A program made the translations under genes and the position numbers. This document shows positions 1 through 40,288 of a stretch of DNA of 40,288 nt, in pieces. How positions within the stretch are numbered: position 1 is the stretch's first letter; each line of letters starts with the position of its first letter. Source of the stretch: a virus. The notes beneath the pieces are model-generated. The model saw only the letters and a list, made by a program, of their open reading frames with translations, was not told where the DNA came from and did not search any database. The stretch is taken from positions 1-40,288 of IMG/VR virus record IMGVR_UViG_3300017923_000005; one strand, given 5' to 3'.

Positions 1-633
1 ACGTACATGCACAGCTTTCTTATTTCCTCGCAGAGGAAAGGTTATAACGAAGGGCTTTTGCCCTTCCGAAACCCAAAGAAGTTTCACAAAATTAGAACAA
101 AATCAGAGAATCAGAGAGTTAGAAAACTTAGTTTTTTCTGCGTGTTTGAAGACGCGACCAGGCCGGCGCCAGGCTGCAGCTCAACCGTGACTTTTTTAAC
201 TCGAAGAGTTAAGAAAAATAATGAGAAGCTTTTACTTCTCAAATACAAAAAGTATTCACAAAAAACTAAAATTCCAACATCATCGAAGCTAAGTTTTTCT
301 CAGGTTTGCTACTACTCTATAACCAGGAGCGGTCTTTTGGAGTATTCGTAAACGTAGCGAAGCAAGTGTCGAATCTCCAAAAGTGAGCGTCCTGGTTATA
401 TACATATAAATGAGGAGCTTTACTCCTCAAAATATGTAATTAAACATACTTTACAAAAACTTAACTTTAAATCAACTAACACAAGCTCAAGTCTCTACGC
501 GTCTTGTGGATCCGGAGTGGCCAGATTCAACGCCAGGCGAGGTTCATCCGCCCAGTTACCCACTTTGATCGAAGATCAAGGATTAATAATTACGGAGCTT
601 TGCCCCGCAGAGAAGTAAAATCTCACTAGAGAC
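1..633. ncRNA. Large, hairpin-rich non-coding region; candidate giant structured phage RNA
   Basis: No convincing gene lies here, but at least twelve short helices can be drawn. Perfect or near-perfect ones are 23-39 (7 bp, loop GCA), 49-66 (7 bp, loop TTTT), 196-212 (7 bp, loop GAA), 223-240, 242-256, 412-428 inside a 7 bp outer helix 401-407/432-438, and 565-579 (loop GAA). The longest pairs 319-328 with 390-399 (10 bp), then 334-342 with 375-383 (9 bp), then 344-348 with 370-374. A longer-range helix pairs 491-496 with 628-633, just beside the next gene's stop. The pentamer CGAAG (CTTCG on the other strand) recurs five times, mostly in loops. The transcribed strand is unclear: the 593-607 hairpin is better paired on the minus strand (G-U), while 564/580 favours plus. 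By size, density and phage setting it resembles ROOL- or GOLLD-type RNAs, but I cannot assign it to either. It may extend left of the window. Confidence 0.55.
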
Positions 634-837
634 CTACAATTTTGAGATTGAGACTACGTGAGTCAAATTAACCCAGGACGACTTACCATTACGAGAATTA
701 ACTATCCTCGCTTCCTTATCGGCTACTTCGACGAGTACGCCGGAAAGAATTGTACCAGAGGAGAGGTACACATGGACCTCTTCCCCCTTGTAAGCCATCG
801 CAAGACTAACTTGCTTCGGTTCGTTGTCTGTTGACAT
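634..837 (-). CDS. Small Sm/Hfq-like (LSm fold) protein, putative
   Basis: This is a 67-residue protein. Residues about 18-45 follow the Sm1 pattern: alternating hydrophobics, then L-S-S-G, then G-V-L, then an acidic turn. A short C-terminal strand ends in VVSI. This looks like a compact five-stranded Sm-like barrel, the fold of Hfq and LSm proteins, which bind U- or A-rich RNA as rings. The assignment rests on pattern only. The reading frame extends to a TTG at 864 without a ribosome binding site. The ATG at 837 is preceded by GAGGTAGAGG at good spacing, so it was chosen. The gene is the last of the leftward replication block, and its stop lies next to the hairpin-rich RNA region. An RNA-binding role linked to that RNA is inference. 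Another small beta-barrel family is possible. Confidence 0.6.
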   Translation of the reverse strand: MSTDNEPKQVSLAMAYKGEEVHVYLSSGTILSGVLVEVADKEARIVNSRNGKSSWVNLTHVVSISKL

Positions 838-863
838 AAAAGCCTCTACCTCAGCATCGCTCA

Positions 864-878
864 AACTTATAACACATT
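864..878 (-). promoter_or_regulatory. TGTTATAAG promoter-like motif upstream of the Sm-like gene
   Basis: On the minus strand the site reads AATGTGTTATAAGTT and ends 26 bases before the ATG at 837. It is a weaker copy of the motif found at 10282, 17402, 29176 and 32513. If used, the Sm-like gene would have a leader of only about 20 bases. It overlaps the rejected TTG start. Confidence 0.35.
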
Positions 879-912
879 ATATGCCAATTTTTTAATTTAT
901 TAAGGCATGATT

Positions 913-3795
913 TTAAGCTGCTTTAACGTCGTCCTTAGCCTCCCCATATGAAGGGCCGTATCCGCAGTCGTATTTCCACTCCACAGGCAGCCACGGGCAG
1001 TCTTCCCGGGTTTTGTCCACCACAGTATTATCCAGTAACTTTTTAACTCCGCTCGTACCTTTTGGTAGCTGGAACACTATGGAGTCATGTACCGTCAAAA
1101 TAACCCTACCGCCCAGGGGCCGTATAGCCTTATCCAAGTCAGTCAGGTTTTTTCCAACTATGTCTGTTGAAGTGGTCTGGATTCTGGCATTAACAGCCTG
1201 GCGAGCCACGCGATTAATCATTCTGGGATTATGAGCAGCTATGGGGAATCTGCGTCTGCGCCCGGTGAATGTGTACGTGAACTTAAATGACGATACGAAG
1301 TTCTGCGTCGATGTTATGTATTTATGGACTCCCGGGTATGTATCAAAGAATGACTTTAGATACTCCTCAGCTTCCTCGAGAGTAATCTTGATACGCATAT
1401 CAGACCAAAGCTTAGCCTGGAGAGTAGAGGCCATCATACAATAGATAGTCCCGAAGTTGACCTTCTTTGCTACCTGCCTTTTCATGTAATGGTCCGTGCT
1501 TTTATCCTCTTTGTTGGCCAGTATTTCTTCATACGAATATTCACTTATACCCGAGGCCGTTAGACAATGAAGATCCTTGCCGTTATTGAAGGCGTCAATA
1601 AGCGCCTCATCTTTTGAATAAGCGCAAAGCACCCTCATTTCGGCGTTGGATATATCAAGATCATAAAGGTCGTATTCATCTGAATCGGGTCGGAACAAAG
1701 CCTTTAGGTTTAAATCCGCCTCCTTTAAATAGAAGGGGACGTTCTGTAGGTTCGGATTTGAAGAGCTCAGCCTGAACGTAGCTGTGCCAGTCTGATTGAA
1801 TTTGCAGTGCAGCTTACCGTCAAACTCGGACATATTTATCCAGTTCAACAAGTAGGTATGCACGCACTTTTCAATTTTCCTGAAGGACAGCAAAGTATTG
1901 ATAAAGTCATCATCAAACTGTTCTCCCAACGCCGTCAGTGTCTCAGCGTCTGTACTGGCTTCGCCTGTCTTGTCGCTGGTCTTTATTATCGGGTATTTGA
2001 ATTCTTCAAACAATATCCTTTTTAAGTCCGGTGAACTGCTACTCGTATTAAATCTGTACCCGACACGGGTATACAGAGCATCTTCCAATTCACTCAGAGT
2101 TTCATTCAATTTTTCAGTATATTGAATAGCCCTGTCACGATCTAACCTGACTCCGTTATATTCCATGTCCGCTATGGACATGCAAAGGGGCATTGAATAA
2201 TTATCAAGCCCATAACGCACGCTTTTGGTAGGCAGTTTGAACCCCACAGTCCTGCTTGTCTTTTTTACAACCTCATTATCCTTCTTAAGTCTTTTCATCT
2301 GCTCGCCTGCTATCATCCTCGTAACCATAGCATCAATCGCAGCATACTTAAGCATCTTGTTTATTTCCACATCCTCAAACGTAGCAGGTTCAGGCTCGGG
2401 TATATTGTATTCAGGCAAATCTATACCGAGATCTTCAGGGGTTATTCTGGACAACATATTGGTGACGGCTTTCTGGTACTTCTTAAGCACTACCTGTTCA
2501 CCTTTTAGTTTCCTAGTCTTTACCTCTATCAGATCCTGGTATTGCCCGAGGCTATACCCGGCTTCTACCCACTCAGCACAGTATTTTAGGCGCGCATCTT
2601 TATCCAGGCTCAGCCAGAAATCCAGCATGGCTTTTTCTTTTACCTGCTTTAATTCAGCCAGCTTTTCATCGTACTCTTTTTTGCGTTCATGGTTTATACT
2701 CGCTAGTTCAGCTTTTAGTTCCTCCTCGTATTTGGCCATATAAGGAAAATAGTCTTTGGTAAGCGTTTTCAGGGAATATTCACCTTGCTTGTTCTCTTCC
2801 AATGCGTGCTCGCCAAGCATAGTGTCGTACGCAGGGTTTCGGAGCTTAAACTCGTACCTGTGCAACAATTCCTGAACGTCGAATTTAGCATTGTGCATTA
2901 TAAGCGACACATACTCAGGATCGCATGCTTCCTCTATGCTCTCTTTTATTTTTTCAATCTCTTCAGGAGTAAACACGCAATCCCTGTGCTTATACGGGAG
3001 GCCCAGGCCTTGGTGGTCCTTCCAGGAAAGTGAAACAGCTATCATTTTCTGCGAATGATTATAAGGCTCAAGCCCTGTAGTTTCAGTATCTACACTCACC
3101 GCAAGACGTTGACCTTTCTTTTCATAGTTCTCTCTAGCATAGCTTTTTAATTTGTTAAGCTCTCCAAGTATATCATCAACTGTTTGAGGAGTTGCTATAT
3201 CGAAATCACTTTCATCAACAGGTTTCCTAAGCAGTTTATACGCTTTATTTATGTCATTTTCGAGTACAGGGATCAGACCAGGAGATTTTTTAACAGTCCA
3301 GGCATGATATGTGACAATTACAGCCGCAGCACCCCCTGAATGTTTATACTCATACAGGCTACCGCGTAAATCTTTTGGTTTCCCCTTTATACCCACAGAT
3401 TTGGCTGCTTCGGTCCCTAAAGCTATAATGACTTTAGGTTTAGCCTGGTCCAGATACATTTTAAGATGAGCAGAGCATTGATTATACGTATTTATGTTAA
3501 CCTTATACCCGAACTTCTTTGGGCAGCACTTGACTGCGTAAGTAAAAGCTTTTGACGGCTGCTCAGGCTTAGGGAGTTCTTTATTCAAGGATTTAAATAT
3601 GTTCCGTATTACAGCATACCCATTACTATGAAACGGGCCTCTTTTAATATCGTAGGTATCGGGGAATGCCCCTATAACTACAATGTCTGGATTACGTGCT
3701 CCGTCCACCGAAATCATATCGGCGTCAAATAAAGCACAATCCTTGCAAGTACCGGGTTTTATTGTTGAGGGTGATTTATTTCTATTACTCTTCAC
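913..3795 (-). CDS. DNA polymerase, family A, fused to an N-terminal UDG-like domain
   Basis: This is a 960-residue fusion and probably the replicative polymerase. Residues 10-190 resemble family 4 uracil-DNA glycosylases. Four cysteines are placed as for a 4Fe-4S cluster (C17, C20, C90/91, C107), but the GEAPG motif reads GAFPD and the usual HP motif reads YHA, so base-excision activity is doubtful. Residues 230-490 are a proofreading 3'-5' exonuclease with DTE (D236, E238), HNAKFD (N302, D306) and YAAID (Y484, D488), and a charged insertion at about 355-475. Residues 535-960 are the polymerase: motif A DISNAEMR (D714), motif B from R773 through K777/K778 to F781 and Y785, and motif C HDS (H903, D904). 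HDS replaces the usual HDE. The start is GTG, with AAAGGAGG five bases upstream. UDG-polymerase fusions are known in Bacillus phages such as SPO1. Confidence 0.95.
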   Translation of the reverse strand: MKSNRNKSPSTIKPGTCKDCALFDADMISVDGARNPDIVVIGAFPDTYDIKRGPFHSNGYAVIRNIFKSLNKELPKPEQPSKAFTYAVKCCPKKFGYKVNINTYNQCSAHLKMYLDQAKPKVIIALGTEAAKSVGIKGKPKDLRGSLYEYKHSGGAAAVIVTYHAWTVKKSPGLIPVLENDINKAYKLLRKPVDESDFDIATPQTVDDILGELNKLKSYARENYEKKGQRLAVSVDTETTGLEPYNHSQKMIAVSLSWKDHQGLGLPYKHRDCVFTPEEIEKIKESIEEACDPEYVSLIMHNAKFDVQELLHRYEFKLRNPAYDTMLGEHALEENKQGEYSLKTLTKDYFPYMAKYEEELKAELASINHERKKEYDEKLAELKQVKEKAMLDFWLSLDKDARLKYCAEWVEAGYSLGQYQDLIEVKTRKLKGEQVVLKKYQKAVTNMLSRITPEDLGIDLPEYNIPEPEPATFEDVEINKMLKYAAIDAMVTRMIAGEQMKRLKKDNEVVKKTSRTVGFKLPTKSVRYGLDNYSMPLCMSIADMEYNGVRLDRDRAIQYTEKLNETLSELEDALYTRVGYRFNTSSSSPDLKRILFEEFKYPIIKTSDKTGEASTDAETLTALGEQFDDDFINTLLSFRKIEKCVHTYLLNWINMSEFDGKLHCKFNQTGTATFRLSSSNPNLQNVPFYLKEADLNLKALFRPDSDEYDLYDLDISNAEMRVLCAYSKDEALIDAFNNGKDLHCLTASGISEYSYEEILANKEDKSTDHYMKRQVAKKVNFGTIYCMMASTLQAKLWSDMRIKITLEEAEEYLKSFFDTYPGVHKYITSTQNFVSSFKFTYTFTGRRRRFPIAAHNPRMINRVARQAVNARIQTTSTDIVGKNLTDLDKAIRPLGGRVILTVHDSIVFQLPKGTSGVKKLLDNTVVDKTREDCPWLPVEWKYDCGYGPSYGEAKDDVKAA

Positions 3796-3874
3796 ATAAA
3801 CCTCCTTTTACATATCTAATGCTTGAAATGAGCGGTGCGGGGCGGCTTTATGCGCCTGCTGGTTTATCGATTGG

Positions 3875-4171
3875 TTATGCCGGTTCGTATGTTGCTTCAA
3901 AAATATCCGGCTTACAGGGGTATAACTCGCCCTGTACGCCCTGGATGATGAAGTCGCCCCATTCAACTAAGTGGTCGCCCTCAAGTGTATGGATCATAAG
4001 TTTGTCGGTTCCGTCTGAATTCGGATATTCAGAAGGGAAAACCGCCCCAGACTCTGTTCTGTCCTTATTCCAGGCCTTATGTAACCATTGTGGCCAGTCA
4101 ACATTAGAATCACGTCTTGTTTTTGTCATTTGGAAGGCCTCAATTATTACTGGTTTTTTACGATACTTCAT
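3875..4171 (-). CDS. Conserved hypothetical phage protein
   Basis: This is a 98-residue protein of a type common in phage genomes. It opens with MKYRKKPVIIEAF and ends with a GDFIIQGV...GELYPCKPDIF...TYE block, the most conserved part of the family as I recall it. No catalytic motif, signal peptide or membrane segment is visible, and the function is unknown. The ATG has AAGGAG at six bases. It lies 79 bases upstream of the polymerase gene on the same strand and is probably cotranscribed with it. Confidence 0.85.
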   Translation of the reverse strand: MKYRKKPVIIEAFQMTKTRRDSNVDWPQWLHKAWNKDRTESGAVFPSEYPNSDGTDKLMIHTLEGDHLVEWGDFIIQGVQGELYPCKPDIFEATYEPA

Positions 4172-4190
4172 ACTGTACTCCTTTGATAAG

Positions 4191-4242
4191 TAACTAATAG
4201 TTAGTTAGGTGGTTAGTTGGTTGATTAGTTAATGAGTTTAAC
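4191..4242. repeat. Degenerate TTAG/TTGG/TTAA tetranucleotide tract
   Basis: About 50 bases are built almost entirely of four-base units such as TTAG, TTGG and TTAA, upstream of the 3875-4171 gene. Because the period is four, TAA and TAG stops appear in every frame on both strands. Similar tracts occur at 7966, 10152, 10340, 14347, 27846, 32596 and 38576, so they are a feature of this genome rather than a local accident. Confidence 0.6.
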
Positions 4243-4247
4243 AATTT

Positions 4248-4280
4248 AAGGCGCGAAGAACTGTGCTCCGCGCCTTTTTT
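4248..4280. terminator. Hairpin terminator downstream of the primase-helicase
   Basis: AAGGCGCG (4248-4255) pairs with CGCGCCTT (4269-4276) around a 13-base loop. Six T residues follow on the plus strand. On the minus strand, where the primase-helicase gene ends 11 bases upstream, the stem is followed only by TTAAATT. It may work in both directions, but the T run favours plus. Confidence 0.6.
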
Positions 4281-4290
4281 AATCAACTTT

Positions 4291-7200
4291 TTATACGTCT
4301 AAATCTATGTCATCTTCAATACCTCCATCCAAATCATCAAGAGAATCCTCTATTGTTTCGGAAACCTCCTGTTCTTCATTTTTGGACGGCTGTGATTGCG
4401 ATGACATATCATCATCAAAGACCGGCACGGCGTTATATATACTATCTTCACCGGCAGTCTTGAATTCCTCTTCGACATTTCCGCCGCTTTGTTGGTCATT
4501 CATGCCCAGGTAAGACGCATTTATGACCGTGTAAGCTGCGGGTGTTTGTATATCGGATAAGCCCAGGTGATACTGGATCTTTTTATGTTCCGACATCTCT
4601 ATTTCAGGAACGACAAACTTAACCTTGGCTACGCGTTCTTTTAACGACTGCTCATTTTGCTTGCCGTACGGGGAATGCTTCAAAACCGTATACTTGGCTT
4701 GTCTCCAGACAAGTATGATCCAGTCCTTTTCAACGTAATAATAAACACCGCAAGCTGCGTTATTAAGGACATTAATTTCACCATTCAGAATCAAAGACCT
4801 GGCGTTAACATAATCGGTCATGCCGTCTTCCTGAGTGATCTTAATAGCCTCATTATACAAACAGGCATTGACCAAGTCCGAGGTATCCTCTGTGCCGTGT
4901 ATCGCTTCCAGTCGATCCTTGTTCTTTATATACAAACCACGGAATAAGTCTTCGACCGTCCCAATACCGGCATATTCATAAACGAGTAGCGGTGTTAAGA
5001 TATTGTCAAGAAACCTATCCGAAATCAGGGCCCCTTCTTTCGTCACGGCCAAGCGTTGCTTTATGTTGCGACGTATGCGTATAAGTTCCGGGATATGGGG
5101 GAGCAGCCCTATGGATATATCTTTCCTGAGCTCTTCAATTTGTTGATCAGTGAAAAACTCGGTTATATAATCAGCCAAGGAACGATGCCCATATTCCTTA
5201 CGTGTGTAGACTATCAGCACCCTGGATAGAAAAACTCTATCCGCAGGGAGATTGATGCCTGCCATTATCACCGGCATACGGATATAGTAATCAACTCTGG
5301 AATCCGAGGTCTGCCCACCACGAGCAAATGATACACCGCCTTGCGGCAATGAAAGTATCAACCTTTGAATTTCGGAAGTTCTTTGATCGTGCGCCGTATT
5401 ATGAGACTCGGATACTTCCGCTTCATCATAAATAAGCGACATGGAGCTCCTATCAAAGTATTGATACATAGCTGCCGGAGTCAGGTCGGTATAAAACTCC
5501 GAGGATTCCAAAATTGGTTTTATATCATGGCTCTGATTTTTTGTACCTCCCAATAGGCCGCCAATCAAAGATGTTTTACCGCTTTCGCTTTCGCCGGTAA
5601 CGTACAATATATTTACGTTTCCTATCGCAGCTGAAATCGGCAAAGACATAATATGAGAAGCTAGGTATTGGCATGTAAGCTCGTGGTTATCGAACTTCCA
5701 ACCACTAAGCATTTCCCGGATTCTATTGTACACGGACTTCAAATCAACTTTAGAAGCCGCGTACAGATCCGACACATCCTTTATAAATGACCATTCCTTG
5801 CTTGGGTTGAGGTCGAATATTATATTCTCATCAACACAGGTATTAAGAAACTTCCATTCAATCATTTCCGTTTCCCGATTGATCTGGCCTTTAAACACCT
5901 TATTCCCATTTACGACATAGACAATGCCCTTGTTTTTTACAGATGGAGGTAGGCCGAAGTGATGAACTCCCTGGCCGACTTTTATGAGCCTTGCATAGTT
6001 TGGACATTCGCCCCGCATATCATTAATGGCAGTTTTCAACCAATGCCCGGCTATTTTTGAGCGTTGCATCTCATCAGCCATTGGGTACTCGCCTTTTAAT
6101 TCCCAAAAAGGGGAGTCCTTTATCAAGTTCTCAATCCATCCTATGTGCTCCTGGCCCACAAATTGGCTAATCACAGCCGGTACCGCATTCTCATTAAAGG
6201 GTAGAGGTACCAGCTCTTCAGCAGTTTTTGACCACACATAGATGATATAGGATTTACCCGTTCTTTCGTAAAAGGCGAACTCGAACGAGTCCTTTAGGGC
6301 ATCTTTTATTTTTTTGAGTATGCCTTCCCGGGTATCCATAGCGTACACGGCTGTATGCACACGACTATCCTGGGTAATGTCTATCCCTTCTTGCATGTTG
6401 TACTTCTGTGCAAACGCAAGTCGTTCAGTCGGATCATGTATGTACTGAAACCAGTTAAGTATAGTTTCGTGTATCTGACGTCTGCTGTCGTCCCTGGCGT
6501 TTTGAGAAGCTACATGCGCGGCATTCTTTTCCTCACTATGCTTGTCACCATCACCTTCCGAATCGGATTCAAGCACTTCACCAATATCTTCCTCTATATT
6601 TCCGAGGGTTTCGTCCAGCTTGGTCTTAATAGACTTTATCTGTTCATCACACTTTTCTATAATCCAGACATTGGAATTCAAAAAAGTATGGTTTCGTTCA
6701 GCGAATAGGGACTCCCTAACAGAGTCATACCCGTTCTGCCTTATGGCTTCATCCAGATCCTGTCCTGCGAGCAGTATAGGCCACCTGAATATTTTTATCG
6801 AAAAAGGTACCGAGGATCCGGGCCTTACGAAGTTCCCTTTTTCTTTAAGAAAAGAGCAGGCGTAGACATCCCCATTTTTAGACGGATGATCCTGAACCAG
6901 CCAAATAGTGCGCATGCCGTAATCACGCAAAAATCCGACATCGAGGGACCCCGTGCCGGATGTGCTTACAAGAACAAAGTCAAAAGAACCGTTATCCTCC
7001 TGGGCATTCATAACCGATAGTACGTCGAATTCCCCCTCGGTTACGTACACATTCGGGTCTGTTTGTTTACCGAGCAAATGCTGATATTTATGCAGTCCGA
7101 ATACGCCCATGTTTTTCGCATATTTATCTTTTATCATAATAAAATCTTCATGCGATAATAGGCTTCTGGCAATCTCTGGGGGAGTGCTTTCCAGGGTAGG

Positions 7201-7953
7201 ATCTAATTCTTCAGCCCTTTTAAGTGCCTGCCTATCTATCAAACGCAGTTTGAATCTGCTGATAGTCCCGGGAGAGTCATTATAATGAAAAGCCACAGCG
7301 CCCCAATAATTAGGCCCCTGAACTTTTTCATTGAAATACTCCTCAAATACCTCGTGATATTTCTCGGGTATATATTTTTTGAGATGTTCCGGTTTCGCGT
7401 ACAGGCCAATGGGCATGGAATTGAGGTTTACAGGGTTTAACTGCCTGGCTTTAACAAGATGAATATACCCAGGCTTTAAGTATTGAAGGTGGCTAGGATT
7501 ATCCCGTATGAACTCATTTACCACCTCACGCATAGCAATGGCGCTATGCTTCTTCATTTCTTGATATTTATGATAAACAGCTAATTTGTCGGCATTATCC
7601 CCGAGCTCTTCATTCAAGCCAAAATAACTCTGCAGAAACAAAAGGGATTCCACATACGAGCATTGTTTCAGCTTAGCTACCAGGCTAACGAGGTCATTTA
7701 TGAATTTATTGCACCCAAAACATTTTCCGTATTTCTTTGTGAAAGACAGAAACATACTAGGGGTGTTGTCCTGATGATACGGGCATCTCCCCTTGATGGT
7801 GTGCTCGCTTTGAAGCGTCCATTGTCTATCCGGAGCTATCTCCTGGAAAAGAGCCAGCCATTGTCTGGCCGGCCGCGCCCCCCAGAGTTTTTTAAGCTCT
7901 GATAAGCCTTTTATCTCTTCTTCATCTTTGGTTTTCTTCTTTTTCTTGGCCAT
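4291..7953 (-). CDS. Large primase-helicase (CHC2 zinc finger, TOPRIM, P-loop ATPase)
   Basis: This is a 1220-residue fusion expected to lay primers and unwind DNA at the phage fork. The N terminus is a DnaG-type zinc finger (C57, H60, C78, C81) with the CPYHQDNTPS signature. A TOPRIM-like domain at about 300-370 has VTEGEFD (E306) and a later QDHPSKNGD. A linker at 430-500 is rich in charged residues. The C-terminal ATPase has Walker A GESESGKTS (787-795) and Walker B SLIYDEAE (839-846), followed by arginine-containing segments near 895-930. The ATPase is not DnaB-like; it recalls DUF927 or SF3-type helicases seen in phage and plasmid primases. The last 40 residues are very acidic, like protein-docking tails. 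Start ATG has AGAGGGGG upstream. A tetranucleotide tract lies upstream. Confidence 0.9.
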   Translation of the reverse strand: MAKKKKKTKDEEEIKGLSELKKLWGARPARQWLALFQEIAPDRQWTLQSEHTIKGRCPYHQDNTPSMFLSFTKKYGKCFGCNKFINDLVSLVAKLKQCSYVESLLFLQSYFGLNEELGDNADKLAVYHKYQEMKKHSAIAMREVVNEFIRDNPSHLQYLKPGYIHLVKARQLNPVNLNSMPIGLYAKPEHLKKYIPEKYHEVFEEYFNEKVQGPNYWGAVAFHYNDSPGTISRFKLRLIDRQALKRAEELDPTLESTPPEIARSLLSHEDFIMIKDKYAKNMGVFGLHKYQHLLGKQTDPNVYVTEGEFDVLSVMNAQEDNGSFDFVLVSTSGTGSLDVGFLRDYGMRTIWLVQDHPSKNGDVYACSFLKEKGNFVRPGSSVPFSIKIFRWPILLAGQDLDEAIRQNGYDSVRESLFAERNHTFLNSNVWIIEKCDEQIKSIKTKLDETLGNIEEDIGEVLESDSEGDGDKHSEEKNAAHVASQNARDDSRRQIHETILNWFQYIHDPTERLAFAQKYNMQEGIDITQDSRVHTAVYAMDTREGILKKIKDALKDSFEFAFYERTGKSYIIYVWSKTAEELVPLPFNENAVPAVISQFVGQEHIGWIENLIKDSPFWELKGEYPMADEMQRSKIAGHWLKTAINDMRGECPNYARLIKVGQGVHHFGLPPSVKNKGIVYVVNGNKVFKGQINRETEMIEWKFLNTCVDENIIFDLNPSKEWSFIKDVSDLYAASKVDLKSVYNRIREMLSGWKFDNHELTCQYLASHIMSLPISAAIGNVNILYVTGESESGKTSLIGGLLGGTKNQSHDIKPILESSEFYTDLTPAAMYQYFDRSSMSLIYDEAEVSESHNTAHDQRTSEIQRLILSLPQGGVSFARGGQTSDSRVDYYIRMPVIMAGINLPADRVFLSRVLIVYTRKEYGHRSLADYITEFFTDQQIEELRKDISIGLLPHIPELIRIRRNIKQRLAVTKEGALISDRFLDNILTPLLVYEYAGIGTVEDLFRGLYIKNKDRLEAIHGTEDTSDLVNACLYNEAIKITQEDGMTDYVNARSLILNGEINVLNNAACGVYYYVEKDWIILVWRQAKYTVLKHSPYGKQNEQSLKERVAKVKFVVPEIEMSEHKKIQYHLGLSDIQTPAAYTVINASYLGMNDQQSGGNVEEEFKTAGEDSIYNAVPVFDDDMSSQSQPSKNEEQEVSETIEDSLDDLDGGIEDDIDLDV

Positions 7954-7965
7954 TTATCCCCCTCT

Positions 7966-8010
7966 AACTTATTGGTTAATTAATTAGTTAGTTAATTAAT
8001 TAGTTAATAT
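7966..8010. repeat. TTAG/TTAA tetranucleotide tract upstream of the primase-helicase
   Basis: About 45 bases of TTAG, TTAA and GTTA units lie between the nuclease stop and the ribosome binding site of the primase-helicase. It is one of the cleanest copies of the family, including two consecutive stretches of TTAATTAATTAG. Confidence 0.6.
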
Positions 8011-8021
8011 TACGTCCATAA

Positions 8022-8870
8022 TTAACCTGGCTTTGTATATTCAGGGCAAGTATCCGCATAGCTGCACCATTCACAGTATTTGCCCGGCACAGGGTCAAAA
8101 TTTCCGGCTGTCAACTTAGCTATAAATTCGGAGTACATATTCTTAATTCTGTTTTCTACGCACTTAAACTCATCACTATCTCTTTCGAGCTTCGAATTCA
8201 GGTCAATATCCTCATCAGGTAAATACGCACCTCCATATTGGATCATATTCAATTTTTTGTTCCTTAAAAAGAGATAATACACGTAGGTTTCAAGCTGAGA
8301 CTTCGCTTCTTCGGCGTTAGACTCAGTCTTGCCATGAGACTTATAGTCTATAAGCATTGCTTTCGTCTTTTTAGGTGTTTCGGCGTAGAAATCTACATAC
8401 CCATAGAAGAGGCGCTTTTTAAAAGGGACAGCGGGGCGAACACCACCCGCTTTGTCCACGCAAATCTGCAACTCGGGCAGCACATGCAATTTATATCCGT
8501 TTATTGCTTGTAACAATTTTATAAATACATTTTCAGTATTTATTCTAATTGCCTGCGCCATACAGTATTCGTCGTAAGTAAGCTTGAATTGCTTCTGTAC
8601 CTGTACCCAGGTTAAATCGAAATCTATCGCGTCTTCTTCCCACCCAAACGACTGACCTTTATTCAAACAATGCTCAAGGACTTTATGCACGAAAGAACCT
8701 ACTACCATTACTTCTTTTTGAGGAGCTTCCGCACCTTTAGTAAATTCAATGTACCTTTTTAAGTATTGGCGAGGGCATTTCAGGAGTGTCTTTATTTTTG
8801 AGTAGGATAAGGGGAGTGTTTTTTCATACGTAGCTGAATTACTTAATATTTTTTGTATAGTTTCATCCAT
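8022..8870 (-). CDS. PD-(D/E)XK exonuclease, RecB/Cas4-like with Fe-S cysteines
   Basis: This is a 282-residue nuclease of the PDDEXK_1 group (RecB C-terminal, AddB and Cas4 relatives). The N-terminal block S-Y-S-K-I-K followed by LKCPRQYL supplies one cysteine. A GYVDFYAE strand and the LIDYKSHGK strand give the D...D-x-K active site, and QLETYVYYL is the usual following helix. The C terminus has CEWCSYADTC, completing the four-cysteine 4Fe-4S pattern. The frame opens at 8930, but ATG 8870 has GAGGG at the right distance and the earlier part would overlap the HU terminator, so 8870 was chosen. It probably resects DNA ends during replication or recombination. A related protein is encoded at 12119-13039. 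Confidence 0.85.
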   Translation of the reverse strand: MDETIQKILSNSATYEKTLPLSYSKIKTLLKCPRQYLKRYIEFTKGAEAPQKEVMVVGSFVHKVLEHCLNKGQSFGWEEDAIDFDLTWVQVQKQFKLTYDEYCMAQAIRINTENVFIKLLQAINGYKLHVLPELQICVDKAGGVRPAVPFKKRLFYGYVDFYAETPKKTKAMLIDYKSHGKTESNAEEAKSQLETYVYYLFLRNKKLNMIQYGGAYLPDEDIDLNSKLERDSDEFKCVENRIKNMYSEFIAKLTAGNFDPVPGKYCEWCSYADTCPEYTKPG

Positions 8871-8888
8871 ATTTCCCTCGTTGTATTT

Positions 8889-8936
8889 TAAAAAAATAAG
8901 TGGAGTGCTGCAGCTTGTAGCATACAGCACTCCACT
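8889..8936 (-). terminator. Strong terminator after the HU-like gene
   Basis: AGTGGAGTGCTG (8899-8910) pairs perfectly with 8925-8936. On the minus strand this 12 bp stem is followed by TTATTTTTTT. It starts seven bases after the HU stop codon, so the nuclease gene downstream receives only read-through or its own transcript. Confidence 0.85.
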
Positions 8937-8942
8937 TTATTG

Positions 8943-9197
8943 CTAAGACCTGTTCAGCCGCTTATATCCCACCTTTGTTTTGGCGGGAATACTGATTTGT
9001 TCACCTGTCTGGGGGTTCACCCCATTACGTGCCTTGTACTCTTTGCGCACCATCTGATGCGGACCGAATACGCACTTACCGTCCTTAAGGGCGGAATCGT
9101 ACATGAAGTCAAGTACGAAGGAGAACATCTTCTCCGCCTCGATCTTTGTAGTTCCGAAGTTCTCAGCGAAGTAGGCTATACAGTCGGCTTTCTTCAT
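8943..9197 (-). CDS. HU/IHF-family DNA-binding protein
   Basis: This is an 84-residue histone-like protein, close to the usual 90. It shows the family's helical N-terminal half with a KKADCI start, followed by the beta arm signature ARNGVNPQTGE with the P at the arm tip, then ISIPA...V.YK. HU proteins bend DNA and bind with little sequence preference as dimers. A phage copy may compact the genome or assist origin opening, attP recombination or promoter control; none of these is shown here. ATG with AGGAG five bases upstream. A strong terminator follows, so it may be expressed to higher levels than the nuclease gene behind it. Confidence 0.93.
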   Translation of the reverse strand: MKKADCIAYFAENFGTTKIEAEKMFSFVLDFMYDSALKDGKCVFGPHQMVRKEYKARNGVNPQTGEQISIPAKTKVGYKRLNRS

Positions 9198-9224
9198 ACA
9201 TTCTCCTAATATTATTGAGGTTAA

Positions 9225-10139
9225 CTAGATGTCGAATTCTTCGACGTTTTCTTCTGCTGTGTTGGCTTCGTCAGGGTTCTCATTGTCAGGCGTGTCCACT
9301 TCATAGTCCACATCCGTAGCTTCCCCCATGGCTTCTTTAGCCATCTGCTCCTGCTTCAGGCGCTGTGCTTCCATGGCCGGCTGAAACAGGTTTTCGTAGT
9401 ACCACTGAGCCATAGGAATATACTTGGACGGGTTGTCATCCTTCGCATAGACGAAGTCCATGTTAAGAGATACATAGGTTCCTTCGTTTTCCAGACTCAT
9501 CCGGATCACATAGTCATTGATGCTCTCTCCCTTCCTCCGGGCCACGTTCTTCTTGAGCTTGTAGCTCTTCTTGAATTTGTTCCAGGCGGAGATCTGAGTT
9601 CCCTTAAACTGAATTTCCAGGGGAAGCATGTTGTCTATGTCCAGGAAACCGACCTTCATAACCTCGGCGCATTCCGGCTTTTGTCCATTTACCCATTTGG
9701 CTTTCGGGCATTCCGGCTTGAAAGAGGGCGTTCCTCCAATATCCATATAGGTACCGCACTTCTCAGCGTAAGGAGCTGTTACCGACAAAGCCGGGTTTTC
9801 CCCATCTGCGGAATAACACAGGAGCTCGGTGTCATCCGTATTAAAGTCTCCCCACATTCTCCGCATACGGGATGTGACGACTATCGGTAAGAGCCTCAGC
9901 TCTGGATAAAATTCCTCCATTTCAGTAAGGTAGAATTCCCCCACATGCCCCTTGAACAATTCCTTGGACTCAGCTTTTTTCAAATGACCAGGTTGCACAA
10001 TCTGAGCGTGGAAGATCACGTCCATAAGCGGGAACACTTCTCCTGCTAAATCTATAGAGGGGCCATCTTCATTTTCCACGACGGCTACCTGATTGTTCTT
10101 TTCATCAGTACCGCCCACAAAAGCTAAATCTTTCGTCAT
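9225..10139 (-). CDS. Candidate ssDNA-binding or replication accessory protein with acidic tail
   Basis: This 304-residue protein has no motif I can assign firmly. Residues about 35-250 look like a mixed alpha/beta domain with four spaced cysteines, two of them in ECPKAK and PECAEV about 17 residues apart, which suggests a metal ribbon. The last 35 residues are strongly acidic and end in EENVEEFDI. This tail type is typical of phage single-stranded DNA-binding proteins (T7 gp2.5-like), which use it to contact polymerase and helicase. The position between HU and the divergent regulatory region, at the head of the replication block, fits an abundant early protein. The start ATG has AAGGAG eight bases upstream. 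The ssDNA-binding role is inference. Confidence 0.75.
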   Translation of the reverse strand: MTKDLAFVGGTDEKNNQVAVVENEDGPSIDLAGEVFPLMDVIFHAQIVQPGHLKKAESKELFKGHVGEFYLTEMEEFYPELRLLPIVVTSRMRRMWGDFNTDDTELLCYSADGENPALSVTAPYAEKCGTYMDIGGTPSFKPECPKAKWVNGQKPECAEVMKVGFLDIDNMLPLEIQFKGTQISAWNKFKKSYKLKKNVARRKGESINDYVIRMSLENEGTYVSLNMDFVYAKDDNPSKYIPMAQWYYENLFQPAMEAQRLKQEQMAKEAMGEATDVDYEVDTPDNENPDEANTAEENVEEFDI

Positions 10140-10159
10140 AAGATTTACTCCTTAATTAG

Positions 10160-10233
10160 TTAGTTAAATTTTTCTGCCTTTCGACAGCTCCGATAAGCAC
10201 AACAAGGAACTATGTAGTTTCCGGGCATAAAAA
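10160..10233 (-). promoter_or_regulatory. Leader element with a possible 22-residue leader peptide
   Basis: The 14-mer TTTTTATGCCCGGA (10220-10233, minus strand) occurs a second time at 25479-25492, also in the 5' leader of a minus-strand gene. Both leaders then carry a related GWCGAAAGRCAG stretch before the gene. Here the embedded ATG opens a 22-codon frame (MPGNY...CCAYRSC) that stops in the TTAG tract. At 25487 the frame is only six codons, MPGVCS. This may be a shared regulatory leader rather than a true protein. Confidence 0.3.
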
Positions 10234-10281
10234 TTAAGACCTTGATGGGAAAATCGAAGCTAGTGCACTCTGTACAGCTAT

Positions 10282-10296
10282 TTCTTATAACATAAA
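10282..10296 (-). promoter_or_regulatory. TGTTATAAG promoter-like motif upstream of the ssDNA-binding candidate
   Basis: Minus strand reads TTTATGTTATAAGAA, about 140 bases before the start of the gene at 10139. The core looks like an extended -10 element (TGNTATAAG). No TTGACA-like -35 is seen 17 bases upstream. It is nearly identical to the sites at 29176 and 32513. Confidence 0.45.
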
Positions 10297-10461
10297 TACT
10301 TGGTTATTTTTGTAGATTAAATTGTTTTTATCCTTATATTTTAGTTAGTTAAAATTTAATTGTACTAAATATTTGATTATGAGTTTAAGTAAAGCCTAAT
10401 ATTCCGAACCTTTATACACAATACTACCCTAAGTAGTTGTAGTGCTTGCCGATAATCAACC

Positions 10462-10489
10462 TTGAGGATTTTGGGAAATCTGCTATAAT
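10462..10489 (+). promoter_or_regulatory. Sigma-70-type promoter facing the sigma-like gene
   Basis: TTGAGG (10462-10467) and a perfect TATAAT (10484-10489) are separated by 16 bases. Transcription would start about 100 bases before the ATG at 10597. This looks recognisable by host RNA polymerase, so the sigma-like gene could be expressed before any phage polymerase is made. Confidence 0.55.
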
Positions 10490-10596
10490 GTATTTTTATA
10501 TAAACGAAAAAAAAATGAACCTTACCCCTTAATTTTTCCTAAAAAAGACTTATAATATATCACTTAGTCAATTTAAAAAAGGCAGAGGTTTTGTGT

Positions 10597-11592
10597 ATGG
10601 ATGCTTCGAAGGTTAAGAAAGGCGTGGCGAAAGATATTTGTGAGTTTTATTCACGGGGGATACAAACAACCAAATATCAAGGTACTAACTTCAATGACTA
10701 CATAAAAAACAAACAGGTTGTTACTGAGTCTCTTGATACCTGGTTGAGAGAATATCTCTATGAAGAGATAGCCGAAGATAGAAAGAAAGAACTCCGCTCA
10801 AAAGTTTTGTCCAACGTGTTTTTCCTTATTATACACGAAGCTAAGAATTGGAATTTATCCAGTACTGTATTTGAAGAAGCTGTTCAGAACGCGTGTATTG
10901 CAGTAGTAGAAGCAATGGATAAATTTGATCCTTCCAAGAACGTAAAGTTCTCAACCTTTATTATGCAGTTCCACGTAATAAAAACGGCGTTTAGGGAAGC
11001 CATTAGTTCGCATTGTGTAGTCAGAATGCCTGGTGGGATAAATAAGAAAACATCAGCTAAAGCCAAAAATCTTACGATCTTTGAGGTTAATCCGGATTCG
11101 ACAAAGCACCATAAATACACGGATGAAGAGGATTACGGGACAAAGAATGGTGTAGTTAGCGGGGTTAATTCTATATTATTTTTTAACGACGCAAAAGAAG
11201 AATGCGTATCTGCTAAAAATGAAGAGGATAACGACAACCAGGCGAAGTCTTATGATACCCAGTTTGTAGAGGAATTTGTTTTTAATAGCGCGGTTGGTAA
11301 TGATAATTCCCAAAAAAGTTTGGAAAATCAATTCTTCGCTGGTGAGATAAAAGATCTGTGCGAGAAGGCGCTTTGCACCGATGAAGCCATGCTAACCGAT
11401 AATGAGAAATTAACCTTGAAACATAAATACGGGCTTCTGGGCACTCCTGTTTTGCGAAACAAAGAAATTGTCAGCCTCTTAAAGTCGCAAGGAACAAGAG
11501 TGTCAGAACCCCGTGTGTGCCAATATAGCAAAAACGGGCTATATAAGCTCAAGAAGTTTTTTATAAAACATGGAGCCGACATAGCCCCATAA
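10597..11592 (+). CDS. Sigma-70-like RNA polymerase sigma factor
   Basis: This is a 331-residue protein. Residues about 90-150 match sigma region 2: EEAVQNACIAVVEAMDKFD, then VKFSTF, then a helix ending in VVRMP. A polar linker at 160-255 lacks a recognisable region 3. Residues about 270-325 fit region 4: LTLKHKYGLLGTP, a helix with KEIVSLLKSQG, and the recognition helix VSEPRVCQY...LYKLKKF. It should direct a polymerase to phage promoters, plausibly the one whose beta/beta' fusion is encoded at 20506. The frame also opens with TTG at 10591, but ATG 10597 has AGAGG eight bases upstream. It is isolated between leftward genes. A 10-base sequence at the ribosome binding site is repeated inverted at the stop codon. 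Confidence 0.85.
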   Translation: MDASKVKKGVAKDICEFYSRGIQTTKYQGTNFNDYIKNKQVVTESLDTWLREYLYEEIAEDRKKELRSKVLSNVFFLIIHEAKNWNLSSTVFEEAVQNACIAVVEAMDKFDPSKNVKFSTFIMQFHVIKTAFREAISSHCVVRMPGGINKKTSAKAKNLTIFEVNPDSTKHHKYTDEEDYGTKNGVVSGVNSILFFNDAKEECVSAKNEEDNDNQAKSYDTQFVEEFVFNSAVGNDNSQKSLENQFFAGEIKDLCEKALCTDEAMLTDNEKLTLKHKYGLLGTPVLRNKEIVSLLKSQGTRVSEPRVCQYSKNGLYKLKKFFIKHGADIAP

Positions 11593-11607
11593 CCTCTGCC
11601 GTATATT

Positions 11608-12030
11608 TTACTCAAGTCTACGAATGCCCTGGAGCAGCTTATAGTGGTAATTGTCGAAGAATAATACATGACACTTCGGACAAACTATCACCAAAGTATC
11701 CAGGGCATTTTTCTTTTCTTCCTCTGTAGCTCCGGGGGGAGTTAACAGTAATCCTACAGCGTCCATATCCTTGGATATTTCACATCCACAAGCAGGACAA
11801 ATTTGTGAGAGTTCTGCTGCTTCGTCTATGCAGTTATCACACAGGATTTCATCTTCGCCGTAGGTATAAGCTTCTTCAGTCAGCTTCTTTTTACATCTTG
11901 AACAGTTGATGACATTGAACTTCTTTGTCTTTTCTTTCTTAGTGTTGTTGTCATTTCCGTTATTGGAGTCGTTAGATTCTGCTGCCCCGCCAGATTTGTT
12001 AGAAATTACGTTTGCCATAGTTCCCCCCAT
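11608..12030 (-). CDS. Zinc-ribbon protein of unknown function
   Basis: This is a 140-residue protein. A Ser/Asn/Lys-rich, probably disordered N terminus (about residues 10-42) precedes three CxxC pairs and a lone cysteine. The pairs CSRC and CDNC form one treble-clef or ribbon, and CPAC with a near-following C plus CPKC form a second. The metal ligands are clear, the role is not. A nucleic-acid or protein adaptor in the adjacent nuclease-ligase set is possible. GTG at 12054 is the longest start. ATG 12030 has GAGGTG six bases upstream and was chosen; ATG 12018 after GGGGGG is also possible. Confidence 0.75.
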   Translation of the reverse strand: MGGTMANVISNKSGGAAESNDSNNGNDNNTKKEKTKKFNVINCSRCKKKLTEEAYTYGEDEILCDNCIDEAAELSQICPACGCEISKDMDAVGLLLTPPGATEEEKKNALDTLVIVCPKCHVLFFDNYHYKLLQGIRRLE

Positions 12031-12118
12031 TTTTAACACCTCGTTCCCCCTCACCTATTGTTATTTTTGTTAGCTACCTACATAACTAATGGTTACGTAA
12101 GTAAATAAAAGTAATAAG

Positions 12119-13039
12119 TCAACTAGCTAAGTCAAAAACTTTGGAACCTCCTCGATTACTCCCACGACACAAATGCCAGTACCCGCACCAAGTTTCGTTA
12201 CAGCACCAGCTACTCGGGTCGCAAGGCATAAAAATGCCGGAGTCTATTGTCTTAGCTACGTCCTCAATCAAATTTTCCAGGTGATCAAACTCCTCACCGT
12301 TGAATCTATGCCTCAGCAGCCGAAGATTTGAATTGATATCCTTGGTCGAAGACTGAAGCTGAGAGGCCTCTTTATCGTCTTTTTTCGGCAAGTCTTTAAC
12401 CTTCTTTTCCGATTTAACCAAATTGGTAATCTCAATATCTTTTATTTCGGTAGCCAATGCGTAGATATTAAACTGTAAGCTGTTTATCAACTGGTTGATA
12501 TTCCATTTCTTTTTTGTTACCTTATAATCAGATACAACCGTCTTTATCCTGTCGTCGTCCGCAAGTTTTTCATTAAAGGCCTGCTCTTCCTCCATAGGGT
12601 ACCTGACCAAGTCAAGATATCCCAGGACCTCGACACCGCATCTAGATTCATACCTTACCTCATCTTCTACAAGTACAGGGTCCACATACTTGCCAACGGT
12701 AGGTATATATGCGTCAACGGCGTTCTTTATATGAGTCCGGGCCAACTTTTTATCGTCTACCCGTACTTCTATATCTTCCTCTTGAGTTTTTTCCTCAAGA
12801 GTTTCCTCCGCCAGCTCAACCACCATATCTTGAGACATCCGGGTAGGGCTGCCCGTGAGTACGTCTTTATAATATTCCTCAAAAGCGGAATGCACGACCG
12901 TTCCAGACAACATAGCTATATTCGGAGGTAGGATAATACCATCCACATACCGAAATTTGAATTGTTTAGGGCAGCGCAGCATTGTAGCTATCGAGCTGGC
13001 CGATAGGTACGGTTTTGGCAGGTTATATTTGCACGACAT
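12119..13039 (-). CDS. Second PD-(D/E)XK nuclease, RecB/Cas4-like with Fe-S cysteines
   Basis: This is a 306-residue nuclease of the same architecture as the one at 8022. SASSIATMLRCPKQFKFRY is the N-terminal block with the first cysteine. GTVVHSAFEEYY is the conserved helix. VLGYLDLV and VVSDYKVTK supply the acidic and D-x-K catalytic residues, with QLINSLQFNIYAL as the following helix. C-terminal CNETWCGYWHLC completes the four-cysteine cluster. It is clearly diverged from the first copy, so the two are probably old paralogues or separate acquisitions with different partners. ATG with GAGGTG six bases upstream. It sits just downstream of the ligase, 26 bases away, suggesting a shared end-processing operon. 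Confidence 0.87.
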   Translation of the reverse strand: MSCKYNLPKPYLSASSIATMLRCPKQFKFRYVDGIILPPNIAMLSGTVVHSAFEEYYKDVLTGSPTRMSQDMVVELAEETLEEKTQEEDIEVRVDDKKLARTHIKNAVDAYIPTVGKYVDPVLVEDEVRYESRCGVEVLGYLDLVRYPMEEEQAFNEKLADDDRIKTVVSDYKVTKKKWNINQLINSLQFNIYALATEIKDIEITNLVKSEKKVKDLPKKDDKEASQLQSSTKDINSNLRLLRHRFNGEEFDHLENLIEDVAKTIDSGIFMPCDPSSWCCNETWCGYWHLCRGSNRGGSKVFDLAS

Positions 13040-13065
13040 TATTTCACCTCGTATTTCTTTTTCAA

Positions 13066-14328
13066 TTAAGCAGCAGGACTGAGATCCTTAACCGTTTTAT
13101 CTTCATGCACCTTTACGAATCTTGGGAATTGAAATTTCCCGGTAGGGAACCTGTTATCGTATTTAACTTCGATTACACACGGAAATTCCCACAGACTCGG
13201 CTCCGCATCAGCATCTTCAATCCCGGAACCAACTGTACCCAGATCTTTCCATGTCCCGTCCGGTAAATATTCCCCGATTTTAAGCGCTCCGATAACACCC
13301 TGCCTATCTCCCTTACCCTCGACCCAGTCATAAGCAATTACATCCATTTCCTTGGACACTTTTACTTTATAAGCAGCCCTGCGTTTAGGCTTACCGTTGA
13401 ATGACACTTCCATTTTCTCATCAAGCATCCAGGCAACCAGCCCTTCATACCTGTCGCCGGTATCTTTCAGAAAAGCCTGGGCCTCGTCCAAGGTAGTAAA
13501 CGGCATGGGTTCAGGTGCAGTCAGTCGTCCGACCAAGTCCTGTATGTACGTTTTATACATTTCATCATAAGTATGAGTCTCCCATATAGGCTTGCCATCA
13601 TAGTAAAGCACTCCGAATACGACCGCGTACACAGGGTGCCTTTCCTGACGACGAAGAGACTCCGTTTGGTCTTCTTTGAGCTTACCTTCTAGAGTGTCCT
13701 TTTTAGCTATCTCCGAAATACGCTTGAAACTCTCCATGTGCGTCAAATACTGTTTGGACTCTAAACATACAGGCACAGTAAGCTCCGAAATAAGCACAGT
13801 TCCTGCAGGGAAGTTTTTCTTTTTTACATCCTCGACAATGTCGGGGTACTTCGCGGTATGATCATCCATGCGCCGGGTATAGATCCGTACCTCGCAGTCC
13901 TTATCAATCAGGATATAATGGCATAAGCCGTTGTATTTCATAAAGAATTTGCACCTACCTTTATCAATCTTGGCAGGTGCCAATTTTTGAATAGGCTTGC
14001 TGCAACAAAACTCAGTAGGTAGGTACGTAAAATCCAAGCCCTTCACTTGCTCGGATTCCGAAACTTGGTCCGGGGTTCTGTACCCCTCTTTTTGTTTCTT
14101 AGCGACAAGCCGATCGAATCTCTCAATAGATGCTTCTTCCGGAGTAAGTTCGTTTGACTTGCCCTTATTTACATAGTCGTAGGTATGGCTCGTTTTCTGG
14201 GTCTTTCCGCCGACAAGACCCCATTCCCTATGCAGGGTAGGGGGTTCCAGGGTGAGTTCAATAAATTTAGTCCGCCCAGTAGAACTCGGTTGTTCCAGCC
14301 TTACAAATCTGCTTTTTTCAGTACTCAT
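13066..14328 (-). CDS. ATP-dependent DNA ligase with N-terminal WGR domain
   Basis: This is a 420-residue protein. Residues about 20-85 are a WGR domain (REWGLVGG, then a long helix rich in Lys/Glu), a DNA-break-sensing module best known from PARP proteins. Residues about 105-400 are a nucleotidyltransferase of the ATP-dependent ligase type: adenylation motif KYNG (K131-G134), the RRMD segment near 152, motif III LISEL (E182), a motif IV-like YEGLVAW and motif V YKVKVSK. The classical motif I is KxDG; the third position is Asn here. The lysine nucleophile is present, so activity is likely. It would seal nicks left by the phage polymerase and the 5' nuclease. ATG with GAGGTC five bases upstream. 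Confidence 0.9.
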   Translation of the reverse strand: MSTEKSRFVRLEQPSSTGRTKFIELTLEPPTLHREWGLVGGKTQKTSHTYDYVNKGKSNELTPEEASIERFDRLVAKKQKEGYRTPDQVSESEQVKGLDFTYLPTEFCCSKPIQKLAPAKIDKGRCKFFMKYNGLCHYILIDKDCEVRIYTRRMDDHTAKYPDIVEDVKKKNFPAGTVLISELTVPVCLESKQYLTHMESFKRISEIAKKDTLEGKLKEDQTESLRRQERHPVYAVVFGVLYYDGKPIWETHTYDEMYKTYIQDLVGRLTAPEPMPFTTLDEAQAFLKDTGDRYEGLVAWMLDEKMEVSFNGKPKRRAAYKVKVSKEMDVIAYDWVEGKGDRQGVIGALKIGEYLPDGTWKDLGTVGSGIEDADAEPSLWEFPCVIEVKYDNRFPTGKFQFPRFVKVHEDKTVKDLSPAA

Positions 14329-14346
14329 CTTGACCTCGCTTTTCGA

Positions 14347-14384
14347 TTGGTTAGTTGGTTGGTTAATTAGTTAGTTAATTAATT
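14347..14384. repeat. TTAG/TTGG tetranucleotide tract upstream of the ligase
   Basis: Nearly 40 bases of GGTT, TTAG and TTAA units fill the gap between the ligase ribosome binding site and the end of the transglycosylase gene. This tract has the highest share of TTGG units in the window. Confidence 0.55.
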
Positions 14385-14398
14385 TGATACACAAACAG

Positions 14399-15136
14399 TT
14401 AATTAGATATTTTAGTACTATATATGTATATCTCTCCCAAAGCCTTGCATGTTTTCAGGTAGTGAGAATTTTCATTCCCGCCGTAATACCTTGTTAAAGC
14501 GTATTTTACAGGGTTTTCGAACTGCTTATCCTTGGCATGGTTCAAGTACTTGCTGAGAATATACCCGCCGGCCATTATGTTTTTATGAGGGTCGTACAGA
14601 TCATCCTTTGAATCCAAAACACCCAGTTTTATTAAGTTTTCTTTGTCATTATCGGTATTTACCCATGTGTCTATATGTACCTGGGTTAATCCGACAGCGT
14701 CTGCTTCAGAAACTACCTGGTAATTATAGTCTGATTCTACGTCCATCAAAGCAATTAGTACCCCGGCGGGTATTCCATACTTTTTAGAAGCTACCAAGGT
14801 ACTATCCACTATCATCTCAGCCAGAGCAGGGAACACCTTTCTGTTCTTTTCCAATATGTAATTCACAAGCACTTCTCGAGGCAAAGCCCATTTACTAGTT
14901 ACTTTGTCTTTGGCGGCCTTTAAATCCTTTTTAAGAATTGTTATTTCTTCGCGGTAGGTATCAACTCGGCTCTGCAACTTTTGCACATCCCTGCTCAGAT
15001 TTTTAGGTTTGTCAGGAATTGCAAACGCTATCGCTACGACGAAAAATACAAGAATAGCACATAAAAACGTGTAGTATATTCGCAAACCTATATTTTTACC
15101 TTTACTTTCTTCATTATTACAGTAAGAACCAAACAT
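14399..15136 (-). CDS. Membrane-anchored lytic transglycosylase (SLT domain)
   Basis: This is a 245-residue protein. Residues 19-40 are one long hydrophobic segment after a short charged N terminus, which suggests an N-in signal anchor. Residues 45-80 are a predicted coiled coil. Residues about 105-240 are a soluble-lytic-transglycosylase-type domain: VESDYNY with catalytic E134, the AVGLTQVHIDTW block, the GGYILSKYL helix and ALTRYYGG near the end. It should cleave peptidoglycan from the outer face of the cell membrane. It lies in the replication/recombination block rather than with virion genes, which argues for a role in the infected cell rather than in the tail. ATG with AGGAG seven bases upstream; the SNF2-like gene ends 17 bases before it. 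Confidence 0.87.
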   Translation of the reverse strand: MFGSYCNNEESKGKNIGLRIYYTFLCAILVFFVVAIAFAIPDKPKNLSRDVQKLQSRVDTYREEITILKKDLKAAKDKVTSKWALPREVLVNYILEKNRKVFPALAEMIVDSTLVASKKYGIPAGVLIALMDVESDYNYQVVSEADAVGLTQVHIDTWVNTDNDKENLIKLGVLDSKDDLYDPHKNIMAGGYILSKYLNHAKDKQFENPVKYALTRYYGGNENSHYLKTCKALGEIYIYSTKISN

Positions 15137-15153
15137 ATATCGCTCCTATAAAT

Positions 15154-17301
15154 TTACAAAGTGTTTAAACGTATAAGTTTTTTAGTCTCCGCCTTTTCTT
15201 TGACATTAGATAGCGAACACTTTTCAGAGTAGGGTTGTATCTCACGCTCCATACAAAATTCAAAGTCTTTACACGTCAGACAGTCAGCCTTGCTTTGGAT
15301 AAAATCCTTCACGTCTTCCTTATGCTTTAAGAGGTGCACAACACGTTCTTCGATAGAACTTCGGCACATATAGTCCTTTACAAGCACATTTTTTGACTGG
15401 CCAATCCGGTGGTTTCTATCCAGAGACTGCAACCTGGGTTCAAGCCCCAAACCATGCGAATAATAAATAGTACAAGTAGCGCTATTGAGTGTTATCCCTA
15501 TCCCTTGACTTATCTGCCCCAGGAATACTTTTATAGAGTCATCACCTTCGAATTTTAAGTCGCATGCGTATTCACTTGCTGTTATGAAATTGATATTATT
15601 TTCCTGCAGCAATGCCTTAACCTCGTCCAAGTCATATTTATAATAAACCCAGATAATGGTTTTCTCATCACCCAGCTTCAGATCCTCCAATAAAAGATCC
15701 AGTTTGGGGTTAGTGTTGAACTCGTAATATTCCCTCTCAGGCTTTGTCGGTTCCTCTTCGCCGTATAAATGCCATTTTCCGTAAAAAGGGCAGTCCGGCT
15801 GCCATGGGTACACATCCTCTTCTACGCAGCCAGCTACATGCTCGCATGAGTTGCACTTCAAATCGCCTCTTGGCGCCGGCTTTATAAGGAAGCCCGATAA
15901 AACCTGACGGAGTTTGTTCAATTTTATAATCGGCAATTCAACATTTATTTCAAAGTCATCAACTTCGATAATGTCGTTTTCAACTATATCGTTGTAAACT
16001 TCCTTTTGATGCTCGGAAATCTCATAATACCTTTTATCCATGATTCTCGAAGGCAGGGACAAACAGTCCTCGCGCTTCTTTGAAATTATATATGGATCCA
16101 TGCGCATCTTTAAATGGTCCAAGTTTTTCCAGCTCACAATAACGTGCTTGTTATACGGCGAATAGTTGGCATACTTCTTTTCGAACTTATGATAATTGGT
16201 ACCAAATATATTTTCGTTTAGAAGCGTCATGGGCATATAAACATCTCTTGGATCTCCGAGGCATAAAGTGCCCGATAAAACATATCGCCGGTCCACGTCC
16301 TTTATAAGCTGCTGCACGGCGTGACTTCGTTTGGACTTATACCCCTTTATTCTCGAACCCTCATCAAGCACGGCCACGTCAAAGGATAGCTGCTTAAGAA
16401 AATTCAAATCATCCAGCTCACGCTGAGCACTTAACAGATCCGGACTGAGTAAACTGCTTTCCGGTATAGTCTTCAGTATTTTATACACCTCGGTTTCGTA
16501 TTTCTTCAGCCGGACCTCCTTACCTTTTACCTTCTTTGTTTTCACCGTCTGTATGTAATTTTTTTCATCCCTGGTTATTAAATCCTTTCGGAACCAAAAC
16601 GCAGACACTTCCTTTTTCCGTTCATCAGTTAACCCGAGCCACCAGTTAATAAGACCGGCTTTGGTGAAGTCTTTACTGGGTGGGACCAGCGTCTCATAAT
16701 TGGTTATAAGAATATCCCAGTCGCCTTCTTGCAACAGCTCCCTCTTTTTTAGTCTTTGCTCCATAGTTCCCGTGTATAGAAACGGTTTGAAGGGAGTGTG
16801 CTCCATAGTTTCTTCATACCAATTAAGGAGTACAATCACCGGAGCAAGCACCACCATTTTCAAACTTCGTCCAAGTATAGACTGTAAGGCCTGCAGGTAC
16901 ATATGGGTTATGTAAGTCTTGCCCAGGCCTTGTTCTAAAAGAACAGCCAGCCTCTTATAATGAAGCATGGTTTCAGCTACTTCCAACTGATGAGGGTAGG
17001 GCGCCCGTTTAAATTCAAGGCCGGATTTACTCAAATATTCCGTGTTATCTATTTTATTCGGAATATCCTTTAGATAAGATAGTTTATTCGCGGCTCTGCT
17101 TGTGGCTTTGCCTCCTATAAGGCTTTTAAAATCCTTTGCGCCTAAATACCCATCCGGGTAAGTGCATGGGAATTTATAAGCGAATCCACCATGCTTTGAT
17201 GCCACCCGGGTAACTCCAAAGACTTTTGACGCGTTCATATTTTTTGTCTTGAAGAAAAAAGCATCTATGTTTGGAGCGTAGTCCAAAACATCCAACCTCA
17301 T
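15154..17301 (-). CDS. SNF2-family SF2 ATPase (DNA translocase or helicase)
   Basis: This is a 715-residue protein. The first RecA-like domain has PYPHQ at about 101, Walker A EQGLGKTY (123-130), the LITNYETL block near 200 and motif II DEGS (313-316) in place of DEAH or DEAD. A charged insertion of about 95 residues separates them. The second domain has the SNF2 box QSLDRNHRIGQ near 650. Two cysteine clusters stand out: one near 478-505 (CNSCEHVAGC plus a later C) and one near 685-705 (CLTCKDFEFC plus a later C), each able to hold zinc or an Fe-S cluster. Proteins like this remodel forks or strip proteins in phage genomes. ATG with a perfect AAGGAGG. The gene heads the second leftward block. 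Confidence 0.9.
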   Translation of the reverse strand: MRLDVLDYAPNIDAFFFKTKNMNASKVFGVTRVASKHGGFAYKFPCTYPDGYLGAKDFKSLIGGKATSRAANKLSYLKDIPNKIDNTEYLSKSGLEFKRAPYPHQLEVAETMLHYKRLAVLLEQGLGKTYITHMYLQALQSILGRSLKMVVLAPVIVLLNWYEETMEHTPFKPFLYTGTMEQRLKKRELLQEGDWDILITNYETLVPPSKDFTKAGLINWWLGLTDERKKEVSAFWFRKDLITRDEKNYIQTVKTKKVKGKEVRLKKYETEVYKILKTIPESSLLSPDLLSAQRELDDLNFLKQLSFDVAVLDEGSRIKGYKSKRSHAVQQLIKDVDRRYVLSGTLCLGDPRDVYMPMTLLNENIFGTNYHKFEKKYANYSPYNKHVIVSWKNLDHLKMRMDPYIISKKREDCLSLPSRIMDKRYYEISEHQKEVYNDIVENDIIEVDDFEINVELPIIKLNKLRQVLSGFLIKPAPRGDLKCNSCEHVAGCVEEDVYPWQPDCPFYGKWHLYGEEEPTKPEREYYEFNTNPKLDLLLEDLKLGDEKTIIWVYYKYDLDEVKALLQENNINFITASEYACDLKFEGDDSIKVFLGQISQGIGITLNSATCTIYYSHGLGLEPRLQSLDRNHRIGQSKNVLVKDYMCRSSIEERVVHLLKHKEDVKDFIQSKADCLTCKDFEFCMEREIQPYSEKCSLSNVKEKAETKKLIRLNTL

Positions 17302-17401
17302 ATTATACCTCCTTTTTCTCTCGCCATATTTTGCAATTACAGCATTAAATATTAAGTATTAGCTTCAAATTTTTAAGCGGCCATTAAACCGGATTTACTC
17401 A

Positions 17402-17416
17402 TTCTTATACCAAAAA
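17402..17416 (-). promoter_or_regulatory. TGGTATAAG promoter-like motif upstream of the SNF2-like gene
   Basis: Minus strand reads TTTTTGGTATAAGAA, 101 bases before the ATG at 17301. It lies in the 210-base divergent gap whose other side leads to the portal gene. A TTGACA (17446-17451) faces right in the same gap but lacks a good -10 at standard spacing. Confidence 0.45.
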
Positions 17417-17511
17417 CCTCGGATTTATTAGGCAAAGTCCTTAATTTGACACCCCTTTTTCCGCATTATTTTTTAACTAATAATTGTTAATTATAATCGG
17501 AGAAATACTGC

Positions 17512-19188
17512 ATGTCTTTTGACTCAAATCCGCTTACTTCTTCCGTTAACGCGGAAACCAAATATACTAAAATGTATAATAATCCAGGCTTCGATTATAT
17601 GTCGGAGATGCTGCCCAAAAATATACAAGAGTTATTTAAATGGGCGGAACTGGTTTATAACAATGCTCCCATTATAGCTAACGGAGTTAAGAAGCTGATT
17701 AATTACCCGCTTACAAGTTTTGTTTATAAAACAAATTCTGAAAGCATACGGGAAAAGACCAAAGACTTGGTAGAGAAAAAACTCAATCTAAGGTCTCATT
17801 TAATCAATCTCGGCGTGGATTATTACATCTACGGTAATGCCTTCAGAACTGTGTATTTTCCGTTTGATCGTTACCTTAAATGCTCAAGGTGCAATAAATC
17901 TGTAGCTATAAACTATGCGGACTATAAAATAGTAAGAGGCAAGGTAGTATTGAATTGTGAGTGCGGGTACAAAAGACCTGCGGATGTTGTGGATGAGGAG
18001 TCCTCTGATATTAGCAGAATTCGGCTGGTATCCTGGGATCCGAAGCAGATAGATATGTCGTTTAATCCAGTTACTTGTGATTCGACGTATTACTATTCAC
18101 TTCCGCCGAGTCTTAGAAAGGGTCTTGCTGCGAATGATCCTACCATGTTCAATACTCTGCCGAAGATTTTTCTGGAATCCTATTATAAGAATAGGTCGGT
18201 TAAATTTGGTGCCAACCTGTACCATTTCAAAGCCCCAGGCCTTTCAGGGTACGCAACCGGTTGGGGAATATCTCCTCTCATGCCGGCGCTCAAACCTTAT
18301 CTGTATGTGTCCATACTTCGTAAGGCATCTGAGGCTATTGGCCTCGAGCACATAACTCCCCAGAAAATACTTTATCCTGAATCCAGGACAAACGACCCCT
18401 CGGTTTTTTCAAGCATGTCAAAATGGAAGTCCGAGATCCAATCCGCTGTAAAAAGATGGAGGATGGATCCTAACCATGTGATGCTCGCTCCTTATCCGAC
18501 TGGGTCTGTGAATATTGGCAGCCAGGGACGTGGGCTCATGCCTACGGAGGAAATTCGGCAGGCTAATCAAGAAATGGCCCTCTCTATGGATGTGCCCCCT
18601 GATTTTATCTATGGGTCTGGTACTATTGATAAAAGTACCGTGTCCTTGAGGATTCTTGAGAATCAGCTCACGCCTTATGTTGAGCAACTTACTGACTACA
18701 TGAATTGGATTATCGACAAGATAAATGCTAAGTATGACAAAGAGTACTGCCAGATAGAACTTTCTCCGTTTACATTGGCGGACGACACTATGAAAACCCA
18801 GCTTCTCATGCAGACAGCTGGCAATATGACGTCCAAGAAAACTCTTATGGAGTCTATCGGTCTGGATCCTGATGAAGAATATGAAAATATGAAGAATGAG
18901 GCCGTAAAGAGCTACACAAATAAAAAGGAAGTGGAGCAGGAAATATCCGACCTAGAACAGAATATTTCTACCAGAACTCAGGAAGAAACGGCTGCGGAAA
19001 CTACCGGTAAGATCCCCGCATATAATCAGCAAAAATTATTCGCCCATGCTCAGTCCATAGCGCAGCAATTAATAACGATACCCTATGAGGAACGTAGATC
19101 GCAGCTGTCTAAACTGCAGAATGAGGATTACGTGATGTGGGCCATGGTTTCAAAGCAGTTGGAATCGTTGCATGAAGAAAAGGATTGA
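17512..19188 (+). CDS. Phage portal protein with an internal zinc ribbon
   Basis: This is a 558-residue protein. The order of features is that of tailed-phage portals: a helical N-terminal wing, the stretch around residue 105 (YYIYGNAF), a long central region rich in aromatic beta strands, a QGRGLMPTEEIRQANQEMA stem helix, and a C-terminal KTLMESIGLDPDEE segment seen in many portals. Portals form the dodecameric ring at the capsid vertex through which DNA is packaged. An unusual insert has C124 and C127 paired with C149 and C151, a likely zinc ribbon. The last 100 residues are polar and helical. ATG with GGAG nine bases upstream. It begins the rightward late block. No terminase gene lies in the window. 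Confidence 0.9.
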   Translation: MSFDSNPLTSSVNAETKYTKMYNNPGFDYMSEMLPKNIQELFKWAELVYNNAPIIANGVKKLINYPLTSFVYKTNSESIREKTKDLVEKKLNLRSHLINLGVDYYIYGNAFRTVYFPFDRYLKCSRCNKSVAINYADYKIVRGKVVLNCECGYKRPADVVDEESSDISRIRLVSWDPKQIDMSFNPVTCDSTYYYSLPPSLRKGLAANDPTMFNTLPKIFLESYYKNRSVKFGANLYHFKAPGLSGYATGWGISPLMPALKPYLYVSILRKASEAIGLEHITPQKILYPESRTNDPSVFSSMSKWKSEIQSAVKRWRMDPNHVMLAPYPTGSVNIGSQGRGLMPTEEIRQANQEMALSMDVPPDFIYGSGTIDKSTVSLRILENQLTPYVEQLTDYMNWIIDKINAKYDKEYCQIELSPFTLADDTMKTQLLMQTAGNMTSKKTLMESIGLDPDEEYENMKNEAVKSYTNKKEVEQEISDLEQNISTRTQEETAAETTGKIPAYNQQKLFAHAQSIAQQLITIPYEERRSQLSKLQNEDYVMWAMVSKQLESLHEEKD

Positions 19189-19242
19189 TTATGAGATCAC
19201 AAACTTACAAATATATAAAACACAAAAAATATAGGGTATTAT

Positions 19243-19434
19243 ATGGATTTCTATGATATTTTAACGGATAGACTGCGCGAACTCAAAGAGGAGCTTGGTA
19301 AGATGCGCGCCACTGTGGACGAGCATGAAACCGCGATTACTAAGCTAAAGACTCAAATGACCTTTGTGTATACCTTTCTCATGGCCGGGCTGTTGGGGTT
19401 GTTGAAACTTTTAATAGATGAAATTGCAAAATAA
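19243..19434 (+). CDS. Small coiled-coil and transmembrane protein, XhlA/holin-like
   Basis: This is a 63-residue protein. Residues about 5-38 form an amphipathic, heptad-like helix (RLRELKEELGKM and onward) and residues 40-58 form one hydrophobic segment, then a short charged end. This is the arrangement of XhlA-type proteins, small holin-associated membrane proteins of Firmicute phages. The size fits. No peptidoglycan hydrolase is adjacent, so a lysis role is only suggested; a membrane anchor for the neighbouring PAS protein is an alternative. The ATG has only a weak AGGG seven bases upstream. Confidence 0.7.
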   Translation: MDFYDILTDRLRELKEELGKMRATVDEHETAITKLKTQMTFVYTFLMAGLLGLLKLLIDEIAK

Positions 19435-19461
19435 TAAAACTAAAACGGATTAGGTACTAAG

Positions 19462-20109
19462 ATGGAGCGTAAACGAAAAGCCAATGAACTTAATTTTGAA
19501 AAGAAGATAGATGATATTATAGGCGTAGTTGAATTCGCTAAAGCACAGCACAACGAAGTCAAACGCTTGAATGAGATTCTTAAAAAGATGATTCAATCCG
19601 CAGGAGGCCATTTATGGATGAAAGACCTCCAGGGCAGGTACATTTACTGTGATCCTACATGGTGCGAGGTGTTTTTCAGAATGCCTTCGGATTGTGAAAT
19701 TGAGGGGTTCACAGATTGGGACTTATTGGCTGAGTTTAGAGAAGATGGCAGCATTCATACTTTCGGAGACGTGTGCTATGGTACCGATAAAGATTGTATA
19801 GAGAGAAAAGAGCAAAGCCATTACGTTGAGTTGGGATGGATAAAAGACGAGTTATTTATATTGGACGTTATAAAAACTCCGGTATTTACTAACGGTGAAT
19901 TGGTAGGGACGGTCGGCTTTGCCAGAAACCTGTCATCTGAATCAAACTGGATTTGCGACGAGATAAGGAAATTGCTCAATGAGGGGCAAGCTGAGGTTAT
20001 CTACAAACAGGATAATAACGTAGCAGCCTATAAAATAAATCGTATTAATCATGGCAAAGGTCGGAAATGCTTGAATACATTTCCGGGACCTAATGTGTGC
20101 AAAGTTTAA
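19462..20109 (+). CDS. PAS-domain protein
   Basis: This is a 215-residue protein. Residues 1-45 form a charged helix. Residues about 45-155 form a PAS fold: GGHLWMKDLQGRYIYCD, then an FF-helix, then GFTDWDL, and the late strands FILDVIKTPVF...VGTVGFARNLS. PAS domains bind small ligands, haem or flavin, or dimerise. No kinase, cyclase or HTH output domain is attached, so any signal must pass by protein contact. Its place between portal and RNA polymerase genes on the late strand is surprising; it could modulate the phage polymerase or be a host-derived decoy. Five cysteines occur in the PAS part and two in the tail. The ribosome binding site is weak (AGG, eight bases). Confidence 0.85.
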   Translation: MERKRKANELNFEKKIDDIIGVVEFAKAQHNEVKRLNEILKKMIQSAGGHLWMKDLQGRYIYCDPTWCEVFFRMPSDCEIEGFTDWDLLAEFREDGSIHTFGDVCYGTDKDCIERKEQSHYVELGWIKDELFILDVIKTPVFTNGELVGTVGFARNLSSESNWICDEIRKLLNEGQAEVIYKQDNNVAAYKINRINHGKGRKCLNTFPGPNVCKV

Positions 20110-20131
20110 ATAGGGAGATATAACCGCTGCC

Positions 20132-20497
20132 ATGTATGAACAAACTGTATTTGAATCGTTCACTGAAAAAGAAAAAGAGATTCAGTCCGAGCCTCCGTTT
20201 TTTGGTGGGCCTATGTACTCTAACAACAAGCAGTCCATGCAGGATGTAATTGTTCGTTACTTTATAGGCGTTCTGACCAATGAAAGTGACGTAGCCATGA
20301 TAGAGCATATTATGACTAAGTCCTTGAATTGTGAAGATCAACTTAAAAACCCTGGGGATGTTCTTGTGATTAGTGAGCAAGGTACGTTCGATAAAGACGG
20401 ATGCTACAATGTAGTTGTTAAGTACCTCGAAAAAGTAGATCCCGGGTCGGTAAATAAAGACAACGTGAATAACGACGAAGATGTAACAGAAATATAG
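20132..20497 (+). CDS. Unknown protein between the PAS and RNA polymerase genes
   Basis: This is a 121-residue acidic protein with no recognisable family. It has no membrane segment or signal peptide. The central part (residues 25-105) alternates helix-forming and beta-forming stretches; the last 18 residues are Asn/Asp/Glu-rich. The gene ends eight bases before the polymerase ATG, so the two are probably translated together, and an accessory role for the polymerase is possible. The only purine-rich site (GGGAG) lies 15 bases before the ATG, unusually far. Confidence 0.7.
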   Translation: MYEQTVFESFTEKEKEIQSEPPFFGGPMYSNNKQSMQDVIVRYFIGVLTNESDVAMIEHIMTKSLNCEDQLKNPGDVLVISEQGTFDKDGCYNVVVKYLEKVDPGSVNKDNVNNDEDVTEI

Positions 20498-20505
20498 GAT
20501 TTTTG

Positions 20506-23500
20506 ATGGCTAATACTAGGAATATAATTACAGATCCTGAGAATATTCGTAAAGAAATTATCAGGAAACTGAAAAATGCCATTCGTAACAAGTTTCCAAT
20601 TACAGCTGGCAAATTTGTAGCGGATTTAGACGACCTCGAAGTTAAGAGAGTGGATATGCCTCACGCCAGGCAGCGCAACATACTTTTGTCGAAGGGCAAT
20701 GCTAGTGATGCTGTCTACGTGGATCTTAACATAAAATATTCCGACGGTAATAAAAGCCTGTACAAGTTAAAAAATCACCGTCTGGTAAATATCCCTTATT
20801 TTACCAATAGGTACACTATGATTGTTGATGGCAACGAATATTCCATTGTCAATCAAATGCGTACTAAATCAGGGGTTTACACTCGCAAGCGAGATAACGA
20901 TGAATTGGAAAGCTCCTTTAATCTATCTAAAGGTGCGAATTTCAAGCTTATAATGGAACCGGATTCAGGGCACTTCAAAGTGAATATGCTTGGATCCGTC
21001 ATGCCTATGTACGCGCTTCTTAAGATACTTGGCGCTCCCGATGGTGAGATAAGGTCAGCTCTAGGCTCAGACTTATTCTCGACCAATGAAAACGTTACCC
21101 CCAATCAAATGGAGAGAGTACGTACGACTCTTTATAAAAAATTGGTATCGAGTAATTCGAACCTTGGTACTTCTGCGTCTGCTTCCGAAAAAGAACAAAA
21201 AATACGCGAATACTTTTCAAATACCAAGCTTGATTCAGAGACAACTAAAATTACCCTGGGCAAATCTTTTACCAAGGTAAACTATTCGTCCATTCTTGAA
21301 GCTGCCAAGAAGATCCTACGCGTATACAATGACAAGGACGATGTCGATGAGCGGGACAACCTGGAATTTCAGCATATATACTCCGTAGAAGATATTTTGC
21401 AGGAAGTAATCGACAAGAATAAGGATGCCGTAAATAAGATAGCATCTAAGCTAAAATCATTTACCCCGACCGGTAATGAGGAAGAAGACCAGGCAAAGCT
21501 GAAATCCATATTTTCTCCCGTTTATTTTTCAAAGCCCATTCGTAATTTTATTACGACCAGCTCTATATCCAGGCTGCCATCTCAAATTAATCCCATGGAA
21601 ATAATGGATACAGCGTCCATTGTGACCAGACTGGGAGAGGGTGCTATATCTTCGGAGAGGGCGGTACCGGAAGAAACAAGGTCGGTTAATTACTCCTATA
21701 TGGGGTCCATCGACCCCGTCGCTACTCCTGAGAGCTCAAAAGTCGGCATTGATAATCACGTAACAATCTCCGCCAAAAAGGGTGACGACAACGAATTTTA
21801 TAAAGAGGTCCGGAACACAAAGACCGGTAAGCTTGAAGAACATCGGGCTATTGATTTGCATAATAAAGTCGTTGGATTCCCAGACCCCTTGCACACAAAG
21901 GGTAAAGAGAAGGATACCGACGTAGTCCCTGCGGTGCACAAAGGTAATTTCAAGAAAGTCAAGCGCCGTGAATTGGATTATCAGATACCAAGTCCGCATG
22001 ACCTGAATACCGTAACTACCGCCACATTGCCTTTCATAAACGCTAACCAGGCCAATAGGTTGGTTATGGGTGCGAAGCATGTGCAGCAGGCCATGCCCTT
22101 GAAAGATCCGGAATCCCGCTTGGTGAATGCCAATATTAGTGACGTCGGTGTGGATAGTACCGTTAAAAAGCTCGGAGGGTTCCTAATACCTAAATCCCCT
22201 GTTGACGGGACCGTATCAAAAATATCGGATGATTTTATCCATATAAAGGATAGTTCCGGCAAGGTTCACAAGGTGGATTACGAGCATGATTTGCCCCTAG
22301 CCACTAAGACGCTTCTGGACAACCCTTTGCTTATTAAAAAAGGTGACAGGGTAAAAAAGGGCCAGGAACTTGCTGGTAGTAATTTTACCAAAGACGGTGA
22401 GCTTGCTGTGGGCAAAACCCTCAGCACTGGGTACATGCCGTATCATGGTATGAACCATGAAGACGGGATAGTTATTTCCGAAGATACTGCCAAGAAGATG
22501 ACTTCTGTTCATTCGGAAAAAATAACCGTGCGTCTGGATAAAATGAGGACGTTGGATAAGTCCAAGTACACTTCGTTGTTCCCGACAAAGTTTACACAAA
22601 AACAGCTAAATAAATTGGATAGTGACGGAGTTGTCAAAAAAGGTGCAACTCTTGAGTATGGCGACCCCGTAGTTCTCGTGTTGGAAGATAACTCCAAGAG
22701 CAGAACCAACCAGATATTGGGGCAGCTTCATAAGAGTTTAAAGACTCCGTTTAAAGACTGTTCCGAAGTATACGAAGACAGTAAGCCCGCCAAGGTTTTA
22801 CAGGTATCCAAGCGTGGAACCCTGGTTACCGTGATGCTGAAGGTTGAAAAGCCCATGGCTATCGGAGACAAACTGGCAGGCTCATACGGAAATAAGGGAG
22901 TTGTAACAAAAATACTTCCTACTGATCAGATGCCTACAGACGAAGAGGGCAATTCATTAGATGTGCTTCTCTCCCCTGCAGGCGTACCTAGCCGTATTAA
23001 CCCGGCTCAGATACTTGAAAGTTCACTTGGGAAAGTTGCTGCCAAGACCGGCAAAAAGTACGACGTGGAAAACTTCTCCAGGGACGACTACGTAAAGTAC
23101 GTTAAGGATGAGATGAAAAAACACGGAGTGAAAGATAAGGAAACCGTAACCGACCCCATAACAGGCAAAAAAATACCGAAAGTTTTTGTTGGTAAGCAGT
23201 ACATGCACAAACTGTTTAAGACCAGCGATTCGAACTACTCAGCGCGTGGGATTGATGGGCCGTATGACCAAGACGACGCACCTACTGGGTCTGGAGAAAT
23301 GGGCCCGAAGGCTTTGGGTGGCATGGAAGTTAATGCCCTTATAGCTCATAACGCCAGAAACTTTATGAAGGACGCCAGTGCCCTTAGAAGTTCCAAAAAT
23401 GCCGACTTCTGGAATTCGTTTAAGTATGGCCAGATAGCTCATATGCCCACCGAGAAAAAGACCTTTAACAGGTTTATGGATACGCTCAAGCAGGCCGGTG

Positions 23501-24921
23501 TTAAAGTGGATCGCAAAGGGGGAGAATTCTCCGCAGGGCCTTTGACGGATAATGATATTAAGAAGATGAGCCAGGGCGAAGTAAAAAATGCTCGCAGGCT
23601 TAATGCCAAGGATCTTTCTCCGGAAAAGGACGGCCTTTTTGATGAGAGAATTACTGGAGGTATGCAAGGTACCAAGTGGGGTCATATTGATTTAAAGGAA
23701 CCGGTTGTCAACCCTGTTTTTAAGGACGCGGCCGGAGCATTGCTTGGTATGACTTCCAAAGAATTAGAAAACTCTTTTCTTGAAAACGGTGGATCCGATA
23801 TAAAAAAGAAGCTGAACGCTATTGATACTAAAAAAGAACTTAGCAATATCGAAGATGAGCTCAATGATCCTAAGCTCAAGGGTTCAGCTTTGGATAAGAA
23901 AGTCAAGAAATATAAGTATTTGAAAGCATTGAATGATAAGGACTTGAAGCCTGGGGATGCCTATGTTCTTAGTAAAGTCCCGGTAACCCCGCCCATGATG
24001 AGGCCTGTAACGGTTGGAAAGACTGGTGACGTCATGGAAAACGACGCCAACTACCTTTACAGGGATCTTATACTTCAGAATAATTCGTTTAAGGACCTCG
24101 AGGAATCCGGTGTTGCCGACGAAGAGGATATAAAGGAAAACAGGAAAGCCTTGAGTAATAGAGTGTCGGAATTGACTGGGTTTATGGCCCCAAAAAGCGC
24201 CCAGCTTGCGGGCAAGGGCGTGAAGGGAGCCGCCAGTTTTATATCCGGAGATACGCCAAAGCAGGGGTATTTCCAGAAGAAGGTTGTTTATTCCAAGATG
24301 AACACTTCCGGCAGGTCCACTATCGTACCGGATAATACTCTAGGCCTTGACGAGGTTGGGCTGCCTGAAGAGGCCGCTTGGGAGATGTATAAACCTTTTA
24401 TTATACGGCGCATGGTCAAAATGGGGTACTCCTCTTATGAGGCTAAAAAACAGGTAGAGGAGAAGTCCGATACCGCTAAAACTGTACTCCAGGAAGAGCT
24501 GGGCGGCAGACCTGTCGTTATAAACAGAGCCCCGACTTTGTGGAGACATTCCATACTGGCTGCCAAGCCTAAACTGCGTTCCGACAAAAACCTCCACGTT
24601 AATACATTGTGGGAAAAAGCTACTAATCAGGATTACGATGGAGATGCTGAGCAGATACACGTCCCGGTATCAGATGACGCCGTAAAGGACGCATTTAATA
24701 TGCTGCCGTCAAAGCAGTTGTTCTCGGATAAAAAGCCCGGTGATCTGCTTATGGCTCCAACCAACGAACCTATAATGGGCCTCTACAAAGCTACAGAAAA
24801 TCTTGGCGGCTCCGGCTACAAGACAGGTAATGTAAAAAAGTTCAAGACAGAGAAAGAGGCCTGGGATGCTTACCACTCAGGCAGCTTGAGGATGACTGAC
24901 CTGGTCGAAATAGGTAGCTAA
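20506..24921 (+). CDS. Multisubunit-type RNA polymerase: beta fused to the N-terminal part of beta'
   Basis: This is a 1471-residue polypeptide. Beta landmarks come first: a SIDPVATPESSKVG block (about 400), GYMPYHGMNHEDGIV (about 642), GDKLAGSYGNKGVV (about 785), SPAGVPSRINPAQILE (about 822) and MGPKALGGMEVNAL (about 930). Beta' begins near 1040 with GLFDERITGG, runs through WGHIDLKEPV, VTPPMMRPV (about 1157), STIVPDNTLGLDEVGLP (about 1270) and INRAPTLWRHS (about 1338), and reaches the catalytic loop NQDYDGD (D1376, D1378, D1380). It ends about 90 residues later. The zinc-binding domain after GLFxERI is deleted, and the bridge helix and trigger loop are absent. They must be encoded elsewhere, as in other phages with split subunits. 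The frame opens at TTG 20503; ATG 20506 with AGGA is preferred. A terminator follows at once. Confidence 0.93.
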   Translation: MANTRNIITDPENIRKEIIRKLKNAIRNKFPITAGKFVADLDDLEVKRVDMPHARQRNILLSKGNASDAVYVDLNIKYSDGNKSLYKLKNHRLVNIPYFTNRYTMIVDGNEYSIVNQMRTKSGVYTRKRDNDELESSFNLSKGANFKLIMEPDSGHFKVNMLGSVMPMYALLKILGAPDGEIRSALGSDLFSTNENVTPNQMERVRTTLYKKLVSSNSNLGTSASASEKEQKIREYFSNTKLDSETTKITLGKSFTKVNYSSILEAAKKILRVYNDKDDVDERDNLEFQHIYSVEDILQEVIDKNKDAVNKIASKLKSFTPTGNEEEDQAKLKSIFSPVYFSKPIRNFITTSSISRLPSQINPMEIMDTASIVTRLGEGAISSERAVPEETRSVNYSYMGSIDPVATPESSKVGIDNHVTISAKKGDDNEFYKEVRNTKTGKLEEHRAIDLHNKVVGFPDPLHTKGKEKDTDVVPAVHKGNFKKVKRRELDYQIPSPHDLNTVTTATLPFINANQANRLVMGAKHVQQAMPLKDPESRLVNANISDVGVDSTVKKLGGFLIPKSPVDGTVSKISDDFIHIKDSSGKVHKVDYEHDLPLATKTLLDNPLLIKKGDRVKKGQELAGSNFTKDGELAVGKTLSTGYMPYHGMNHEDGIVISEDTAKKMTSVHSEKITVRLDKMRTLDKSKYTSLFPTKFTQKQLNKLDSDGVVKKGATLEYGDPVVLVLEDNSKSRTNQILGQLHKSLKTPFKDCSEVYEDSKPAKVLQVSKRGTLVTVMLKVEKPMAIGDKLAGSYGNKGVVTKILPTDQMPTDEEGNSLDVLLSPAGVPSRINPAQILESSLGKVAAKTGKKYDVENFSRDDYVKYVKDEMKKHGVKDKETVTDPITGKKIPKVFVGKQYMHKLFKTSDSNYSARGIDGPYDQDDAPTGSGEMGPKALGGMEVNALIAHNARNFMKDASALRSSKNADFWNSFKYGQIAHMPTEKKTFNRFMDTLKQAGVKVDRKGGEFSAGPLTDNDIKKMSQGEVKNARRLNAKDLSPEKDGLFDERITGGMQGTKWGHIDLKEPVVNPVFKDAAGALLGMTSKELENSFLENGGSDIKKKLNAIDTKKELSNIEDELNDPKLKGSALDKKVKKYKYLKALNDKDLKPGDAYVLSKVPVTPPMMRPVTVGKTGDVMENDANYLYRDLILQNNSFKDLEESGVADEEDIKENRKALSNRVSELTGFMAPKSAQLAGKGVKGAASFISGDTPKQGYFQKKVVYSKMNTSGRSTIVPDNTLGLDEVGLPEEAAWEMYKPFIIRRMVKMGYSSYEAKKQVEEKSDTAKTVLQEELGGRPVVINRAPTLWRHSILAAKPKLRSDKNLHVNTLWEKATNQDYDGDAEQIHVPVSDDAVKDAFNMLPSKQLFSDKKPGDLLMAPTNEPIMGLYKATENLGGSGYKTGNVKKFKTEKEAWDAYHSGSLRMTDLVEIGS

Positions 24922-24927
24922 AAAATA

Positions 24928-24959
24928 AGACCGGGCCCATACTTTGTATGGCCCGGTCT
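24928..24959. terminator. Bidirectional terminator between converging operons
   Basis: The strand 24928-24942 pairs with 24946-24959 in a 14 bp GC-rich stem with one bulge and a TTT loop. It is followed by TTTT on the plus side and by TTATTTTTTA on the minus side. It ends both the rightward polymerase block and the leftward gene that stops at 24966. Confidence 0.85.
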
Positions 24960-24965
24960 AAAATT

Positions 24966-25427
24966 TTATATGCCCAAATCTACAGTGTAGACAAGGGCGA
25001 GAAACTGATAAACCAATCCATTATCCAGGATGTAATCCATAATGGATGTATAGCCCCGCCGCTTCTTTTCCGTCCTCACGTTTATCCCTGTGATTTCGGA
25101 AAGCTTGTCGTACAGGTCCCTGTATACCGGACCTGACAGCATGCGACGATTTTTGCAGATCCTGTATATCTGCTTTTTGCAATCGCCCTTTTTGCTGCGG
25201 CCCAAGGAATTTTGGGCCTTGAACAGAGCGATGTCTGCTTGAATTTCCTCCAACCTTTGACATACATCAACGCGACCAAGCTTCTTCTGTGTTTTAACGA
25301 TCTCCCTGGCCTGGCTAACCACGTTATGTATGCGGCTGTCAGTAATGGGATCGTTTGAGTGTGGTAGTGTCGTGGAACCTACGCTACCGAAATGATGTTG
25401 CTGTTGAGTGTTTTCCGCCTGTTGCAT
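24966..25427 (-). CDS. Unknown protein, possibly antirepressor-like C-terminal domain
   Basis: This is a 153-residue protein. The first 30 residues are Gln/His/Ser-rich and probably disordered. Residues 30-75 form a helix. Residues about 85-150 have a pattern of helices and tyrosines (KKQIYRICKNRR, VYRDLYDKLSEITG, SIMDYILDNGL) that faintly recalls C-terminal domains of phage antirepressors (ORF6C or P22AR types). I do not consider that established. ATG with AGAGG six bases upstream. Its leader carries the same 14-mer as the leader of the gene at 9225. It may be transcribed from the motif at 25528 through a hairpin. Confidence 0.65.
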   Translation of the reverse strand: MQQAENTQQQHHFGSVGSTTLPHSNDPITDSRIHNVVSQAREIVKTQKKLGRVDVCQRLEEIQADIALFKAQNSLGRSKKGDCKKQIYRICKNRRMLSGPVYRDLYDKLSEITGINVRTEKKRRGYTSIMDYILDNGLVYQFLALVYTVDLGI

Positions 25428-25486
25428 AGATACCTCTTAGTTTTTTGGTTTGTTCTCTGTCTTTCGTCAACTACAAACTCCGGGCA

Positions 25487-25521
25487 TAAAAAAGCCCAAC
25501 ATATTACAAATACGCCGGGCT
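25487..25521 (-). terminator. Terminator or attenuator between the 5' nuclease and the 24966 gene
   Basis: On the minus strand AGCCC (25517-25521) pairs with GGGCT (25493-25497) around a partly paired 19-base middle, followed by six T residues. The T run is the start of the shared 14-mer TTTTTATGCCCGGA, so the hairpin could act as an attenuator in the leader as well as the end of the upstream operon. Confidence 0.6.
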
Positions 25522-25527
25522 TCAAAA

Positions 25528-25542
25528 ACTTATAACAAAGTA
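25528..25542 (-). promoter_or_regulatory. TTGTTATAAG promoter-like motif before the 25487 hairpin
   Basis: Minus strand reads ACTTTGTTATAAGTT, just after the stop codon at 25553 and before the hairpin. It would drive the gene at 24966-25427 if the hairpin allows read-through. The parallel with the leader at 10160-10296 (motif, then shared 14-mer, then gene) is the main reason to keep it. Confidence 0.3.
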
Positions 25543-25552
25543 CTTCCGTTTT

Positions 25553-26593
25553 TTAGATCACGAAACTCTCGATGTCTTCTTCGTCGTCTGCTACATCCAA
25601 ATATTCGCCGGGTTCTTCAGCTTCATCTTCTATATACGACGTATGCTCGAATCCATACAGCCCGTCTATTGCTGACTTCATATCATCCGCCTGGGATAAA
25701 TAGGACTGCCAGTTGTACTTTGAAAATAGCATTACAGGTTCGAATGTGGACTTTTGATATTCCTGGTGCTGGCTGAGTATATCTTCCTGTATTTCACTCG
25801 GTATATGCTTGAAATCAATAAGCTTTTTATTTCTTTCATAATTCTTGGGAACCTCGCTACCCAGCTTTTCCAAGTAGGATTCTATTCCTTCCTCCGCCTG
25901 CATAGCTTTCAGTGCAGCCTTTACTCCGAACCCTGGTTTCCTTTTCTTTCCATCTTCCGAATCCCAGTCAGTTGGAGTCTTGACGTTGTATACGTTGTCT
26001 TTACAGCCTTGCCCGGTCAATACCGAGAGCTTTTTAAAAGTCTCGACATCTTCACATACTACCTTGGTACCGGCGATCCTGACTTCGCACGGGAAAGTAA
26101 CATACCCGTCTTTTTGAGGCATATAAATGCTGGTAGTTTCATCTTCCAGTTGAAGATAATCGCAGTCACCACTGTAAATAAGGTATTCTTCGTCTGGATT
26201 CTGCTTATTTAAACAAATGGTTGCGATAATATCATCCGCCTCAGTCCCGGGTATTCCAAGGACAGTAAACGGGGTATAGTTGGCCAGACTCAGCAGGAAC
26301 GAATTGTAATTTTCGAATACCTCCGTCCAGTCTATGCTCGTATCTTTTTTTCTGTTGCCTTTGTAAGGTGGGTAAATACTGGCTCTCCAATATTCTTCCT
26401 TTGTATCGTAGGCCAATATTACTTCAATATCATCTTCCGGGTTTTTAAATTCACCTTCTGTAACCACGTAGTCATAAATGTTTGAAAATATAAGATATTT
26501 CCAAAAATTCCATTTAGGGCTTGTGGTAGCCTCTATCATTGGCAAATGCAGCGTCCGCATCGCCAGGTTATTCATATCGAAAAGTATTTTCAT
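25553..26593 (-). CDS. 5'-3' exonuclease of the FEN/RNase H (T4/T5-type) family
   Basis: This is a 346-residue protein. The N terminus KILFDMNNLAMR holds the first metal-binding Asp. ILAYDTKEEYWR with the YPPYKGNRKK stretch forms the arch region. GIPGTEADDIIATI and YSGDCDYLQL are the two central acidic motifs, and SVLTGQGCKDNVYNV is the helix-hairpin-helix region. Such enzymes remove RNA primers and flaps ahead of ligation, so it partners with the polymerase, which lacks its own 5' nuclease, and the ligase. The C-terminal 40 residues are acidic. The frame extends to 26674, overlapping the helicase gene. ATG 26593 aligns with the family start, but the AAGGAGG site lies 15 bases upstream, longer than normal. 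Confidence 0.88.
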   Translation of the reverse strand: MKILFDMNNLAMRTLHLPMIEATTSPKWNFWKYLIFSNIYDYVVTEGEFKNPEDDIEVILAYDTKEEYWRASIYPPYKGNRKKDTSIDWTEVFENYNSFLLSLANYTPFTVLGIPGTEADDIIATICLNKQNPDEEYLIYSGDCDYLQLEDETTSIYMPQKDGYVTFPCEVRIAGTKVVCEDVETFKKLSVLTGQGCKDNVYNVKTPTDWDSEDGKKRKPGFGVKAALKAMQAEEGIESYLEKLGSEVPKNYERNKKLIDFKHIPSEIQEDILSQHQEYQKSTFEPVMLFSKYNWQSYLSQADDMKSAIDGLYGFEHTSYIEDEAEEPGEYLDVADDEEDIESFVI

Positions 26594-26619
26594 ATCTTTG
26601 CTGATGCTCCTCCTTAATT

Positions 26620-27828
26620 TTAACTCAGTATAAGCAGTTTTTCCTTTGCCCTGGTTATACCTGTATAGAGCCACCGAAAGTAGTCTCCCTTAGTCTGGCT
26701 CATCATTCTTTCGTCCATTAAGACGACACGCTCCCACTCACTGCCTTGTGCCTTATGCACACTCAAGGCATACCCGTAATCAAAAAGAACAGGGTCTCCG
26801 GTAATAAAATGAGTCTGCTGTATCTCTTTTAATCTCTTTTCATCCTTTCGTATTTCCATGCCTATTTTTTGCGGCGTAGAATTATTGAAAGTCTTGGCGT
26901 ACGCCAGGCACTCGATTTCGTTTGTACGCCCTTCAGGAACTACAACCAGCTTATAGGCCAGGTCTTCTTCGAGAACCTTTGTACTTTTAACAAACACGCA
27001 CTGCCCATTCATGAGTTCTTTTTCCTTGTTATTCTTAAGGCATACAAGTCGCTCACCAGGGAGAGGGTGGTTTCCTCCATATCCTTTAGCTTGTCGTACC
27101 TGAGAATTTAGTTTCACCCGAGTCTTGTTCTTTGCACACAGAATAACGGAATCGACTTCCCCAATATTTTCCTTGAACTTCGCCAGCAGATCTATCCCTT
27201 TATTCGAGCGTTTACTGACCTTGGCGGCCGCGCCGTCATAATTACCCGGCTTAATAGGCTGCTGCTTGCGTGTTTGGGTTGCTAGACGGATTATCGGGTT
27301 GTCCCAGGCTTGTCTGTGGATGTGTTTCAGTACAAGGTCGGTATCAAGTAGTGGTTTAAATACTTCGTCGTTTATGGGCGGGAGCTGGCCTGGATCTCCT
27401 ACGAAAATAATAGGCCTGTTCAGGTTCAATATGTCTGAAAATAATTTGGAATTGAGCATGGATGATTCATCCACTATAAGGACATCTCCATCCAGCTCCT
27501 CCCTGAACTTTCTTGTGAACTTCAATGATCCACAGTTATCTTTTCCTAAAAATCTGTAAAGGTAAGAGTGTAGAGTACTGCAAATATCGTTATCGTTTAT
27601 GCCGTAATCCACTAATTTATTTGATAAAACTACACTCGCTTTACCCGTGAATGTCAAAAACTTGATATTTAAATCTGACCGCATCTGCCTAGCCGTGTCA
27701 CCTATGAGCGTGGTTTTTCCAGTACCCGCATAGCCTGAAATAGCTATGTATTGCTGCTTATTGCTACCTAACCAGTCAAATACATAGTCTTGAATCCCCC
27801 TTTGCTCATTCGTTAATTCTACCTCCAT
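26620..27828 (-). CDS. SF1 DNA helicase, Dda/RecD-like
   Basis: This is a 402-residue protein. Motifs in order are the Q-motif region NEQRGIQDYV, Walker A GYAGTGKTT (about 33-41), motif Ia FTGKASVVL, motif II LIVDESSML, motif III FVGDPGQLPP, a segment with HRQAWDNPI, and the C-terminal SVHKAQGSEW and YTGITRAKEKL (motifs V and VI). This is the layout of T4 Dda and RecD2, 5'-3' helicases that restart forks and displace proteins at origins. Length is close to Dda. ATG with AAGGAGG seven bases upstream. The stop is 27 bases before the 5' nuclease start, so the two form an operon. Confidence 0.93.
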   Translation of the reverse strand: MEVELTNEQRGIQDYVFDWLGSNKQQYIAISGYAGTGKTTLIGDTARQMRSDLNIKFLTFTGKASVVLSNKLVDYGINDNDICSTLHSYLYRFLGKDNCGSLKFTRKFREELDGDVLIVDESSMLNSKLFSDILNLNRPIIFVGDPGQLPPINDEVFKPLLDTDLVLKHIHRQAWDNPIIRLATQTRKQQPIKPGNYDGAAAKVSKRSNKGIDLLAKFKENIGEVDSVILCAKNKTRVKLNSQVRQAKGYGGNHPLPGERLVCLKNNKEKELMNGQCVFVKSTKVLEEDLAYKLVVVPEGRTNEIECLAYAKTFNNSTPQKIGMEIRKDEKRLKEIQQTHFITGDPVLFDYGYALSVHKAQGSEWERVVLMDERMMSQTKGDYFRWLYTGITRAKEKLLILS

Positions 27829-27845
27829 AGCTATTCCTCCTTATT

Positions 27846-27892
27846 GTTACGTAGTTAATTACTTAGTTTAATGGTTAGTTAGTTAAATAGTT
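27846..27892. repeat. TTAG/TTAA tetranucleotide tract upstream of the SF1 helicase
   Basis: Units of GTTA, TTAG and TTAA fill the leader between the motif at 27909 and the ribosome binding site at about 27835. It would be transcribed as an untranslated leader if that motif is the promoter. Confidence 0.5.
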
Positions 27893-27908
27893 ATGACTCA
27901 GCATTAAA

Positions 27909-27923
27909 AACTTGTAACAATAA
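27909..27923 (-). promoter_or_regulatory. TTGTTACAAG motif upstream of the SF1 helicase
   Basis: Minus strand reads TTATTGTTACAAGTT, about 80 bases before the helicase start. It differs from the other copies at one core position (TACAAG for TATAAG), so it is a weaker candidate. Confidence 0.3.
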
Positions 27924-27955
27924 TGGCTTATATCTTGGAAAAAATAAGGGGTGGT

Positions 27956-28360
27956 TTACTGGGAAGTGGAGAAGTTATGTACTGGCAAAAATGTATTAGC
28001 GTAACTGCTAATATTTACAGGGCTTTCATCAAACAAATCCCAGTAACGCTTTGCCCATACAGCGAGAATCGTGGATTGGAAGGACGTCAAACTTTGCAGT
28101 TTCTTAATAAGGGGCGCTGCCTTGACGTTGTTCTTTTGAGGCAGCATATCAAGTCTCACGGAATCGACAAGCTCTTCTACGAGAATCGTAGGCGACGCTC
28201 CCGGGACCAAGTCTATACCTTGCATAACTTTGATAAGCACTTCCAATTCCTTTTGAGTGAACAGCTCATGGATCTCAAAGATTGTAGACTGGACCAAGCC
28301 CGGCATAACCTTTTCGAAGAATTCAAAAGCTTCTGACTTGGAATTGAAATAGGTAAGCAT
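27956..28360 (-). CDS. Unknown protein, 134 residues
   Basis: I do not recognise this protein. It looks globular, with an amphipathic helical N-terminal half (residues 8-50, rich in Phe, Leu and Glu) and a C-terminal part with WAKRYWDLF. There is no membrane segment, cysteine cluster or catalytic motif. It is preferred over an opposite-strand frame of similar length because its residue pattern is that of a folded protein, while the other is rich in Arg, Cys and His and lacks a core. The ATG has no visible ribosome binding site; an internal ATG at 28306 after AAAAGG is possible. Confidence 0.6.
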   Translation of the reverse strand: MLTYFNSKSEAFEFFEKVMPGLVQSTIFEIHELFTQKELEVLIKVMQGIDLVPGASPTILVEELVDSVRLDMLPQKNNVKAAPLIKKLQSLTSFQSTILAVWAKRYWDLFDESPVNISSYANTFLPVHNFSTSQ

Positions 28361-28465
28361 GGGTAGAGGAGTAACAGGATAAGCTAAAAAAGGAAAGGGC
28401 TAATTAATATTAAGATACTTTGCCCCTACAACGTTAAGACGAAGTAAGAGCAAAGTACTTTTATT

Positions 28466-28505
28466 TCCTGGGACCGGGAATAGGGCCCGGCCACCAGGAT
28501 TTTTT
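28466..28505 (+). terminator. Rightward terminator inside a leftward operon
   Basis: TCCTGG (28466-28471) pairs with CCAGGA (28494-28499), and CCGGG (28474-28478) with CCCGG (28486-28490). TTTTTT follows on the plus strand. The minus side is followed by AAATAAAAG, which is a poor terminator. No plus-strand gene is known upstream, so the hairpin may end an antisense transcript. Confidence 0.55.
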
Positions 28506-28516
28506 GCAGGAGAAGA

Positions 28517-28915
28517 TCATGCTGCCATGACCTCCTGCTGGTTTTCATTTTCAACTACATTGGAACTAATATCCAACTCCAATGTTTCTGACAAATTTTG
28601 GACGAGTTCGATCAACTCTTCTTCGTTTCTATCCACCAAATCAAGGAAATTCTTGGGATTTTCCTGATACGCTCTTACCAAGTCTTTTATAAGAGGTTCG
28701 TTGAAAAACCGCTTCAATCCACTCAACGTATCCGGTGTTACCTCAATATCGAGACTGACTTCGAGCTCTGCCCCGACATCCAGCTCATCCCAGTTGGAAC
28801 GTTGCTCAGTAGCATACGCCTCTGTTATTACTCCCACCTCTTCCAAAATGTCTACAACACCTTCGAAGAAAGGCCTGGACATATTTATGCTGTAATGCAA
28901 GTTGCCGAGTATCAT
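28517..28915 (-). CDS. Unknown acidic protein, 132 residues
   Basis: This protein has no recognised family. It is strongly acidic, with helices dominated by Asp, Glu and Leu (for example NEEELIELVQNLSETLEL) and a region of alternating beta residues near 45-60 (AELEVSLDIEV). It lacks cysteines and membrane segments. A small acidic protein in a phage early region could inhibit a host DNA-binding protein by mimicry, but nothing in the sequence shows this. ATG with AAGGAG eight bases upstream. A terminator lies directly upstream at 28943, so it needs its own promoter or read-through. Confidence 0.7.
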   Translation of the reverse strand: MILGNLHYSINMSRPFFEGVVDILEEVGVITEAYATEQRSNWDELDVGAELEVSLDIEVTPDTLSGLKRFFNEPLIKDLVRAYQENPKNFLDLVDRNEEELIELVQNLSETLELDISSNVVENENQQEVMAA

Positions 28916-28942
28916 ATCGTATCTCCTTTTTAGAAAATTTAA

Positions 28943-28974
28943 TTAAAAAGCCGGCAAAGAATAACTCTGCCGGC
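28943..28974 (-). terminator. Terminator after the 33-codon gene
   Basis: GCCGGC (28969-28974) pairs with GCCGGC (28950-28955), extended by three or four inner pairs. TTTTTAATTAAATT follows on the minus strand. The stem lies 18 bases after the stop at 28993. Confidence 0.8.
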
Positions 28975-28992
28975 GCAGCATCCTCGGAAGTA

Positions 28993-29094
28993 CTAACGCG
29001 ATTCCTTCGCGTTGTACTCTCGAAACTTCTCCTCAGCTTCCTCAGCAGAGGAAATAACCACCGGCGTACCGGCTATAATAATTACCTGGGGCAT
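28993..29094 (-). CDS. 33-residue small protein
   Basis: This short gene reads MPQVIIIAGTPVVI, then an Ala/Glu-rich helix ending in KESR. It was accepted despite its size because AAGGAGG stands seven bases before the ATG, a promoter-like motif lies 80 bases upstream and a strong terminator follows. It is therefore a complete single-gene unit. The first half would make a hydrophobic beta strand or pair of strands and the second a charged helix. The function is unknown; such units in phages are often small host-takeover proteins. Confidence 0.6.
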   Translation of the reverse strand: MPQVIIIAGTPVVISSAEEAEEKFREYNAKESR

Positions 29095-29175
29095 ACCCTG
29101 CCTCCTTAATTTTGTAGCATGCATATTCTGGAACCTATTCCAAACTTATGCAAACTACATTTCTTTAATTCATAT

Positions 29176-29190
29176 TCTTATAACAAAAAC
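29176..29190 (-). promoter_or_regulatory. TTTTTGTTATAAGAA promoter-like motif of the 33-codon gene
   Basis: The exact string TTTTTGTTATAAGAA stands between the terminator at 29229-29254 and the gene at 28993-29094. No rightward gene lies nearby, so this copy fixes the reading direction of the motif family as leftward. Confidence 0.55.
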
Positions 29191-29228
29191 AGGGTATGAA
29201 TTTAGAAAAGGCAGACTACCCAATAGCT

Positions 29229-29254
29229 AAATAAAAGCCCGGCTATGCCGGGCT
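29229..29254 (-). terminator. Terminator after the 89-residue gene
   Basis: AGCCCGGC (29247-29254 read on the minus strand) pairs perfectly with GCCGGGCT over a three-base loop, followed by TTTATTT. It begins eight bases after the stop at 29262. Confidence 0.85.
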
Positions 29255-29261
29255 ATATGTA

Positions 29262-29531
29262 TCAATTTGGTTGGGCCATGTAAGAGATCTTAGTCTCTTT
29301 GGATTTAACATCCGTGTGTATACGAAGAATAGGCTTTTCCGGGCTTAGAACAAATATGGATATTACGTCTTCCTCTCCATATTTCACACCGTCCTTCTCC
29401 GAATGCACCTTGAGATTACTCAGTATGTCCTGAGTCAAGTCCGGATCACTTATCATGTCCAATTTTACATCTCTGGATATTTCCACACCACCGAGTACGT
29501 TCGACTTACCTTCTAAGAGTTCGCTAAGCAT
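29262..29531 (-). CDS. Unknown protein, 89 residues
   Basis: I do not recognise this family. The protein has a helical N terminus and a C-terminal half of alternating beta strands (VISIFVLSPEKPILRIHTDV, then TKISYMAQ), suggesting a small alpha/beta domain. It has no cysteines or membrane segment. ATG with AAGGAA seven bases upstream. It starts one base before the previous gene's stop and so is translated with it, downstream of the ribonucleotide reductase. Confidence 0.75.
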   Translation of the reverse strand: MLSELLEGKSNVLGGVEISRDVKLDMISDPDLTQDILSNLKVHSEKDGVKYGEEDVISIFVLSPEKPILRIHTDVKSKETKISYMAQPN

Positions 29532-29532
29532 A

Positions 29533-30018
29533 TTAAGTTCCTTTCTTTGTATTTTTTCCTTTCTTTACGCCCTTACCTTTAGGCTCTGCAGGTGCTGTTG
29601 CTGCTGGACGTTGATCCTTCGGCTTCGGAATCAATTTCATTTGAGGTTGGTACGCTTTACTTACAAACCATACCTCCTTAACATCTCTTAGTTTATCCCA
29701 GTCAGGGTCTTTTATATCGAAGTCTTTATACGCCTCGACAATGTCTCCATCAGTTTTCAAAAAGAGGTACATATTCTTTCTCCTTGCTTTTAATTTGCAA
29801 TTTACTACCTCCATAATAAGGGAGTTAAATACTAACTTCGCGCTTTCGTTCGATAATTTTTCACACGGAAATCTTGAACAGCTTGCGCATTTAGCCAGTG
29901 ATGTATAATAACTCCCGGTCTTCCTATGAGCTATGTCCCCACAATAAAAAGGATTGAATAGGGCGTTATGCTCATTCACGCTATCCGCATTCCGTGTACC
30001 CACAGGATTTACAGACAC
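29533..30018 (-). CDS. Cysteine-containing protein with lysine-rich tail, overlapping nrdJ
   Basis: This is a 161-residue protein. The open frame begins at 30087, but GTG 30018 is preceded by AAGGAGG at five bases, so translation probably starts there, inside the last 38 bases of nrdJ. Residues 23-55 hold FYCGD, CASC and PCEK, a likely metal site of four cysteines. Residues 70-125 form an alpha/beta stretch with YLFLKTDGDIVEAY and VWFVSKAY. The last 35 residues are Pro, Lys and Gly-rich (KGKGVKKGKNTKKG), likely nucleic-acid binding. Function unknown. Confidence 0.7.
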   Translation of the reverse strand: MSVNPVGTRNADSVNEHNALFNPFYCGDIAHRKTGSYYTSLAKCASCSRFPCEKLSNESAKLVFNSLIMEVVNCKLKARRKNMYLFLKTDGDIVEAYKDFDIKDPDWDKLRDVKEVWFVSKAYQPQMKLIPKPKDQRPAATAPAEPKGKGVKKGKNTKKGT

Positions 30019-32419
30019 CACAACCTCCTTCGTACACAAAAGAGTACGCACCGCAGTGGCTACATTCGTTACCAAGTGCATTCTCAACTATTTCTTCGTC
30101 CTCATAGTCAACCATAGTATTGAGGTATTTTCTGAGGACCCGGGCAAGAACCGCTGAGGCATCCACCATGGAATAGCTCGACCTGTCCAGCTGCTGAATA
30201 ATCTTTTCCAACGGCATGTCAGCTCTAAGCAAAAGACTGGTAAGACGGGTTACAGTTTCCCACAAAGAAAACTTTTCCTGGAAAACTTCTTCCTTATAGT
30301 AGCCTCCTCCGTTAAACCCAGCTTCTCTTGGAAGTTTAACAAATATTTCCACTGGCTTATCGTCGTCATCCAAAGAGATGGTAACGTACATCTTTGCATT
30401 TTTCCAAATAACTCTATGTCTTACAGCACGTTCTTCGTCCAGCAACTCTTTTACATACACATCACCTATGGGCTTATACCCTTCCAGCTCAACTTCCGAT
30501 ACGGCATCTACTTGAGACTCTTCGTCTTTACCGGGCTTGCTCTTCTTGGACAAAACTCCGGTTTTACACCCGTCCCGAAACACCGTGATGCCTTTCAAAT
30601 TCGCTTTCCAGGCTTGCATGTATATATTGTAAATTACGTCTGGAGGGGTTTCTTCCGATAAATTAACCGTAGAGGACACCGCAGCATCAGTGTATTCTTG
30701 TACTGCGGATTGCATGGCTATTCGTTGTTTATAGCCTAGATCAGAAGCCTCTACATAGTTAAATTCGTTTTTAAGTTCATCAATAGACATGCCTTCGTAT
30801 TCATCAAAGTTATTGATGATATGGTCCAGCGCAACTCCATGTATGAGAGTGAACTTTTGGTTATCCTTCATTCTGGACTGCCTCTGGTACGAAAAAGCAA
30901 ATATAGGCTCTATCCCGCTTGAGCAATTACCGGAAAGTATGGAGATACTTCCGGTCGGCCCTACGGTGTTCCATGCTGTATGCCGAAGCCCGTACTTTTC
31001 TATATCGGTCTTCAGATCCTGAGATAGATTGAGCCTTTCGATGTACGGATTTTCCAATAATCTGCGCCTGGCACTTTTTGTTTCCAAAGCCTCGCAGCTC
31101 CTACGCAGTTTTGCCAGGTCCAGGCTTGCTTTTATTTCCTTTACTGCTTTATTACGAAGCAACTCCCTTACCCAGTCAATGGAATCCCTTGTTCCGTAGA
31201 TGTGCCCGAGCATCGCCAGGGTGTCTGCAAGCCCTGTAAATTCAACGCCTATACGTTTTCCGTACTTATCAGCGTCCCTTTGCTCTTCCAAAGGATGCTT
31301 CTCAAGGTTGTACTCAGAAGCAAGCTCCATAAAATAAACTGCTCTGTATACGTCTTTATAAAACAAATCATAGTTGAATCTTGCTTCATCAGTCCAAGGA
31401 CTCTCTACATATTTATGCAGACAAAGCGCCCCCAACAGGCAGTTAGAGTAGGGGGCCATGGGTTCCTCTCCACAGGGATTGGTACAGGTTGGTTTAAGCC
31501 TCTCTGCATCAATATAACTTCCGGGAGTCCAGGCAGTGGTGGTATCCATAAATAATACCCCTGGGTCCCCACAGGCATGTGCAGCCTCGGATATTTTATT
31601 TAGAACCTCTCTAGCCGGCATTGCTCCATAATTTTTTACCTCACCGCCTGATTGAATCCATTTATCAAGATCTCCGTCCCAATTTTCTTCGTAGAACTCT
31701 TTGTCATATTCGATGTCCGGGAAAACAAACTCCCAGAGCTTATTGGACTCAACAGCTTCCATGAAATCGTCGGAAAGAATCACCGACAAATTAGCCCCGG
31801 TAATGTCGTAGGTTTGGCCTGTAAACGGATCCACTTCAAACACTTCCTCTGGCTTCCACTTAGCATCTATAAATCTCAAAACGTCTGGATGCCAAACAGA
31901 CAAAGCCATCAGTGAAGCCCCACGCCGTCCATTTTGCGCTGTAGTCTTTGTCACGAGACTTAGTACCGCCATGAACTCAAGAGGCCCTGTGCTGGTCCTG
32001 GCTGCGTTAGAAACGGGTGATCCGTTTGGGCGCAGTATGTCGAAGTTTACTCCGACACCTCCTCTGTGCGCATACGTAGTAGCAATCTCCCCGAAAGCTT
32101 GGTATATATGCCACAAAGAGTCCTTCTTTATCTTATGGACATAGCAGTTAGAAGCAGAGGACTTTACGTTTTTCGATCCGACGGAGGACAGAATAGACCC
32201 TGCCGGGATGAACCGTCCTTCAGTGATCATTTCTGAAAGCCTACTTTTCATGCCCTCGTCGTAAGTACCTGTGTTATTTAATGTTGTCATTACCCTGTCA
32301 CGAACATCGTCAAGACTGGACTCATCCTCACTCAAGTACTTGCCGAGGACCATGTCTTTTAAATTATCGTGAGCGTTTTTAGCCTCAATCGCCCATTCTC
32401 TGGTTACTGTATTTTCCAT
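29981..32419 (-). CDS. nrdJ: Adenosylcobalamin-dependent (class II) ribonucleoside reductase
   Basis: This 812-residue enzyme makes deoxyribonucleotides from ribonucleotides. RGGVGVNFD, NGRRGASLM and the DPGVLFMDT block are typical of class II enzymes. NPCGEEP holds the thiyl-radical cysteine (C316) and catalytic Glu (E318). C92 (SNCYVH) and C327 (SNCLLG) form the active-site redox pair. GPTGSISIL and the FRDGC segment follow, and a C-terminal cysteine ribbon (CSHC...CGVC...CGYTEC) shuttles electrons. The enzyme needs no oxygen but does need B12, so it suits an anaerobic or oxygen-variable host. ATG 32419, next to a TTG, has AAGGAG five bases upstream. The motif at 32513 lies 94 bases upstream. 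Confidence 0.95.
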   Translation of the reverse strand: MENTVTREWAIEAKNAHDNLKDMVLGKYLSEDESSLDDVRDRVMTTLNNTGTYDEGMKSRLSEMITEGRFIPAGSILSSVGSKNVKSSASNCYVHKIKKDSLWHIYQAFGEIATTYAHRGGVGVNFDILRPNGSPVSNAARTSTGPLEFMAVLSLVTKTTAQNGRRGASLMALSVWHPDVLRFIDAKWKPEEVFEVDPFTGQTYDITGANLSVILSDDFMEAVESNKLWEFVFPDIEYDKEFYEENWDGDLDKWIQSGGEVKNYGAMPAREVLNKISEAAHACGDPGVLFMDTTTAWTPGSYIDAERLKPTCTNPCGEEPMAPYSNCLLGALCLHKYVESPWTDEARFNYDLFYKDVYRAVYFMELASEYNLEKHPLEEQRDADKYGKRIGVEFTGLADTLAMLGHIYGTRDSIDWVRELLRNKAVKEIKASLDLAKLRRSCEALETKSARRRLLENPYIERLNLSQDLKTDIEKYGLRHTAWNTVGPTGSISILSGNCSSGIEPIFAFSYQRQSRMKDNQKFTLIHGVALDHIINNFDEYEGMSIDELKNEFNYVEASDLGYKQRIAMQSAVQEYTDAAVSSTVNLSEETPPDVIYNIYMQAWKANLKGITVFRDGCKTGVLSKKSKPGKDEESQVDAVSEVELEGYKPIGDVYVKELLDEERAVRHRVIWKNAKMYVTISLDDDDKPVEIFVKLPREAGFNGGGYYKEEVFQEKFSLWETVTRLTSLLLRADMPLEKIIQQLDRSSYSMVDASAVLARVLRKYLNTMVDYEDEEIVENALGNECSHCGAYSFVYEGGCGVCKSCGYTECG

Positions 32420-32512
32420 CAAAACTCCTTGTTTAGTTAATATAGATTGGATTCCGGTGCTGTTAATATGTGTAAATTTCTAAACGAAATTAAGAACTAT
32501 ATTTTGAGCAAT

Positions 32513-32527
32513 TTCTTATAACAAATA
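32513..32527 (-). promoter_or_regulatory. TTGTTATAAG promoter-like motif upstream of nrdJ
   Basis: Minus strand reads TATTTGTTATAAGAA, 94 bases before the nrdJ ATG. The same gap contains repeated TAACAAA units that also belong to the parA side, so leftward and rightward control may overlap here. Confidence 0.5.
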
Positions 32528-32581
32528 AAATTGGATAGTTATATATAACAATTTAACAAACTAACTGTTGACTTAACAAAT
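32518..32581 (+). repeat. TAACAAW repeats upstream of parA; possible centromere or operator
   Basis: TAACAAAT (32518), TAACAATT (32546), TAACAAAC (32554) and TAACAAAT (32574) are four near-identical copies within 64 bases, all on the plus strand. Ribbon-helix-helix partition proteins bind clusters of short direct repeats like these, both as centromere and as operator. A TTGACT at 32567 could be a -35 for parA. The region is AT-rich, so some copies may be chance. Confidence 0.4.
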
Positions 32582-32641
32582 ACCTTTGGATATTGGTTAG
32601 TTAAATGAATGGTTAAGTTAACCTGAAGTCCGGAGGGTAAA

Positions 32642-33286
32642 ATGATTTTGTTAATTGGCGGTGAAAAAGGGGGTACCGGTAAAACGACATTAGCTGTTAA
32701 CCTGGCAGCACTTTTAAGTACGTTGGGTTACTCGGTTTGTATCGTAGACTCAGATAAACAAAAATCCGCGTATGAATGGACCCAATTCAGAAGCAGTGAG
32801 TTAAATGAGATACCCGCCATTAATAAACTGGGCCCAATAGATGAAGAAGTTAAAAAGTTGGGGAAAAAGTATGACCACGTAATCGTGGATGCCGGTGGCA
32901 GGGACTCGGTTGAGCTGAGATCCGCTATGCTCGCCGCCGATAAATTTTATTCCCCCGTGAGAGCAAGCCAGTTTGACCTCGGGTCGTTGCAGCGCCTTAA
33001 TGACATCGTAGCCGAAGCTAAGAAGGTTAATAGGAAGCTGACAGCGTTTATATGTATAAACTGCGCGTCCACCAATCCCAGGGTATCTGACACCGTAGAC
33101 GCAGTTGAATTTATATCCGCGTATGATGAATTCGTTATGTCGGTGATTATAAAGGAAAGAGCCGCTTTTAAGAAATCGGGGTATACGGGTTTAGGCATCC
33201 ACGAACTGCCCTATAAAGACCGTAGCGCGGATGCCGAAATCGAACTCAGCAAACTTTGCAAGGAGGTTTTCAATGTCGAGATTTAA
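32642..33286 (+). CDS. parA: ParA-type ATPase
   Basis: This 214-residue protein is of the small ParA type without an N-terminal DNA-binding domain. The deviant Walker A motif is KGGTGKTT (residues 9-16), followed by VCIVDSDKQKSA (switch I), VIVDAGGRDS (Walker B) and ICINCAS. Such ATPases bind DNA non-specifically and move a ParB- or RHH-bound plasmid. Because a small ribbon-helix-helix gene overlaps its end, and repeats lie upstream, a partition locus is likely. ATG with GGAGG six bases upstream. Alternatively it could position phage DNA or particles. Confidence 0.9.
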   Translation: MILLIGGEKGGTGKTTLAVNLAALLSTLGYSVCIVDSDKQKSAYEWTQFRSSELNEIPAINKLGPIDEEVKKLGKKYDHVIVDAGGRDSVELRSAMLAADKFYSPVRASQFDLGSLQRLNDIVAEAKKVNRKLTAFICINCASTNPRVSDTVDAVEFISAYDEFVMSVIIKERAAFKKSGYTGLGIHELPYKDRSADAEIELSKLCKEVFNVEI

Positions 33287-33530
33287 GAAGTCGGAAGACA
33301 CCACCAAGTCTAAATTCATCCAATCTGCTGAAAACCCGGAAGATAAGCCGTGGGAATCCAATTTCGTAAAGATAAACCCGGATATTACCAAGACTTTTTC
33401 AGTTAGTATATCCCTGGAATACTTTATGAAATTAGAGTATATACAAAAGCAGCTAGACGCCAAAAGCCGTAATGAGGTTGTCAGGACTATGCTTTACGAA
33501 GCAATAGATAAAGAACTCAAAAAGCTTTAA
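33273..33530 (+). CDS. Ribbon-helix-helix protein, likely ParB-type partner
   Basis: This is an 85-residue protein. The first 40 residues are polar. Residues about 42-82 contain a single ribbon-helix-helix motif: a TFSVSISLEYF strand, a helix MKLEYIQKQL, the turn DAKSRNEV and a second helix to the C terminus. The fold binds DNA as a dimer through the strand pair. The ATG at 33273 has AGGAGG six bases upstream and overlaps the end of parA by 14 bases, the usual layout of type Ib partition operons. The longer frame starting at 33231 lacks a ribosome binding site. Confidence 0.8.
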   Translation: MSRFKKSEDTTKSKFIQSAENPEDKPWESNFVKINPDITKTFSVSISLEYFMKLEYIQKQLDAKSRNEVVRTMLYEAIDKELKKL

Positions 33531-33751
33531 GTGTACCTGACAAATTTTTCCAGGCCGAAGGTTTCATTGTTTTCGGCCAGGAACACGTTTAAAGAATCCT
33601 CTACGGCAAAGTAGCCGTATCTGTGCAGCGTGTCACAAATCTCAAGCGCCCAACGCTTGTCGTGATTGTCCAGATGTTTGGACTTGGCAATGTTCTTTTT
33701 GATTTTAGGAATGGAATCCAATTCGTTTAAAAAATTTGGTAGGTCACTCAT
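33527..33751 (-). CDS. Unknown small helical protein downstream of thyX
   Basis: This is a 74-residue protein of mostly helical character with Lys, Asp and His interspersed (SKHLDNHDKRWALEICDTLHRYG). No family is recognised. It overlaps the end of thyX by eight bases, with GAGGAG seven bases before its ATG, so the two are translated together. Its 3' end overlaps the convergent ribbon-helix-helix gene by four bases. Confidence 0.7.
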   Translation of the reverse strand: MSDLPNFLNELDSIPKIKKNIAKSKHLDNHDKRWALEICDTLHRYGYFAVEDSLNVFLAENNETFGLEKFVRYT

Positions 33752-34493
33752 CGCATAGCTCCTCTAGGTCTTCGAAAATACAAGGAAACAGTTTTATAAA
33801 GTCTCTCAGCAGCGGCTTCATCAGGCTACGAACCTGCGGGTGCGCGGCCTTGACACACCTGCGTTTGAATGTATGGCGCCACTGAGTGAAATTAGTCGTC
33901 ATTACCAATTCGGTTTTGAGGTCTATTGGGAGTACACCCCGAGCTTCTTCTGGGCGCGCACCACTCTCCGACATAACATGGTAAGCGTACTCGCTGTCGC
34001 ACATGGCTGCTACCCATACACGGGATATATGCCCCAGCTTTACAAACGGATCCTGGCCGAAAACATCTATCGGCTTAAAAGGGATGCCAGTTGCGGGCTT
34101 TAAATCTTCAAAAGTAACCGGCCTTATAAACTGAATATGATCTGACTTATAATTACAATACCTTGTCGATTCTTGGCTGTATGCCGTATGCCTGTGCCTG
34201 ACTAGCTCGTGCGTAGTTCCTCTATTAGTGATGAAAGATACAGTGCAAGTACCATGCTCCAGGACGGACTCATGGCCTAGTCGTCTTACCCTCGACACAA
34301 ACTCCTGAGACGAATGGTGTTCACAGCCCGGAGTACACTCTTCGTAACTACACTTGGATTTTCTTTCCTCCGCAGTTAACGTACACCCCATATTCTTCTT
34401 TGACTGGTGACAAGTCCTGCCGGCGTATTCCAAGGTGTTGATTATCGAAGTATCGTAATTGATTATGTTGTAATTTTGTTCTGTTATTATCAT
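33744..34493 (-). CDS. thyX: Flavin-dependent thymidylate synthase
   Basis: This 249-residue enzyme makes dTMP from dUMP using FAD, folate and NADPH. The signature RHRHTAYSQESTRY (99-112) contains the RHRxxSxxxxSxRY-type motif with a one-residue difference in spacing. GHESVLEH (73-80) precedes it and NFTQWRHTFKRRC follows near 205. An insertion at about 35-62 holds four Cys and two His (CSYEECTPGCEHH), which could bind a metal; I do not know it from standard ThyX. With NrdJ it gives the phage its own dNTP route. ATG, with AAGGAG 12 bases upstream, a little far. Confidence 0.93.
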   Translation of the reverse strand: MIITEQNYNIINYDTSIINTLEYAGRTCHQSKKNMGCTLTAEERKSKCSYEECTPGCEHHSSQEFVSRVRRLGHESVLEHGTCTVSFITNRGTTHELVRHRHTAYSQESTRYCNYKSDHIQFIRPVTFEDLKPATGIPFKPIDVFGQDPFVKLGHISRVWVAAMCDSEYAYHVMSESGARPEEARGVLPIDLKTELVMTTNFTQWRHTFKRRCVKAAHPQVRSLMKPLLRDFIKLFPCIFEDLEELCDE

Positions 34494-34500
34494 TTTTGGT

Positions 34501-35004
34501 TTAGTCTCCTTCTGCTTTTATAAGCGAAGTTACTGGCAATTTATAAATGTTGCCATTTTCGAATTTAACAAAGGCCGACATATAGTTTTCATTAAGACTT
34601 ATTATTCTGCCTGTACCCTTTGGAAATTCGCTGCTATATACGACTTCTCCAACCTCAAATGCACACCTCCAATACAAATAATTATTACTAATCCTACACC
34701 AACAACAAGGTACCCCACAAACATCAAGTACGTGGTAATGTTTACACACTTTACAACGACTAATCGAGGTATTATTTTCTTTATCAGGGGCTCCCTGTGG
34801 TTGCGGGGTGTCGTTGAGTATTTCATCCAACGCCGTCCTTAAATCTTCAGCGGCGTCTTTTGATACTTTAATCTCTGCCAAAATATTATTTATATAGTTT
34901 ACGCTTTGAATTGAAATCACGCCTTCGTCTTCTACTTCAAAAACTCTAAGTTTTTGCTTTACCCTTGGCATTCTTTCATTACCTATCAAATATACTTTTT
35001 CCAT
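34501..35004 (-). CDS. Cysteine-rich protein with C-terminal SH3-like domain, unknown
   Basis: This is a 167-residue protein. The N-terminal 70 residues form mixed strand and helix. Residues about 83-113 have a cysteine/histidine cluster (CKVC, HYH, CGVPCCWC, and a later C), a likely zinc site. Residues 113-165 form alternating strands (EVGEVVYSSEF, GTGRIISLN, AFVKFENG, YKLPVTSL) resembling a small SH3 or Tudor-like barrel. A role in nucleic-acid binding is possible. ATG with GGAGGTG five bases upstream. It is followed by thyX after seven bases. Confidence 0.75.
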   Translation of the reverse strand: MEKVYLIGNERMPRVKQKLRVFEVEDEGVISIQSVNYINNILAEIKVSKDAAEDLRTALDEILNDTPQPQGAPDKENNTSISRCKVCKHYHVLDVCGVPCCWCRISNNYLYWRCAFEVGEVVYSSEFPKGTGRIISLNENYMSAFVKFENGNIYKLPVTSLIKAEGD

Positions 35005-35035
35005 AATTCACCTCCTCCATTTTAAAACTTTGAAA

Positions 35036-35545
35036 TTACCCAGCCTCTAAAGCGTCAAAGACGTCGTATAGAAAATCCACAGCGTAGTTAGGAATTTTGA
35101 TTTCTTCCTCATTTTTTTCGTAATATTCTCTTGGAGTATCGCCAAACTGATAGCTCATCGCCAACCAATCAATAACCATGTGCGCGCAATGGATTTTCCA
35201 ATTATCGTTTTTATAGATAAGCTTTGACCAATTTTCCCAATGATGAGGATTAAGCCTCTTATGGTTTTCCCACGCATCCTGGAAATCCTTTTTGATGCTA
35301 TTGTCAAAGCCGGTATTCGTAGAAGTAGGGTAGAAATGGTCTCTGTACTGTACGAACTCTTCTTTAGAAAATTTTGAAACATCATGGTTATTTACTTCCT
35401 GATCAAGAAGTTTTAACTGCTCATCCGACAATAAGTCTGAGCATGTCTTTAAAAATTCATCATAAGCATCCTCGACATTCTCAAGATGCGTCTGCAGGTA
35501 ATTCAAATATTCTTCTGTACTCTTGATATATTCAAATCCTTTCAT
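35036..35545 (-). CDS. DUF5662-like phage protein
   Basis: This is a 169-residue all-helical protein. The conserved pattern NNHDVSKFSKEEFVQYRDHFY, then NHKRLNPHHWENW and HMVIDWLAMS, with several His and Asp, matches DUF5662, a family frequent in phages of Gram-positive bacteria. The His/Asp positions look like those of a metal-dependent hydrolase such as an HD enzyme, but no activity is established. Length is typical. ATG with AAAGGAG eight bases upstream. Confidence 0.8.
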   Translation of the reverse strand: MKGFEYIKSTEEYLNYLQTHLENVEDAYDEFLKTCSDLLSDEQLKLLDQEVNNHDVSKFSKEEFVQYRDHFYPTSTNTGFDNSIKKDFQDAWENHKRLNPHHWENWSKLIYKNDNWKIHCAHMVIDWLAMSYQFGDTPREYYEKNEEEIKIPNYAVDFLYDVFDALEAG

Positions 35546-35593
35546 TATTTATTACTCCTTTTAAAAGATTTCAAAATTTAATACACCGTTTTC

Positions 35594-35788
35594 TTAGTCT
35601 GTACGATCCTCACATCTAATCCACTCTTCTTTCTTTACTCGATTCAACACACGCTTTAATTCTTCATCAGATAGAGAGTAGAAATAAGCGAAGGTTGCTC
35701 TAACTGCCTCTCGCATCTCTTCACTCATCATACTTTCTTCTTCTGCTCCTCCTACTCTGACCACTTGCTGACTTTTTGTATGTTGCAT
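35594..35788 (-). CDS. Unknown small protein, 64 residues
   Basis: A basic, Val/Gly-containing N terminus is followed by one long charged helix (SEEMREAVRATFAYFYSLSD, then EELKRVLNRVKKEEW). No family is recognised. ATG with GGAG eight bases upstream. The ATG lies directly after the stop of the preceding gene at 35789, consistent with coupled translation. Confidence 0.65.
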   Translation of the reverse strand: MQHTKSQQVVRVGGAEEESMMSEEMREAVRATFAYFYSLSDEELKRVLNRVKKEEWIRCEDRTD

Positions 35789-36046
35789 TTATAAATCTCC
35801 AATTATCTTTTTTTCTTCGTCAGTTAACTCTGTTTCTACAGGTAAACTAACATCAATTTTTTTGTACCCGTTATGTAATACTCCACGTATAACCAAATCC
35901 ATAAAGGCACTTGGTATGAAGTCCAGATCCTTTTTCGGTATGTCGATAAATTTGTATACTCCTAATATCGATGCAGCTATATTCACTGAACCATCATCAA
36001 ATATATGGTTAACATACGCCGGGTACTCAAAAATAATTCTTTTCAT
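35789..36046 (-). CDS. Unknown small protein, 85 residues
   Basis: This protein opens with strands (KRIIFEYPAYVNHIF) and has a mixed alpha/beta character, ending in an acidic TDEEKKIIGDL helix. No family is recognised, and there are no cysteines or membrane segments. ATG with GGTGG at five bases, placed inside the end of the preceding gene, so the three small genes 35594-36328 are packed without gaps. Confidence 0.7.
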   Translation of the reverse strand: MKRIIFEYPAYVNHIFDDGSVNIAASILGVYKFIDIPKKDLDFIPSAFMDLVIRGVLHNGYKKIDVSLPVETELTDEEKKIIGDL

Positions 36047-36328
36047 TTATTCCACCAGGTCTTCCTCCCACGGGACGTTTCTATACCCTTTCGAAGCCAA
36101 GTCCTTAGTTTCGTGAGCTACATTACTCAAAGCATTGTAAACGTCCGACATTTCCCAAAGCTCAGTAATACCGCATAAGTTATCCGTTACCATAACCAAA
36201 GGCGCTTCATCTCCCAGTAGGGGGTGCTCGTAAAACGTCGCACCATTTACCTCGCCAATTTTTGTAGGTTCATATCTTAAAATTTTTTCCTTTGGTATTT
36301 CTGTGACTATAAAGTTGTTCATGTTCAT
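36047..36328 (-). CDS. Unknown small protein, 93 residues
   Basis: The frame opens at 36457, but that part belongs to an overlapping membrane-protein gene in another frame. ATG 36328 has GAGG at eight bases and was chosen. The protein is mixed alpha/beta with a GEVNGATFYEHPLLGDEAPLV stretch and a C-terminal helix. No family is recognised. Its ATG overlaps the stop of the upstream gene as ATGA. Confidence 0.7.
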   Translation of the reverse strand: MNMNNFIVTEIPKEKILRYEPTKIGEVNGATFYEHPLLGDEAPLVMVTDNLCGITELWEMSDVYNALSNVAHETKDLASKGYRNVPWEEDLVE

Positions 36329-36546
36329 TTTAATTTCCTCTTTATCAAGTTCATGCAAGGCTCCCAAGATAATGGAACCCCTATTATAATTATCAAAATA
36401 ACTACAATTAAGGATAAAGGAATCCATAAAGGGCTCAGCACCCAAACCCACGACCACTCGATATAGCCTGTAAGTTTGAGGCCTATAAAGAGGACGGTTA
36501 GAAGACCCGAAAATCCTATGCCGCCAGTATTAGTTGTACCGCTAAA
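36325..36546 (-). CDS. Small two-helix membrane protein lacking a canonical start codon
   Basis: Reading this strand gives 73 codons without a stop, with two hydrophobic helices: GFSGLLTVLFIGLKLTGYI and, after WSWVWVLSPLW, a run of Ile/Val/Leu. The WSW...VLSPLW pattern belongs to a widespread family of tiny phage membrane proteins, so the gene looks real. A perfect GGAGG lies upstream, but the codon at the right spacing is TTT (36544-36546), followed by AGC GGT. No ATG, GTG or TTG occurs before the first helix. Either the start codon has mutated (pseudogene), a rare start is used, or the base is a sequencing error. The stop overlaps the next gene's ATG. Confidence 0.65.
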   Translation of the reverse strand, partial: FSGTTNTGGIGFSGLLTVLFIGLKLTGYIEWSWVWVLSPLWIPLSLIVVILIIIIGVPLSWEPCMNLIKRKLK

Positions 36547-36577
36547 TTTTTACCTCCAAATTTTTATTTATTTACAA

Positions 36578-36937
36578 CTACGCAGAATACACAGCGTCTA
36601 TAATCCAACGCTTACCCTCTTGCTTGGCATTTACAGACCAACCATTATCCGTGTATCTTTGTATCAACTCTGTTGCACTTTCAAAACAGTATTCAGCATC
36701 AATATGTACTTTTCTTTCAGAAGCAGCACTACTAATATCTATACCGCTAATGACATGGACTTGCTTTGAGCCTTCAATGTCTGGCTTAGTATCAGTAGGA
36801 GTTGATTCGTTGTTTTCAAAATCAGAATACATCGACTCTAACAAACTCGTTATTTTATTCGATATTATTTTATTTGGTAGTTCATAAGGTTCAAATACTA
36901 TAAAATCGTCCTTCAAAGACTCAACAACAAGTTGCAA
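36578..36937 (-). CDS. Unknown protein, 119 residues
   Basis: This protein has an acidic middle (residues 35-58) and a C-terminal alpha/beta part with a GIDISSAAS loop and a WSVNAKQEGKRWIIDAVY strand pair. No family is recognised. It appears to start at TTG 36937, six bases after the stop of the gene at 36944, with no ribosome binding site, so it probably depends on coupled translation. The next in-frame ATG would remove 35 residues. Confidence 0.55.
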   Translation of the reverse strand: MQLVVESLKDDFIVFEPYELPNKIISNKITSLLESMYSDFENNESTPTDTKPDIEGSKQVHVISGIDISSAASERKVHIDAEYCFESATELIQRYTDNGWSVNAKQEGKRWIIDAVYSA

Positions 36938-36943
36938 TAAGCT

Positions 36944-37117
36944 TTACATTTCAGGGGCTTTTTGGATAAGTATAGCGTTGTTTTCTTGTATTTCATCAGA
37001 GTCGTATCCGGGTATATGCCCATGATCCAAGGACGCCCTAAACCTGTTAGTACCTCTTTCGTTTAAAGCATAAACAGTTAACCACTCCTTCATCCAAGGT
37101 GCAGGTGTAAATCTCAT
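36944..37117 (-). CDS. Unknown small protein, 57 residues
   Basis: This 57-codon gene begins MRFTPAPWMKEWLTVYAL and continues with Arg, Asn and His-rich sequence to QKAPEM. AAGGAG stands eight bases before the ATG, and the gene fills exactly the gap between 36937 and 37135 on the common strand. No family is recognised. It might be a small nucleic-acid or protein-binding peptide. Confidence 0.65.
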   Translation of the reverse strand: MRFTPAPWMKEWLTVYALNERGTNRFRASLDHGHIPGYDSDEIQENNAILIQKAPEM

Positions 37118-37134
37118 TATTTTTCTCCTTTTTG

Positions 37135-37347
37135 TTATTCAAACTCATCTAAATTAACTTCGTAAGTATTTAGCAAATCACGAAGCTGATTCCGTACTTC
37201 TTCAAATTCTTCACGATTATCGTACTTTATCTTGCCACGCAGCCACTGATCCATAGACCAAATTACTGAAAATAAACTCATGGACTTAATAGAACCTATA
37301 AGTTCATTCCTCTCCTCGGGTAAATCAAACTCCATCGTAGCTTTCAT
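37135..37347 (-). CDS. Conserved hypothetical phage protein, 70 residues
   Basis: The pattern MKATMEFDLPEER, then SVIWSMDQWLRGKIKYD and a final helix with EEVRNQLRDLLN, matches a very common small phage protein of unknown function. ATG 37347 has AAGGAG seven bases upstream and is the family start; the frame extends to 37380 without support. It overlaps the upstream gene by 23 bases. Confidence 0.8.
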   Translation of the reverse strand: MKATMEFDLPEERNELIGSIKSMSLFSVIWSMDQWLRGKIKYDNREEFEEVRNQLRDLLNTYEVNLDEFE

Positions 37348-37567
37348 CCAAAATCTCCTTTCGATCTGCAAAATATTCAATTATATAAATAGAGATAAAA
37401 AGATCAAACATATCAGCAAATTCTTTGCTATACAGGCTCCGTATTTTCTTCTCAGCCAACTCGCGGTATTTCATGGCCACTTTAAAGTGATTGCAAGTCT
37501 CACAAGAATCAAAAACACTCGTCAGTTTTTTATAAATAGGGTGACGGTAAATTTTATTCATATTCAT
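37325..37567 (-). CDS. Unknown protein, 80 residues
   Basis: This is a helical, basic N-terminal half with CETCNHF, two cysteines that may bind metal with partners elsewhere, followed by a Phe/Ile-rich helix (FADMFDLFISIYIIEYFADR) that could be buried or membrane-associated. No family is recognised. ATG with AGGAG eight bases upstream. A terminator precedes it, so it begins a new transcription unit or needs read-through. Confidence 0.7.
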   Translation of the reverse strand: MNMNKIYRHPIYKKLTSVFDSCETCNHFKVAMKYRELAEKKIRSLYSKEFADMFDLFISIYIIEYFADRKEILDESYDGV

Positions 37568-37591
37568 AGTATTGCTCCTGTCTGCGGTTCA

Positions 37592-37635
37592 TAAAAAAAA
37601 TAAAAGGCCAGGCACACATATTATGCACCCAGCCT
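37592..37635 (-). terminator. Terminator after the 191-residue gene
   Basis: AGGC(T)GGGTGCA (37623-37635, read on the minus strand) pairs imperfectly with the other arm ending at 37604, followed by TTTATTTTTTTTA. It starts 26 bases after the stop at 37661. Confidence 0.75.
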
Positions 37636-37660
37636 TTCAAAAATTAAGTTAGGAAAGCTT

Positions 37661-38236
37661 TTAAGTCAGATACTTATTTTTAAGTCTCTTTTTTAGCTCT
37701 CCATCCACTATGTATGGTACTATTTCTTCCCACTCACAGCTCCACATATTCCCGCAATGCCGACACCTAAACATCGGCTTGACGTCGAATTTCTTTTTAC
37801 CGTCCTCGTCCTGATCGGCTTCCACACACTTCACCCGGTAAAGCTCAAAGAACCAGCTCTTTCCATTCCAGAAACACCTTATCGTATCCTTACAGCCTTC
37901 TACGTCTGGTAGTTTGGCTCCGTGGTAACAAGGCATATTCACGAGCAGTCCGCATTCGTGCTTCAACTGTATGTTGCCCGGGCGGTAATCCTCATCACCC
38001 GAATTAAACTCTGGACTGAGCCTGGCCCCTCTGAACATATTATTATACCCGCCAGGATTAATCATATCTTCGTCAGGGAAGGGCAGTCTAAAATAGCTGC
38101 CTTCCGGAGTAGCTCTTACATTTACACTGCCTTCTACTGGGCCAACCCTGTGTATATCCTCGATCCTCAAGTAACCCAGATCTTCACACGTACCTATTTT
38201 TATTCTTCCACCTGAGAATTCTGCATATTCACCCAT
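37661..38236 (-). CDS. Unknown cysteine-containing protein, 191 residues
   Basis: I do not recognise this protein. It is beta-rich with many Gly and Pro in the first 80 residues. It then has C94 (HECG), C102 (MPCYH), C114, C120 and C136, and a late CRHCGNMWSC cluster near 157-166 that suggests a zinc ribbon. The end is basic (KKRLKNKYL). No catalytic motif is clear. AGGAGG lies five bases before the ATG. A terminator lies just upstream, separating it from the possible small RNA. Confidence 0.7.
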   Translation of the reverse strand: MGEYAEFSGGRIKIGTCEDLGYLRIEDIHRVGPVEGSVNVRATPEGSYFRLPFPDEDMINPGGYNNMFRGARLSPEFNSGDEDYRPGNIQLKHECGLLVNMPCYHGAKLPDVEGCKDTIRCFWNGKSWFFELYRVKCVEADQDEDGKKKFDVKPMFRCRHCGNMWSCEWEEIVPYIVDGELKKRLKNKYLT

Positions 38237-38270
38237 AGTAACCTCCTGTTATAGTTTATTTTTTAGACAC

Positions 38271-38299
38271 AAAAAAGCCTGGCTATTTAATAACCAGGC
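38271..38299 (-). terminator. Terminator upstream of the 191-residue gene
   Basis: GCCTGG (38294-38299 on the minus strand) pairs with CCAGGC (38277-38282), with inner pairs from TTATTAAATA. TTTTTTG follows. It does not end any protein gene, which is one reason to suspect a small RNA upstream. Confidence 0.8.
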
Positions 38300-38508
38300 G
38301 CATACATAGTCAGATTTTTTGTTTAGAAATTAACCGGGCAAGTAAAGACGAGAGCAGGGTCTGAATGTTTTTCGTTAAAGTATTTTCGGAATCATTTAAC
38401 GATAGGTTAAAAACAAACAAATTGCCTGCCCTGCAAACCGTCAAGACCCGCCCGGCTGCCTAATACTTACAGACAAAACCAACTAAATGTCCAGACCGAC
38501 ACAGCCCA
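38271..38508 (-). ncRNA. Candidate 240-base small RNA
   Basis: A promoter-like motif (38514-38528) and a clear terminator (38271-38299) bracket about 240 bases with no plausible protein gene; the only early ATG opens eight codons without a ribosome binding site. GGCAG (38457-38461) can pair with CTGCC (38425-38432 area) within a GC-rich part unlike the AT-rich surroundings. The RNA would be leftward. It could be a regulator or just a leader that is terminated early. Confidence 0.35.
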
Positions 38509-38513
38509 TCTGT

Positions 38514-38528
38514 AACTTATACCAAAAA
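38514..38528 (-). promoter_or_regulatory. TGGTATAAG promoter-like motif upstream of the possible small RNA
   Basis: Minus strand reads TTTTTGGTATAAGTT, like the copy at 17402. The next downstream element is the terminator at 38299, then the gene at 38236. Confidence 0.4.
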
Positions 38529-38575
38529 ATCAACCTTAGTTTTAATGTGTATTTTAAAACCATAAACACTCACTT

Positions 38576-38620
38576 GCTAATTTATTAACCAACCAACTCA
38601 TTAATTATTTAACCAACAAC
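38576..38620. repeat. TTAA/CCAA tetranucleotide tract left of attP
   Basis: Units TTAA, CCAA and AACC (the complement of the usual TTGG/TTAA form) fill about 45 bases just left of the first arm-type site. It is the only tract in the window written mainly in this orientation. Confidence 0.45.
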
Positions 38621-38710
38621 ATACATTTACCACATACAAAATGCCGGAAAAATGCCATTTTCACATACATTTTAAAAATTTTAACAAATAATATCAGGTA
38701 GTTAGGGAGG

Positions 38711-38764
38711 GCGCACCTGAATGGGGTTCAGGGAGTCGCAGGTTCAAATCCTGCCGTCCCGACC
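38711..38764 (+). pseudogene. tRNA-Pro(GGG) 3' fragment forming the attP core
   Basis: From the right half of the D-arm (GCGC) onward the sequence matches a bacterial tRNA-Pro: anticodon stem CCTGA/TCAGG with loop ATGGGGT (anticodon GGG), variable loop, T-arm GCAGG/CCTGC with TTCAAAT, acceptor strand GTCCCGA and encoded CCA. The 5' acceptor strand and left D-arm are absent from the sequence to the left, so it cannot form a whole tRNA. Integration would restore the host gene. Confidence 0.85.
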
Positions 38765-38775
38765 AAATCATCAAT

Positions 38776-38818
38776 AAAGTGGACTACTTACGGTGTACCG
38801 AAAGTGGTCCACTTTTTT
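38776..38818 (+). terminator. Terminator behind the tRNA core
   Basis: AAAGTGGACTACTT (38776-38789) pairs with 38801-38815 with one G-U, and the loop itself closes as CGGT/ACCG. TTTTTT follows. After integration it would serve as the terminator of the restored tRNA-Pro gene. Confidence 0.8.
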
Positions 38819-38967
38819 ACTTTTAGCTACCACATACAAAACCACATACAAATGCATATTTGCCAGGTCGATTTTTAGTCAATTTTTGAATGAGTAAAGA
38901 TACGTCGGAAGGCAGATTTTTTGATTTTTACCGAGCGGAATTTGAAAAAATTTAGAGGTAGGAGGGG

Positions 38968-40068
38968 CTATTTAGGTTTATGTAAATTAATCACCCGGGT
39001 CTTTTTCTTGTCTGAGAGACTTGGCAGGGAATTCACAGCAGTTGCCTGGGTATTAAGGTGCTCATAATAATTTCTATGAATCATCTCCGGCGATGTACCG
39101 GCCATATACGCTATGGTCCCCAAATCCACATGAAGATCCAGCATCGTCGTTATCCATAAATGCCTGATGTCATACATACAATTTATATTTATACCGTTCT
39201 TATCTGCAGCATACTTTAAACTTTTGGATATACGTTTTACAGGTTTACCTCTGTACTCTATTAAATATCCAGTTTTATTTACTAATTGATACTGATATAC
39301 TTCCGTTAGGAAATCCTGGGAGCATTGTATAAAAACTGATTGATCTACTTTATTATGGTACGCATGAATCCCTTGCCTGTCATAGTCAACATTTTCCTTA
39401 AAGGTCAAACCGAATAAGTCCACGCCTGGCCTTACAGGGACGTTCCACATAACTTCGATAGCCCAGGCTACGTGTGGCTTTGCATATATTTTGAGTTTCT
39501 TTAAATCCTCCAACTTTAAGCCGGGTCTCCTTTTCTTCTCTTTTACCTTTTTCCATTCCTTTAAAGGGTTTTCGTCTAAGTGATTATTCGTAATGGCCAG
39601 GTTGAAGGCAGACTTCAAATACCCCATATACCTATTCCTGGTAGCTCCGCTATTTTTTGACCATAACTCAGCTGCCATCCTGGTTAGCTTCTTGTACGTA
39701 AGATTGTTTGGATCTATGTGGCCGATTATAGGAGCAACACGTTCGTTATATACGCTAATCCATTCCTCGACCCAGCGTAGCTTATTTCCCATTAATTTTT
39801 TATGATCCACCCAGTCCTGCATAATATCAGAAACAGTGACCTTAGCGTCGTAATCATCAGGATTTAGGAACTCCGGAGTTACGGATATGCCATGCTCTTT
39901 ATTGTATTGGATCTCAGACTTGAATTTGAGGGCTTCTTTAAATCCAGCAGGGGTACCAGAAAAATACTTAGTCCTTACCTTGCCATACTCATCACGGTAG
40001 GTATACCTGTACTGGCCGTTTTTATCCTTCGTTATGCCGGAATGACGATTTTGTTTCCTCTTTGCCAT
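38968..40068 (-). CDS. int: Tyrosine recombinase (phage integrase)
   Basis: This is a 366-residue protein. Residues 1-60 form an arm-binding domain of three strands (GQYRYTYRDEYG, VRTKYFSG) and a helix. Residues 75-170 are the core-binding SAM-like domain. Residues 180-350 are catalytic: R213 in RPGVDLFGL, K240, R302 in YDIRH, H331 and the nucleophile Y334/Y335 in NYYEH. The first His of the usual HxxR box is Tyr299 here. It should catalyse recombination between attP and the host tRNA-Pro gene. The ATG has no clear ribosome binding site and lies two bases after the stop of the excisionase-like gene, so translation is probably coupled. Confidence 0.95.
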   Translation of the reverse strand: MAKRKQNRHSGITKDKNGQYRYTYRDEYGKVRTKYFSGTPAGFKEALKFKSEIQYNKEHGISVTPEFLNPDDYDAKVTVSDIMQDWVDHKKLMGNKLRWVEEWISVYNERVAPIIGHIDPNNLTYKKLTRMAAELWSKNSGATRNRYMGYLKSAFNLAITNNHLDENPLKEWKKVKEKKRRPGLKLEDLKKLKIYAKPHVAWAIEVMWNVPVRPGVDLFGLTFKENVDYDRQGIHAYHNKVDQSVFIQCSQDFLTEVYQYQLVNKTGYLIEYRGKPVKRISKSLKYAADKNGININCMYDIRHLWITTMLDLHVDLGTIAYMAGTSPEMIHRNYYEHLNTQATAVNSLPSLSDKKKTRVINLHKPK

Positions 40069-40070
40069 AG

Positions 40071-40288
40071 CTATACACTAACCAATTTAGCCTTTTGGTG
40101 TCTAGGCCTTGGTTTTGAGAACTCGAACCTTTTAGGATCATTCATAAAACTGTCTAAGGTATCCTTGGCAAACCTGTTTCTTTTTGGTCCGCAACGAGGC
40201 AGTTTATATATACGGAGCATTTTCCGAAAGGTATCTGGCGCATACCCACAGTAGGCAGCCGCGTCTTTTTGATTAAAAAAAGGCCCGG
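40071..40288 (-). CDS. Excisionase-like or MerR/AlpA-type HTH protein (5' end outside window)
   Basis: Seventy-two codons of the C-terminal part are visible. FFNQKDAAAYCGYAPDTFRKML is a winged-helix HTH of the kind found in excisionases and helix_turn_helix_17 proteins. It is followed by KLPRCGPKRNRFAKDTLDSFM, the wing and next helix, and then a basic tail. Such proteins bend attP DNA and favour excision, or act as small regulators. The position immediately upstream of int, in the same operon, supports an excisionase role. The N terminus is cut by the window edge. Confidence 0.8.
   Translation of the reverse strand, partial: GPFFNQKDAAAYCGYAPDTFRKMLRIYKLPRCGPKRNRFAKDTLDSFMNDPKRFEFSKPRPRHQKAKLVSV

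Follow-up and report, generated by a model that had tools for sequence, protein, structure and literature searches.

Where is the rest of the enzyme when a phage gene joins an RNA polymerase (RNAP) β subunit to a β' subunit that stops shortly after the catalytic loop? Such a gene lies in the stretch of viral DNA analysed here (40,288 bases, hereafter the window). The core of bacterial RNAP consists of five subunits, and the C-terminus of β adjoins the N-terminus of β', so that tethering these two ends should be easy.

The fusion gene and the early end of β'

The fusion gene is a single uninterrupted frame with AGGA ahead of its ATG start (Table 1). The initial annotation had described it as a complete β core followed by β' up to NQDYDGD, about 90 further residues and a stop, and Pfam and alignments agree with this: NQDYDGD occupies residues 1374-1380, with 91 residues between it and the TAA stop. 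The Pfam search matched Rpb2_3 (8.6e-7) and Rpb2_6 (8e-55) on the β side and Rpb1_1 (2e-17) and Rpb1_2 (7e-19) on the β' side, and did not find Rpb1_3, Rpb1_4 or Rpb1_5 in the protein. By alignment, the β part is a nearly full-length, continuous chain that reaches the equivalent of the E. coli β C-terminal end and retains the lysines of the GDKxxGxxGNKG motif (K789 and K797, from the rpoB alignment). The β'N part starts near E. coli β' residue 20 and ends near residues ~535-540 of B. subtilis β', or ~555 of the E. coli protein as extrapolated from nearby aligned positions; the zinc ribbon (CLCGKY..CEKCGVE) is deleted. There is almost no linker at the junction, where the counterpart of the E. 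coli β end ('..TFNRFMDTLKQAGVKVDRKGGE') passes directly into the counterpart of E. coli β' residues ~20-58 ('FSAGPLTDNDIKKMSQGEVK..DGLF').

Table 1. Features of the window that bear on the polymerase.
Feature	Position	Strand	Basis
Sigma-70-like factor (region 2)	10591..11592	+	Sigma70_r2 2.7e-7, phrog_351 2.3e-11
Portal protein	17512..19188	+	homologues
Small protein between portal and RNAP	20132..20497	+	conserved in the window clade, 40-46%
β-β'N RNAP fusion ORF	20506..24921	+	1471 aa; Pfam, PDB profile, AF2/Foldseek
β part, residues ~1-1003	20506..23514	+	aligned with E. coli and S. aureus rpoB
β'N part, residues ~1008-1471	23527..24918	+	alignments
NQDYDGD catalytic loop, β' double-psi barrel	24625..24645	+	sequence; DYDGD invariant in alignment A1
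Terminator-like hairpin, immediately past the stop codon	24928..24959	+	folding compared with shuffles
TGTTATAAG promoter-like motif	29177..29185	-	5 window copies, clade-shared

Comparison with the PDB was made with profile A1, built from five relatives. Its positions 65-976 aligned to cyanobacterial β residues 73-1036 and its positions 1010-1456 to B. subtilis β' residues 19-538, with E <1e-70 to bacterial β and β' and most of the length covered. An AF2 model of residues 290-1471 reached a pLDDT of 85.7, and Foldseek returned bacterial β chains as its top PDB matches (E 1e-52). Both signature motifs of two-barrel RNAPs are present, GDKLAGSYGNKG in β and NQDYDGD in β'; since β and β'N form one polypeptide, sequence and predicted structure show both active-site double-psi barrels to be built on one chain.

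Past the stop codon, no continuation of β' was found in any of the three frames. The terminator that had been proposed there stood in part: the hairpin is strong (-23.8 kcal/mol, z -6.07, equalled in 0 of 200 shuffles), but its T-run is weak and it is absent from the output of a consensus terminator scan. The C-terminus itself, ..D(L/Y/F)V(E/D)IG, recurs at the same position in the five closest relatives whose end can be read (L001 and L138-L141, 55-58% identity), and the fusions of L002 (38%) and Arash (34%) stop at the same alignment column. A conserved end, together with the lack of a downstream β' remnant, argues that the truncation is not decay; as judged from these alignments, the early end of β' is a real gene architecture.

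The separate β'C gene and the family of fusions

The bridge helix and trigger loop had been noted as not encoded in the window, and this was borne out: PF04998 gave 0 matches in its 40,288 bases, and a tblastn search with three β'C proteins gave a best E of only 0.39. In relatives, β'C is a separate protein of ~590-635 aa that carries Rpb1_5 and aligns to solved β' chains starting just ahead of the bridge helix; a structure predicted for the β'C of G003, the nearest long relative (127 kb, window clade), likewise matches β' chains. A β'C match was found in 29 of 31 relatives' records, most of which may be incomplete, and the two lacking it are themselves fragmentary, at 43.5 and 41.6 kb.

The gene lies 4.8 kb downstream of the fusion in Salmonella phage Arash (gp216 and gp206, respectively), 1.5 kb downstream in L002 and 0.6 kb downstream in Vibrio phage D69 (0264 and 0261). 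Against the 0.6-4.8 kb of Arash and the Vibrio phages, the distance in the window's clade is 48 kb, with the fusion of G003 (57% identical to that of the window) at 43.2-47.6 kb and its β'C at 95.8-97.7 kb. The window contains replication genes, portal and RNAP, and we recognised no capsid or tail genes in it; we therefore take it to be a piece of a larger phage genome. Gene order in the window largely follows that of G003 between the DNA polymerase and the fusion, and the helicase, flap exonuclease, ThyX and ribonucleotide reductase genes to the right of the window's fusion are found at 56-79 kb in G003; the β'C of the window phage should accordingly lie past the contig's right end. A search for the partner contig among viral contigs with the G003 β'C returned only G003 and one identical copy. 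The proposal of the initial annotation that β and β'N are fused and β'C is encoded elsewhere is hence upheld in the relatives, G003 among them; in the window phage itself, whose contig is incomplete, no β'C was seen.

An IMG/VR scan found 231 relatives, of which 80 were retained, and layouts were counted over 87 representative loci. A fusion with a visible separate β'C was the layout of 45, and 10 more had the fusion with β'C outside the available stretch. A single β-β'N-β'C chain of ~2050 aa (range ~1850-2190 aa where complete) was encoded by 27, β, β'N and β'C were three separate pieces in 2, one locus was split by an intron, and 2 were unclear. Carriers of the fusion with a separate β'C include Arash, Vibrio phages D69 and D181 and many IMG/VR contigs, and two Desulfovibrio isolate genomes (G033 and G034) have both genes alongside the host rpoB and rpoC. 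The layout is thus not confined to the window contig but is the mark of a large phage lineage in which versions with one chain or three pieces also occur.

The proteins fell into two groups in each of two trees: the single-chain ones (support 88 and 95, joined in the first tree by the 2 unclear proteins) and the split ones (support 99 and 98). The window fusion, whose placement in a polymerase tree had been called for, falls with the Arash-type fusions in the split clade in both trees, and the three-piece form is nested within that clade (support 100). The outgroup root falls between the two clades, a position that suits a gain of the β' break in one clade as well as its loss in the other. With this topology, the β-β' joint would most simply be ancestral to both groups. 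A fuller history is possible, and we offer it tentatively: the lineage may have inherited a one-chain, alpha-less β-β' RNAP of ~2050 aa that was broken once past the barrel, with the β/β' joint broken again in a subgroup, and the RNAP of the window clade may belong to large temperate phages of Desulfovibrio-type hosts, borne by prophages and with conserved promoters of its own. In a search of 199 genomes from the family of Desulfovibrio sp. An276, An276 was the sole carrier, and the 4.8 kb to the left of the An276 prophage border matched nothing in the rest of the 119 genomes searched, so that no empty integration site was found.

The short β' could still be explained without a second chain or a real gene. 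The single chain of the sister clade makes it conceivable that the window gene is a decayed or truncated β-β' fusion whose β'C was lost through a stop or frameshift; the absence of a remnant in all frames, the identical end point in window-clade members, Arash and L002 and the intact separate β'C genes of relatives all speak against this, and the check for decay raised by the initial annotation ended in its rejection as very improbable. Because the window lacks β'C, one could also suppose that the phage provides β-β'N alone and that bridge helix and trigger loop are borrowed from the host β' or are dispensable. But the contig is a fragment, the great majority of relatives' records encode β'C, the 127-kb record of the window clade included, and a host β' is full-length and would supply its own β'N; we give this reading slightly less credence still. 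An assembly chimera of rpoB and rpoC pieces, which a gene known from a single metagenomic contig might suggest, has next to no probability and is refuted by the many independent contigs in which relatives of the gene occur, as well as by isolate phages and isolate bacterial genomes that carry them.

Comparison with known polymerases

The closest known counterparts are the RNAP of Arash (gp206 and gp216; OQ632216) and those of Vibrio phages D69, D148 and D181, which have the same β-β'N fusion (33-35% identity), a separate β'C and a portal gene upstream. These genes are annotated merely as 'beta' or 'beta'' subunits or as hypothetical, and the accessible part of the Arash paper mentions neither fusion nor split (PMC10585845). 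In the literature searched, with subscription papers and bioRxiv preprints mostly outside it, we found no earlier description of a β fused to β'N with a separate β'C, nor of the single-chain sister form.

As had been proposed, the arrangement differs from that of phiKZ and AR9. Their virion and non-virion RNAPs also lack alpha, as well as omega, and in phiKZ-like RNAPs β' is likewise broken after the DPBB, the window's stop lying ~91 residues past NQDYDGD. However, β of phiKZ and AR9 is split in two and is not joined to β', whereas that of the window is continuous and fused to β'N; they have four or five core chains and two RNAP sets, compared with one RNAP per record in the window family (22/22), and their sigma homologue is not recognised by sequence, whereas the window family has sigma-70-like genes.

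The break after the DPBB is reported to be common to phiKZ-like phages and cyanobacteria (PMC7598289). The window β'N ends near residue ~550 of the 624 of cyanobacterial RpoC1 (gamma), in the zone of the RpoC1/RpoC2 break, and positions 27-331 of the β'C profile align to RpoC2 12-344; unlike the window fusion, cyanobacterial β is a separate chain, with alpha and omega present. On the best reading, the zone of the β' break was already known and the β-β'N fusion with a separate β'C is new. The recurrence of the break in this zone fits a structurally tolerated break point and does not prove common descent.

The mReC phages are, like the window family, Caudovirales with bacterial-type β/β' and structural genes (Weinheimer and Aylward, 2020; PMC7481178). 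That paper speaks of β and β' subunits and uses 'fused' or 'fusion' only for crAssphage; compared by description, the two sets probably overlap, and some mReC contigs may be family members. In crAss-like gp66, YonO and P23-45 gp64/gp96 the DPBB domains are on one chain, as in the window fusion, but these proteins are described as highly divergent, whereas the window fusion plainly matches bacterial β/β'. Helicobacter and Wolbachia have the β C-terminus joined to the β' N-terminus in a cellular enzyme; they share the joint with the window fusion and differ from it by a full β', alpha and omega.

Assembly, packaging and promoter use of the proposed enzyme

In our view the locus likely specifies the larger chain of a virion-packaged RNAP of a large tailed phage, a bacterial-type, DNA-dependent enzyme made of two chains and without alpha. 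The large chain would comprise β and β'N with both barrels, and a second chain, known from the relatives and encoded tens of kb away, would bring the bridge helix and trigger loop. The alpha family PF01000, the single Pfam family searched, was found in 0 of 22 relatives' records and in 13 of 14 controls, and each of the 22 records has exactly one β gene; together these results argue for a single alpha-less two-chain core. The β-β' tether may replace the alpha-dimer scaffold. How phage RNAPs assemble without alpha has been named as unknown (PMC7598289), and this one lineage offers three solutions side by side, with one, two and three chains. Biochemistry was found for no family member in the literature searched; close alignability to bacterial RNAP and a cultured Salmonella phage member make assembly, virion packaging and sigma use directly testable.

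For the window phage, packaging is suggested by the homologues and by the position next to the portal gene, which lies just upstream of the RNAP also in L006, L007, L002, Arash, D69 and G003. According to the Arash paper (PMC10585845), both RNAP chains are virion-borne: mass spectrometry gave 3516 spectra for gp206 (fusion), the most of all proteins, 1210 for gp216 (β'C) and 467 for the sigma factor gp10, so that the two RNAP homologues rank first and fifth among detected virion proteins; its authors consider that the enzymes may act right after injection or be carry-over of abundant proteins. By analogy, the window enzyme would probably be made late, together with the portal, packaged, and after injection probably used, together with a phage sigma factor, for the transcription of phage genes. 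The initial annotation had paired the fusion with such a factor. The ORF is real and the pairing plausible, although of 22 relatives only 15 had a detected sigma gene and in the other 7 none was detected. Homologues of the ORF occur in L006, L007, G003 and the An276 phage, and its position is comparable to that of Arash gp196, which is a different protein from gp10 and does not appear in the text or the virion table of the paper (PMC10585845).

The motif TGTTATAAG occurs in the window at 866, 10284, 25529, 29177 and 32515, against 0.49 copies expected, and 0 of 100 shuffles reached 5. All copies are on the - strand, which carries the replication-type genes, whereas portal and RNAP are on the other. 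Its core has 19 copies across the two An276 phage contigs, is also found in G003 and L007, and usually has AAATTT 17 bases upstream, a sigma-70-like geometry (AAATTT-17-TATAAG); the An276-phage motif was not found in Arash or L002. These promoter-like sites could serve the phage enzyme or the host RNAP. That geometry and strand, and the RNAP gene adjoining the portal, would also suit a two-chain RNAP that is made in the middle or late phase and kept out of the virion, with early genes read by host RNAP from TGTTATAAG as extended -10-like promoters. Against it stands the high rank of the Arash homologues in the virion (PMC10585845), and we regard this course as rather unlikely beside the packaged two-chain RNAP.

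In the alignment, the E. coli rifampicin-pocket residues Q513, F514, D516, H526, R529 and S531 are all substituted in the fusion, and since every compared position differs, the polymerase is predicted to be rifampicin-resistant.

Insertions and breaks in the RNA polymerase genes

Intein-like insertions are carried by the RNA polymerase (RNAP) fusions of five relatives (loci L030, L090, L084, L073 and L140), and in L030 and L090 the insertion sits inside the DGD catalytic motif. The fusion genes of L005 (2917-8485) and L108 are broken at an identical position in beta (model positions 508/516), and in Vibrio phage D181 the gap in the fusion gene holds a homing endonuclease ORF. L080 (9983-17375) groups near the single-chain clade, and its beta' is broken at a different site, between model positions 1375 and 1405, by the catalytic motif. 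In the single-chain loci one phage protein of approximately 2000-2190 aa comprises the entire beta-beta' RNAP core.

Probable border of the phage region in Desulfovibrio sp. An276

On contig G034:C7 of this isolate (L166-L168), the GC content is ~0.59 before the 24 kb point and ~0.46 after it; a tyrosine integrase gene follows, and beyond it lie phage genes, among them that for the beta' C-terminal part (beta'C) at 37.6 kb. The position at 24 kb is likely a prophage border. The phage, which encodes a multisubunit-type RNAP of its own, may be temperate.

Promoter-like motif and accompanying genes

The An276 phage (L163-L168) has a conserved promoter-like motif, ATTAAATTTTTG-N8-TTTTTGTTATAAGGATATG, whose core TGTTATAAG is common to the window clade. 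In the window, a protein judged PAS-like by eye is encoded between the portal and the small protein, and Pfam and PHROG searches with it gave no significant match. In G003, a window-clade phage, the IscB-like ORF, judged by eye, adjoins the beta'C gene.

Features located in the window and in related loci
Feature	Location	Strand	Evidence or source
Tyrosine integrase	G034:C7 25.4-26.7 kb		Desulfovibrio sp. An276, L166-L168
Single-chain beta-beta' RNAP core	L034, L036, L041-L047, L049, L052, L055-L058, L060, L062, L065, L070-L072, L077, L081, L105, L110		
Promoter-like core TGTTATAAG	window 866, 10284, 25529, 29177, 32515	-	motif match
IscB-like ORF, 451 aa, HNH-type motifs	L135 8026-9381, L136 6023-7378	-	by eye
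DNA polymerase A with N-terminal uracil-DNA-glycosylase-superfamily domain	window 913-3795	-	PF03167, 1e-6
PAS-like protein, 215 aa	window 19462-20109	+	by eye
tRNA-Pro(ggg)	window 38695-38765	+
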